Origin: Desulfobacteraceae bacterium 4572_35.1
Lineage (GTDB): Bacteria; Desulfobacterota; Desulfuromonadia; Desulfuromonadales; Desulfuromonadaceae
Direction: 5' to 3'
Assembly (NCBI GenBank): GCA_002084705.1
Contig: NBLX01000001.1
Span: 1 to 47,063, forward strand
DNA length: 47,063 bases
The notes beneath the pieces are model-generated. The model was not told the DNA's origin, did no database searches, and saw nothing but the letters and a program-made list of their open reading frames with translations. The position numbers and the translations under genes are program-made. Positions 1-47,063 of this stretch are shown here, in pieces. How positions within the stretch are numbered: position 1 is the first letter of the stretch; each line of letters begins with the position of its first letter.

Positions 1-171
1 TACCTTTAGAGCTCTTGCCCCACCTGAGCTTTCTAATACCACCAGTTCCTTGAATAATATCGCCAGTACTTGGATGCTCTGATAGGTACGTAATCAAATC
101 ATACCTTTCTTCGAGAGAAAGTAATTTAGCTATTTTTTTTGAAAGGGCTCTGTTTCGGCAACAGTAATCAT
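1..171 (-). CDS. RelE/HigB-family toxin, N-terminal 57 residues (cut by window edge)
   Basis: This gene is not in the ORF track; I translated it by hand from the minus strand. It starts at an ATG (171) and stays open to base 1, giving MITVAETEPFQKK and ending in GTGGIRKLRWGKSSKG. A GTGG-R-KLRW-KG stretch about 50 residues in is typical of the RelE/ParE superfamily HigB-like toxins, which are ribosome-dependent mRNA interferases or relatives. Family members are about 110 residues, so roughly half is visible. The partner antitoxin, usually an Xre-type HTH protein, would lie to the left of base 1. A promoter with a palindromic operator lies directly upstream. The family call is by motif; activity is inferred. 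Confidence 0.75.
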
Positions 172-177
172 GTTTCA

Positions 178-206
178 ATAATATACTCCACTGGAGTACG
201 AGTCAA
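178..206 (-). promoter_or_regulatory. Promoter with palindromic operator for the RelE-type toxin gene
   Basis: On the minus strand TTGACT (201-206) and TATTAT (178-183) are separated by exactly 17 bp. The spacer contains a perfect inverted repeat, TACTCC-ACT-GGAGTA on the plus strand (184-198). Toxin-antitoxin operons are usually autorepressed at such sites. The -10 box is only about 7 bp from the ATG, so transcription would start at or next to the start codon and the message would be leaderless. Confidence 0.6.
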
Positions 207-289
207 GAAGTAAAGCAATGAATGTAGTTAGAAAAATAACGATTGAGTTCACTGGCATGCTTGGAGCACAGCGGAAAAATTGTCCGCGT

Positions 290-531
290 GTAGTGTAGCG
301 CCTTGTGTACATCCAGCATGGGCATGAACTCATGGTGTGAAAGTCCCCCGTTGGAAGATCACCGCCAGAAAACCATGTTGTGGGTATGGCGTTAACAACT
401 AGCAAAAGGCAAGAGCTGTTTGCCCTACGAGAGGTTGGATTGCATTTCACCATGGTTGATGAACCGCCCTGTGCGGAGCCGCATGCAGGGTGGTGTGGGG
501 GGCGGGGGAGAAAAACCTCCGGCTACCCGAT
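290..531 (+). mobile_element. ORF-less, internally deleted group II intron relic
   Basis: The 3' end matches bacterial group II intron domains V and VI. GAACCGCCCTGTGCG (461-475), a GAGC loop and CGCATGCAGGGTGGTG pair as the domain V hairpin. A second hairpin, CGGGGGAG/CCTCCGG, is followed by CTACCCGAT with a bulged A, as in domain VI, so the intron would end at about 531. Upstream, the stretch GGCATGAAC...GGTGTGAAAGTCCC resembles the conserved 5' part of domain I. Only about 240 nt separate the ends and no reverse-transcriptase ORF is present. A full ribozyme needs roughly twice that, so this is most likely a dead, deleted copy. The 5' boundary is approximate. Confidence 0.6.
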
Positions 532-588
532 TAGCTGATTTTGTTCTTGAAGTGATTACGGAGTACTTTTTTTACATATTCTGGTGCG

Positions 589-631
589 TTCTCTTTTAAA
601 GCAAGAGAAGGGGTCAAATCTTCGGTTGACC
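589..631. repeat. Paired hairpins at the 3' end of the RAYT remnant (REP-like)
   Basis: Two adjacent perfect inverted repeats are seen: TTCTCTT (589-595) with AAGAGAA (603-609), and GGTCAA (612-617) with TTGACC (626-631). The second straddles the stop codon of the transposase remnant. RAYT transposases are typically flanked by such palindromes, which they recognise. The element assignment is inferred from position. Confidence 0.45.
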
Positions 632-1027
632 TACCTTGAGCTGTTGGCAAACTTTACCATACATTTCCTGTACAACTGACTCCTGCTTCAGCGAACCCTG
701 AATACGGGCAATAGCCGTACTCACTGTACTGTAACGGTTAATATTAAAGATTGAACCTATCTCATTTAGTGTCTTCGAACTGTGCGCCCTGAGCACATAT
801 ATCGTCAAATCTCTCGGCACATTGGCCACACCACGTTGCATCTTAAATAGTTGATCCCGCTCAACATGGCAAACAGCACAGACCGCTGCCATCACCGAAT
901 GTTCATCTACTGATAAGACCTGCAGATTTGATAGCTCTTTATCCTGTACTGAAAAATCAAAACGCTCCCTGATTTTTTCGATAAATTCAGAGTCAACAGC
1001 AGACCTGACCACTTTGACCACTTTCAA
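614..1027 (-). pseudogene. C-terminal remnant of REP-associated tyrosine transposase with DnaA-like domain
   Basis: The open frame encodes 137 residues from a TTG; an in-frame TAA lies six codons upstream, and no ATG or convincing ribosome binding site is seen. The residues after about position 45 resemble the DnaA C-terminal helix-turn-helix fold found at the end of many deltaproteobacterial RAYT (Y1/HUH) transposases, for example SSKTLNEIGSIFNINRYSTV. The N-terminal catalytic domain with the HUH histidines and the tyrosine is absent. The fragment is therefore probably a decayed transposase. A stand-alone DnaA-domain-IV-like DNA-binding protein is the alternative. Its neighbour is the group II intron relic, so this is a mobile-element graveyard. 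Confidence 0.6.
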
Positions 1028-1162
1028 ACCAGAGGTGATATTTTAAACCTACGTAGCTAATTGTTTGGATAAAAGAATTGATCAAGGGCTGGAGTCGTTG
1101 TTTCTTTTTTGTTGCTGATGCAGAATTTTAGCGAAGGGAACTCCCTCACTCAGGGTGAACCC

Positions 1163-1513
1163 TCAACCTGCTGGCAGAGAACCGCCGCAAAGAAATATCC
1201 CCTTGTTGGGGAAATCGCGACATAGTTGGGGTCGGTTGGCATAGTCAAGACAGCGATTGTCGCTAGCGAGCATTGTGCAGTTGAAGACCAGCAACCCCTG
1301 CTGGTCTCGGCCGATAATTTTGAAGCGGGAGAACTGAGGCTCGTTTTTTACCAGCCGTTCAAAGGTTCGTTTGGAACGGAGCCATCGCTTAGATTCCTCC
1401 AGTTGTAGTCGGCGGCAACAGGCCCCGCATTGGCGGCAATGACCGGTAAGGATCAATTCCTTACCGGTCAGACGCAATCTTAATTGTCGCCACCAGCCAG
1501 CGATGGAGATCAT
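1163..1513 (-). CDS. YkgJ-family Cys-cluster protein (zinc or Fe-S binding)
   Basis: The protein of 116 residues begins MISIAGWW at an ATG that starts 1 nt after the trpB stop codon, so translation is probably coupled; the longer track ORF would overlap trpB and is rejected. It carries the YkgJ/UPF0153 signature: CRQCGACC near residue 30 and, further on, FNC...CLDYANRPQLCRDFP. These cysteines are thought to bind zinc or an iron-sulfur cluster. The biochemical role is unknown for the family. It is the last gene of the lysA-to-trpB run. Confidence 0.85.
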   Translation of the reverse strand: MISIAGWWRQLRLRLTGKELILTGHCRQCGACCRRLQLEESKRWLRSKRTFERLVKNEPQFSRFKIIGRDQQGLLVFNCTMLASDNRCLDYANRPQLCRDFPNKGIFLCGGSLPAG

Positions 1514-1514
1514 T

Positions 1515-2702
1515 TTACAGGTTGAGCTTGTCAGCGACAAAGTCGATATCTTTATCGCCGCGACCACTTAGATTGATCAGGATTTTTTTACCAGCCATCT
1601 GTGGTGCTATCCGTATCGCATGAGCCACGGCATGAGCACTTTCCAGCGCCGGGATTATCCCTTCGGTACGTGAGAGCATTACAAAAGCGTTCAGGCATTC
1701 TTTGTCTGTTGCGCTTTCGTACTGAACGCGACCGATATCTTTCAAATAACTGTGTTGAGGACCAATGCCGGGATAGTCGAGACCGGAGGCGATGGAGTAT
1801 ACCGGCAGTGGTTCGCCAGCATCATCTTGTAATAAGTAGCAACGCATGCCGTGAATTATCCCGGGTGACCCCTTGGAGATGGTCGCGGCATGGTCAGGGG
1901 TGTCGAGACCTAGTCCCGATGGTTCTACGCCAACCATGTTTACCTCTTTATCGTTGAGAAAAGCGGTGAACAGACCCATGGCGTTACTGCCACCACCGAC
2001 GCAGGCTACCAGAGTGTCGGGCAGGCTATTGGTCATCTCTTGAAATTGTTCACGCGCTTCTATGCCGACAATCTTTTGGAAGTCTCGTACCATTTGCGGG
2101 AAAGGGTGGGGGCCAACTACGGAGCCGATAGCATAGAAAAAGTTTTGAGGATCGCTCAGGTATTCTTCAAACGCGTTGTCAACGGCGTCTTTTAGAGATT
2201 TGGTTCCACGGGCTACCGGAATTACATTAGCACCCATCAGTTTCATGCGCAGGACGTTGGGAGCCTGCTTTTCAATGTCAATCTCCCCCATGTGGATTTC
2301 ACATTTTATCCCCACTAGAGCGCTGGCTGCCGCCAGAGCCACACCGTGTTGTCCGGCACCAGTCTCCGCCAGAATTTTGGTTTTACCCATTTTTTTTGCC
2401 AGCAGCGCTTCGCCGAGACAGTGATTTATTTTATGGGCACCGGTGTGATTTAAGTCTTCCCGTTTTAGGTATATCTCTGCTCCACCAAGTTGCTCAGTAA
2501 GGCGGCGGCAAAAGTAGATTGGGCTGGGACGACCAACGTAGTGACGTTGCAGGTCGTTGAGCTCATTTTTGAAATCATCGGAATCTTTTATCTCGTCGTA
2601 AGCAGCCGAGATATCGTCCATCACTTGTTTTAATTCCGGGGGCAGTTGTTGACCGCCGTATTCGCCGAAAAATCCTTGTTTGTCTGGGGAATTGGTGTTC
2701 AT
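1515..2702 (-). CDS. trpB: Tryptophan synthase beta chain (orphan copy)
   Basis: The 395-residue PLP enzyme joins indole and serine to make tryptophan. The PLP lysine is K91 in [14 protein letters not shown], the catalytic glutamate is E113 in [10 protein letters not shown], the phosphate-binding loop is VGGGSNA (236-242), and LSGRGDKD lies near the C-terminus. Length is normal for TrpB1. No trpA is adjacent; it sits 21 bp after a membrane-protein gene. Some positions differ from usual sequences (GGQQLPPEL near the start and GPQH where GPEH is common), so it could be a paralog working without TrpA. A GAGGAG ribosome binding site precedes the ATG. Confidence 0.93.
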
Positions 2703-2723
2703 TGTTTCTCCTCGTAAAATAAT

Positions 2724-3620
2724 TTATTTGTGGCAATTTTTGCGGCGCATGTCTTCACGCCGTTGTTGATAGCCAGACGGTATATAGTGGGTGTAAGCAA
2801 AGCGAATGCCGAGGATGAACAGGGCACTCGCAACGCCGATTGCTGCACTGTATATCGGCGGTGTTATCAGGGCAATTCTGATCATTAGGGTGGCGACGGC
2901 AAAGCCGCTGTTGCGAAATGCAACCCTGTAGCAGGATCTATAGCGCATTGATATCAGCATGATGAGGATATCGCTGAAAATCAACAGGGTAAAAAAGGTT
3001 TCGAATGTTCTATCGACCTGATGAAAAAATAAGCTGTTCCACCAGTTGCCCACTAAAATTATGACGAAAGTAACCATCAATAGCAGGGCTATAAGCTTTT
3101 TGGTTATGATAAACCGCTTTGTTTCATGGTCATCGTCAATAAAGTTTTTTGGTTCAATTTGGCGATAATAAAAGTGCAGAATGATAAAAATAATCAATGA
3201 TGCGAACGCCAGTGCTGCAATGTTGAGGATAATGGCTGAAACTTCTTCCCATATGATTGGTTCCTGCATATGGGAGATTTGCTTGAAGATGTTTCTCAAT
3301 AAAACTAATGAGAGTATCTCCACCTGCTTACCCACCGATATAGATACTGAATGAGCTAAGCTGAAGATCAACCCGACGGCTTCCCATGCTAACACGATGG
3401 TAAACACCAGTTCGATGGCCTTGAGGTGATTGGTCGGGGTGTGTACCGCAATTTGGGCTGGCAACCAGCCGAACAGGTTAGCCTGTATGCTGAGTAACCC
3501 ACCAATAAAGATCAGTACCAACAGTGTGCTAACATAACGTTGCCCTTTTAGTCCCTCAAAGGCATGCTCTACGGTGTTGAAACAGTTATTTATTGTTTTG
3601 TAAGCAGGGTGGAGAACCAT
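2724..3620 (-). CDS. Uncharacterised multi-pass membrane protein
   Basis: I do not recognise this 298-residue protein. It has about seven hydrophobic segments, including STLLVLIFIGGLLSI (about 31-45), one near 70-90, one near 130-150, then LIALLLMVTFVIILVG (about 175-190), ETFFTLLIFSDILIMLIS (207-225) and two near the C-terminus. The tail YQQRREDMRRKNCHK is strongly basic and probably cytoplasmic. No transporter or enzyme motif is evident. It is preceded by TTGAGG 6-9 bp before the ATG. It lies 16 bp after the 52-aa gene and 21 bp before trpB, so it is probably co-transcribed with lysA and trpB. A role in amino-acid handling is possible only by context. Confidence 0.75.
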   Translation of the reverse strand: MVLHPAYKTINNCFNTVEHAFEGLKGQRYVSTLLVLIFIGGLLSIQANLFGWLPAQIAVHTPTNHLKAIELVFTIVLAWEAVGLIFSLAHSVSISVGKQVEILSLVLLRNIFKQISHMQEPIIWEEVSAIILNIAALAFASLIIFIILHFYYRQIEPKNFIDDDHETKRFIITKKLIALLLMVTFVIILVGNWWNSLFFHQVDRTFETFFTLLIFSDILIMLISMRYRSCYRVAFRNSGFAVATLMIRIALITPPIYSAAIGVASALFILGIRFAYTHYIPSGYQQRREDMRRKNCHK

Positions 3621-3636
3621 AGTGGCCTCAAATAAT

Positions 3637-3795
3637 TTAGCGGTCTATATTGTGGCGTAACACACATAACACCACCACGTTTTTGTCAGTACATTCCAAT
3701 AGAAATTTTTGTCGTGCTTGCTCTGGATATTCGGCTGAAACTATGGTTTCACCGTATTCAGTGCCTTTTTGGTAGTGAATTTCAAACTCGGTCAT
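3637..3795 (-). CDS. Small conserved-looking protein of 52 residues
   Basis: The track ORF begins inside lysA; the likely start is ATG at 3795 (MTEFEIHYQKG), 8 bp after an AAGGA ribosome binding site, although ATG at 3801 is also possible. The product is acidic to neutral, has no signal or membrane segment, and has two cysteines near the end. I do not recognise it. The first residues resemble a small beta-alpha-beta fold (beta strand, EYPEQARQKFLLE helix, VVVLCVLR strand). It sits 16 bp downstream of lysA and 16 bp upstream of the membrane-protein gene, which supports it as a real gene in that operon. Confidence 0.6.
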   Translation of the reverse strand: MTEFEIHYQKGTEYGETIVSAEYPEQARQKFLLECTDKNVVVLCVLRHNIDR

Positions 3796-3811
3796 CGACA
3801 TATTCCTTACA

Positions 3812-5077
3812 TTATTTTGTCGGGATAAATTCGTCACTGCTAAAGTTCTGAGTGGCAAAATAATCGGCCATTGTTTCAGCACGGCGGATCAGTTCAACTC
3901 TGCCATCGGTACGTAACAGCAGTTCCTGCGGGCGCAAGCGGCCATTGTATTGAAATCCCATGGCATGTCCGTGGGCACCGGAGTCGTGGATTGCCAGCAG
4001 GTCGCCCTCTTCAATCTTTGGCAGTTGGCGTTGGACGGCGAACTTGTCGTTATTTTCGCATAATGAACCAACTACGTCGTAGGTGGTGTCGGCGGGCTGA
4101 TCCTCTTTTCCGACAACATCAATATGGTGATACGCATCGTACAGAGCCGGGCGCATTAGCGCCGACATGCATGCGTCGACACCAACGTATTGGCGATAGG
4201 TATCTTTAAAGTTGATTGCCTTGGTGATCAGGCAGCCGTGGGGGCCAGTCATGAAGCGACCACTTTCCATATACATGCGTGGTACAAAGCCGTGCTCTTT
4301 TTTGAAGTCGTCAAACAGGGTTGTGATCTCCTGTGCCATGGAATCGATATCCAGAGCTTGCTGTTCAGGTTTGTATGGAATGCCAAAACCGCCGCCGATA
4401 TTGACAAATTCGAATTCAATGTCTAATTTCTGCTTAACCAATTCGGCTAAGGAGAGCACCATGCGTGCAGTTTCTACCATGTAGCTGTAGTCCAACTCGT
4501 TGGAGGCAACCATGGTGTGCAGTCCAAAGCGTTTGGCACCCCGTTGTTGAGCTAGACGATAAGCCTCAACCACTTGTTCGTGAGTTACCCCATATTTGGC
4601 CTCCACCGGGTTGCCGATGATAATATTGCCAGTGCGCCGTGGGCCGGGGTTGTAGCGGAAACAGATCAATTCAGGAAAGTTGGGTACTTTGTTTATCAGT
4701 GAGATATCGTCGAGGTTGAGGATGCAGCCTCCGTCCTGTTCAGCAAAGGCGAACTCTTCGGGACTGGTGTTGTTGGAAGTGAACATGATCTCTTCGCTGG
4801 TCGCACCAAGTTCACGACTCATAACTAGCTCGGGGATGGAACTGCAATCGAAACCGAAACCCATCTCCTTCATGATTTTAAGAATCTGCTTGTTTGGCAA
4901 GGCCTTAACGGCAAAATATTCACGAAAACCATCGATGCCGGAAAAAATTTGTTTCAGGTGGGCTCCGGTGGCGCGAATGCCCTCCTCATCGTAAATATGA
5001 AACGGTGTCCCATAATGTTCTGCTATTTCTGGCAACGCGGTGAAAAGGCGTTGCTTAAACCCTTCTGACATGGGCAT
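3812..5077 (-). CDS. lysA: Diaminopimelate decarboxylase
   Basis: The 421-residue PLP enzyme of fold type III decarboxylates meso-diaminopimelate to lysine. The PLP lysine is K58 in FAVKALPN; EFVNIGGGFG is the phosphate-binding glycine loop; YMESGRFMTGPHG and VGSLCENNDKFA (active-site Cys from the partner subunit) follow. The HTMVASNE and LCENND forms belong to the variant common in Clostridia and deltaproteobacteria rather than the E. coli type. The related carboxynorspermidine decarboxylase is an alternative but is shorter and lacks this pattern. The start ATG is 8 bp after GGAG. It heads the five-gene minus-strand run. Confidence 0.88.
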   Translation of the reverse strand: MPMSEGFKQRLFTALPEIAEHYGTPFHIYDEEGIRATGAHLKQIFSGIDGFREYFAVKALPNKQILKIMKEMGFGFDCSSIPELVMSRELGATSEEIMFTSNNTSPEEFAFAEQDGGCILNLDDISLINKVPNFPELICFRYNPGPRRTGNIIIGNPVEAKYGVTHEQVVEAYRLAQQRGAKRFGLHTMVASNELDYSYMVETARMVLSLAELVKQKLDIEFEFVNIGGGFGIPYKPEQQALDIDSMAQEITTLFDDFKKEHGFVPRMYMESGRFMTGPHGCLITKAINFKDTYRQYVGVDACMSALMRPALYDAYHHIDVVGKEDQPADTTYDVVGSLCENNDKFAVQRQLPKIEEGDLLAIHDSGAHGHAMGFQYNGRLRPQELLLRTDGRVELIRRAETMADYFATQNFSSDEFIPTK

Positions 5078-5153
5078 GAATCTGTCTCCTTTTAAGTGCG
5101 GAAATGAATAAAATCAAATAGAACTGTGTGTTTTGTTGTTTTGTGAAACTTGA

Positions 5154-5183
5154 ATTGTAAATAAAATGGGTCATACAGTGCAA
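5154..5183 (-). promoter_or_regulatory. Predicted sigma-70 promoter of the lysA operon
   Basis: On the minus strand TTGCAC (5178-5183) and TACAAT (5154-5159) lie 18 bp apart. They are about 75 bp upstream of the lysA ATG, leaving a leader of about 70 nt. No lysine riboswitch-like structure could be seen in that leader, which is too short for one. Confidence 0.5.
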
Positions 5184-5258
5184 CTGCTATTTTGTTGATT
5201 ATGGGAGTTGTAACAAATTTTGTTCACAGATGGGGAGTGTTTAAGGTGTTAAATGGGC

Positions 5259-5280
5259 GCGGGAGATAGAATCCTCCCGC
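5259..5280 (-). terminator. Weak hairpin after the repeat-protein gene
   Basis: GCGGGAG (5259-5265) pairs with CTCCCGC (5274-5280), 31 bp past the stop codon of the repeat-protein frame. The T-rich tail on the minus side is poor, so this may be only a stabilising stem. Confidence 0.3.
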
Positions 5281-5311
5281 ACCGAGATTGTGGGTTTGTG
5301 CAGCTGATTTT

Positions 5312-6171
5312 TTACTTCATGATGACAGAATTCTTGTTGGAGGTGCCACTGCCAGCAGCGATGTTGATGTTTTGACCAAAGCTCAAGGGGCTGTCGATAT
5401 CATTTACGGTAATACCTCTGCCCGATGTGACTGATACGCTGCCACCGACGCTGCTTCCATCTTTGATAATTATTGATCCCGAATTGGCTTCTGCGTGGGA
5501 ACCAAGAGCAAGGTTTACTGCTCCCGATTTAACTTTTGCTGAAAGGTTTCCACGTACTGAGCTATTTTCCACGATCACTGAGCCTAAATTTGCCGTAGCT
5601 TTATGCCCAGCAGCTAAATTAAGTGCGCCACCGGAAACTTTAGTGGTGATGTTGCCTCGTACGTAGCTGCCCCTGATTTTTGTTGTGGCCATGTTGGCTT
5701 CCGATCTATTGCCAACGGCCAAGTTGACGGCCGCACCGGCGACGGTGTTGCGGATATTTCCTTTTACTGTGCTGTTTCTTATGTCGGTAGCAGCCATGTT
5801 GGCGGTAGCTCTGTTGCCTGCTGCTAGGTTTATTGCTCCACCACCGACAGTGTTTTTGATATCACCTTGCACATTACTGTCGGCCATATTAACTGTTGCC
5901 ATATTCGCTTTGACTCTGTTGCCAGCGGCGAGGTTGAGCGCTCCGCCAGCTACCGTATTGGTTATATTTCCTTTGTAGTTGGAGTTTTTGATGCTGACAG
6001 CCGCCTGGTTAGCGGTTGCGCGATTTCCTGCTGCCAAGTTTAGTCCCGCTCCAGCGACAGTATTGATGATATTCCCTTTAACCGTGGAGCCCTTGATGTT
6101 GGTAGCTGCCTGATTAGCTTTAACTCTATTTCCCGCTGCAAGGTTAAGTCCGGCACCGGCAACAGTGTTGA
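5312..6171 (-). pseudogene. Out-of-frame 3' part of the secreted repeat protein
   Basis: This frame continues the same 35-residue repeat array but in a different reading frame from the signal-peptide-bearing part. It carries about seven repeats, among them NTVAGGALNLAAGNRVKAN and NTVGGGAINLAAGNRATAN, then diverging copies (NLALGSHAEANSGS) and a capping tail with INIAAGSGTSNKNSVIMK before the stop. The internal ATG in the ORF track (6037) is not a plausible start, because no ribosome binding site or signal peptide goes with it. The frame is open over 286 codons and the repeats are well kept, so the break is recent, an assembly error, or corrected by an unknown mechanism. Confidence 0.7.
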
Positions 6172-7620
6172 ATTAGCTTTAACTCTATTTCCCGCTGCAA
6201 GGTTAAGTCCGGCACCGGCAACAGTGTTGACCATGTTACCTTTAACATTGCCGCCTGATTTGCGCTGGCGCGATTTCCTGCGGCCAGGTTAAGCCCGGCA
6301 CCGCCGACGGTATTGATGATATTCCCCTTAACAGTAGAGCTTTCAATAGTGGCTGCTGCCTGATTGGCTTTTACCCTGTTACCCGCGGCAAGATTGACCC
6401 CTGCGCCGACGAGGGTGTTGACCACGTTTCCTTTAACAGTGCTGCCTTTAAGTGTAGTTGCGGCCTGATTAGCATCAGCTCTGTTGCCCGCCGCGAGGTT
6501 GACGGCGGCGCCGCCAACGGTGTTGATTGCAGCCCCTTGTAAGGTTGAATTTTTGCTACTAAATGCGGCTTGATTAGCTTTGACTCTGTTGCCCGCCGCA
6601 AGGTTTACCGTTCCGCCTATAATTGTATTGACTGCCGCACCTTTTAGTGTTGAGTCCTGCATAGTTGTGCTGGCTTGATTTGCCGTTGCTCTGTTGCCTG
6701 CTGCGAGGTTTACTGCCCCCAACGCGCCGATGGTGTTTACTGCTGCTCCTTTAATGGTGCTTCCTGTGGCGGAGGTGGACGCTTGATTAGCTTTTACCCT
6801 GTTACCCGCAGCGAGATTGAGGAAATTTTGACCAATAGCGGTATTAACCACAGCCCCTGAAACTTTTGAGTCTTGCAAGTTGGTTGCAGCCTGGTTCGCA
6901 GTTGCCCTGTTGCCGGCGGCAATGTTGAGAAGGTTCTGTCCCCCTGCGGTGTTGACGACAGCTCCCTTGACCTTGGAGCTTTCGATATTGATTGCTCCTT
7001 GGCGGGCGTTTACTCTATTGCCAGCCCCGATGTTGAGCAGGTTTTGAGCCGCAACAGTGTTTACCGTAGCGCCTTTAATTTTACTGTCGGAAATTTTGGT
7101 TGTTGCCTGGTCGGCTTCTACCCTGTTGCCGGCACCAATGTTAAGCATGTTTTGAGCTGCGCTGGTGTTGATAACCGCACCGCTTATTTTACTGCTTTCC
7201 ATAATGACTGAAGATTGCCCAGATTTTACCCGATTCCCCGCCGCGATGTTCAGAGCGTTCTTGCCTACGGCGGTGTTGAGAACTGCACCGCTGATATTGC
7301 TGTTTTTGACATTGACTGATGCCTGGTTGGCTGAAACGCGGTTGCCGGCGGCTATGTTGAGGTTGGTGCCGACCATGTTGGTATTGATCACTGCGCCACG
7401 TAGTTTTCCGCCGAGCTTGACAGAACCCTGTGTTGCATCGGCTCGGTTGCCGGCGGCCAGATTCAAACTTTGTTTGTCCATGTTGGTGTTTATAACCACA
7501 CCGGTCATGTTGAGGTTTTTCAGTGAAATGGAGCTCTGGGTGGCGCTGGATTTTTTGCCTACTGCAACGTTGATGTTTTTGTCAATCTTGTTAGGGATGT
7601 TGAGAACTGCTCCCTTTACT
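5430..7620 (-). repeat. Array of about 20 coding repeats of 105-108 bp
   Basis: Each unit encodes 35 or 36 residues with the pattern NT(V/A)xxxxxNLAAGNRxxANQAxxxxxxSxxKGxxx. Units in the N-terminal half are mostly 36 residues with NI(A/G)AGNRV; those in the C-terminal half are mostly 35 with NLAAGNR. Nucleotide similarity is highest between about 6020 and 6500, where the array has suffered the duplication and deletion. Units near both ends are the most divergent, as expected for capping repeats. Confidence 0.9.
6113..6230. repeat. Exact 59-bp tandem duplication
   Basis: The 59-bp unit 6113-6171 is repeated without change at 6172-6230, both beginning ATTAGCTTTAACTC. Since 59 is not a multiple of three it shifts the frame of the repeat gene. 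It spans part of one protein repeat (LNLAAGNRVKAN). A second defect lies 20-30 bp upstream in the gene (about 6246-6250), where about 19 nt are missing compared with neighbouring units. Confidence 0.9.
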
Positions 7621-7703
7621 GTGGAGCCAGCATAGAGGGTTGAGGTGGGAAAAATAAGTGCGATAAAGATAAACGAACTGACAACCAAGGATGCGATTCT
7701 CAT
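6144..7703 (-). CDS. Secreted repeat protein, possible beta-solenoid or amyloid-like (truncated by frameshift)
   Basis: I start this at ATG 7703, 8 bp after GGAGG, rather than the longer track start. The first residues, MRIASLVVSSFIFIALIFPTSTLYA, are a clear signal peptide with cleavage after LYA. The mature part is a run of 12 repeats of 35-36 residues built on NLAAGNRxxANQA, with a serine and KG about eight residues later. The regular spacing and small residues suggest a stacked beta-solenoid. The core GNRATANQ fits the curlin pattern GNxAxxxQ of amyloid subunits, but the repeat is longer than curlin's. After about residue 485 the frame is lost and 34 unrelated residues precede the stop. 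Repaired, the protein would be about 800 residues. I do not know its function. Confidence 0.75.
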   Translation of the reverse strand: MRIASLVVSSFIFIALIFPTSTLYAGSTVKGAVLNIPNKIDKNINVAVGKKSSATQSSISLKNLNMTGVVINTNMDKQSLNLAAGNRADATQGSVKLGGKLRGAVINTNMVGTNLNIAAGNRVSANQASVNVKNSNISGAVLNTAVGKNALNIAAGNRVKSGQSSVIMESSKISGAVINTSAAQNMLNIGAGNRVEADQATTKISDSKIKGATVNTVAAQNLLNIGAGNRVNARQGAINIESSKVKGAVVNTAGGQNLLNIAAGNRATANQAATNLQDSKVSGAVVNTAIGQNFLNLAAGNRVKANQASTSATGSTIKGAAVNTIGALGAVNLAAGNRATANQASTTMQDSTLKGAAVNTIIGGTVNLAAGNRVKANQAAFSSKNSTLQGAAINTVGGAAVNLAAGNRADANQAATTLKGSTVKGNVVNTLVGAGVNLAAGNRVKANQAAATIESSTVKGNIINTVGGAGLNLAAGNRASANQAAMLKVTWSTLLPVPDLTLQREIELKLIQHCCRCRT

Positions 7704-7763
7704 TGCAGCGATCCTCCAAATAATTAGTGATGATATGTGAATATTTAAATTGACTAAATTTAA

Positions 7764-7769
7764 ATTATA
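7764..7769 (-). promoter_or_regulatory. Extended -10 promoter of the repeat-protein gene
   Basis: On the minus strand TGCTATAAT gives a perfect -10 with an upstream TGn extension, about 60 bp before the ATG. The -35 region is poor (CCAAAA), which is common with extended -10 promoters. Confidence 0.5.
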
Positions 7770-7823
7770 GCACACCTGCTAATGCTTTTTGGTTAAAAAA
7801 CATATGGTTTCGGCAGACACTAT

Positions 7824-8243
7824 TTAATTTGTTTTTTGTTGGTTGTCCAGTTTGTTAACGATATGGTCAGCAATTTTAAGGATTTCCAGTTCTTGATAGT
7901 TGTAGCGTGAGGTAGAATGATGGTTGCCTATTATCTCGCATATTTTTTTAATTTTTTCAGGTGCCAAGTTTGTGGCGCTCAACATCTTCTTGACCAATGG
8001 CGGGCCGTATTGTTCCTGTGTTTTGCCGGTGTTGTATCCCAGTTCTGCTTCTGATGGTTTAATTCCGACATCATGCAGAATAGCGCTGGCAATTACGATC
8101 TCTTTATCCGCCTGCGGATAATCGTTTAATGTTTCTTCGGCGTGTTTTAATACCTCAATGGCGTGAGTTATGCGCCGATAGTCCTCCTCAAAAAAAATCG
8201 CCATAATTTTTATCAGTTGGCCTTTAAGTCGCTCATTTTCCAT
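7824..8243 (-). CDS. HD-domain phosphohydrolase
   Basis: The 139-residue product starts at ATG 8243 (MENERLKGQLIKI); the track's 35 extra residues are not needed and would run over a small upstream ORF. It is a single HD domain: H in ITHAIEVLKHAE, then ASAILHDVGIKPSEAE with the metal-binding HD pair, then IIGNHHS and LKIADHIVN. Metal-dependent HD proteins hydrolyse phosphate esters, often nucleotides; the substrate here is unknown. It follows two small genes on the same strand and precedes the repeat-protein gene by about 120 bp, with a separate promoter between. Confidence 0.8.
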   Translation of the reverse strand: MENERLKGQLIKIMAIFFEEDYRRITHAIEVLKHAEETLNDYPQADKEIVIASAILHDVGIKPSEAELGYNTGKTQEQYGPPLVKKMLSATNLAPEKIKKICEIIGNHHSTSRYNYQELEILKIADHIVNKLDNQQKTN

Positions 8244-8248
8244 AGGAT

Positions 8249-8362
8249 TTATGCTTCCTGCTGTTTGGTGGTGTAATTTTCTGTGGCAGTGACCAGTATG
8301 TAGCTTCGCATGTAAGGGCCGAAAAGGTCTATTTTTAGCTGTCCACATTGCAGTTGTTCCAT
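8249..8362 (-). CDS. Possible small ORF of 37 residues
   Basis: This ORF is below the track's size limit. It reads MEQLQCGQLKIDLFGPYMRS and ends KQQEA, with its TAA 5 nt before the ATG of the HD-domain gene. The close spacing and natural-looking composition favour a real gene or the remains of one. No good ribosome binding site is seen, and a longer N-terminus without a start codon is open to about 8392. I do not recognise it. Confidence 0.3.
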   Translation of the reverse strand: MEQLQCGQLKIDLFGPYMRSYILVTATENYTTKQQEA

Positions 8363-8393
8363 GCAGTTTACTGCTGCTGGGGCGAGTTTATGT

Positions 8394-8651
8394 TTATTCC
8401 ACTTTTATTCCCAGTTGTGCCAGCGTCTTTATTAGATCTTTGCTGTTGAACCCTTCGGCAAAACATCCGCAGTCGCAGTATGGCTCAAAACCTTTTACCT
8501 GCATGAGCAAACATTCTACAATGGTTTCTTTGCCAGAAAATTCAGTCGAATTTTGGCTAACTTTACGTAATGGGGTAAGTAGTTCCTCCGGTAGTTCGCC
8601 GTGTTTGTATTCTTCATCAATAGCTTTATTTAATTGTTGGAATAGCTCCAT
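8394..8651 (-). CDS. Small Cys-containing protein of 85 residues, function unknown
   Basis: The start is ATG 8651 (MELFQQLNKAIDEEY), 7 bp after AGAGGAA; the 18 extra residues of the track ORF are unlikely. The protein is acidic and largely helical. A cysteine group in GFEPYCDCGCFAEGFN (about residues 55-70) looks like a metal site. No family is recognised. It is the first gene of a short minus-strand run with the HD-domain gene. Confidence 0.65.
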   Translation of the reverse strand: MELFQQLNKAIDEEYKHGELPEELLTPLRKVSQNSTEFSGKETIVECLLMQVKGFEPYCDCGCFAEGFNSKDLIKTLAQLGIKVE

Positions 8652-8705
8652 AATGTGGTTCCTCTTGTTTCGATGTTGGCTGATTGTAAGATTTTCTGCC
8701 GTCAA

Positions 8706-9006
8706 AGATGGCGTAAAATGATATCATTTGCAACAGTTGACTGAAGATGCGTGAATATTACTGTCCTTACTCATAGGGTAATGCAACTATGAATAACCAT
8801 ACGATACGGGACGGTATGGGGAAAATATGGTTGTGTTGTTTGCTGCGATGAAGGTACGCCGGGTGTGTTTGAGTTAGGGAAGGACAAAGCGGATAAAATT
8901 ATGTAAAAAATTGTCATAAACAAAGTGGTTAGTTGGTTTGTTCAGGATGTCACGTAAAATAGGTTATTGTTATAAATTAAATTGTTTTTTTAAGGAGAAT
9001 AGACCT
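8706..9006. other. Intergenic region upstream of pyk
   Basis: It separates two divergent transcription units. A weak plus-strand promoter is possible: TTGACT (8737-8742), 16 bp, TACTGT (8759-8764). An inverted repeat CCATAC (8797-8802)/GTATGG (8814-8819) in the would-be pyk leader could be a regulator site or a leader hairpin. No further gene is supported. Confidence 0.35.
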
Positions 9007-10416
9007 ATGCGGCGAACAAAAATAGTGTGTACAGTTGGACCGGTATCGGCTTCAGAACCGATCTTGAATCAGATGCTCAGCGCTGGAATGGATGTGGCGC
9101 GACTTAATTTTTCCCATGGTGACCATGCTTCTCATGGTAAATTGATTAAGGTTATTCGCGAATTAGCCCAGCGTGCAGGTAAGCCAGTGGCGATTTTGCA
9201 GGATTTATGCGGACCTAAAATTCGCCTGGGTATTCTCCCTGAGGAGGGGATCAGGTTGGTGCCCGGTGAGGTGGTGACACTGTGTGCCCTGGCACAAGTG
9301 CCACCTGAAGCGATACCGGTTGACTGCCCGATTCTGCATGAGGATGTTCGTGTGGGTGATGCCATCATGTTGGCAGATGGCTTGATGGAGTTGTGTGTTG
9401 ATGCGATCGAAGATGGCTTGGTGAAGTGTAGGGTGATCACCGGTGGTATTGCCTATTCGCGAAAGGGGGTCAATCTTCCAGCGAGTAACTTGAGTATTCC
9501 AGCTTTTACCGAAAAGGATAGAGCTGATCTGCTGTTTGGTCTGGAGCAGGGGGTGGATATTGTTGCGCTCTCTTTTGTGCGCAGCGCTGCCGACTTGATG
9601 CAGATACGTACTATGCTGGATGGTGCTGTATCGCGTCCCAAATTGATAGCGAAGATAGAGAAGCCACAAGCTATAGATAATATAGATGAGATTCTTGATT
9701 TGGTGGATGGGATTATGATTGCTCGCGGAGATCTCGGAGTTGAGATGCCGCTGGAGCGGGTGCCGGTGTTGCAGAAGCAGTTGATTAAGCAGGCTCGATT
9801 AAGGGGGCGCAGTGTTATAACTGCCACCCAAATGTTGTCAAGTATGGTTGCCAGTCCTCGTCCGACTCGTGCTGAAGCAACGGATGTGGCAAATGCTATT
9901 TATGATGGTACCGATGCGTTGATGTTGTCCGATGAAACCGCATCCGGTAAATATCCGGTGGTTGCAACCGAGGTTTTAAATCGAATCGCAATTGCTACTG
10001 AACCTCATGTCGGTAATGAACAGGAGATGAGTCAAGAGCTATATTCAAGTACGCCGTCCATATCGTGGGCAGTGGGTAGAGCTGCGGGGTGGTTGGCTAA
10101 TGATCTTGACGCTGGGGCAATTCTTGCTTATACGCAGTCTGGTTTTACTGCTGGTTGTGTCGCCCGTTTTCGTCCTGGTTGTCCTATAGTAGCCATGACT
10201 CCAGATGAACAGAGTTGTCGACAAATGAATTTGTTGTGGGGGGTGGTGCCGGTATTGATCGATGCGTGCAGCAGTATCGACGAGATGTTTGCTCTGGCGC
10301 GCCAGGAGGTGCAACGGCGTAAGCTGGTGGCTGCCGGGGAACGTATAATTGTAACGGCGGGAGCACCGTTGTGGCAGCCTGGTTCGACAAATTTGTTAAA
10401 GGTTATTCAGCTATGA
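9007..10416 (+). CDS. pyk: Pyruvate kinase
   Basis: The product has 469 residues from ATG 9007 (MRRTKIVCTVGP), which follows AAGGAG by 8 bp; the track's earlier start adds 23 residues not found in the family. The enzyme makes pyruvate and ATP from phosphoenolpyruvate and ADP in the last step of glycolysis. Visible hallmarks are ARLNFSHGDH, LQDLCGPKIR, IAKIEKPQAIDNIDEI, MIARGDLGVEMP and ITATQMLSSM. The C-terminal domain is of normal length with no phosphotransfer extension. It is probably co-transcribed with the small HEAT protein 43 bp downstream. Confidence 0.95.
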   Translation: MRRTKIVCTVGPVSASEPILNQMLSAGMDVARLNFSHGDHASHGKLIKVIRELAQRAGKPVAILQDLCGPKIRLGILPEEGIRLVPGEVVTLCALAQVPPEAIPVDCPILHEDVRVGDAIMLADGLMELCVDAIEDGLVKCRVITGGIAYSRKGVNLPASNLSIPAFTEKDRADLLFGLEQGVDIVALSFVRSAADLMQIRTMLDGAVSRPKLIAKIEKPQAIDNIDEILDLVDGIMIARGDLGVEMPLERVPVLQKQLIKQARLRGRSVITATQMLSSMVASPRPTRAEATDVANAIYDGTDALMLSDETASGKYPVVATEVLNRIAIATEPHVGNEQEMSQELYSSTPSISWAVGRAAGWLANDLDAGAILAYTQSGFTAGCVARFRPGCPIVAMTPDEQSCRQMNLLWGVVPVLIDACSSIDEMFALARQEVQRRKLVAAGERIIVTAGAPLWQPGSTNLLKVIQL

Positions 10417-10459
10417 CAAATGGGTTCTATCCGTAAACATGGAAATTGGGGGAAACAAT

Positions 10460-11023
10460 ATGCAGACAGAGCGCCGAGAAGTGTTATTACACGCATTGCA
10501 GGATGACAATGTGAAGGTGCGCCGTGCTGCGGCAGCAGCACTGGAGGCAATTGACAGCCGCTACAGTTTAAGCGTTATTCGGGAGAAGCTGGCTGCGGAT
10601 GATCGTCAGCAGCGTGTGGCTGCGGTGTATGCTTTGCGTTTATTGGATAGTAGTGAAAGTGTAGATCTGTTGCTGGGGCTGCTGAACGATTCTGATGAGG
10701 ACGTGCGTGCGGTTGCGGTACAGGTGCTGGGGGAAAAGCGCTTACCCCAAGCTCTGCCCGCGTTATTGCAAGCACTTAAGGATCCAGTTGTTGCCGTTGC
10801 CGTTTATGCGGCGCTAGCTCTTGGTGGATACCGAGATGTGCGCATTATCCCATATCTGGAGGTGGTTTGTCGTCATGAAAGAAGTGAGCTAACGTGCGCA
10901 GCGTTGGCTGCTTTGGGGGTTATGGGCTTTGCGCAGGTTGAAGCGTTGTTGTGTGAATACGCTAGAGATCAGCGTCCAGATGTTCGTATTGCCGCATTGA
11001 CAGCATTGGGGAATCTACACTGA
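10460..11023 (+). CDS. Small HEAT-repeat protein
   Basis: The protein has 187 residues from ATG 10460 (MQTERREVLLHALQ), 5 bp after GGGGGAAA. It is almost wholly made of five or six HEAT/PBS-lyase-type repeats of about 31 residues, such as DDNVKVRRAAAAALEAID, DSDEDVRAVAVQVLGE and DQRPDVRIAALTALGNL. Such proteins are scaffolds for protein binding; no catalytic residues are seen. It is 43 bp after pyk and ends 17 bp from the convergent HD-GYP gene. Its repeats resemble those at the C-terminus of the HEAT protein at 12392-13975. Confidence 0.8.
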   Translation: MQTERREVLLHALQDDNVKVRRAAAAALEAIDSRYSLSVIREKLAADDRQQRVAAVYALRLLDSSESVDLLLGLLNDSDEDVRAVAVQVLGEKRLPQALPALLQALKDPVVAVAVYAALALGGYRDVRIIPYLEVVCRHERSELTCAALAALGVMGFAQVEALLCEYARDQRPDVRIAALTALGNLH

Positions 11024-11040
11024 AGGAGCCTCAGCCTGGT

Positions 11041-12399
11041 TTATTGCAGGAGCTTCTGTTCGGTACTGCTGGTAAGAGTTTTTCTGATATCGATGTTGTG
11101 GATCAGTGGATCCACTTCGCCAACTATATTTTTACTGCTGTTGTCCAGTTCTATTTCGTACTGGTTGTCCACCTGGTTGCCATAACCGTCTTTTATAATG
11201 CGTACCGTACTGTTTTCTATGTTTAGGTTATCCATGTTGACCACTAAGCCTATTTCATTGTTGAACAGACGCACCACACTTCCTACGGGGAAAGTTCCTA
11301 GTGTTTGTTGCAAAGCATGAAAATAACGTGGATGTAGTTGTGTCCCTGAAAGGTTGCTCATTATGGTGATGGCATCACGGGGGGTGTTGGGGTGTCGGTA
11401 AGGGCGTGTGGTGGTGATGGCATCGTAGGTGTCGGCAACAGTGGCGATATCTACAAGTTCTGAATCTATAAAATCCTGTTTAGGTGCAGGGTAGCCGCAG
11501 CGGTCATAGTGGTGGTGGTGACCTAGAATAATGGAAATCATCTTAGGATGGATATTGTCCATTTCCTGCGCAATCTGTGCTCCAAACTCCGGATGTTGTT
11601 TGATCTTCTGATATTCCTGTGGTGACAACCTGCCAGGTTTTTTAATTATTGCTGGGTTTATTTTCAGTTTTCCAAGGTCGTGAAGGAGACTGCCAACGCC
11701 CAAAATATGGAGATCATCGTCGCTGAGTTGGCAAGCTCGTCCGATAGCCAGAGCGATAACTGACACATTTACCGAGTGGGTGAAGGTGTAGTCGTCGTAG
11801 TCTTTAATCCTGCTCAGTGCCAATAGTGCATAAGGGTTTTTTATGGTCTGGCGCACCATTTTAGCTATGGCAGGAAATATTTCGTTGGATGGTGGCACCA
11901 AGCCGGTGTTGATGAAGTGCCCAACTTTTTCGATGGCGTGGATGGCTTCATCGTAGGTAGCTCGTGCCCCAGTTCTTCCCTTATCGCTATCCTCTTTGCG
12001 GCTCATGTAGTGGATGTTGTTAATATTGTGATGTTCTAATGTCTGGTTGAAATTATCACCGTTAAGGTTGCCCTGAGAAAGTAATGCGGTAAAACGTTGT
12101 AGCTCTTCTAGTTGTAGTTTGCAGGAAATTATAAAACCTCTGATTTTGTGACGTATTAACAGCTTGGCAATAGCTGTTGCGGCAGGATTGTCTTCCTGAC
12201 ATAGATGTTTATTTATAAACAAGGCTTGTTCAATTATGCCGATGTTGATGTCTTGTTCCTTTTGCCACACTGACTGTAATGATTCCCATAGGGAGGTGTG
12301 CAGAGCTACGTTGGCTGGATGCTTGTGCGGGTAGAGTGCTAAACCGTTAAGGGCGGCAGAAAATGTGAGGAGAAGGTGATTGAGTGAATTGTCAGGCAT
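11041..12399 (-). CDS. HD-GYP domain protein, probable cyclic-di-GMP phosphodiesterase
   Basis: The start is ATG 12399 (MPDNSLNHLL), overlapping the end of the upstream HEAT gene by 8 nt; the product has 452 residues. Residues 1-110 form an N-terminal module also present in the upstream protein. The HD-GYP domain runs from about 190 to 390: HSVNVS, SLLHDLGKLKI (HD at 240-241), ILGHHHHYDRCGYP (GYP at 302-304) and DTYDAITTTRPYR. All usual metal ligands are present, so hydrolysis of cyclic-di-GMP (or cGAMP) is likely. A small C-terminal beta-rich domain follows. It is translationally coupled to the HEAT protein, which may be its partner. Confidence 0.88.
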   Translation of the reverse strand: MPDNSLNHLLLTFSAALNGLALYPHKHPANVALHTSLWESLQSVWQKEQDINIGIIEQALFINKHLCQEDNPAATAIAKLLIRHKIRGFIISCKLQLEELQRFTALLSQGNLNGDNFNQTLEHHNINNIHYMSRKEDSDKGRTGARATYDEAIHAIEKVGHFINTGLVPPSNEIFPAIAKMVRQTIKNPYALLALSRIKDYDDYTFTHSVNVSVIALAIGRACQLSDDDLHILGVGSLLHDLGKLKINPAIIKKPGRLSPQEYQKIKQHPEFGAQIAQEMDNIHPKMISIILGHHHHYDRCGYPAPKQDFIDSELVDIATVADTYDAITTTRPYRHPNTPRDAITIMSNLSGTQLHPRYFHALQQTLGTFPVGSVVRLFNNEIGLVVNMDNLNIENSTVRIIKDGYGNQVDNQYEIELDNSSKNIVGEVDPLIHNIDIRKTLTSSTEQKLLQ

Positions 12400-13975
12400 C
12401 GCTTGATTCTCCGCGCAGGCGTAGCGCATGTCGGGCAGCTGTGGCCAATGTGCGCTGATGCCCTTTGCTGGCGCGCTGTAAAGCTTTGAGGCTGGCTTCA
12501 TCTTTGAAGTGGCTCAGAGCTGTAGCGGCCTGGCAGCGGATTTCGTTGTATTCGTTGCGTTTTATGATCTTTGTTTTTTGTAACAGGTGCAGCAGTGTTG
12601 GAATTGCCTTGGGATCGCCAATTTCGCCCAAAGCAACTATGGCGACCTTAATTAGCCCTTTTTTGTTCAGGGTTGGATCAAACTGCGTCGCAATATGTAT
12701 CAACGGTTGAACTGCTATCGGATCGCCAAGAGCACCGAGGGCTAAAATTATTTGCAACGGGAAATTACCAGTATCTGTATTTAGTTGGTGAATAAGTGCT
12801 TGGCTGGACTCTGTACTTTTAATCCGTGCCAAGGCACGAATTGCCTCATTTACAACGCGCGCATCCTGATGTTGAAGCTGTTTTACAAAAATGGGTATGA
12901 GTTGTTTATCTCGGCTCTCTGCAAGGATGGCGATGGCGTTGCGTACCACAAACCAGCGCTCATCCCCCAAACTGTCAATTAAGGGTGAGAATGCTTTTTC
13001 TCCCTGATTTATGAGTAGTTGATTGATGAATTTACGCAGTTTGTGGTTGAGCTCGATGGCAAGACGGTCGATAAGGAAGTTAATAATGTTATTGTCCAAC
13101 TCGCTAATAATGCGTCGAGAGGTCGCCTGCTTGCTGGTGTTTATCGTTTCGTCGATGAGGAGGTTAACTGTTTCTCTGGTGCTCAGAGAACGCAGAGCTT
13201 GTTTTAATACTGTGATGTAACGTTTATCTAGCGATGTATTCTGAAGCCAGAGATCGATTTGCTGGAATGCTGGCAGTGTTTGTTGCGGGATGTTGCCTTG
13301 TAGGGTCAGACGCATATTGCGGGTGAGATGTCCCAGCAGTTTCAGGAATTGATTCTCTTTCTCTGGGACGGGGTTGTGGAGAATTGCATCCAACCGCTGT
13401 AGCAATGATTTTATAGAGTCTGTTTGTTCTTTGATCTGAAGAACGTCTGTGGTGGCGTTGAGAGATCCGATGGAGTTGTCCGAGGCGAAATTTACCTCTG
13501 ATGTTTGCTGAAACTCCAGATTTTGTTTGCGGTTGATAGCTGCAGTCAAATTCATTTCGTTAACGGCAATGGTGGAGATTAGCTGCCGATCGAGCAGAGT
13601 GGTGATGCCCCCTTGAGCAACTATGGTTGCTGGTTCGTTGCTGACAAGCCGTGCAAAATCGAGCAAATGATGACCGCGCAGGTCGTCAAAAACTGTTAGC
13701 ACCTTAATTTTATGATAAAAAAACCGTTGAGCTAAAGCCTCGGGAAGGGGGTTTTTAGTTTTTACAGGGTGGGTGTCTATTAAAAAACCGTGACGCGATA
13801 CACTTAGAACCAAGGGTTCGTGGCTGGTGGCTGTAACTGCATTGAATAGCTGTATTGCTTGTTTAATGGCACCGTTCAATGAAGGATGGCCGTCTGGATA
13901 ATAACAGGTTGCTTTTAGTAGTTTAGCCATGCCTATTAGGGCATTTTCTACTTTTTTTTCGTTTGTGTCATCCAT
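12392..13975 (-). CDS. HEAT-repeat protein sharing an N-terminal module with the HD-GYP protein
   Basis: The start ATG 13975 (MDDTNEKK) follows GGAGG by 7 bp, giving 527 residues. Residues 8-115 carry the same module as the downstream protein: CYYPDGHPSLNGA here against ALYPHKHPANVAL there, then FFYHKIK against LIRHKIR. Residues about 190-300 are helical and of unknown type. The rest is a chain of HEAT repeats (DERWFVVRNAIAILAESR, HQDARVVNEAIRALARIK, NEIRCQAATALSHFKDE). It is likely to be a scaffold acting with the HD-GYP phosphodiesterase. Confidence 0.8.
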   Translation of the reverse strand: MDDTNEKKVENALIGMAKLLKATCYYPDGHPSLNGAIKQAIQLFNAVTATSHEPLVLSVSRHGFLIDTHPVKTKNPLPEALAQRFFYHKIKVLTVFDDLRGHHLLDFARLVSNEPATIVAQGGITTLLDRQLISTIAVNEMNLTAAINRKQNLEFQQTSEVNFASDNSIGSLNATTDVLQIKEQTDSIKSLLQRLDAILHNPVPEKENQFLKLLGHLTRNMRLTLQGNIPQQTLPAFQQIDLWLQNTSLDKRYITVLKQALRSLSTRETVNLLIDETINTSKQATSRRIISELDNNIINFLIDRLAIELNHKLRKFINQLLINQGEKAFSPLIDSLGDERWFVVRNAIAILAESRDKQLIPIFVKQLQHQDARVVNEAIRALARIKSTESSQALIHQLNTDTGNFPLQIILALGALGDPIAVQPLIHIATQFDPTLNKKGLIKVAIVALGEIGDPKAIPTLLHLLQKTKIIKRNEYNEIRCQAATALSHFKDEASLKALQRASKGHQRTLATAARHALRLRGESSDA

Positions 13976-14021
13976 GACCACCCCTCCGGGATGTGATTAA
14001 AACAAGTTGGTGCGTTAGTTG

Positions 14022-15311
14022 TTAAATCGCCAGACTGGCGAAAGCCTGAGCTGCTGCGTCAATGGTTTGATCCAAGTCGTCTTTAGAGTGGGCGATGCTC
14101 ATAAAACCTGCCTCAAATTGCGATGGCGCAATATTTATTCCTGCTTCAAGCATGGAGCGGAAGTAGCGGCTGAACGCTTCAGTATCGCTGGTTAGGGCAT
14201 CATTAAAGTTGTTTACCGGGCCAGAGCACAGATAGGTACAGAACATGCCGCCGACACGTTGTAGGCAGGTGCTTACGCCGGCACTAGTTGCTGCCTGACG
14301 CAATCCAGCTTCGAGGTAAGCGCTTTTCTCTTCAATCTGTTGATAGAAACCATCTTCTTGTAGCAGCTTCAAGGTGGCAATGCCGGCGCTCATGGCTAGA
14401 GGGTTGCCTGACAGGGTTCCAGCTTGATAGATCCCACCTTCAGGTGAAAGTTGTTCCATGAGCTCACGCTTGCCGCCAAAGGCACCGACGGGCAAACCGC
14501 CGCCAATGATTTTGCCCAGACATACTAAATCGCCACGGACGTTAAAGCGTTCCTGAGCGCCACCGTAGGCAACGCGGAACCCAGTCATCACTTCGTCAAT
14601 GATAAGGACAATCCCTTCGGTGTCGCATAGTTCACGCAACCCGGGTAAAAATCCTGCGACAGGGGGTACGCAGCCCATGTTGCCAGCGATTGCCTCGAGA
14701 ATGATGCAGGCGATCTCCCCCTTGTTTACGGCTACTATCTGTTTCACCTCTTCAAGGTTGTTGTAGGTAGCGGTCAAGGTGTATTTGGCGCAATCGGCGG
14801 GAATGCCAGGAGATGTGGGTACGCCAAAGGTCGCGGCACCACTGCCGGCTTTCACCAGTAGGGAATCGGCATGACCGTGGTAGCAACCATCGAATTTAAG
14901 GATTTTGTCGCGACCAGTACAGCCACGGGCAAGGCGGATGGCGCTCATGGTGGCTTCGGTGCCTGATGACACCATGCGAACTTGTTCGATGTTTGGATAT
15001 GCCTCACATACCATGTTGGCGAGTTCAACCTCTTTGTAGGTTGGTGCGCCAAATGAAGCGCCATTGGTAGCTGCCTGTTGAATCGCCTCAACTACCTTAG
15101 GGTGACAGTGACCAAGGATCATTGGTCCCCATGAGCCAACGTAGTCGATATATGCGTGACCGTCGGCATCGTAAATTTTGGAGCCAGTAGCCCGTTCGAT
15201 AAATAAGGGGTTGCAACCGACAGATTTAAAAGCTCGTACCGGGCTGTTTACCCCCCCAGGTATTATTTGTTTAGCTTGAGTGAAATATTTTGCTGATTTA
15301 ATGTGTTTCAT
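14022..15311 (-). CDS. hemL: Glutamate-1-semialdehyde 2,1-aminomutase
   Basis: The 429-residue PLP enzyme makes 5-aminolevulinate in the C5 heme route. The start ATG 15311 ([10 protein letters not shown]) has AAGGGAG 5 bp upstream. Hallmarks: [62 protein letters not shown] and the PLP lysine in [17 protein letters not shown]. It stands alone here; other heme genes lie 20 kb away in the same window. The preceding 190 bp is AT-rich and holds the divergent starts of hemL and coaE. Confidence 0.95.
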
Positions 15312-15505
15312 GGTTCTCCCTTGAGCGGCCCCCATGAGCAGCTATTGCTATTTGTGTTTGTAAATTGATATAATTTGTATCCATTAAAGTTTTTAGTATA
15401 TTCGTGAGAAGAATTATTGAAAATAGCATGATCTGATAGTGGTGTCAAGGCGTGCTAATTTAGGTAACAGGTTGTTTTTAAAGGAGTATTGGTGGTGGAG
15501 CTGTT

Positions 15506-16099
15506 ATGATTTTAGGTGTTACTGGTGGTATCGCTTCGGGAAAAAGCACTGTGGCTGAAATGCTGCATGACCTTGGAGCTGTGGTGGTGAGTGCCGACCA
15601 GTTGGCGCGTGAGCTTGTGGTGCCCGGCAGTCAGTTGTTGGATGTGTTGCGGCAGCGTTTTGGGGCGCAAATTATTGCTGCGGATGGCGCTCTTGATCGT
15701 GCCCGTTTGGGAGATTCTGTCTTTGCTGATTCGGCTGCTCGTCACGACCTGGATGGGATAATGCACCCAGCTATAGCGGAATTATCGCAACGGCGTCTCA
15801 AGGAGGCTGTACAGCAGTCCAGTGGTGGTTTGGTGGTGTATGAAGCGCCTCTGTTGTATGAAGCTGGAGCCAGTGGACGGGTTGACAAGGTGTTGGCGGT
15901 TATTGTTGCGGATGCGGTTCAACTGCAGCGTCTGTGCCAACGCGATAATTGCGATATTGATGCAGCACGGCAGAGAGTTGCGGCGCACATGCCTCAGAGT
16001 GAAAAGGCTCGTCGTGCCGATTATGTTATAGATAATTCCGCAGGTGTTGAACATTTGCGACAGCAGGTAGCGGCACTGTATCGGCAGCTTGTGACTTGA
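15506..16099 (+). CDS. coaE: Dephospho-CoA kinase
   Basis: The 197-residue enzyme phosphorylates dephospho-CoA in the last step of coenzyme A synthesis. The P-loop GGIASGKST is at residues 7-15; VVSADQLARELV and VVYEAPLLYEAG (substrate-binding DxD-like and lid regions) follow, and the end has MPQSEKARRADYVIDNSA, typical of CoaE. Length is normal. It is followed directly by a strong bidirectional terminator. Confidence 0.93.
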   Translation: MILGVTGGIASGKSTVAEMLHDLGAVVVSADQLARELVVPGSQLLDVLRQRFGAQIIAADGALDRARLGDSVFADSAARHDLDGIMHPAIAELSQRRLKEAVQQSSGGLVVYEAPLLYEAGASGRVDKVLAVIVADAVQLQRLCQRDNCDIDAARQRVAAHMPQSEKARRADYVIDNSAGVEHLRQQVAALYRQLVT

Positions 16100-16108
16100 A
16101 GATAAAAC

Positions 16109-16146
16109 AACAAAGCGCAGACAGCTATTGCTGTCTGCGCTTTGTT
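16109..16146. terminator. Bidirectional terminator between coaE and the iclR-type gene
   Basis: A perfect 17-bp stem, AACAAAGCGCAGACAGC with GCTGTCTGCGCTTTGTT, has a 4-nt loop (TATT). It lies between the convergent ends of coaE and the IclR-family gene and can serve both. Confidence 0.85.
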
Positions 16147-16165
16147 AGTGATCTGTTTTGGCAGG

Positions 16166-16948
16166 TTACTGACGATAACCCAAGCGTGTTGACAAGGTTG
16201 CGGCAGCCTCCATCACCAGTGGAACCAGTTCCTCGTCGATGCGCTCGTCGGTAAATCGCATGGATGGACCTGAAAGGCTGATGGCGCCGACAATGCGGCG
16301 GGTATAATCGTATATTGGAGCGGCAATACAACGTACTCCTGGATCCATCTCTTCATTGTCGATGGCGTATCCCAGTTTGGCAACTTGGATCAATTCGGTT
16401 TTCAGCTTGTCTATGCTGTTGATAGTGTTTGCTGTATAGCTCTTCAATTCTTTATTTAATAGTGCCTCAAGTTCCTCTTCGGACAGGTGGGATAAGTGTA
16501 CCTTTCCGGCTGCGGTGCAATAGGCTGGTAAACGTGATCCAACTCGTGAAACAACACGTACGGTCATGTCCGTTTCAGCAACATCCAGATAAACGACACT
16601 ATCTTCTTTGAAAATAGCGACATAGGCAGTTTCGTTGCATTGTTCTACTAGCTGCTCCAAAGTTAATTTTGCCTGGCGTAATAATCCCATTTGCTTGATG
16701 AACGTTTGTCCAAGTTCCAGTGATTTTAGCCCAAGACGATAGTTTTCTGTGGCCTTGTTTTGCTCTATATACCCGCGGGATTCAAGGGTGGCTAGAAGGC
16801 GAAACACATTGTTTTTGTGTAGTTTTAACCGCTTGCTCAACTCGGTTACGCCAAGTTCATCAATGTCGTCATGAAACTGCTCTAGCAGGTCAAGCGCATG
16901 GGAAACGGCTTGTATGATATATTCTGATTTATCTTTTTTTGTTGGCAT
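16166..16948 (-). CDS. IclR-family transcriptional regulator
   Basis: The 260-residue protein has an N-terminal winged helix (AVSHALDLLEQFHDD, VTELSKRLKLHKNNVFRLLATLESRGYIEQ, residues about 12-65) and a C-terminal IclR effector domain (about 80-255) with YVAIFKEDSVVYLD, LPAYCTAAGKVHLS, YAIDNEEMDPGVRCIAAPI and ISLSGPSMRF. Members act as repressors or activators with small organic-acid ligands; the ligand is unknown here. It has no obvious target operon next to it, and its own leader is long and structured. Confidence 0.92.
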   Translation of the reverse strand: MPTKKDKSEYIIQAVSHALDLLEQFHDDIDELGVTELSKRLKLHKNNVFRLLATLESRGYIEQNKATENYRLGLKSLELGQTFIKQMGLLRQAKLTLEQLVEQCNETAYVAIFKEDSVVYLDVAETDMTVRVVSRVGSRLPAYCTAAGKVHLSHLSEEELEALLNKELKSYTANTINSIDKLKTELIQVAKLGYAIDNEEMDPGVRCIAAPIYDYTRRIVGAISLSGPSMRFTDERIDEELVPLVMEAAATLSTRLGYRQ

Positions 16949-16972
16949 TGTTGTTCCCCATTTAACGTTAAA

Positions 16973-16990
16973 AACAACCTAGATGTTGTT
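16973..16990 (-). promoter_or_regulatory. Inverted repeat in the iclR leader, possible operator or attenuator
   Basis: AACAAC-CTAGAT-GTTGTT is a perfect 6+6 dyad, 25 bp before the start codon. It is placed where an autoregulator would block transcription. In the mRNA the same dyad is followed by TTT and could act as a weak terminator. Confidence 0.4.
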
Positions 16991-17163
16991 GAAAAAACAG
17001 ACAAACGAAAGCCTGTCTACAAAATTATGTTCTGTGTGTCAAGCTTATACGGACAAAAACCAAATAAAAGACTGCTGTATTTATCTGCTTAATCTTTATC
17101 CTGCTGGTTAAAGCCATTCTTTTGTGAAATCGAAATCGCGAAAAGACAATTTCAAATACCTTT
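16991..17163 (-). ncRNA. Possible leader RNA or small RNA upstream of iclR
   Basis: A transcript from the strong upstream promoter (17170-17198) would run about 170 nt through non-coding DNA to a small hairpin, AGACA...TGTCT, followed by TTTTTT on the minus strand (about 16993-17018). It could end there as a small RNA or continue into iclR. No ORF of note is seen. This is a structural guess without any family match. Confidence 0.2.
17014..17042 (-). promoter_or_regulatory. Proximal promoter of the iclR-type gene
   Basis: On the minus strand TTGACA (17037-17042), 17 bp, then TAGACA (17014-17019). The predicted start is about 60 nt before the ATG. Confidence 0.55.
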
Positions 17164-17169
17164 TTATAA

Positions 17170-17198
17170 AATATAGAATGTTGTTTTAAAGTTGTCAA
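17170..17198 (-). promoter_or_regulatory. Distal promoter upstream of the iclR-type gene
   Basis: On the minus strand TTGACA (17193-17198), 17 bp, then TATATT (17170-17175), close to the sigma-70 consensus. It lies about 150 bp beyond the truD stop and about 220 bp before iclR. The whole gap 16949-17344 is AT-rich and otherwise holds no gene. Confidence 0.6.
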
Positions 17199-17344
17199 GA
17201 GAAGAGGTGGTAAATAATTTATAATTATTCTGATTGGGGAAAAATGTTCGATTTATCAGATAGATATGAATTTGGTGAAAATATAACACTTGAAGTATGT
17301 GGTTAATCTAAATGCTGAACAATGGCAATGGTTGCCGAGTGGCT

Positions 17345-18559
17345 TTATCCTTTGTCCGAAGCCGTGGTGCTTTTTATCACCTCATTGAGCACGGTTGTGG
17401 CAAAACTGCCGGTGGGCAAGGCGAAGCTCAGATGCAAGGTGTTGTGTTGCTGTCGACAGTTTGTCTGTTTTAGTGGAACCCGCAATGGTCGCCGTTCACC
17501 GCTTAATTTTAATCCGGGGAGTTGGTTGAATGACTTGTCGTTCAGCTTCTCTTTCTCTAGAAGGGCTTGTTCTATAATCCCCGTTTGACCGTTGGCGTAC
17601 ATCACTTTATGACCGGGTAGCATGCCGCTGGGGCTTATCTCAAGGCGGTCTGCTCTTGGTTGTTCAGCCTCCGAATCCTCAACACGAAAGCAGGCTCCTT
17701 TGTTGTGGATATAGGCGATATCGCCGGGCCAAAGGATGTCGATGGAGTCGAGGCGCATCTGTACCTGTCGATCAAATAGATGGGATTGGTACGCGCTTAA
17801 ATATAGGCGCAGAAGTTTGCGCGGTAATGTTAGCACTGCCTGACGGTGGTCTTTGCCTTTTAACAGTGCGTGGAGCAGTCGTCGTTCATCGCGAAATCTA
17901 CCCGGGAGTGTCGCTAGTGCCTCATCAATGTTTCCATTGCAATAAGCCGTTGCCGCCTGCTGCCAGCGTTGATTGCTGATCTTTTCCGGATTGCCGATGA
18001 TCAATTGTGCCGCTTCAGAAAACTCTCCACCTACGATTGCTTTACCGACTAGATGATTGCTGCCTAACACGCCATAGCGCTGGCTGCCAAAAAAGTTTGG
18101 CACACCTGTGTGCTCCAGAATATTCAGAATATCCAGAGCGCGTTGTTCGGCATCTTCAACAACTTCATGAATTGCAATGTGGAAGCGATTGCCATGTAGA
18201 TGTCCAAGGCGCAGTTTGTTAGTGTGGTAGTTGCTATCTAAAATGGTGATGTTCTCAATGTCGAGCTTGGCTATTTTCCTCTTGTCAACAGGGGGCAGAG
18301 ATATGGTCTGACGACTTATTGCCTGGGCATCTTTCAAACCTGCGTAGCCGATCTCCTGCTCACGGATTCCAAGGGCTGTCGCTATCCGCTGCATCATGGC
18401 AAAAGTACTCATCCCTTTTTTTTCTACGCGCAGATACAGATGTTCACCATGACCACATGGTGCGTATGCGGGAATCTCCTCAACGATAAAATCTTCAGGG
18501 TTGTCCTTGATGGTGCCGCCGACCCCAGCGAACGCAGTGGTCAGGTATGGGTAATTCAT
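17345..18559 (-). CDS. truD: tRNA pseudouridine-13 synthase TruD
   Basis: The 404-residue enzyme turns U13 of tRNAGlu into pseudouridine. The N-terminal part shows NPEDFIVEEIP, then KGMSTFAMMQRIA and the catalytic aspartate D78 in GYAGLKDAQAISRQ; GNRFHIAIH and GVPNFFGSQRYG follow. The C-terminus is somewhat longer than in E. coli. Its start overlaps trmB by 4 nt, so the two tRNA-modification genes are coupled. Confidence 0.94.
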   Translation of the reverse strand: MNYPYLTTAFAGVGGTIKDNPEDFIVEEIPAYAPCGHGEHLYLRVEKKGMSTFAMMQRIATALGIREQEIGYAGLKDAQAISRQTISLPPVDKRKIAKLDIENITILDSNYHTNKLRLGHLHGNRFHIAIHEVVEDAEQRALDILNILEHTGVPNFFGSQRYGVLGSNHLVGKAIVGGEFSEAAQLIIGNPEKISNQRWQQAATAYCNGNIDEALATLPGRFRDERRLLHALLKGKDHRQAVLTLPRKLLRLYLSAYQSHLFDRQVQMRLDSIDILWPGDIAYIHNKGACFRVEDSEAEQPRADRLEISPSGMLPGHKVMYANGQTGIIEQALLEKEKLNDKSFNQLPGLKLSGERRPLRVPLKQTNCRQQHNTLHLSFALPTGSFATTVLNEVIKSTTASDKG

Positions 18560-19254
18560 TTTACCTCCAGGGTGTGGCGGTTGCGAAATCCCATTGTCGT
18601 TGCCGGTAACATGTGTGCATGCAGTGTGAACTGGGCATCTCTGCGGTGGTGCTGAAAATAGACAGGCAGTCCTTGTTTGGCAAAGCGGCGCATGTATTTT
18701 GACTGAGGATAATCGTTAAGCTGGTTTGTGTAGCAGCAATCAAGCTGATTTGTGTAGCCGTCTAGGGTGGATAGTGTCTCAGCTACCTGTTGTGCGTAAT
18801 TTTCCACGTCGGTTACAAAGTACAGATCTCCCTGAGGCTTGAGATAGTATAACATTTGGGTCAGAAAAGTGTGGCTGACCAAGCGTCGAGAGCGATGGCG
18901 TTTTTTTGGCCAGGGATCGGGGCAGTTGATGTAGATGGCGCTGAGCATGTCGGCATGACCAAATTGGCTGAGCAGATAGCGTGCCTCCATCCGCATGACT
19001 CGTACATTGGTCAATGCGCTGGTGTCAATGCGGCGACATGTTTTGTAGCAGCCTTTGTTGTAGATATCTATGGCAATAAAGTTTATGTGTGGTTGTTGGG
19101 CAGCGCGTTGGATGATGAAATCACCAATGCCGCAACCAATTTCCAGTGCCAGTGGTTGTTGTGTGGGAAACAGCAGGGCCAGGTTTTGCTGTGTAGGCAA
19201 TTTCCAGGCATCAATAAATGTTGGAGAAGTTATCTCTATTTTGCGTTGTGTCAT
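18556..19254 (-). CDS. trmB: tRNA (guanine-N7-)-methyltransferase TrmB
   Basis: The 232-residue SAM-dependent enzyme makes m7G46 in tRNA. LALEIGCGIGDFI (about residues 36-48) is SAM motif I, NFIAIDIYNKG is motif II, and YINCPDPWPKKRHRSRRLV is the substrate-binding PDPW stretch. The C-terminal 70 residues are diverged from the usual form (several repeats of QLDCCYTNQLND), but length fits. It is first in a two-gene run with truD. Confidence 0.9.
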   Translation of the reverse strand: MTQRKIEITSPTFIDAWKLPTQQNLALLFPTQQPLALEIGCGIGDFIIQRAAQQPHINFIAIDIYNKGCYKTCRRIDTSALTNVRVMRMEARYLLSQFGHADMLSAIYINCPDPWPKKRHRSRRLVSHTFLTQMLYYLKPQGDLYFVTDVENYAQQVAETLSTLDGYTNQLDCCYTNQLNDYPQSKYMRRFAKQGLPVYFQHHRRDAQFTLHAHMLPATTMGFRNRHTLEVK

Positions 19255-19283
19255 AGTTTAAGTTCAGTTGGTCTGGGGTAAAG

Positions 19284-19312
19284 ATTAAAATTGTTGGCAA
19301 CAATTACCACAA
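19284..19312 (-). promoter_or_regulatory. trmB-truD promoter with 17-bp palindrome
   Basis: On the minus strand TTGTGG (19307-19312), 17 bp, TTTAAT (19284-19289). The spacer is almost entirely the perfect palindrome AATTGTTGGCAACAATT (19289-19305), a strong operator candidate lying 35-50 bp from the trmB start codon. The divergent aroF gene starts 217 bp away. The regulator is unknown. Confidence 0.45.
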
Positions 19313-19521
19313 CCTGTGGCGAAAGGCAATTTGTTCAGGTGATATGTGGATATTCTGCCTTCGTGAAAAATAGCGGTTGTTGGTGGCAGTTAATGGCGAA
19401 AAATCTTGAATTAACTACCATGCCTAGTTATTCTGTGCAGTTGCTATTGCCGTGGTGGTTGTAAATTTATACTTAAAGATTGTCAAGTTTGTGTTGAATT
19501 TAAAATATAAAGGAGATGCTT

Positions 19522-20541
19522 ATGCTTATCGTTATGGAACATAGTGCTACTGATTATGAGGTGGAACAGGTCAAGACAGCTGTTCACACCATGGGACTTG
19601 AGGCTGAGCCGATTCCTGGCAGTGAGCGCACAGCCATCGGAGTGCTCGGTAATCAGGGCTATGTGGAAGATGCAACTATCCGCAATTTGCCTGGGGTAAG
19701 AGAAGTGATCCATGTGAGCAAGCCCTACAAGCTGGTCTCGCGTGATTTTCATCCACAACCGACTTTGGTACAGGTGGGATCGGTTACGGTGGGTGATGAT
19801 GCCGAACCGGTGGTGATGGCGGGGCCGTGCTCGGTTGAGAGTGAAGAGCAGATGATGGCTAGTGCGCAGGCGGTAAAGGAGGCTGGAGCAGATATCTTAC
19901 GCGGTGGAGCCTTCAAACCCCGTACTGGACCGCACACATTTCAGGGCTTGGGGGTAGATGGATTAAAGCTGTTGCGTCAGGCTGGCGATGAATATGATAT
20001 GCCCGTGGTAACTGAGGTTATGCGCATTGGTCAATTGGATGATGTTTGCTGTTATGCCGACGTGTTACAGATTGGCGCGCGCAACATGCAGAACTTTGAT
20101 CTGCTCAAAGAGGTGGGCAAGCTTGATTACCCCGTGCTGCTCAAGCGTGGCATGAGTGCCACCATCGAAGAGTTTTTAGCTGCCGCTGAATATATCCTTG
20201 CCGAGGGGAACTCCCGCCTGATTCTGTGTGAGCGGGGGATCCGAACCTTTGAACGGGCTACCCGCAATACTCTCGATCTTTCTGTGGTGCCGTTGATTCG
20301 TCAACTGAGCCACCTGCCGATTATTGTCGATCCTAGTCATGCTACGGGTGTGCGCTCGCTGGTGCCTATTATGGCAAAAGCAGCTCTGGTTGCTGGTGCT
20401 CATGGTTTGATGATTGAAGTTCATCACGCTCCAGAGCAGGCTTTATGTGATGGTGCACAAAGTCTTGATGGCGCAGAATTTAATCAGTTGATGGGTGAAC
20501 TGAATGGTTTGCAGAACTATCTGGTTTCTAAAAAGGACTAA
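19522..20541 (+). CDS. aroF: 3-deoxy-7-phosphoheptulonate synthase (DAHP synthase, type I-beta)
   Basis: ATG 19522 is chosen because ATG 19516 overlaps the AAGGAG ribosome binding site; 339 residues. It joins phosphoenolpyruvate and erythrose-4-phosphate to begin the shikimate pathway. Residues 1-70 are the ferredoxin-like (ACT-like) regulatory domain seen in Thermotoga and Bacillus-type enzymes. The barrel follows: MAGPCSVESEEQM, LRGGAFKPRTGPHTFQGLG, LQIGARNMQNFDLL, LLKRGMSATIEEFL and IIVDPSHATG. It heads a plus-strand run with the symporter and priA. A second aromatic-pathway enzyme may lie at 34723. Confidence 0.95.
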   Translation: MLIVMEHSATDYEVEQVKTAVHTMGLEAEPIPGSERTAIGVLGNQGYVEDATIRNLPGVREVIHVSKPYKLVSRDFHPQPTLVQVGSVTVGDDAEPVVMAGPCSVESEEQMMASAQAVKEAGADILRGGAFKPRTGPHTFQGLGVDGLKLLRQAGDEYDMPVVTEVMRIGQLDDVCCYADVLQIGARNMQNFDLLKEVGKLDYPVLLKRGMSATIEEFLAAAEYILAEGNSRLILCERGIRTFERATRNTLDLSVVPLIRQLSHLPIIVDPSHATGVRSLVPIMAKAALVAGAHGLMIEVHHAPEQALCDGAQSLDGAEFNQLMGELNGLQNYLVSKKD

Positions 20542-20547
20542 CGCAAA

Positions 20548-21891
20548 ATGACCATGAATAGTGTGATGGCTAGCATAAACAGCTTTGTCTGGGGGCCGGT
20601 GATGCTGGCTTTTTTGGTGGGAACCGGAATCCTGCTCACTCTGCGTCTTAGTGGAGTACAGTTGCGTCAGCTGCCGCATGCGCTGAAACTGGTGTTTAGC
20701 CCCGGAGACGATGGCGCGGGCGATATCACTCCATTTCAAGCGTTGACCACGGCATTGGCGGCAACAATTGGTACTGGTAATATAGCTGGTGTAGCTACCG
20801 CCATATATTTAGGTGGGCCCGGAGCTGTGTTTTGGATGTGGGTGTGTGCACTGTTTGGTATGGCTACCAAATATGCGGAGGCGGTGCTGGCAGTTCACTA
20901 TCGCCAGTTGTTGCCCGATGGCACCATGCAAGGTGGTCCTATGCGCTATCTGGCGCAGGGCTTGGGGCAAAAATGGCTGGGGGTGTTGTTTGCAGTCATG
21001 GGCAGTATTGCCGCCTTTGGTATCGGCAGCATGGTGCAATCTAATTCCGTTGCGGTTGCCCTGGAGTCGACGCTGGCGGTGCCATCGTTATATACCGGAG
21101 TGGTGTTGGGCATTCTGGCGGCGGTGGTGATTATTGGGGGGATCAAGCGTATTGGTCATGTGACGGCAAAACTGGTGCCTATCATGGCGGTGCTTTATGT
21201 TGTGGCAGCCGGCACAATCCTAGTGTTGAACTGGGAGATGATCCCAGCAGCATTTGCCCTGATCTTTGAGCATGCTTTCAATCCAACTGCGTCAAGCGGA
21301 GGTTTTGTCGGTGCCTCTGTGGCTATGGCGGTACGTTTTGGTGTGGCGCGCGGGGTGTTTTCCAACGAGGCTGGACTGGGCAGTGCTCCTATTGCTCACG
21401 CTGCGGCAAAAACATCCAGCCCTGTACGCCAGGGGCTGATAGCGATGACCGGGGTGTTTTTCGATACCCTGATTGTCTGCACCATGACGGCGCTGGTAAT
21501 TTTGACTTCTGGACTATGGGATTCTGGTGCTAGTTCCAGCGCGTTGACGGCGGCAGCATTTCAGGCTGCGTTACCTCAAAGCGGTGGTCTTATCGTCGCT
21601 CTGTCGCTGGCGGTGTTTGCCTATTCCACTATTATTGGTTGGGCCTATTATGGTGAACAGTGTATCGAATATGTTTTTGGTCTGCGTGCCCGTACTCCAT
21701 ACCGTTATCTGTTTTGTCTGCTAATTGTTGTTGGTGCAGTTCAAAAGGTTGCCTTTGTGTGGGATTTTTCCGATACAATGAATGGTGCCATGGCGATTCC
21801 CAATCTGATCGGTCTTGTCGGTTTGTCAGGAGTTGTGGTTAAGCTGACACGAGATTATTTTGCAACTAACTCGTCCATAAAGCGACCATAA
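20548..21891 (+). CDS. Sodium:alanine (AGCS) symporter
   Basis: The 447-residue inner-membrane protein belongs to the alanine or glycine:cation symporter family. About ten membrane segments are evident. Family signatures: ALTTALAATIGTGNIAGVATA, GPGAVFWMWVCALFGMATKYAEA, GMQGGPMRY-type loop (here TMQGGPMRYLAQGLG) and ARGVFSNEAGLGSAPIAHAAA. It takes up alanine or glycine with sodium. It starts 6 bp after aroF and ends 12 bp before priA; the grouping gives no functional clue. Confidence 0.93.
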   Translation: MTMNSVMASINSFVWGPVMLAFLVGTGILLTLRLSGVQLRQLPHALKLVFSPGDDGAGDITPFQALTTALAATIGTGNIAGVATAIYLGGPGAVFWMWVCALFGMATKYAEAVLAVHYRQLLPDGTMQGGPMRYLAQGLGQKWLGVLFAVMGSIAAFGIGSMVQSNSVAVALESTLAVPSLYTGVVLGILAAVVIIGGIKRIGHVTAKLVPIMAVLYVVAAGTILVLNWEMIPAAFALIFEHAFNPTASSGGFVGASVAMAVRFGVARGVFSNEAGLGSAPIAHAAAKTSSPVRQGLIAMTGVFFDTLIVCTMTALVILTSGLWDSGASSSALTAAAFQAALPQSGGLIVALSLAVFAYSTIIGWAYYGEQCIEYVFGLRARTPYRYLFCLLIVVGAVQKVAFVWDFSDTMNGAMAIPNLIGLVGLSGVVVKLTRDYFATNSSIKRP

Positions 21892-21903
21892 AGGCGGTTA
21901 AAG

Positions 21904-24189
21904 GTGGCTGAAGCGGGGGATAAAACATTGCCGGAGTGCGTGGCTGTAGTGTTGTTGGCACCATTGCCGCGCCCTCTTACTTATCTGGTTCCCGCACAGC
22001 TGCGTGGGCAGCTTGTTCTTGGTCATCGCGTCCGTGTACCCCTTGGCAGTCGCAGCGCTGTCGGTATAGTAATTGAGCAGCTTGATAGCACCGCCATCGC
22101 CGCCATCGTCAATGCTGGTGCCAAGCTTAAAGCGGTCGCCGAATTACTGGATAAAGATCCCGTTGTCGATAATGACTTGCTGACATTTGTCCGCCGTGCC
22201 AGTACCTATTACCTCTTCCCCTTTGGATTAGCACTAAAAACTGCTTTGCCGGCTGGTCTGGCCTCCATCACCGCTGCACCCAAGGTTAAACAAACTACCG
22301 TTTACACTCGTGCTGAAGGGACAATATCGCTGCGCGGTACACGTCAGAAAGAGGTGCTCGCCTACATCGAACAGGCTGAAAAACAGGGTGAAAAACAGGG
22401 TGGTGTTGAGCTGGCTGAGCTGTGCCAACAATTTCCCTCCCCCTACAGTGTACTGAGCCGCTTGGAAGAGCTCGGCTTGATCAAGTCATGCCAGCGCGAA
22501 AAACAGCGCGATCCATTTCTCGGTATTGTCGTTACCGCAGATAGCGAGCTACAACTCAATGAGGAACAGGACGCTGCCTTAAATTCAATATGTTCAGCCA
22601 CTACCCAAGATAAATTCAGCCCTTTTTTACTCCATGGAGTAACCGGTAGTGGAAAAACAGAAATTTATCTTCAGGCAATAAAGGCGGTAGTTGCTGCCAA
22701 CCGTCAGGCTTTGGTGCTGGTGCCGGAGATCGCTTTGACGCCGCAGTTGGTGGGTCGCTTTCGGGCGCGTTTTGAAGGGCAGCAGATACGCATTGGCGTG
22801 CTCCATTCCGGGTTGAGCGTGGCAGAGCGCTACGATATGTGGCGCGCCATAATGCGTGATGAGATCCATATCGTTATTGGTGCACGTTCGGCGGTGTTCG
22901 CTCCCCTGGCGCATTTGGGGATAATTGTTGTCGACGAAGAGCACGACAGCAGTTATAAGCAGAGTGAGGGCTTTCGCTATCATGGTCGTGATCTGGCTCT
23001 GATGCGAGGACAGATGGCTCAGGTTCCGGTGGTTCTCGGTAGCGCCACCCCGGCGCTGGCCAGCTGGCAGCGAGCTCAGCAGGGATTGTTAACCCAGCTC
23101 TCTTTGCTCAACAGAGTTGGCGCGCGTACTCTGCCATCTGTCGAACTGGTGGATATGACCGGTGCTGAAGTTGAAACAGGGCTGTCGCAACAGTTACGTG
23201 ACGCCATAGCCGCCACCCTGGAGCGCCACGAACAGTGTCTGTTGTTGCTCAACCGACGAGGTTATGCGCCGTATCTGTTATGTGGTGATTGTGGTGCCAG
23301 CTACCGTTGCCCCAATTGTGAGATAACCCTGACCTGGCATCGTCAGGCTGGGCAACTGCGTTGTCATTACTGTGATTATACCCAACCTCCAAGTGAGGTA
23401 TGCCCCCGATGTGGCGGTGTTGCCATGGAGCCTGAGGGGATGGGTACTGAGCGTTTGGCGGCGGAGTTGCAACAGATGTTTCCTGCGGCGCGAATTGCGC
23501 GCATGGATCGTGATGCAACCAGCGCCAAGGGGAGCCAACAGAATATTTTTAACCGCATGGAAAACCGTGAGATCGATATCCTTGTTGGCACCCAGATGGT
23601 CGCCAAAGGGCACGATTTTGCCGGAGTTACCTTGGTCGGGGTAGTCGATGCCGATGCGGCGCTTAATTTCCCCGATTTTCGTTCTGCCGAGCGTAGCTTT
23701 GCGCTGTTAGCACAGGTTGCCGGACGTGCCGGACGGGGTGAAGTGGAGGGTCGGGTGCTGGTGCAGACCTATGCTTCCGATAACCCAGTGCTGGAGTGTG
23801 CTATGGAGCACGATTATATCCGCTTTGCCGAGCAAGAGTTGCCCCTGCGGCAACTGTTGTATTATCCCCCCTTCGGATATCTGGTAAATCTGTTGTTGTC
23901 CGGTCTTGACCAGCAGGCGGTGGAACATAGCGCCGAACTATTGGCTACAAATCTGCAGGGCGAGATTGGCAATGGCAAGGTTGGTAATGGCGATGCCGGT
24001 GTGGAAGTGCTGGGACCGGCTCCGTGTCCGCTCTTTCGCTTGCGCAATCGTTATCGAATGCAGATCTTGCTCAAGGCGCAGACGCGACCGCCTCTGCGTC
24101 AACTTCTTGCGCAAATGGCGCAGTGGCAAAAACTTATTGATAAAAATGTTGCCCTGGTCGTTGATGTTGACCCCGTCGATATGATGTAA
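21904..24189 (+). CDS. priA: Primosomal replication helicase PriA
   Basis: The 761-residue protein starts at GTG 21904, with AAAGGCGG upstream. PriA restarts collapsed replication forks and loads DnaB. In order: the DNA-binding 3'BD with LPRPLTYLVP and GHRVRVPLGSRS; Walker A HGVTGSGKTEIY (about residue 240); DEEHD (about 345); LGSATPALASW; eight zinc-binding cysteines in CGDCGASYRCPNC...LRCHYCDYTQPPSEVCPRCGG; and GTQMVAKGHDFAGVTLVGVVDAD, LLAQVAGRAGRG. Length is normal. Confidence 0.96.
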   Translation: MAEAGDKTLPECVAVVLLAPLPRPLTYLVPAQLRGQLVLGHRVRVPLGSRSAVGIVIEQLDSTAIAAIVNAGAKLKAVAELLDKDPVVDNDLLTFVRRASTYYLFPFGLALKTALPAGLASITAAPKVKQTTVYTRAEGTISLRGTRQKEVLAYIEQAEKQGEKQGGVELAELCQQFPSPYSVLSRLEELGLIKSCQREKQRDPFLGIVVTADSELQLNEEQDAALNSICSATTQDKFSPFLLHGVTGSGKTEIYLQAIKAVVAANRQALVLVPEIALTPQLVGRFRARFEGQQIRIGVLHSGLSVAERYDMWRAIMRDEIHIVIGARSAVFAPLAHLGIIVVDEEHDSSYKQSEGFRYHGRDLALMRGQMAQVPVVLGSATPALASWQRAQQGLLTQLSLLNRVGARTLPSVELVDMTGAEVETGLSQQLRDAIAATLERHEQCLLLLNRRGYAPYLLCGDCGASYRCPNCEITLTWHRQAGQLRCHYCDYTQPPSEVCPRCGGVAMEPEGMGTERLAAELQQMFPAARIARMDRDATSAKGSQQNIFNRMENREIDILVGTQMVAKGHDFAGVTLVGVVDADAALNFPDFRSAERSFALLAQVAGRAGRGEVEGRVLVQTYASDNPVLECAMEHDYIRFAEQELPLRQLLYYPPFGYLVNLLLSGLDQQAVEHSAELLATNLQGEIGNGKVGNGDAGVEVLGPAPCPLFRLRNRYRMQILLKAQTRPPLRQLLAQMAQWQKLIDKNVALVVDVDPVDMM

Positions 24190-24232
24190 TGCTGGCATCG
24201 CGAAAAATTGAAGATCTTTCAAGGAGTTTTTG

Positions 24233-24373
24233 ATGACGAAATTGATGAGATATGGCGAGTCGATCTCTTTGTGCGGATTTACTTTTGGTTGTCAGAGTGC
24301 CTGTTTTGCCGCTATGAAAAAAGCGGGGGATGGGGCAAATAGTTCTATGTCTGATTTGAAAGCGCAGCAATAA
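24233..24373 (+). CDS. Small ORF of 46 residues between priA and mltA
   Basis: The ORF is below the track's limit. It begins ATGACGAAATTGATG at the ideal distance (6 bp) from AAGGAG and ends TAA 9 bp before the mltA ATG. The product, MTKLMRYGESISLCG...SMSDLKAQQ, is mildly basic, has two cysteines close together (TFGCQSACFAA), and is slightly hydrophobic in its first half. I do not recognise it. The strong translation signal suggests it is made. Confidence 0.5.
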   Translation: MTKLMRYGESISLCGFTFGCQSACFAAMKKAGDGANSSMSDLKAQQ

Positions 24374-24382
24374 TTGGTTGGC

Positions 24383-25558
24383 ATGGTGGCTAGCTCGGAA
24401 GGGGTAGGACGCGCTGAACAGTTTTTTATTATCTGGCGCGTGCTCAGTATTTTGTTGTTGCTTACGGTGTTAATCAGTTGTGCGCCATCACCACCAGCTC
24501 CTGAAACACCGACTTTGCCGTTGAAATTGGTCAGTTGGGATGATCTGCCCGGTTGGACACAGGATAACCATGTTGCGGCTCTGCGGGCTTTCCGTGCCAG
24601 TTGCCGCAGTTTGAAAAAACGTCCTGATTGGCGCGATAGCTGCGAGGTGGCGCAGCTAGAGGTAGATGAAAAAGGAGCTCGGGCTTTTTTCCAACACCAC
24701 TTTCGTCCGTGGCAACTGGTTAATGAGGATGGCAGTAGCGATGGATTGATTACAGGTTACTATGTCCCTGATCTGGCTGGCAGTCGTAACTCCAGCACTA
24801 TCTTCCCCTACCCAATATACAAAAAACCGGACGATCTCCTCTCTATAGATTTGACCTCGGTTTATCCTGAATTGCGTGGATATCGTTTGCGTGGTCGTTT
24901 AGTCGGGCAGCGGGTTGTCCCTTATTTCAGCCGCGAACAGATTGATAGTTATGAGCAACCTCTCCATGGTCAAGAGTTGTTCTGGGTTGGTGATCCGGTT
25001 AAATTGTTCTTCCTGCAGATTCAGGGTTCCGGTCGTATAAATCTTGAAGATGGTACGCAGGTGATGGTGAGTTATGCCGAGCAGAATGGGCATCCATATC
25101 GTTCTATAGGTAAGCTGCTGTTGGAGCGGGGTGCAATGACACGTGATCAGATGTCGATGCAGAAGATCGCTGCCTGGGGGCGGAACAATCCGCGTAAGGT
25201 GCAGCGTTTGCTCAACGAAAACCCCAGTTATGTGTTTTTTCGGCCTTTGGACGCAGGGGTTACAACGCCACCCGGAGCGATGGGGATCCCCTTGACTCCG
25301 CAGCGCAGCATCGCCGTTGATCCCCGTTTTATCCCCCTCGGTGCTCCAGTGTTTTTGTCGACCACCTTTCCCGGTAATGAAAAACCTTTGCAACGCCTGA
25401 TGGTAGCTCAAGATACAGGAGGAGCCATCAAAGGGAGGGTGCGTGCAGATTTTTTCTGGGGTGTTGGGGATGAAGCAGGCAGTTACGCGGGTAAGATGAA
25501 ACAGTCAGGCAGGATGTGGGTGTTGTTGCCAAAGGGGATAAATATGCCCCGAAAATAA
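24383..25558 (+). CDS. mltA: Membrane-bound lytic murein transglycosylase A
   Basis: ATG 24383 gives 391 residues. The N-terminus is a lipoprotein signal: LSILLLLTVLISC with the lipidated cysteine at residue 33, so the protein is anchored in the outer membrane. MltA cleaves the peptidoglycan glycan strand to make 1,6-anhydro ends. Seen: GLITGYYVPDLAGS, IQGSGRI, VSYAEQNGHPYRSIGKLL, then the C-terminal 3D domain with DPRFIPLGAPVFL, AQDTGGAIKG and RADFFWGVGDEAG (the three conserved aspartates). Length is typical. A terminator overlaps its stop codon. Confidence 0.94.
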   Translation: MVASSEGVGRAEQFFIIWRVLSILLLLTVLISCAPSPPAPETPTLPLKLVSWDDLPGWTQDNHVAALRAFRASCRSLKKRPDWRDSCEVAQLEVDEKGARAFFQHHFRPWQLVNEDGSSDGLITGYYVPDLAGSRNSSTIFPYPIYKKPDDLLSIDLTSVYPELRGYRLRGRLVGQRVVPYFSREQIDSYEQPLHGQELFWVGDPVKLFFLQIQGSGRINLEDGTQVMVSYAEQNGHPYRSIGKLLLERGAMTRDQMSMQKIAAWGRNNPRKVQRLLNENPSYVFFRPLDAGVTTPPGAMGIPLTPQRSIAVDPRFIPLGAPVFLSTTFPGNEKPLQRLMVAQDTGGAIKGRVRADFFWGVGDEAGSYAGKMKQSGRMWVLLPKGINMPRK

Positions 25559-25573
25559 AATATTTCCGGGGCA
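25545..25573 (+). terminator. Rho-independent terminator of mltA
   Basis: TGCCCCGAAAATA pairs with TATTTCCGGGGCA (one mismatch) around a 3-nt loop, followed by ATTGTATTTTTT. It begins inside the last codons of mltA and may also stop the convergent porin transcript. Confidence 0.85.
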
Positions 25574-25607
25574 ATTGTATTTTTTGCTATCTGTTGTGTT
25601 GAAAAAG

Positions 25608-26768
25608 TTAAAATTCAATCGCCAACTGAGCTGTCACGATATCGCTTTTATCGTCGTTCTCGAATTTCTCGTGCAGATATTCTAAAGAGACAGTGGTGTA
25701 ATCAATTACAGCAACACTGGCTGCGGCAACGTAGCGACTCTCGGCTATAAAATCCCCTGCATCATCTGAACCCTGATAAGCGATGGCAACGGATGTTTCC
25801 CGCTCTGCAACATCAAAGGTGTAGCACACTTCGGTGTTCCATGCTGCTATGGCATCCCCTTTAATCTTGATACCGTTTAACAGATATTCAGGATCATCCA
25901 GAGCACCAATATATTCACCAATAAGTGTAAAGTTGGCGATGTCGATAACAATATGGGCGCCAAAGCCGTCTACGTAGTCATTTAATTCAAGGGTATCGTT
26001 GTTTAGAGCTGCCGCGTCTACTTCCTCTTCAAAATGGTCACCCCAACCATCCGAATCTATGAGGTTGTTGATGTAGTGTGCGCCGACATCAACGTTAAAG
26101 TTCTCTTGCTCCAGAGTGTAGCCAACCGTTGCCCCATAGTTATCTACATGGCTGTCTTGCCCCTCCTCATCAATGTCGCCATTGAAGAAATAGACAGCAC
26201 CATAAAAGCCCCCTTGCTTAAAGCCTATCTCCACGGCGCTTTCGTTTATTTCACCCAATTCAAGGGTCAATGGATCGGAGACCATGTTGGAGGTGAAATT
26301 ACCAAAAGGGAGGTAAAATTTACCGGCACGCAGGTAGGCGGGGAATCTCTCTTCACCATCGATAAGGATAAAACCTTCATCTACCTCAACTGATTCGTCG
26401 CTATCCTCTTCCCACAGCAGCACTACGTGACCGCTAACGTGTTTGGCGATTGCGACATCAACACCGAGTTCTACGGTTGCCAAGGTGATATCACTGGAGT
26501 CTTCATCGTTTAGTGTCGGCTCGTCGAAATTTGTTTTTCCGTAAACGCCTTCAACTTCAATTAAGCCATTGAAACTTATACGCTGTGCCAATGAACTTAG
26601 CGCGGGATTGGTTTTTGTTTCGTTGTTTGTTTGTCCTGCCAATTTTTCTTCTAGCTTGGTGATGCGAGCAAGCAGTTCGTCGTTGCTAAGTTCCTGTGCA
26701 AAGGCTGATGTAACCACAACGCTGATTAGGCTCAGGGTGATTGTCGCTACGATTAAACTTTTTCCCAT
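25608..26768 (-). CDS. LbtU-family outer-membrane porin, probable iron/siderophore uptake
   Basis: The start is ATG 26768 (MGKSLIVATITLS), with GGAGAACGG upstream; 386 residues. A signal peptide ends TSAFA. Residues 20-45 form a short coiled coil (LLARITKLEEKLAG), then an N-terminal strand ISFNGLIEVEG and about 14 alternating beta strands of a porin-like barrel ending in an aromatic (LAIEF). The protein is very acidic. The coiled coil plus barrel matches the LbtU siderophore porin family known from Legionella. Its place after feoAAB and feoC supports iron uptake; the ligand is not known. Confidence 0.75.
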   Translation of the reverse strand: MGKSLIVATITLSLISVVVTSAFAQELSNDELLARITKLEEKLAGQTNNETKTNPALSSLAQRISFNGLIEVEGVYGKTNFDEPTLNDEDSSDITLATVELGVDVAIAKHVSGHVVLLWEEDSDESVEVDEGFILIDGEERFPAYLRAGKFYLPFGNFTSNMVSDPLTLELGEINESAVEIGFKQGGFYGAVYFFNGDIDEEGQDSHVDNYGATVGYTLEQENFNVDVGAHYINNLIDSDGWGDHFEEEVDAAALNNDTLELNDYVDGFGAHIVIDIANFTLIGEYIGALDDPEYLLNGIKIKGDAIAAWNTEVCYTFDVAERETSVAIAYQGSDDAGDFIAESRYVAAASVAVIDYTTVSLEYLHEKFENDDKSDIVTAQLAIEF

Positions 26769-26819
26769 TTTCCGTTCTCCTGTTAAATATTGTGAGTGAT
26801 TGTTTCTCATGTTGAGCTT

Positions 26820-26843
26820 GTGATCCCCACATCAAGGGGCACA
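26820..26843. repeat. Dispersed 24-bp repeat, copy A
   Basis: The core TGATCCCCACATCAAGGG recurs in opposite orientation at 33331-33354 with a single mismatch over 24 bp. This copy overlaps the last codons of feoC and lies 50 bp upstream of the porin gene. Confidence 0.7.
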
Positions 26844-27056
26844 GGTTTCATATATCTGCGTAGTTCCATGTTCACAATGGCAGCATCCTTTTGAGCATCC
26901 GCTTTGAGCCACATGTTTTATTATCACCCCCTTACGTGTTAACAGTTCCAGCATGGGGGTTATGGCATTGGTTTCCATTCTGAAATGGGTTGTTATTTCA
27001 TGAAGGGTCGCCATTTTTTTTTCGGCAAGGTATTTTTTTATCGCTATGGGGGTCAT
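26832..27056 (-). CDS. feoC: FeoC-like winged-helix protein with Cys cluster
   Basis: The start is ATG 27056 (MTPIAIKKYLAEKK) after AGGA; 74 residues. The longer track ORF runs back into feoB out of frame and is rejected. Residues 1-55 form a winged helix (MATLHEITTHFRMETNAITPMLELLTRKGVI), followed by a cysteine group SGCSKGCCHCEHG that may hold an iron-sulfur cluster. FeoC proteins bind FeoB and protect or regulate it. It lies 26 bp after feoB. Confidence 0.8.
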   Translation of the reverse strand: MTPIAIKKYLAEKKMATLHEITTHFRMETNAITPMLELLTRKGVIIKHVAQSGCSKGCCHCEHGTTQIYETCAP

Positions 27057-27082
27057 TTTAATATTCCTGTCTTTTGCTGAAT

Positions 27083-29404
27083 TTATATTTTTGCCTCTGC
27101 GGGCATCGCTACTCCCACATTTTTTTTGTTGCCGATAACCTTCATTATGGTCACGACTGTGGCAAAAATAGATAACATACCGATGATCCACATGATGGAG
27201 CTGGTGAAATGGGAACCAATAGTTGCCGTTTGATAAAAAACAACTGCGGCGAAGTAAGCAATAAAAGTGGTCCAAAAACCGGCAAAAAGGGTCCACTTTA
27301 AGTTGGTTTCTCTGTACACGGCGGCAATAGCGGCACTACAGGGAAAATAGAGCAGAATGAAAAGCAGGTAGGCAAAAGCTGCCGCTTTAGAGCCAAACAG
27401 TGAGACCATGGAACCAAAGGTGCTTTTGTTTACCCCTTGCTCTGCTGCGGCTGTTGCTGTGTCATTCACATCGCCAATGGAAAGACCCAAAGGATCGAGA
27501 AATGTTCCGGCCAGGTCGGATAAGTTGGCTGGAATAGTGGCAAACGATTCAGCAATTGCTCCACCAAAATTAAAGGGCTCTTCCCCGGTTTCTTTCGCTG
27601 CACCATTGTCCATGCCGCTGTACAGGGAGTTGAGGGTGCCAACAACAGCTTCCTTGGCAAAAATTCCGGTAAACACTCCAACCGTGGCAGGCCAGTTCTC
27701 TTCGCTGACACCAAGGGGACTCAGTATCGGTGTAATAGATTTACCGATGGACGAAAGTGTCGAATCCTCAGTGTCCTGATGTCCAAAAGTGCCATCGCTT
27801 CCAAGGGAATTCAAAAATGCCAGCACTACAATTACTGGTATCAAAACTTGACCAGCTTTAAACAGGAAGGTTTTTAATCGATCAAAGGTGCGCAGAAAAA
27901 CCGCTTTGATCGTTGGTCTATGGTAGGGGGGGAGTTCCATCACAAATGGAGTTATTTCACCCTTGAGAACAGTGCTTTTCAGTAGCAGACCGGTGATGAC
28001 CGCGAAGGCTATCCCTATAAGGTAAAGTAAAAAAACCAAATTTTGTCCACCGGAGGGGAAAAAGGCGGCGGCAAACAGTGCGTAAACCGGCAACCTGGCA
28101 CCACACGACATAAAAGGGTTCATCATTATTGTAAGGATACGATCACGTTCATTTTCCAGGGTTCTGGTTGCCATGATAGCGGGAACGTTACAGCCGAATC
28201 CAACCAGCATAGGGATGAACGATTTACCCGGCAATCCAACCATGCGCATGAACCGATCCATAACAAACGCGGCTCGTGCCATATAGCCAGAATCTTCCAA
28301 TAGCGAGAGGAAAAGGAACATGAAGCCGATGGGAGGAATAAAGGTTGCCATGGTTTGGATGCTGCCGCCAACGCCGTCGGCCAGCAGAGTTGTCAGCCAT
28401 TCCGGGGTATGCAACGATGAAAGAAGGGCTCCAAATCCATCGACAAAAATAGTGCCAGCTAAAATATCAAAAAAATCGATAAAGGCACCGCCCAAGTTGA
28501 TGGTGAACATAAACATCAAATACATAGCCATGAGAAAAACAGGAATTCCCCAGACCCGGCTGAGGACTACTCGATCAAGTTTTTCGGAAAACGGATCACT
28601 TACCTGGTTTGTTTTTTTGACACAGTTGCCGGTTATGGTGTTGATAAATTCATAGCGGGATGAAGCGATGAGAATATCAATATCTTCGTCCAGTTCATCT
28701 TCAATAGCTTTTTGTAGCAGTAACACCTTTTTTTGAGCTTCCTCACTCACCATGGCGGCGATTGATTCATCAGCTTCAAAGAGTTTAATGGTTAACCAGT
28801 CGCTGCTATATCCCCCGGTTTCGGCAACGTCTTGAATAAATGGTTGCATCTCAATAAATGCTGCCTGCAATTGTTTAGGGTAGTTAATGGATGCTGTCGA
28901 TGATTTTTTTTGTGGAGCAAGGCTGTTAATTGCATCTTTAAGTTGGGCTATCCCCTGTTTTTTATTGACAACCAGCGGTATGATTGGGCACCCGAGTTGT
29001 GCAGCCAGGGCTTCGACATCAATTTTAATTTGCCGATCCCTTGCGACATCCATCATGTTCAGGGCGATGATGATGGGCGCATTCATCTCCAGCAGGTGGG
29101 TAGTTAAGTAAAGATTTCTCTCAATATTAGCGGCGTCTACAATATTGATAATAAGGTCTGCTTCGCCGGAAAGAACATAATCTCGGGTAACAGCTTCATC
29201 AATTGAAGATGCCGATAATGAATATATCCCCGGAGTGTCAACTAGCTCAATGGCGCAGTTGTTGTGTTCATAACTGCCGGTTTTGCGGTCGACGGTTACC
29301 CCTGGCCAGTTACCAACGTGTTGTCGGGCTCCAGTTAATGCATTAAATAGCGTGGTTTTTCCACAATTTGGATTGCCCACCACGGCAACAGTAAAATGAT
29401 ACAT
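27083..29404 (-). CDS. feoB: Ferrous iron transporter FeoB
   Basis: The 773-residue inner-membrane protein takes up Fe2+. The N-terminal GTPase has G1 GNPNCGKTTLFN (10-21), G3 DTPG and G4 NMMD. The membrane part shows the Gate motifs GVGGSIQTMATFIPPIGFMFLFLSLLEDSGYMAR and GFGCNVPAIMATRT with the conserved Cys, then PFMSCGARLPVYALF, the second Gate FAKEAVVGTLNSLY, and a Cys in LLYFPCSAAIAAVYRET. Length is normal. It is 3 bp after the second feoA gene. Confidence 0.96.
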   Translation of the reverse strand: MYHFTVAVVGNPNCGKTTLFNALTGARQHVGNWPGVTVDRKTGSYEHNNCAIELVDTPGIYSLSASSIDEAVTRDYVLSGEADLIINIVDAANIERNLYLTTHLLEMNAPIIIALNMMDVARDRQIKIDVEALAAQLGCPIIPLVVNKKQGIAQLKDAINSLAPQKKSSTASINYPKQLQAAFIEMQPFIQDVAETGGYSSDWLTIKLFEADESIAAMVSEEAQKKVLLLQKAIEDELDEDIDILIASSRYEFINTITGNCVKKTNQVSDPFSEKLDRVVLSRVWGIPVFLMAMYLMFMFTINLGGAFIDFFDILAGTIFVDGFGALLSSLHTPEWLTTLLADGVGGSIQTMATFIPPIGFMFLFLSLLEDSGYMARAAFVMDRFMRMVGLPGKSFIPMLVGFGCNVPAIMATRTLENERDRILTIMMNPFMSCGARLPVYALFAAAFFPSGGQNLVFLLYLIGIAFAVITGLLLKSTVLKGEITPFVMELPPYHRPTIKAVFLRTFDRLKTFLFKAGQVLIPVIVVLAFLNSLGSDGTFGHQDTEDSTLSSIGKSITPILSPLGVSEENWPATVGVFTGIFAKEAVVGTLNSLYSGMDNGAAKETGEEPFNFGGAIAESFATIPANLSDLAGTFLDPLGLSIGDVNDTATAAAEQGVNKSTFGSMVSLFGSKAAAFAYLLFILLYFPCSAAIAAVYRETNLKWTLFAGFWTTFIAYFAAVVFYQTATIGSHFTSSIMWIIGMLSIFATVVTIMKVIGNKKNVGVAMPAEAKI

Positions 29405-29407
29405 CGG

Positions 29408-29656
29408 TTACACCCCCTCTACTAACAGCACCGCAGCTTCCTGCTTGCGCAGGCTTAAATTGTAGCCGCGAACCACTATTTCAACGGGGTCACCCATGGG
29501 GGCAAGGCGGTTAATGGTAAATTCTGTTCCTTTGGTAAGTCCCATGGCTAATAACTTCTTTCTATATGCTTTGCCGCTGTCCTTAAAGCCAACGACTTTA
29601 CCTTTATGACCTACAGTCATATTTGCCAATGATGTTTTTGCCGGTGAAATTGTCAT
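29408..29656 (-). CDS. feoA: FeoA-type SH3-domain protein (second copy)
   Basis: The 82-residue protein has a single FeoA/SH3-like fold: VGHKGKVVGFKDSGKAYRKKLLAMGLTKGTEFTINRLAPMGDPVEIVVRGYNLSLRK. The LLAMGLTKG and GDPVEI stretches are the family's core. FeoA assists FeoB at the cytoplasmic membrane. It lies 3 bp from feoB and 3 bp from the first feoA. Confidence 0.92.
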   Translation of the reverse strand: MTISPAKTSLANMTVGHKGKVVGFKDSGKAYRKKLLAMGLTKGTEFTINRLAPMGDPVEIVVRGYNLSLRKQEAAVLLVEGV

Positions 29657-29659
29657 TTT

Positions 29660-29920
29660 TTAATTCTCCCTTGTCACTTCTATTTTCAATGCCATTCCGC
29701 CACCAAAGGCGTAACGGTTAGATCCCTTAGCTATCAAAATAGCTCCTTTGCCTTGGCGGTGAATGACCTCGATCTTGTCATTTACCTTAATACCCATACT
29801 GAGCAATTTTTCCTGAATCTTGCGCCCTTGCCGTAGCGATACAATTCGCACCGATTCACCTTCTGTTGCCATGGCAAGAGGGAATGCAGGGGGCAGGTGT
29901 TGATGGTGTGTGTTTTCCAT
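29660..29920 (-). CDS. feoA: FeoA-type SH3-domain protein (first copy)
   Basis: The 86-residue protein has a FeoA core, ESVRIVSLRQGRKIQEKLLSMGIKVNDKIEVIHRQGKGAILIAKG, and a His-rich head, MENTHHQHLPPA, not seen in the second copy. The histidines could bind metal. It opens the feo operon, 30 bp after the nearer Fur-like box. Two feoA genes before feoB are common in Desulfuromonadales. Confidence 0.9.
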   Translation of the reverse strand: MENTHHQHLPPAFPLAMATEGESVRIVSLRQGRKIQEKLLSMGIKVNDKIEVIHRQGKGAILIAKGSNRYAFGGGMALKIEVTREN

Positions 29921-29950
29921 GACTAAAAGTCCTTTCGTGCTAATCGCAAA

Positions 29951-29965
29951 TGAAAAGCATTTTCA
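29951..29965 (-). promoter_or_regulatory. Fur-box-like site upstream of feoA
   Basis: TGAAAAGCATTTTCA matches the Fur 7-1-7 dyad (TGAxAAx-n-xTTxTCA), with 6 of 7 pairs symmetrical. It lies 31-45 bp before the first feoA ATG, where Fur-Fe2+ would repress the operon. Confidence 0.65.
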
Positions 29966-29995
29966 ATATCAGATGGGAGGGGAATGTAACGATAT

Positions 29996-30010
29996 TGATA
30001 ACCATTGTCA
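29996..30010 (-). promoter_or_regulatory. Second Fur-box-like site
   Basis: TGATAACCATTGTCA fits the same 7-1-7 pattern with 5 of 7 symmetrical pairs, 45 bp centre to centre from the first box. Two boxes allow cooperative Fur binding. Confidence 0.5.
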
Positions 30011-30149
30011 ATAGGTAAATTGGTTATTTGTTTTTATGGAAAAGGGTGGCTTCTTTAACGAGAGTTTTCTCTATGATTGTATTTTGCAACGTGAAAGCCT
30101 GATTCTGGGAATTTATTTGTTTTACGGTAGGGGTTGCGAGTGAATACAA

Positions 30150-30187
30150 AAAAAGCCGCAGTACGGTGTCCGTTACTGCGGCTTTTA
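30150..30187 (-). terminator. Terminator of the quinone oxidoreductase gene
   Basis: AAAGCCGCAGTA pairs with TACTGCGGCTTT; on the minus strand the stem is followed by TTTTTTTG. It lies 35 bp after the stop of the oxidoreductase and isolates the feo promoter. The rest of the gap 29921-30221 holds only the two Fur-like sites. Confidence 0.88.
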
Positions 30188-30221
30188 TCTGTTTAATGAT
30201 TAAGTATGGAGGATGTTGTTG

Positions 30222-31214
30222 CTAGCCCTCGCTTATTTTTAGCACGATTTTGCCAAAATGCTTATCTTCTTCCATCATGCGGTGGGCTTCAACGATTTCA
30301 TCGATGGTGAACACTTTTTCGATGATTGGGACTATGGTGCGGTCAGCGAACTTGGGTAGGGCGCGGCGGGTAAACTCGGCGATTATGTCACCTTTTTCAG
30401 CTACGGGTCGGGAGCGTAGCACCGAACCGATGATCTGCTGCCGTTTTACCATCATCAAGGCAAGGTTTAATTCAGCTTTGATGCCGCTGATGATGCCAAT
30501 GATTACTAATTTGCCGGTATATCCGAGGGAGTTCATGTTGGGAGCCAGGTATTTAGCGCCAACGTGATCGAGGATGAGATTTACCCCTTTTTTATTGGTA
30601 AATTCTTTAATTTGTGGGGCAAAATCCGGTGTTGTGGTGTAGTCAATTACCAGATCAACGCCCAACTTTTTAACTCGCTCCATTTTTTCGGGGCTGGAAG
30701 TTACCACCAGCTTGGTGTTGGGGGTGAGTGCCTTGGATAGTTGAACCGCTGCGGTATTAACGCCGCCGCCGCCGCCATGGAAGATAGCTGTTTGATTGTC
30801 CTGCAGGTCACCGATCATGAATACGTTGAGAAATGCGGTGATGTAGCTTTCGCAGACACAGGCACCCTCTTCAAAGCTCATGCTTTCGGGTAGGGTCATT
30901 ACATGGTTGTCGTAGGCCACGGCGTATTCAGCGTAGCCGCCGCCACCGACAAGGGCGATTACACGATCGCCAACCTTCCAGCCTTTAGCATCACTGCCTA
31001 GTTCTGCGATAACACCGGAAACTTCCAACCCTAAAATCTCTGAATCTCCCGGAGGTGCAGGATATTTGCCGGCGCGTTGTACCAAGTCGGGGCGATTGAT
31101 GCTGGTGGCAACAACTTTAATTAATACCTCGTTGGCCTTAGGTGTTGGCTTGTCAATTTCTCCAACTTTTAATACTTCAAGTCCGCCAAATTCGTCGAGA
31201 ACTACTGCTTTCAT
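30222..31214 (-). CDS. NAD(P)H:quinone oxidoreductase, zinc-free MDR family (PIG3/QOR type)
   Basis: The 330-residue protein is a medium-chain dehydrogenase/reductase. It has the QOR/PIG3 pattern: VLIKVVATSINRPDLVQRAGKYPAPPG, ILGLEVSGVI, GDRVIALVGGGGYAEYA, then the Rossmann nucleotide-binding stretch FHGGGGGVNTAAVQLSK (instead of GxGxxG with A), and DHVGAKY. The zinc ligands of alcohol dehydrogenases are missing. It probably reduces quinones or other enones with NADPH. AAGGAG precedes the ATG. It is a single-gene unit with its own terminator. Confidence 0.88.
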   Translation of the reverse strand: MKAVVLDEFGGLEVLKVGEIDKPTPKANEVLIKVVATSINRPDLVQRAGKYPAPPGDSEILGLEVSGVIAELGSDAKGWKVGDRVIALVGGGGYAEYAVAYDNHVMTLPESMSFEEGACVCESYITAFLNVFMIGDLQDNQTAIFHGGGGGVNTAAVQLSKALTPNTKLVVTSSPEKMERVKKLGVDLVIDYTTTPDFAPQIKEFTNKKGVNLILDHVGAKYLAPNMNSLGYTGKLVIIGIISGIKAELNLALMMVKRQQIIGSVLRSRPVAEKGDIIAEFTRRALPKFADRTIVPIIEKVFTIDEIVEAHRMMEEDKHFGKIVLKISEG

Positions 31215-31390
31215 GTTTTGATCTCCTTCAATTTTTTTAATAAGAAATAAAACCCGATGCGATTATGCTTAATGGATGGAAAAATAAAACGATGTTGTGA
31301 ATTATAGGGATTCCTGTGCTGTATGCAACAGGAAAAGCAATTCGTTTCCTGAATAGTATCAATTTTCCGCTATTTGTTTTTCTGCTCTGG

Positions 31391-31470
31391 CAGGAGTGGT
31401 TTTAACCGCGAAAGTGTCGCGTAATAGCGTGTTTATTGCACAATCATTCGCGAATAAATTTGCTCCTACG
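31391..31470. repeat. REPIN-like pair of inverted REP sequences
   Basis: CAGGAGTGGTTTTAACCGCG (31391-31410) and, on the opposite strand, TAGGAGCAAATTTATTCGCG (within 31449-31468) have the form GGAGc(stem-loop)GCGAA known for REP elements of Pseudomonas and many other proteobacteria. Each has its own small palindrome (GGTTTTAACC; GCGAATAAATTTGC) and they face each other about 36 bp apart, which is the REPIN arrangement. It sits just beyond the response-regulator stop codon. Confidence 0.65.
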
Positions 31471-31500
31471 ATAAAGCGGAAGCTCAGTGCTAATAAGGAT

Positions 31501-32220
31501 TCATTTTGATATTGGTTGTCGGTGAAAGCGGTAGCCACGCCCACGAACAGTGGTAAAGTGCAGAGGATGTGAAGGGTCGATTTCAAAGTATTTACGTAAT
31601 CTGACTATGAAATTATCGAGGGTGCGCGTCTCGGTGTCTGGATCTACCTCCCATACCGATTTTAGCAGAAAGGCGCGTGATAAAACTTCCCCCTCATGGT
31701 TGAAAAATACTCGTAACATTTTAACTTCAAGCTCGGTTAACTGGATCGGATTTGATCCACCGCTGACGTTGCCGGTGTTCAGATCGATATGGTATGAGCC
31801 GAAGTTGTAGCTGTTGTCTTGTGCTGCAATCTGACGATACCACCCCGAGCGGCGCAACATTCCGGCGATACGCAGCAACAGTTCATCGAGAACGAAGGGT
31901 TTGGCTAGGTAATCGTCAGCTCCTTCGGCAAGTCCTTCGATCCGATCCTGGTCGCCGTTCATGGCGGTAAGCATGAGGATGGGTAACTGTGGATCGATTT
32001 GGCGGATGTGGTGACACAGGGATAGCCCGTCCATTTTTCCGGGGAGCATGCGATCGAGGATTGCCAGGGAGAATTGGTAGTTATCTAGCTTGATAATGGC
32101 TTCTTCAGCTGTTACCGCATGGATAACCTGATAGCCCTCCTGCTGGAGATTGAATATCAATCCCTGGGCGATATGCAACTCATCTTCAACCAGCAAAATG
32201 CAGACTGTTTCGTTGTTCAT
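31501..32220 (-). CDS. OmpR-family response regulator
   Basis: The 239-residue protein has a receiver domain (5-120) with acidic pocket VEDE, phosphorylation site D56 in LAILDRMLPG, T in MLTAMNGDQD and lysine in DDYLAKPF. A winged-helix DNA-binding domain follows (about 140-235): LTELEVKMLRVFFNHEGEVLSRAFLLKSVWE, then RTLDNFIVRLRKYFEIDP and FTTVRGRGYRF. It is the partner of the histidine kinase, whose start overlaps by 4 nt downstream (kinase stop region 32217-32220). The target genes are not known. Confidence 0.94.
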   Translation of the reverse strand: MNNETVCILLVEDELHIAQGLIFNLQQEGYQVIHAVTAEEAIIKLDNYQFSLAILDRMLPGKMDGLSLCHHIRQIDPQLPILMLTAMNGDQDRIEGLAEGADDYLAKPFVLDELLLRIAGMLRRSGWYRQIAAQDNSYNFGSYHIDLNTGNVSGGSNPIQLTELEVKMLRVFFNHEGEVLSRAFLLKSVWEVDPDTETRTLDNFIVRLRKYFEIDPSHPLHFTTVRGRGYRFHRQPISK

Positions 32221-33167
32221 GGTTTCGACTCATCTATTCTGGGCAAAACAATATGAAAAGTTGTCCCCTGTTGCGTTCCGTCGCTGTGGAGGGTGATTTT
32301 CCCTTTGTGCCGTTTGATGAGGGCGCGGGCTATAAACAGTCCCAGACCGGAGCCCTTAATATGGCTATCTTCCTGATGCTGGCGATAAAACAGACGAAAA
32401 ACTTTATGTTGTTCACTAAGTGGTATACCGCGTCCCTTGTCGCGTATCAGCAGATTGCACCTGCCCTGTTCCCCATTAAGCTCGACCCATATTTGCGCCG
32501 GTGGATCGGAGTATAACACTGCATTTTCCAGCAAGTTGCGCAGCACCATTGTTAAAGAATCTGGTTCTATCCTGGCGAAGACGTTGTTGTCAATAGCGCG
32601 CGTCAGGATGGTATCATCAGCCTGACTGTTACCCCACTGGTCCAGGTAGTCGTTGAGAAATTGTGACAGATTGTGTGGACGCAGCGCCAGTCGCCAGCGG
32701 GTCTGTTCCAGCCTGTTGGCTGTTAGCAGCTTATTTATCAGGCTGGTGAGTCGTTCGGTGTCTGTCAGCATGGTGGCGACAAAGCTGTCTAACTGCTGAG
32801 TTTCGGGGTGGTGGCGTTTGATGGTTTCCAGGTGCAGCTGAATAGAAGCTACGGGCGATTTCAGTTCGTGGGTAACCTGAGCGATGAAGTTTTTTTGTTC
32901 ACGGTTGAGAGCGAGTTGGCGGCGCCAATAGATAAAAATAACGTAAACTCCGACTAGAATTACTATCAATAATAGAATTCCCTCGACCAGGATGATCCAA
33001 TCAACTTCTGAGTGAAACAACTCTGGGCTGTATTTTTCGGCAATATTTCGTAATTTACGGTGGCTGCCGAGAAACCAATTGATCCAGAATACAACCACCA
33101 CTATCCAGGTTAATTGGATGGCAATAAAGGCGACAAGGGGGCTGATGTTGGGACGTTGTAGTTTCAT
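32217..33167 (-). CDS. Sensor histidine kinase
   Basis: The 316-residue membrane kinase has two membrane helices (about 10-32 and 57-80) around a short periplasmic stretch of about 25 residues, too small for a normal ligand domain. The HisKA dimerisation domain has H100 in FIAQVTHELKSPVASIQ. The ATPase domain has N box NLLENAVLYS, G1 DKGRGIPLSEQ, and G2 GSGLGLFIARAL. No HAMP or PAS domain is evident. It is upstream of and overlaps the response regulator by 4 nt, so the two are translationally coupled. Confidence 0.93.
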   Translation of the reverse strand: MKLQRPNISPLVAFIAIQLTWIVVVVFWINWFLGSHRKLRNIAEKYSPELFHSEVDWIILVEGILLLIVILVGVYVIFIYWRRQLALNREQKNFIAQVTHELKSPVASIQLHLETIKRHHPETQQLDSFVATMLTDTERLTSLINKLLTANRLEQTRWRLALRPHNLSQFLNDYLDQWGNSQADDTILTRAIDNNVFARIEPDSLTMVLRNLLENAVLYSDPPAQIWVELNGEQGRCNLLIRDKGRGIPLSEQHKVFRLFYRQHQEDSHIKGSGLGLFIARALIKRHKGKITLHSDGTQQGTTFHIVLPRIDESKP

Positions 33168-33536
33168 GTCAGTTTACTTACCATTGTTGGGGGCTTGAAA
33201 ACAACCTCGGAAGCTGTTGCTTTTGACAAAAATCTACAGTGAAACCTGCTGTTTTGAAACTAACTGGTGACGATTTAGCACACATCCATGATCCCCATAG
33301 CAAGGGTGTTTGTCGCCATGGATGGGTTCATGTGTCCCTTGATGTGGGGATCACGCGCTCATCAGAATAGTTGCAACTAATTTTACATAACTATTACATT
33401 TGACCGGTTCCGTCTCTGGTAGCATGCGTTTTTAGAAAAATAGGTTTTAATACTATTCAGCCTATCTTAAGTAGATTACGTAGAATAGTTGCCAAATAGT
33501 TTATTTGTTGCCTGAACTTAATATTTGGAGAGAGTT
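33168..33536. other. Intergenic region between histidine kinase and nitronate monooxygenase
   Basis: It separates two divergent units. It contains the long palindromic repeat at 33289-33354 and an AT-rich stretch near 33365-33480 suited to promoters (TACTAT and TTGACC are present, but not at a convincing spacing). No additional ORF is supported. Confidence 0.5.
33289..33354. repeat. Long imperfect palindrome carrying the dispersed 24-bp repeat (copy B)
   Basis: GATCCCCATAGCAAGGG (33290-33306) is the near inverse of CCCTTGATGTGGGGATC (33336-33352), 15 of 17 matching, with a 29-bp middle that holds CCATGG. The right arm (33331-33354) equals the repeat at 26820-26843, in inverse orientation, with a single mismatch. 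It looks like a small REP/MITE-type element. Confidence 0.7.
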
Positions 33537-34592
33537 GTGAGCCCATTAACTATAGGAAAATATACCGTCCCCTATCCACTTATTCAGGGGGGGATGGGGG
33601 TGCGCGTGTCGGCGGCACGTTTAGCTGGAAATGTGGCCAAATGTGGTGGTGTTGGTCTGATAGCCACGGCAGGATTGGTGTTGAACAGCCCATACAAAGA
33701 TAAGCACAATTATTTTGAAGCTGATGCGATGGCCCTGAAAGAGGAGCTGCGCAAGGCCTATGAAATTGCTCCCGATGGGGTCATTGGCACCAACTGTATG
33801 GTGGCGGTAACAAATTACGACGACGTGGTGCGTGCCAGTTGTGAGGGAGGTGCAAAAATCCTTGTTACCGGTGCTGGGTTGCCTCTAACTTTGCCGGGTT
33901 TAACTGCTGATTATCCCGATGTCGCTTTGGTTCCAATTGTTTCATCTGTACGCGCAGCTCGGTTGATTGCGCGTAAGTGGAGCAAGTCGTATAACCGCTT
34001 GCCCGACGCGGTGGTGGTTGAAGATCCAGATACCGCAGGAGGTCATCTCGGCGAAAAAATGGAAAATATTGGCACAGGTGAATATGATCAATATGCCACG
34101 GTACGCGAAGTGAAAGCTTATTTTCGTGATGAGTGGGATTTAGATATCCCAATTATTGCCGCAGGTGGTGTGTGGGATCGAGCCGATTTGGAATATGCCC
34201 TGGCTAATGGTGCCGATGCGGTGCAGATGGCCAGCCGTTTTGTGTGTACCGAAGAGTGTGATGCCGACGCTGCCTTTAAACAGGCGTATCTTGATTGTAC
34301 CAAGGAAGATATTGGCTTGATCATGAGTCCGGCAGGGCTGCCAGGGCGCGCCTTGAAGGGTAATCTCGACAAAATTCGTGCTCATGATATTGATGGTAAG
34401 GTAAGTTGTCCCTCTGCTTGTTTGAAGAAATGCAGTTATCGTAAATCAAAAGACTGCTTTTGTATTGTCCATGCGTTAGATCGTTCCCAGCAGGGTGATC
34501 GCGAGACTGGATTGATTTTTTGTGGCACCAATGCCTGGAAATCGGATAAAATTGAAACGGTTGCGGATATTTTTGCCGAACTGTTTGATTGA
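33537..34592 (+). CDS. Nitronate monooxygenase / 2-nitropropane dioxygenase family flavoprotein
   Basis: GTG 33537 (5 bp after GGAGAG) is preferred to the track's TTG; 351 residues. It is an FMN TIM-barrel protein: PLIQGGMGVRVSAARLAGNVAKCGGVG, GTNCMVAV, VEDPDTAGGHLG, IPIIAAGGVWDRADLEYALANGADAVQMASRFV. Nitronate monooxygenases oxidise alkyl nitronates; close relatives are enoyl-ACP reductases FabK. A C-terminal cysteine group, CPSACLKKCSYRKSKDCFC, is found in a clostridial/deltaproteobacterial branch and is not explained by the basic reaction. The true substrate is uncertain. Confidence 0.85.
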   Translation: MSPLTIGKYTVPYPLIQGGMGVRVSAARLAGNVAKCGGVGLIATAGLVLNSPYKDKHNYFEADAMALKEELRKAYEIAPDGVIGTNCMVAVTNYDDVVRASCEGGAKILVTGAGLPLTLPGLTADYPDVALVPIVSSVRAARLIARKWSKSYNRLPDAVVVEDPDTAGGHLGEKMENIGTGEYDQYATVREVKAYFRDEWDLDIPIIAAGGVWDRADLEYALANGADAVQMASRFVCTEECDADAAFKQAYLDCTKEDIGLIMSPAGLPGRALKGNLDKIRAHDIDGKVSCPSACLKKCSYRKSKDCFCIVHALDRSQQGDRETGLIFCGTNAWKSDKIETVADIFAELFD

Positions 34593-34641
34593 TTGCTTTT
34601 GGCATCCATACTTAATATACAAATTAATAAAACATCCTCTT

Positions 34642-34672
34642 CCAGCGAATCAGCTTATTGCCGATTCGCTGG
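34642..34672 (+). terminator. Terminator after the nitronate monooxygenase gene
   Basis: CCAGCGAATC (34642-34651) pairs perfectly with GATTCGCTGG (34663-34672), followed by TTTTGGTTT. It lies 50 bp past the stop codon. Confidence 0.7.
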
Positions 34673-34722
34673 TTTTGGTTTGTGCCTGGCAAGTGGTTAA
34701 AATTAAGAAAGAATAGGCAGTT

Positions 34723-35226
34723 ATGAAAACTAATATTACACTTATTGGTATGCCCGGTGCTGGCAAGAGCACTGTTGGCATAGTTTTGGCCAAAAATATG
34801 AGTATGGGGTTTATTGATACCGATATCCTGATTCAAATTAATCGCCAGCAGTCGTTGCAGAGTATTTTGGATACTAAAGGTTATCTGTATTTACGTCAGG
34901 TTGAAGAGGAGGAGATTCTGCGTTTGAATATCGATAACCAGGTGATAGCTACCGGAGGTAGTGCCGTATATAGCACCAAGGCTATGCAATATCTTCAGCA
35001 GATTTCAACTGTTGTTTTTCTTGATGTCAGCCTGGATGAGATTCGGCGACGAATTCATAACTTTTCTACGCGTGGTATTGCTTGTGCGCCAGATCAAAGT
35101 TTTGAGGAACTTTTTGCTCAGCGATTGCTGTTATACCGTCGCTATGCCGATGTAACTATTGATGGTAGTTGTGCTGCGCAGGAGGAGATTGCCGAAACGA
35201 TTGAGAAACTTGTCACAAGTTTATAA
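34723..35226 (+). CDS. Shikimate-kinase-like P-loop kinase
   Basis: The 167-residue protein is a small NMP-kinase-fold enzyme: P-loop GMPGAGKS (9-16), FIDTDILI (the DxD of shikimate kinase), YLRQVEEEEI, IATGGSAVY, and a lid with RGIACAPDQSFEEL and RLLLYRRYAD. Shikimate kinase normally has GGG and RPL where this has GGS and RGI, so it belongs to a branch often named shikimate kinase whose substrate I would not assume. If true, it would act in the same pathway as aroF. Its 3' end overlaps the convergent MazF gene by 6 bp. Confidence 0.7.
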   Translation: MKTNITLIGMPGAGKSTVGIVLAKNMSMGFIDTDILIQINRQQSLQSILDTKGYLYLRQVEEEEILRLNIDNQVIATGGSAVYSTKAMQYLQQISTVVFLDVSLDEIRRRIHNFSTRGIACAPDQSFEELFAQRLLLYRRYADVTIDGSCAAQEEIAETIEKLVTSL

Positions 35227-35583
35227 GCTAAAAACAATTTTGAGGGCGGCATCAATTTTTTCCATATCGGTGCTAGCTAGCGTGCCACGAATTTTGATTA
35301 AACGATGACGATGGTTAACAGGGCGTGTTTGCAAGCAATCAGCTATTGATTGTTTGTTTAAACCGTTGTTTGGTGAAGGTAGAAGATCCACATTGGTGCG
35401 GATGCGATTTTTTTTATCGTTCCACTGTGTAACTGGCACCACTTGAATGACGGGCACCCGCTCATTGTACACATCGTTGGTCACTATCACACATGGTCTG
35501 ATCTTGCCGGTTTCAGAACCTTGCGTAGGGTCAAGGTTGACATCAATAACCATGCCCCTTTTTAATAAACTTATTCCGGCCAT
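35221..35583 (-). CDS. MazF/PemK-family mRNA-interferase toxin
   Basis: The 120-residue protein has the CcdB/MazF fold: GMVIDVNLDPTQGSETGKIRPCVIVTND is the classic opening with the catalytic arginine, followed by VIQVVPVTQ and NGLNKQSIADCLQTRPVNHRHRL. MazF toxins cut single-stranded RNA at short sequences. The ATG at 35583 overlaps the antitoxin's last codons by 13 nt, so the two are coupled. An arginine and Ser/Thr near the end (IRGTLASTDMEKIDAAL) fit the family. It forms a complete type II pair with the next gene. Confidence 0.92.
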   Translation of the reverse strand: MAGISLLKRGMVIDVNLDPTQGSETGKIRPCVIVTNDVYNERVPVIQVVPVTQWNDKKNRIRTNVDLLPSPNNGLNKQSIADCLQTRPVNHRHRLIKIRGTLASTDMEKIDAALKIVFSL

Positions 35584-35804
35584 GGGGCTGTTGGTTCCTC
35601 GGTTAAAGATTGCAGTTCTTTATCGGCGGAGTAAACTTCAGCATAAAGGTTCGCCGATCGTTTAAGCGTTTCCAGCTCAAGTTCTTGGCGTAACTTGTCA
35701 ATTGCAGCGCGTAGCATGGAGCTTTTATCTTTAAATCCATAAGATTTATACCCATTTAAAAAATCAACCTGATTTTCTTCAACGCTAAATTTGGCTTGTT
35801 TCAT
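35571..35804 (-). CDS. Antitoxin of the MazF/PemK pair (ribbon-helix-helix type)
   Basis: The start is ATG 35804 (MKQAKFSVEENQ), 10 bp after GGAGG; the earlier track start is not used. The 77 residues open with a beta strand and two helices (KSSMLRAAIDKLRQEL), as in ribbon-helix-helix DNA-binding antitoxins, followed by an acidic unstructured tail (ELQSLTEEPTAPWPE) that would wrap the toxin. It should neutralise MazF and repress the operon. Confidence 0.8.
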   Translation of the reverse strand: MKQAKFSVEENQVDFLNGYKSYGFKDKSSMLRAAIDKLRQELELETLKRSANLYAEVYSADKELQSLTEEPTAPWPE

Positions 35805-35851
35805 TTGCTGTGTCCCTCCAATCTTGCAATGTATCCCCAATGCTGGTACCA

Positions 35852-35881
35852 ATAATACGGCCCATTAAAGGTGCGTGTCAA
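35852..35881 (-). promoter_or_regulatory. Promoter of the MazF-type toxin-antitoxin operon
   Basis: On the minus strand TTGACA (35876-35881), 18 bp, TATTAT (35852-35857). The leader would be about 40 nt. It is back to back with the promoter of the radical SAM gene. Confidence 0.65.
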
Positions 35882-35918
35882 TTGTAAAGCGAACATATCC
35901 AATATACGATTGCGAAAC

Positions 35919-35947
35919 TTGTCACTGGTTCCGATCTGGGGTAGACT
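35919..35947 (+). promoter_or_regulatory. Promoter of the radical SAM-hemE-hemH operon
   Basis: TTGTCA (35919-35924), 17 bp, TAGACT (35942-35947), with a predicted 45-nt leader and an AGGAG ribosome binding site before the ATG. Confidence 0.55.
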
Positions 35948-35998
35948 ATGCAACCGTAAAAAATACGTTAGCACATAAATTTTCAGGAGAGCCAACCC

Positions 35999-37111
35999 AT
36001 GGCCGATCAAGAAGAAAAATATATTCCCAAGTGGATAGCTTGGGAAACCACCCGCCGTTGCAATCTGTCCTGCGTTCATTGCCGTTGCTCTTCCGATATG
36101 GATGCGGCATCTGGCGATTTTACCACCGAGGAAGCTTATAAGCTCATCGATGACATCTGTGAGGTCTCCAAACCGGTGCTGGTGTTGTCGGGTGGAGAGC
36201 CGTTGATGCGCCCCGATCTATTTGATATCGCCCGTTACGGTACGTCTAAAGGGTTGCGGATGTGTATCGCTACCAATGGCACATTGGTAACTGACGAAAT
36301 TTGCGCTCAGATGAAAGATGCCGATATCAAGATGGTTTCCCTGTCTCTCGATGGTTCCACTGCCGAGATTCATGATAATTTTCGCCAGAGTCCCGGAGCA
36401 TTTGCCGGGGTTATTCATGCTGCTGAAACCCTGAAGCGTAACGGGATAAAATTTCTGATTAATTCATCTTTTACCAAACGTAATCAGGACGATATTGGGA
36501 ATACTTTTCATTTGGCCAAATCGCTTGGTGCCACGGCATGGTATATGTTCATGATTGTTCCCACTGGTCGTGGCGAAGAGATAATGAACGAGTTGGTCTC
36601 CAAGGACGATTATGAGGAGATCTTGAAGTGGCATTATCAGCAGGAGAAAAATGAAGACGATATCCTGATGCGTCCTACATGTGCTCCCCACTATTACCGC
36701 ATTGTTCCGCAGATGTCGAAAGAGGAGGGTTTTGAGTTTGAGCGGCGCAGCCTCACTTTTTCCACAGGAGGTGGCAAGGGGTGTATTGCCGCGCAGAGTA
36801 TTTGCCTTGTCGATTGCTTTGGCAATCTCAAGCCATGTTCCTATTTTCACTCATCTGTTGGCAATGTTAAGCAACAGTCGTTTAAGGATCTATGGTTTAA
36901 CTCGAAGGTGTTTAACGAACTGCGCGATTTTTCCAAGTACAAAGGAAAATGTGGTGAGTGCGAATATATCGGCGTTTGTGGCGGCTGTCGGGCGCGTGCC
37001 GATGCTGTGTATGGTGACTATCTGGCCGAAGAACCGTTCTGTAACTATATACCCAGCAAGACCCGTAAACGTTTGGAAAAAGAGGCGGCAGAAAACGGAT
37101 CGAAAAATTGA
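35999..37111 (+). CDS. SPASM-type radical SAM protein of the NirJ/AhbC/AhbD heme-maturation group
   Basis: The 370-residue protein has the radical SAM cluster C21-N-L-S-C25-V-H-C28, [11 protein letters not shown] (SAM-binding GGE), and [16 protein letters not shown]-terminal SPASM domain has further cysteines: [23 protein letters not shown] and [19 protein letters not shown], enough for two auxiliary clusters. NirJ makes heme d1 and AhbC/AhbD make heme from siroheme by radical chemistry. Its place directly before hemE and hemH, as in Geobacter relatives, supports a tetrapyrrole job, but which reaction is not decided by sequence. Confidence 0.85.
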
Positions 37112-37112
37112 T

Positions 37113-37181
37113 GTATGGGCGCTGCTTGTCGCGCCCTGAGGTGATACTTGCAATAAATGGCGTGGCAAGCAGCGCCCATAC
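37113..37181. repeat. Perfect 16-bp inverted repeat with 37-nt loop between radical SAM gene and hemE
   Basis: GTATGGGCGCTGCTTG (37113-37128) and CAAGCAGCGCCCATAC (37166-37181) pair perfectly and, after three mismatches, CGCC/GGCG pairs as well. It begins 1 bp after the radical SAM stop codon and ends 30 bp before hemE. There is no T-run, so it is a REP-like stem or an mRNA-processing element rather than a plain terminator. Confidence 0.75.
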
Positions 37182-37210
37182 GTATAGAATTTTAACAGGA
37201 GAATGCCCAA

Positions 37211-38245
37211 ATGGCAGAGTATAATTTTATTAAAGCATGTTTTTGCCAGCCCGTTGATCGTGTGCCGGTGTGGTTGATGCGTCAGGCCGGGCGTTATCTG
37301 CCGGAGTATCGAGCAGTGCGTGCCCAGGGTGCCGGAACTTTTCTTGACCTGTGTAAAGATCCACAACGCAGCGCTGAGGTTAGTGTTCAGCCAATAGATA
37401 TTCTTGATGTCGATGCGGCGATCATGTTCTCCGATATTCTCACCCCCATTGAGCCTATGGGGATGGCGCTTGATTTTGTGCCCGGCCCGGTATTCGCCAA
37501 CCCTGTGCGTACCAGTGCCGATGTAGATGCTTTAGTTGTACCGGAGAATATGGCAGAAGCGGTTCCCTACGTGCCGCAGATTATCCAACGTTTGCGCCAG
37601 CAGCTCGAAGGGCGTGTGCCGCTTATCGGTTTCGGTGGTGCTCCATTTACTCTGGCTTGTTATATGGTTGAGGGGAAAGGTAGCAAGGATTTTGCTGCCC
37701 TGAAACGGATGATGTATGGTGACCCCGAGTTGTACCGTACCCTGATGGAAAAAGTTACCGAGATGGACTTGCGCTATCTGAATATGCAGATTGAGGCGGG
37801 GGCGCAAACAATTCAAATTTTTGATACATGGGGCGGGCTGGTCTCTCCGACAGATTTTGAAAAATTTGTTTTACCCTACACCAAAAAGTTGATTGCTGGT
37901 TTAAATCGTAAAGATATTCCTGTCATCTATTTTGTTAAGGGCTCTGGCACCATGCTTGAGCTGGTGAAGGAAGCAGGCAGTGACGTTATCGGTCTCGATT
38001 GGCATATCAACCTTGGCAAGGCTAGGGATATTCTGGGAGACGATGTAGCGGTTCAGGGTAATCTCGATCCGTCAGTTCTCTATGCCCCACAGCCTTACAT
38101 TGAGCAGGAGGTGCAGCGTATCCTCAACGAAAATGATGATCGTCCCGGCTTTATTTTTAACCTTGGTCACGGAATTACACCATCCGTCGATCCGGCAAAT
38201 GCCATCTTCATGGTCGATGCGGTTCATCGTCTTAGTAAGAAATGA
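37211..38245 (+). CDS. hemE: Uroporphyrinogen decarboxylase
   Basis: The 344-residue enzyme turns uroporphyrinogen III into coproporphyrinogen III. VWLMRQAGRYLPEYR near residue 18 carries the substrate-binding arginines; FSDILTPIEPMGMALDF has the catalytic aspartate; FGGAPFTLACYMVEG, IFDTWGGLVSP and FNLGHGITPSVDP follow. Length is normal. AGGAG precedes the ATG. It is preceded by a radical SAM protein and followed by hemH. Confidence 0.96.
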   Translation: MAEYNFIKACFCQPVDRVPVWLMRQAGRYLPEYRAVRAQGAGTFLDLCKDPQRSAEVSVQPIDILDVDAAIMFSDILTPIEPMGMALDFVPGPVFANPVRTSADVDALVVPENMAEAVPYVPQIIQRLRQQLEGRVPLIGFGGAPFTLACYMVEGKGSKDFAALKRMMYGDPELYRTLMEKVTEMDLRYLNMQIEAGAQTIQIFDTWGGLVSPTDFEKFVLPYTKKLIAGLNRKDIPVIYFVKGSGTMLELVKEAGSDVIGLDWHINLGKARDILGDDVAVQGNLDPSVLYAPQPYIEQEVQRILNENDDRPGFIFNLGHGITPSVDPANAIFMVDAVHRLSKK

Positions 38246-38286
38246 TGTATTTTTGTAGCTGTTCAGTAAAAAGGTAATGACGAAAG

Positions 38287-38312
38287 GGCGGTGCGATGAG
38301 CATCGCCTTTTT
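38287..38312 (+). terminator. Hairpin with T-tract between hemE and hemH
   Basis: GGCGGTGC and GCATCGCC pair with one mismatch around GATGA and are followed by TTTTT. It may terminate or attenuate transcripts between hemE and hemH. Confidence 0.6.
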
Positions 38313-38326
38313 AAATTTTTTGGGAT

Positions 38327-39295
38327 GTGAAAATAGTGGCACAAACAAAAAAAGCGTTGATATTGCTCAATATGGGTGGCCCTGATTCGTTGGAAGCTGT
38401 TGAGCCATTTCTCTATAATCTGTTTTCCGACCGTGATCTTATCCAGTTGCCATTAGGGGTGTTGTTACAAAAACCATTTGCCCGCTTGATCTCTTATTTT
38501 CGGGCGAAAACTGTGCGGGAAAATTATCGCCGTATCGGGGGGAGATCGCCCCAATTGGACTGGAGCCGGTTGCAGGCAGAAAAAATTGCGGCACAATTAG
38601 GTGAGCAGTGGCGCGGATATGTTGTTATGCGCTACTGGGCTCCGCGTGCCGATGAGGTGGTTGAACAGTTGCGCGCCGATGGGATAACACAAGCAGTTGT
38701 GGTTTCACTGTATCCCCACTATACCGCAGCAACAACGGGCAGCAGTATCAAGGATTTTAAAAATTCGCTTTATCGGTTGTATCCCGACATGGCGTGTAAA
38801 TTTGTTGAGGAGTGGCACGACTGGTCGCCATATCTTGATGCGCTGGCAGAATGTATAACTGATGCCATGGGGCAGATGCCGACCCGTGAGCACGAACGGC
38901 TAACAATTTTGTTTTCTGCTCATGCTCTGCCTCAAAAGTTTATAGACCGTGGCGATCCTTACCAGCAACATATCGATGAAACCATAGCTGGGGTGATGGC
39001 GAGAGTTGGTGATTATTCATATCAGGTTGGTTATCAAAGCCGTAGCGGCCCGGTAAAGTGGATGGGACCAGATACCCGTGATGTTATCGCTGCTGTGGGC
39101 AAGGAGCAGCGGTCATTGCTGGTGGTGCCGGTATCTTTTGTTTCTGATCATATCGAAACTCTAGAAGAGGTGGATGTGGAGTTTTGCGAGCTTGCTTTGC
39201 AGTGTGGTGTGCCGTGGTTTGGGCGGGTGCCAGCATTAAATGATAGAGGATTATTTATTAATGCGCTCAAAGAACTTGTTTTGCGCTATACCTAA
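38327..39295 (+). CDS. hemH: Ferrochelatase
   Basis: The 322-residue enzyme inserts Fe2+ into protoporphyrin (or a related porphyrin). KKALILLNMGGPDSLEAVEPFL opens the protein; ILFSAHALPQKFIDRGDPYQ carries the catalytic His, and YQSRSGPVKWMGPDT, VVPVSFVSDHIETLEEVDVE (the conserved Glu) are all present. Both GTG 38327 and GTG 38336 are possible starts; spacing to TTGGGA favours the latter slightly. It lacks a C-terminal Fe-S extension. Confidence 0.95.
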   Translation: MKIVAQTKKALILLNMGGPDSLEAVEPFLYNLFSDRDLIQLPLGVLLQKPFARLISYFRAKTVRENYRRIGGRSPQLDWSRLQAEKIAAQLGEQWRGYVVMRYWAPRADEVVEQLRADGITQAVVVSLYPHYTAATTGSSIKDFKNSLYRLYPDMACKFVEEWHDWSPYLDALAECITDAMGQMPTREHERLTILFSAHALPQKFIDRGDPYQQHIDETIAGVMARVGDYSYQVGYQSRSGPVKWMGPDTRDVIAAVGKEQRSLLVVPVSFVSDHIETLEEVDVEFCELALQCGVPWFGRVPALNDRGLFINALKELVLRYT

Positions 39296-39373
39296 TCTAT
39301 CAACAGTTAAGTCCAATATGCTGAATACAGTATTATTTTTTAGCCTGATAAAATAGGCGACAGGGGGGATGAC

Positions 39374-39742
39374 ATGAGTCTGAGCGTTGGTCGTGAACCA
39401 AATACCATGATGAAAGTGGTTATTTTAACTCATAATTACCGAGTAGTAGGTCGAGTCTATATCAAAAAAGGTCTACGGCTTACCGATATGGTTTGTGATG
39501 CACGCCAGTTTATAGCGGTAGCTGCGGCACAGGTGTGGGAACGTCAGAGTGGTAATAATCTGTTGCAGGCCGGTTTTATCAATGTCAGCCGTGATGAAAT
39601 AGAAATTATTCTCCCTGCCGATGAAGTTGATTGCAGTGTTGATGATATTGGCAGTCTTGGCACGTGGATGGTGCAGCAAGGGCAAAAATGTGAGGATGAA
39701 CAATTCCATCCGCAGTTGGATGTTGATATCGATGTTGATTAA
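39374..39742 (+). CDS. Small protein upstream of PilT-type ATPases, function unknown
   Basis: The 122-residue protein is preceded by GGGGGG and starts MSLSVGREPNT. It has a beta-rich core (MKVVILTHNYRVVGRVYIKKGLRLTDMVC) and an acidic end (QLDVDIDVD). The opening VILTHNYRVVGRV resembles small proteins found beside pilus and gliding ATPases in related bacteria, but I cannot name a domain. It is 35 bp before the first ATPase start, so it is likely to be in the same operon and to work with it. Confidence 0.6.
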   Translation: MSLSVGREPNTMMKVVILTHNYRVVGRVYIKKGLRLTDMVCDARQFIAVAAAQVWERQSGNNLLQAGFINVSRDEIEIILPADEVDCSVDDIGSLGTWMVQQGQKCEDEQFHPQLDVDIDVD

Positions 39743-39777
39743 TTAGATCGTTGCCGCAATGCTTGGGAGAGAGAATT

Positions 39778-41253
39778 ATGATCGAATTTGATCTATTTGT
39801 TGAAAAAGTGGTGTTGCACAACAAATTAGCGACATCGGAATATCTTCAGCAGGCCAAAGATTATCTTGCCAGTCATCCGGAGATGGAGTTGAGTGAACTG
39901 CTGGTTCGCGCCAAAGTGCTTAGCCAGGGACAGGTTGAAAAAGTAAGGGAGAAATATAATCTAACTGTTGTGGGAGAACAAAGCGCGATATCAGAACAAT
40001 CTTCCGTGTCGCAGCATGGCGCTACGGTCAGTGCTGCGCAAACGGCAGGGTCGCAGCCAGCGGCTGGTGCTATTGAGCATCTGAATGGGGTGGCGGTCGA
40101 ACCCCCTGTGTCGGCGCCAGCCGCGAGTATCTGCGCCGATCCGGCAACTTTCACCACAATCGAACAGTATCTCGGTTACGCCCGTCAACTTGGAGCTTCC
40201 GATCTGCATATCAATGCTGGAGCTGCGCCCCTGATTCGTAAGGATGGTCAGTTGCAGCCGTTGCTTCGCCAACCATTCACTGCTCAGGAGAGCAAGGATC
40301 TGTTGTTTAGCGTACTCGATGGTGCTCAGAAAGAGATCTTAACTGCTCAAATGGCCCTGGATACCTGTTGCCAGGTTGCCGGTCTGGGCCGTTATCGCAG
40401 CTGTTTTGCCCATCAAAGTCGGGGCTGGGATGGTTCTTTTCGCATTGTTGATCAGCAGGTGCCAAGTTTTGAAGCGTTGCAATTACCCGAGCAACTGAAA
40501 CAACTCACTGAATATAATCAGGGTTTGGTGTTGCTTGCCGGACCTGGCGGTTGCGGTAAGACCACTACCATGGCGGCTATGATCGAACTGATAAATCAAC
40601 AGCGCGATGAGCATATCATCACCATGGAAGATCCCATTGAGTATGTGTTTACTCCGGTGAAATCGCATATAAGTCAGCGTCAGGTGGGAGCGCATACCTT
40701 GAGTTTCTCTGCCGCGTTACGCGCTGCCTTGCGTGAAGATCCCGATATAATCATGATCGGTGAACTGCGTGATCGTGAAACTGCGACTCTGGCCATTTCA
40801 GCGGCGGAAACGGGGCATTTGGTGTTTGCTTCACTGCATACCACCGGCGCTGGACAGACCATCAGCCGCATCCTCGATTTTTTCCCCGCCGATCAACAGG
40901 GGCAGATTCGTTCAATGATCAGTGAGTCGATCCGCGGCATCATCTGCCAACGGCTGATTCCGCGTAGTGATGGTGATGGGCGTGCCCTAGCGTTGGAGAT
41001 TCTGTTTAACAACACCGCCATCAGTAATCTGATTCGAGAAGATCGTATGTTCCAGTTGCCGACTATGATGCAGATAAATCGCGATAAAGGGATGTGCCAG
41101 TTAGAGGATTCGCTGCAGCAGTTGGTTGAAGCTCAGGTGATAGATGGTGTCGAGGCGTGGTTTGAGGCGACCAACAAGACACCATTTAAACAGTTTCAGC
41201 CGGAGTCTGAAAGCAGTGCGACAGTAGAGGAGATTGATAATGGCAAAAATTGA
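39778..41253 (+). CDS. PilT-family twitching ATPase with N-terminal extension
   Basis: The start is ATG 39778 (MIEFDLFVEKVVLHN), 491 residues. Residues 1-60 are a helical extension like the MshEN/GspE N-terminal domain (LATSEYLQQAKDYL), then a Ala/Ser/Gln-rich linker (about 65-120), then the ATPase. Walker A is AGPGGCGKTTTM, unusual for PilT, where GPTGSGKST is standard. Asp box EDPIEYVF, Walker B IIMIGELRDRET and His box HLVFASLHTTGA are intact. The C-terminal NLIRE motif of retraction motors is present (ISNLIRED). It overlaps the next ATPase gene by 14 nt. Confidence 0.85.
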   Translation: MIEFDLFVEKVVLHNKLATSEYLQQAKDYLASHPEMELSELLVRAKVLSQGQVEKVREKYNLTVVGEQSAISEQSSVSQHGATVSAAQTAGSQPAAGAIEHLNGVAVEPPVSAPAASICADPATFTTIEQYLGYARQLGASDLHINAGAAPLIRKDGQLQPLLRQPFTAQESKDLLFSVLDGAQKEILTAQMALDTCCQVAGLGRYRSCFAHQSRGWDGSFRIVDQQVPSFEALQLPEQLKQLTEYNQGLVLLAGPGGCGKTTTMAAMIELINQQRDEHIITMEDPIEYVFTPVKSHISQRQVGAHTLSFSAALRAALREDPDIIMIGELRDRETATLAISAAETGHLVFASLHTTGAGQTISRILDFFPADQQGQIRSMISESIRGIICQRLIPRSDGDGRALALEILFNNTAISNLIREDRMFQLPTMMQINRDKGMCQLEDSLQQLVEAQVIDGVEAWFEATNKTPFKQFQPESESSATVEEIDNGKN

Positions 41254-42307
41254 CAGGCTCTTTGATCTCATGCTCGAATGTGGCGCGTCCGATTTACACC
41301 TGTTGCAGGGGCAGCCGCCAAAGGTTCGTGAACACGGGCGCATGGTTGCTCTGGCTGGTGAGGCCGCCATTGATGAAGCGACAATTGTGGATTATCTCAA
41401 GGAGATATGTGAACCGGAACGCTGGAGCCTGTTCCTCGAACAACATGACATGGATTTTGCCTACGAAAAGGACAATAACGCTCGTTTTCGCGCTAACTAT
41501 TATGGTCAGCTGCATGGTATGGGGGCGGTGTTCAGGGTTATTCCCACAAAAATATTGACCCTCGAGGATCTGCACCTGCCCGCAGTGATCAAGTCGTTTG
41601 CTGCCTTGCGTTCAGGCCTGGTTTTGGTCACTGGTCCCACCGGCAGCGGTAAATCAACCACGCTGGCAGCCATAATCGATTACATCAATGACAATTATTC
41701 ACGTTATATCCTGACCATCGAAGAACCTATCGAGTTTGTCCATCCCAATAAACGCAGTGTATTCTGTCAGCGCGAAGTTGGCAGCGACGTTGCTTCATTC
41801 GCTGACGGTTTGCATACCGCTTGTCGTCAGGATTGCGATGTTATTCTGGTGGGTGAGATGCGCGATTATGAGACCATCTCCTTAGCGCTGTCGGCGGCCT
41901 CCATGGGCACATTGGTGTTCGGCACTTTGCATACTAATTCAGCAGTAAAAACCATCGATCGCATCATTGATGTGTTCCCCGCCGATCAGCAGGGGATGGC
42001 GCGTACCATGCTGGCTGATTCGTTGCGAGGCATCTGTGCTCAGCTGCTATTGAAAAAACAGGGCGGTGGTCGCATAGCTGCCAACGAAATTTTGCTCGGT
42101 ACAACAGGGCTTTCTGCGAGTATCCGGGAAAACAACATCGGTAATATCCGCAACATTATCCAGGGGGGCAAGCGTCAGGGTATGCAGATGATGGATGATG
42201 TGCTGGCTGACTACTTAAGTCAGGAGCTAATCACAGAGGAAGAAGCATACATGAAAGCACAGGATAAAAATCGTTTTGCGTTAAAGGATGAGTTGACTGG
42301 GGAGTAG
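41240..42307 (+). CDS. pilT: PilT/PilU-family twitching motility ATPase
   Basis: The start ATG 41240 gives 355 residues, the length of PilT. Domains: N-terminal PAS-like part (SDLHLLQGQPPKVREHG), Walker A GPTGSGKSTT (about 135), Asp box EEPIEFVH, Walker B VILVGEMRDYETISLA, His box LVFGTLHTNSA and IRENNIGNIRNII near the C-terminus (AIRNLIRE-like). It powers retraction of type IV pili. Type IV pilus structural genes are not in this window. It is paired with a related upstream ATPase, so the two may form a mixed or sequential motor as PilT and PilU do. Confidence 0.9.
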   Translation: MAKIDRLFDLMLECGASDLHLLQGQPPKVREHGRMVALAGEAAIDEATIVDYLKEICEPERWSLFLEQHDMDFAYEKDNNARFRANYYGQLHGMGAVFRVIPTKILTLEDLHLPAVIKSFAALRSGLVLVTGPTGSGKSTTLAAIIDYINDNYSRYILTIEEPIEFVHPNKRSVFCQREVGSDVASFADGLHTACRQDCDVILVGEMRDYETISLALSAASMGTLVFGTLHTNSAVKTIDRIIDVFPADQQGMARTMLADSLRGICAQLLLKKQGGGRIAANEILLGTTGLSASIRENNIGNIRNIIQGGKRQGMQMMDDVLADYLSQELITEEEAYMKAQDKNRFALKDELTGE

Positions 42308-42386
42308 TGGTGCATCCTCCCCAGCGCCATTTTTCAAATTTACTTGTTTGTGCTGGATTTATTGCCGTATTGCTGTGCAACCGCTT

Positions 42387-43286
42387 TTACAGACCCAGTT
42401 TGTTGAGTTGCTTAAGTAACTCTTTTTGTTCGCTGGTCAGTTTTTTTGGGACTTGAACCATGATTTGTGCATACAGATCTCCGGCGGCATGTTTGCCGTG
42501 AGCTGGTACACCGTGACCCTTGAGGCGTATTTTACTACCGTTGCCGGTTCCTGCCGGAATTTTGATCCTTTTTTCCCCTTCTAAGGTTGGAACTGTGGCG
42601 CTGGTGCCAAGACATAGACCGCTGAAAGGTACGTTGACTTGAACTTGCAAGTTGTTGCCTTCGCGTTGGAACACAGGATCGTTGTCAACAGTTACTTCCA
42701 GTAGCAGATCTCCGGCTTTGCCACCTCTGGGGCCGGGGCCACCTTTGCCGGCCACGCGTAGTTTTTGCCCGCTTTCAATGCCGACCGGAATCTTAACCTG
42801 TATCTGTTCGCTTTGGTTGTTGTGCTGATAATGGATCATCCTCTCGCCACCACTTACAGCTTGCCGTAGCGGAATGTTGACTCTCATTATATAGTCTTGT
42901 CCCTTTACCGCTTGTGGGCGACGTTGATGGTAGGTGTGAGATTGGCTGCTGTGACCGCCGCGCCCACCAAACAGTTGGCTGAAAATATCTTCACCGCCAC
43001 CAAATTCACGGAATATATCGCCAAAGTCAGCACCACGGAAAATATCTTCTTGCGAGTAGCGTTGGTGAAAATCGGTGTCGCCAAACTGGTCGTATTGTTG
43101 TTTCTTTTCGCTATCGCTGAGTACTGCGTACGCTTCGCTGATCTCCTTGAAACGCTCTTCAGCTTTTTTATCACCGGCATTTTTGTCGGGATGATATTTT
43201 ACCGCCAGTTTACGGTACGCTTTTTTTATTTCAGCTTCAGACGCCGTTTTTTCGATGCCTAGAGTTGCATAGTAATCTTTAGCCAT
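42387..43286 (-). CDS. cbpA: CbpA/DnaJ-type co-chaperone without zinc finger
   Basis: The 299-residue protein has a J domain (2-70) with HPD at 32-34 (YHPDKN), a Gly/Phe-rich stretch (GADFGDIFREFGGGEDIFSQ), and DnaJ C-terminal substrate-binding domains I and II (MRVNIPLRQAVSGGERMI, LEGEKRIKIPAGTGNGSKIRLKGHG). The CxxCxGxG zinc repeats of DnaJ are absent, so it is a type II co-chaperone for DnaK. It is a single gene on the minus strand, convergent with the PilT-type genes. Confidence 0.92.
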   Translation of the reverse strand: MAKDYYATLGIEKTASEAEIKKAYRKLAVKYHPDKNAGDKKAEERFKEISEAYAVLSDSEKKQQYDQFGDTDFHQRYSQEDIFRGADFGDIFREFGGGEDIFSQLFGGRGGHSSQSHTYHQRRPQAVKGQDYIMRVNIPLRQAVSGGERMIHYQHNNQSEQIQVKIPVGIESGQKLRVAGKGGPGPRGGKAGDLLLEVTVDNDPVFQREGNNLQVQVNVPFSGLCLGTSATVPTLEGEKRIKIPAGTGNGSKIRLKGHGVPAHGKHAAGDLYAQIMVQVPKKLTSEQKELLKQLNKLGL

Positions 43287-43343
43287 AATTGCTCCTGTTG
43301 TATATTGCCATATCTGCTTAAATCGGGTTGGTTCGTACGGATA

Positions 43344-43378
43344 AATATAAGTCCACCTTCATCCAAGGTCAAGGTCAA
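43344..43378 (-). promoter_or_regulatory. cbpA promoter with a dyad in the spacer
   Basis: On the minus strand TTGACC (43367-43372), 17 bp, TATATT (43344-43349), with a second TTGACC just upstream (43373-43378). The dyad ACCTT-GGATG-AAGGT bridges -35 and spacer, which recalls MerR-type operators. Start is about 50 nt before the ATG. Confidence 0.55.
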
Positions 43379-43433
43379 GGGGAGAAGTTGTATAAATTTG
43401 TTGTTACAGCAGAGGTATTTATTGAAATGATGC

Positions 43434-43439
43434 TATAGT
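43434..43439 (+). promoter_or_regulatory. Extended -10 promoter upstream of hemG
   Basis: TGCTATAGT (extended -10, TATAGT at 43434-43439) lies 72 bp before the hemG ATG. No convincing -35 is seen. Confidence 0.4.
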
Positions 43440-43511
43440 GGCTCGAATATTTGACCTTGGTTGATGATTTCGCAAAAATGAGTAAGATGGCTTAAATAAG
43501 GAGTAATAAGG

Positions 43512-44915
43512 ATGACAAAAGTTGTTGTGATTGGTGCCGGTGTTTCAGGGCTGGCTACCGCTTATGCATTAGAGCAAGGTGCTGCTGCGGAAAATATTGA
43601 CCTAGAGGTGACGGTGTTGGAAAAGCAGAGCCGTTGTGGCGGGAAAATATGGAGCCGTCACGAGGATGGTTATCTGTGTGAGTGGGGGCCTAACGGTTTC
43701 CTTGATAATAAGCCAGCTACCTTGGAGTTGTGCAATGGTTTAAGTATTTCCGATCATCTGTTGCGTTCAAATGATAATGCTCGTAAACGTTTTGTGTTTA
43801 GCGACAATCAATTGCACAAATTACCGGAAAATGGTGGGCAGTTTTTTGCGTCCAAGTTGTTGAGCTGGCCGGGCAAATTACGCTTGATTGGTGAGCTGCT
43901 GGTTGCTGCCAAAAAGGATGAAAAAGATGAAACTCTGGCTGAGTTCGGTCGGCGGCGCTTAGGTGTTGAAGCTCTGGATAAGTTGATAGCTCCTATGGCT
44001 GGTGGAATTTTTGCCGGCGACCCAGAGACAATGAGTGTTAAAAGCTGTTTCCCGCGCATTGCTGAATTGGAACAGCAGTATGGTGGTTTGCTCAAGGCTA
44101 TGATTAAGATGGCGCGCCAAAAGAGGGCAGAGCGCAAGGCTGGCAAGCAGGTGGCGAGTGCTGCTGGCCCCGGCGGGGTGTTAACTTCATTTAATGATGG
44201 CATACAGCAATTAACTGATGCTCTGGCACTGGCCATCAATGGCGAAATTAAGAGCGGTATCGGTGTAGATAGTATCGAATATTTTGATGATTATCTGTTG
44301 GGGCTGAGTGATGGCAGTTTGCTCAATGCCGACGTGGTGGTTAGTGCTGCCCCTGCCAATGCTACCGCCTCCATGTTTAAAAAATTGCATAAGGGGGCCT
44401 CCTCTTTGTTGGAGGGGATACCCTACGCACCGATGAACGTGGTGTGTCTTGGTTACGATAAAGAGCAGCTTAGTTGTAATTTAGATGGCTTTGGTTACCT
44501 TATCCCCCGCAAAGAGGGGTGTTCGGTATTAGGTACTCTCTGGGATTCTAGTATTTTCCCTTTTCGCGCTCCACAGGGTAAAGTGATGTTGCGTTCCATG
44601 ATGGGGGGAGCAACGCGACCGCAGGCCGCCGATTTAAGCGATGATCAGGTGCAAATACTGGTGCAGGCGGATCTGGAGCGGATAATGGGGATAAGTATAG
44701 ACCCAGAATTTGTGCGCATATTTCGTCATCAACATGCAATACCTCAATATATCCGTGGTCACGCTGATCTGGTTAAGCAGGTTCGCAATGAATTGTTGAC
44801 GCTGCCGGGGCTGTTTTTAACGGGTAACGCCTATGATGGTATCGGGCTGAATGACTGTGTAAATAATGCCAATAACACGGCACAGCAGGTGTTGAATTAT
44901 GTAGCAAAGAAATAG
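43512..44915 (+). CDS. hemG: Protoporphyrinogen oxidase (FAD-type, HemG/HemY family)
   Basis: The 467-residue FAD enzyme oxidises protoporphyrinogen IX (or coproporphyrinogen) in heme synthesis. The Rossmann motif IGAGVSGLATAYALEQG opens the protein, with ENIDLEVTVLEKQSRCGGKI (FAD-binding glutamate) next. AKKDEKDETLAEFGRRRLG, GGIFAGDPETMSVKSCFP and the C-terminal FAD stretch GLFLTGNAYDGIGLNDC are typical. AAGGAG/AAGG precede the ATG. Although away from hemE and hemH by 4 kb, it completes the set (hemL, hemE, hemH, hemG) in this window. Confidence 0.93.
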   Translation: MTKVVVIGAGVSGLATAYALEQGAAAENIDLEVTVLEKQSRCGGKIWSRHEDGYLCEWGPNGFLDNKPATLELCNGLSISDHLLRSNDNARKRFVFSDNQLHKLPENGGQFFASKLLSWPGKLRLIGELLVAAKKDEKDETLAEFGRRRLGVEALDKLIAPMAGGIFAGDPETMSVKSCFPRIAELEQQYGGLLKAMIKMARQKRAERKAGKQVASAAGPGGVLTSFNDGIQQLTDALALAINGEIKSGIGVDSIEYFDDYLLGLSDGSLLNADVVVSAAPANATASMFKKLHKGASSLLEGIPYAPMNVVCLGYDKEQLSCNLDGFGYLIPRKEGCSVLGTLWDSSIFPFRAPQGKVMLRSMMGGATRPQAADLSDDQVQILVQADLERIMGISIDPEFVRIFRHQHAIPQYIRGHADLVKQVRNELLTLPGLFLTGNAYDGIGLNDCVNNANNTAQQVLNYVAKK

Positions 44916-45012
44916 AGATATGCATTCATCATGAGAATCTTTACGCTATTACCAATGTGGAAGCTCTATTGCCGCGGTTGAACTGTTGACCACAGATGAC
45001 GCTTGCGTTAGT

Positions 45013-45042
45013 TTGTTCAACTAACCATCATGCCTATATAAT
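45013..45042 (+). promoter_or_regulatory. Predicted prfC promoter
   Basis: TTGTTC (45013-45018), 18 bp, TATAAT (45037-45042). The start would be about 22 nt before the prfC ATG. Confidence 0.5.
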
Positions 45043-45070
45043 TTGCCAACATAGATTAGAGAAATAACAG

Positions 45071-46657
45071 ATGCGAAAATCAAATCAGCAACAAGTGGAT
45101 ATCCGGCGTACGTTCGGGATTATCAGTCACCCCGATGCGGGTAAAACTACTTTAACCGAAAAATTGTTGCTCTATGGTGGCGCAATTCAGATGGCTGGGG
45201 CGGTAAAATCGCGTAAATCTGCGCGCCATGCCACCAGCGACTGGATGGCAATGGAGCAGGAGCGGGGGATATCAGTTACCTCGTCGGTGATGAAATTTAA
45301 TTATCGTGATTACGAAATTAATCTCCTTGATACTCCCGGTCACCAGGACTTTTCCGAAGATACATACCGCGTTTTAACGGCGGTGGATAGCGCCTTGATG
45401 GTTATTGACAGCGCCAAAGGGGTTGAAACTCAGACACGCAAGTTGATGGAAGTGTGTCGCATGCGCAATACCCCTATTTTAACCTTTGTCAACAAGCTGG
45501 ATCGCGAGGGGTTGGCACCACTGGATATACTGGCAGATATCGAAGAGACTTTGCAGATTGAGTGCGCTCCGTTGTCTTGGCCCATCGGTATGGGTAAGCG
45601 TTTCAAGGGGACCTACAATCTGTTCAAAAAACAGCTGCACCTTTTTTCTGCGTCGGACAATGAGCGGATCAGCAGTGGTATCGTTATTGATGATATAAAT
45701 GATTCCCGTCTGGATGAGCTGCTGGGTGATCAGGCTGACGAATTACGGGAAGATATCGAATTGCTTGAGGGGGCGGCAAACCCTTTCAGTCTCGACGATT
45801 ATCTGCGCGGCAACCAGACTCCGGTATTCTTTGGCAGCGCCATAAACAATTTTGGGGTGCAGGAGATGCTGGATGCCTTTGTTGAGTTAGCACCATCGCC
45901 GATACCGCGTCAGACCACCACCCGCGAAGTATCGCCCTATGAGGAGGATTTCAGCGGCTTTGTGTTTAAGATTCAGGCCAATATGGATCCGGCTCATCGC
46001 GACCGCATCGCTTTTATGCGGATCTGTTCAGGACATTTTAAGCGCGGGATGAAGTTGCGTCATCACCGTATCGGCAAAGATATAACCGTCGCCAACGCTA
46101 CCATCTTTATGGCACAGGATCGTAGTCACGTTGAGGATGCCTACGCCGGCGATATCATTGGGGTGCATAATCACGGCACCATAAAAATAGGGGACACTTT
46201 TACCCTCAAAGAGCCGTTGAAGTTTGTCGGTATTCCCAGTTTTGCGCCGGAGCATTTTCGCCGTGTGCGTCTCAAAGATCCGCTAAAAACCAAACAGTTG
46301 GATAAAGGGTTGAAACAGTTGGCGGAAGAGGGCGCGGTGCAGTTGTTTCGCCCCATAAGCGGTAGCGATTATATCCTTGGCGCGGTGGGTGTGTTGCAAT
46401 TTGATGTGATAATGTCGCGTTTACATGCCGAATACAATGTTGAAGCGGTATATGAGCCGATAAATTATGCTACAGCGCGCTGGATAGGTTGCGACGATAA
46501 AAAGCTCATGGAGCAGTTTGAGAAAAAGAATCGTTCGGCGCTGGCGTATGATGCAGAGGGTAATCTGACATTTTTAGCTGCCAGTGAGTGGCGCTTACAG
46601 CACACCATTGATGAGTGGCCAGAGGTTGTGTTTAATAAGACCCGCGAACACTGCTGA
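45071..46657 (+). CDS. prfC: Peptide chain release factor 3
   Basis: The 528-residue translational GTPase recycles RF1 and RF2 after termination. G1 [12 protein letters not shown] (19-30), switch [21 protein letters not shown]3 DTPGHQDF and G4 FVNKLDREG are all seen; RF3 is told from EF-G by MEQERGISV and by its length. The C-terminal stretch [27 protein letters not shown] is typical of RF3. It is followed 15 bp later by pepA. Confidence 0.96.
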
Positions 46658-46672
46658 TAAGGATAGTTGATC

Positions 46673-47063
46673 ATGAAAAAACAAAAAATTTCGCAAATAA
46701 CTTGCTCATGTGCTAGCGAACTGCCACAGGATGTGGCTTGCCAAATAGTTATTACCGATGAAAAACATTGGCCGGAGCTGGCTGGTGAGTTGTCGCCGAG
46801 AAGTGATGCTGGCATGCTTCAGCAAGTTAGCGACGATGGCGAATTTAACGCTAAGGCAGGGGAGACATTGTTATTACATGGCGGTGGTGAAATCCCACGC
46901 CTGTTGTTGATCGGTCTATCGGCTCAAACAGCGGCTGCCGCAGAGCAGTATCGTGCAGCTGCCGCTTTAGCGGTGCAGCAGTTGCGTCAGCGCAAGTTAA
47001 CCAGTTGGGTGTTTGACCTCAGTGCTATCGTTAACGTTGGCGATGGAGATGTAGCTACTGTGG
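46673..47063 (+). CDS. pepA: Leucyl aminopeptidase (M17), N-terminal part, cut by window edge
   Basis: The frame opens at ATG 46673 and runs past the window end (130 residues visible). It shows the M17 N-terminal domain: AGETLLLHGGGEIPRLLLIGL followed by an alanine-rich helix (YRAAAALAVQQLRQ). The catalytic metal-binding domain lies outside. The family assignment rests on this N-terminal pattern and location after prfC. The protein is not in the ORF track. Confidence 0.75.
   Translation, partial: MKKQKISQITCSCASELPQDVACQIVITDEKHWPELAGELSPRSDAGMLQQVSDDGEFNAKAGETLLLHGGGEIPRLLLIGLSAQTAAAAEQYRAAAALAVQQLRQRKLTSWVFDLSAIVNVGDGDVATV

Follow-up and report, generated by a model that had tools for sequence, protein, structure and literature searches.

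Curli subunits (CsgA/CsgB) and other functional amyloids are among the described systems closest to the protein encoded by the gene reported here, and the likeness would be one of working principle only, i.e., secreted tandem beta-strand repeats. The gene lies in the window, by which we mean the whole analyzed stretch of 47,063 nucleotides, and this is the entire contig C161 of a Desulfuromonadaceae draft genome (G000; 166 contigs, 87% complete, 4.8% estimated contamination). The window protein differs from curli subunits in its 35/36-aa units, in having no sequence relative in PDB below E 0.5, and in giving no match to the curlin Pfam model, which was searched at E 0.1 with the window gene and at E 1 with its relatives and the downstream part of the gene. 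No Pfam or NCBIfam family was found above cut-off for the repeat protein. For the N-terminal 388 aa, AlphaFold predicts an all-beta, solenoid-like fold (pLDDT 72, pTM 0.75), and a Foldseek search against PDB gave generic beta-helix matches only, with low TM-scores. The gene encodes a putative secreted beta-solenoid repeat protein.

When 136 genomes of the order were searched, relatives were found in six other genomes, and most of them are shorter. The short repeat proteins encoded beside a CsgG-like lipoprotein in other Desulfuromonadales (G009, G011, contig C33 of G013, G018, G038, and G135) share with the window protein the signal-like start, and their repeats likewise have the form S..KGAV.N......N.A.GN.A....S (E 7e-19 to 2e-45), but they have only 207-390 aa and belong to a conserved four- to five-gene locus that is absent at the window gene. 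In the loci read, their neighbours were a conserved small protein, a lipoprotein weakly similar to CsgG, and an LPP20-like protein. The conserved locus comprises the short repeat protein, a small protein ending GGTVRGDIIIIDESRGDKTQVVE, the weakly CsgG-like lipoprotein, the LPP20-like protein, and a small protein (L025 2889-6351 in contig C151 of G009; L024 23-3838; L022 2738-6846; L023 2703-6976; L026 1-3771), and resembles a locus for fibre export that is as yet uncharacterised. That the lipoprotein is CsgG-like is best taken as a lead: the best E value was 0.022, no relative of this lipoprotein was found in PDB, and the lipoprotein itself was not found in G000. The neighbours of the relatives suggest that the repeat protein may be an extracellular fibre or surface protein.

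The closest homologue is a repeat gene from another genus, in the MAG Desulfuromonadaceae bacterium ZodW_Metabat.6 (G013; JAFGXV01), and a scan of the named genomes for the repeat gene returned only the contig of this MAG. It shares with the window gene the signal-like start, the 35/36-aa units and their order, and a C-terminal tail that is closely similar, with identities of 66% in the N part and 72% in the C part. It differs in array length and in the nature of its interruption, which is a contig break within the array and not a duplication: the array is split over two contigs with an exact 72-bp overlap, and both halves are open. These findings show how difficult the array is to assemble, and that the gene occurs in an open form.

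Organization of the repeat gene and its reading frames

The features of the gene are as follows, in the order in which the gene is read.

5312-7703, minus strand: gene for the putative secreted repeat protein, with unit families at 105/108-bp spacing, open in three successive frames (translations)
7629-7703, minus strand: signal-peptide-like N-terminus (MRIASLVVSSFIFIALIFPTSTLYA), assigned by direct reading of the translation
6246-6252 (approximate), minus strand: junction of the 19-bp shortfall, from unit spacing and sequence (unit of 86 bp, neighbours of 105 bp)
6172-6230, minus strand: copy of the 59-bp duplication that is 5'-proximal in the gene (TRF and script comparison)
6113-6171, minus strand: copy of the 59-bp duplication that is 3'-proximal in the gene (TRF and script comparison)
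6144-6146, minus strand: TAA ending the frame entered from the start codon (translation)
5312-6171, minus strand: downstream open frame of 286 codons (translation; constrained, pN/pS 0.20 against the G013 homologue)

The signal-like N-terminus is followed by about 20 imperfect 35/36-aa units, with a length of 108 bp through much of the first half and of 105 bp throughout the second. The initial annotation had described an array that is open in three frames in succession, and the translations bear this out: the first frame runs from the start codon at 7703 through 'ANQAAMLKVTWSTLLPVPDLTLQREIELKLIQHCCRCRT' to the TAA at 6146-6144, the second is coding-like at about 6250-6172, and the third continues from 6171 to the stop at 5312 without interruption. 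The reported intactness of this last frame over 286 codons was likewise confirmed. When the downstream 855 nt were shuffled 2000 times, an in-frame stop arose in every case (stop-free, 0/2000), and chance thus does not explain the open downstream frame.

The exact 59-bp duplication and the missing piece of about 19 bp, to which the frame shifts had been traced, were both recovered. TRF detected a single array at 6113-6230 (period 59, 2.0 copies, 100% match), and a script comparison found 6113-6171 identical to 6172-6230. The run of matches at period 59 is exactly 59 (59/59), and neither flank adds a matching base; the junction thus lacks microhomology. It is the sole exact tandem array of this kind in the 47-kb window, and a chance origin of the exact tandem copy is far too improbable to consider. 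Across the site the unit spacings are 105, 59, 86, and 105 bp, and the unit of 86 bp instead of 105 lacks exactly 19 bp, with the junction at approximately 6246-6252. Loss or gain of a whole unit was also considered and rejected, because the unit types alternate without a break around the site.

Depending on the frame, the 59-mer reads NTVAGAGL.. or STLLPVPD.., both of them open, or QHCCRCRT*, which ends in a stop. When translation arrives from the upstream frame, the first copy gives STLLPV.., the second QHCC.. with the stop, and a third would give NTVAG... Since the second copy is read as QHCC.., any array of at least two copies always reaches the stop, and a single copy places the downstream part out of frame.

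Comparable duplications in the draft assembly

We surveyed exact two-copy tandem duplications in 100 further stretches of the draft, which amounted to 1.12 Mb including the window. The class of exact two-copy tandem duplications of at least 40 bp, with at most 1 bp of extra match, had three members: the 59-bp duplication of the window and two of 44 bp, at L052 166-254 (contig C10) and L150 15227-15315 (contig C77). The former 44-bp copy is located 166 bp from the contig end and breaks an SSF symporter gene (Pfam), which in relatives is a single long frame, of 540-585 aa in most congeners (495 in one) versus 425 here. The latter breaks a DctM-type TRAP permease gene (Pfam), again a single long frame in relatives, where the closest homologues have 707-740 aa versus 593 here.

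At L090 104-324 (contig C28), 13 N are flanked on either side by an identical, exact 104-bp sequence, which looks like a scaffold join where the overlap was retained twice. The modal exact overlap between contig ends of the draft is also 104 bp; together with the 104-bp copies around the gap, this makes unmerged overlaps directly visible in the draft. The sizes 44, 59, and 104 equal 45-1, 60-1, and 105-1, and a k series of step 15 was derived post hoc from these sizes, so that the match with k-1 overlaps of a multi-k de Bruijn assembler of step 15 was recognized after the fact. Outside this series are an exact 28-bp tandem copy in an intergenic region (L030 10821-10876) and an exact 21-bp tandem copy, a multiple of three, near a contig end (L063 189-230). 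A 400-kb control drawn from two complete congeners contained no such duplication, which is weak evidence in that only about one would be expected at the rate of the draft. In the literature on assembler settings, we found IDBA-UD studies with a maxk of 105 or a step of 15, none of them attributable to this genome.

Origin of the frame break

The initial annotation had offered slippage-based phase variation, a recent mutation, or an assembly fault as causes. Of these, the assembly fault is now the best supported, by the other exact duplications in the draft and by their sizes matching the contig-overlap series; the recent mutation stays as a rival, and simple phase variation is contradicted by the frame arithmetic. 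We therefore think it probable that the frame break is an assembly artefact and that the repetitive gene itself is unbroken in the organism. In the proposed course of events, a short-read assembly of de Bruijn type would have broken inside the repeat array, and two pieces with a k-1 overlap of 59 bp would have been joined untrimmed, leaving the exact tandem copy. The neighbouring unit may have lost its 19 bp at the same faulty join or in a bubble, and this step is the weakest part of the scheme.

Several observations argue for an artefact. Exact copies of the same kind break ordinary transporter genes in the same draft, the duplication sizes fit the post hoc k-1 series, the draft is 87% complete and in 166 contigs, one of which is the window, the 59-bp junction is free of microhomology, and the closest homologue is also split by a contig break in its array with both halves open. 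In addition, purifying selection is equally strong downstream and upstream of the break (pN/pS against the G013 homologue, 0.20 and 0.26, respectively, with synonymous sites saturated). The downstream part is thus undecayed, so that either the break arose very recently or there is no real break. When compared with the N-flanked 104-bp example of an untrimmed contig overlap at a scaffold join, the window site is alike in its exact copy, the absence of microhomology, and a size that would fit k-1, but it differs in that no N gap remains and the 19-bp shortfall adjoins. We counted against an artefact that the site is not close to a contig end, that an untrimmed overlap does not account for the 19-bp shortfall, and that the 28-bp and 21-bp exact duplications misfit the size series.

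The two lesions need not be judged alike. Near the shortfall site, some units have an imperfect direct repeat at exactly 19-bp spacing, the best matching at 7/11 bases (unit at 6470), and a natural slip of 19 bp is therefore possible; the shortfall may equally stem from a faulty join. We accordingly rate an artefact origin higher for the 59-bp duplication than for the 19-bp shortfall.

A genuine and very recent inactivation, in which replication slippage gave both the 59-bp duplication and the 19-bp deletion and left a fresh pseudogene, is unlikely, though it has points in its favour: repeat arrays are prone to slippage, the imperfect direct repeat just described could yield a natural 19-bp deletion, and the intact downstream frame leaves room for a recent event. 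It requires that the frame was shifted twice within about 150 bp while the rest of the gene shows no decay, and it has to contend with a 59-bp junction lacking microhomology and with such exact copies in two conserved transporter genes of the same draft. If the break is real, the repeat protein, putatively an extracellular fibre or surface protein, would exemplify a fresh inactivation. It is rather improbable that slippage has just silenced the beta-solenoid array in a population that mixes lengths and frames through events beyond simple copy-number switching.

A special case of the assembly fault, and a quite unlikely one, is a chimera of strain variants: populations with different arrays would be mixed in the bin, and parts of two real alleles would be joined in the contig. 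The 4.8% estimated contamination of the draft would allow for it, and the middle of the G013 array is made up of 70-aa pairs that are nearly identical, a stretch of the sort that confuses assembly; but no second array fragment was found in the genome itself (G000), and a chimera does not by itself predict sizes of k-1. Finally, although exact tandem duplications can expand and contract and phase variation commonly targets surface or secreted proteins, switching of the repeat protein on and off by slippage in the copy number of the 59-bp unit is hardly credible and was rejected in its simple form, since no copy number of this unit alone links the upstream frame with the downstream frame, and the array has only two copies and no short simple-sequence tract (TRF).

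With an assembly artefact as the preferred reading, caution is called for where draft genomes contain short, exact tandem copies whose length is k-1, because these can mimic phase-variable or broken genes. Scans for frame-breaking duplications should first check whether the sizes recur across the assembly.

As a separate observation, a further repeat-rich open frame, with units like GAPVLGSPTIGQVHALDAVGITTG, is present in another contig of the draft (L109 1-900, contig C47), and includes an exact 61-bp repeat 414 bp apart.
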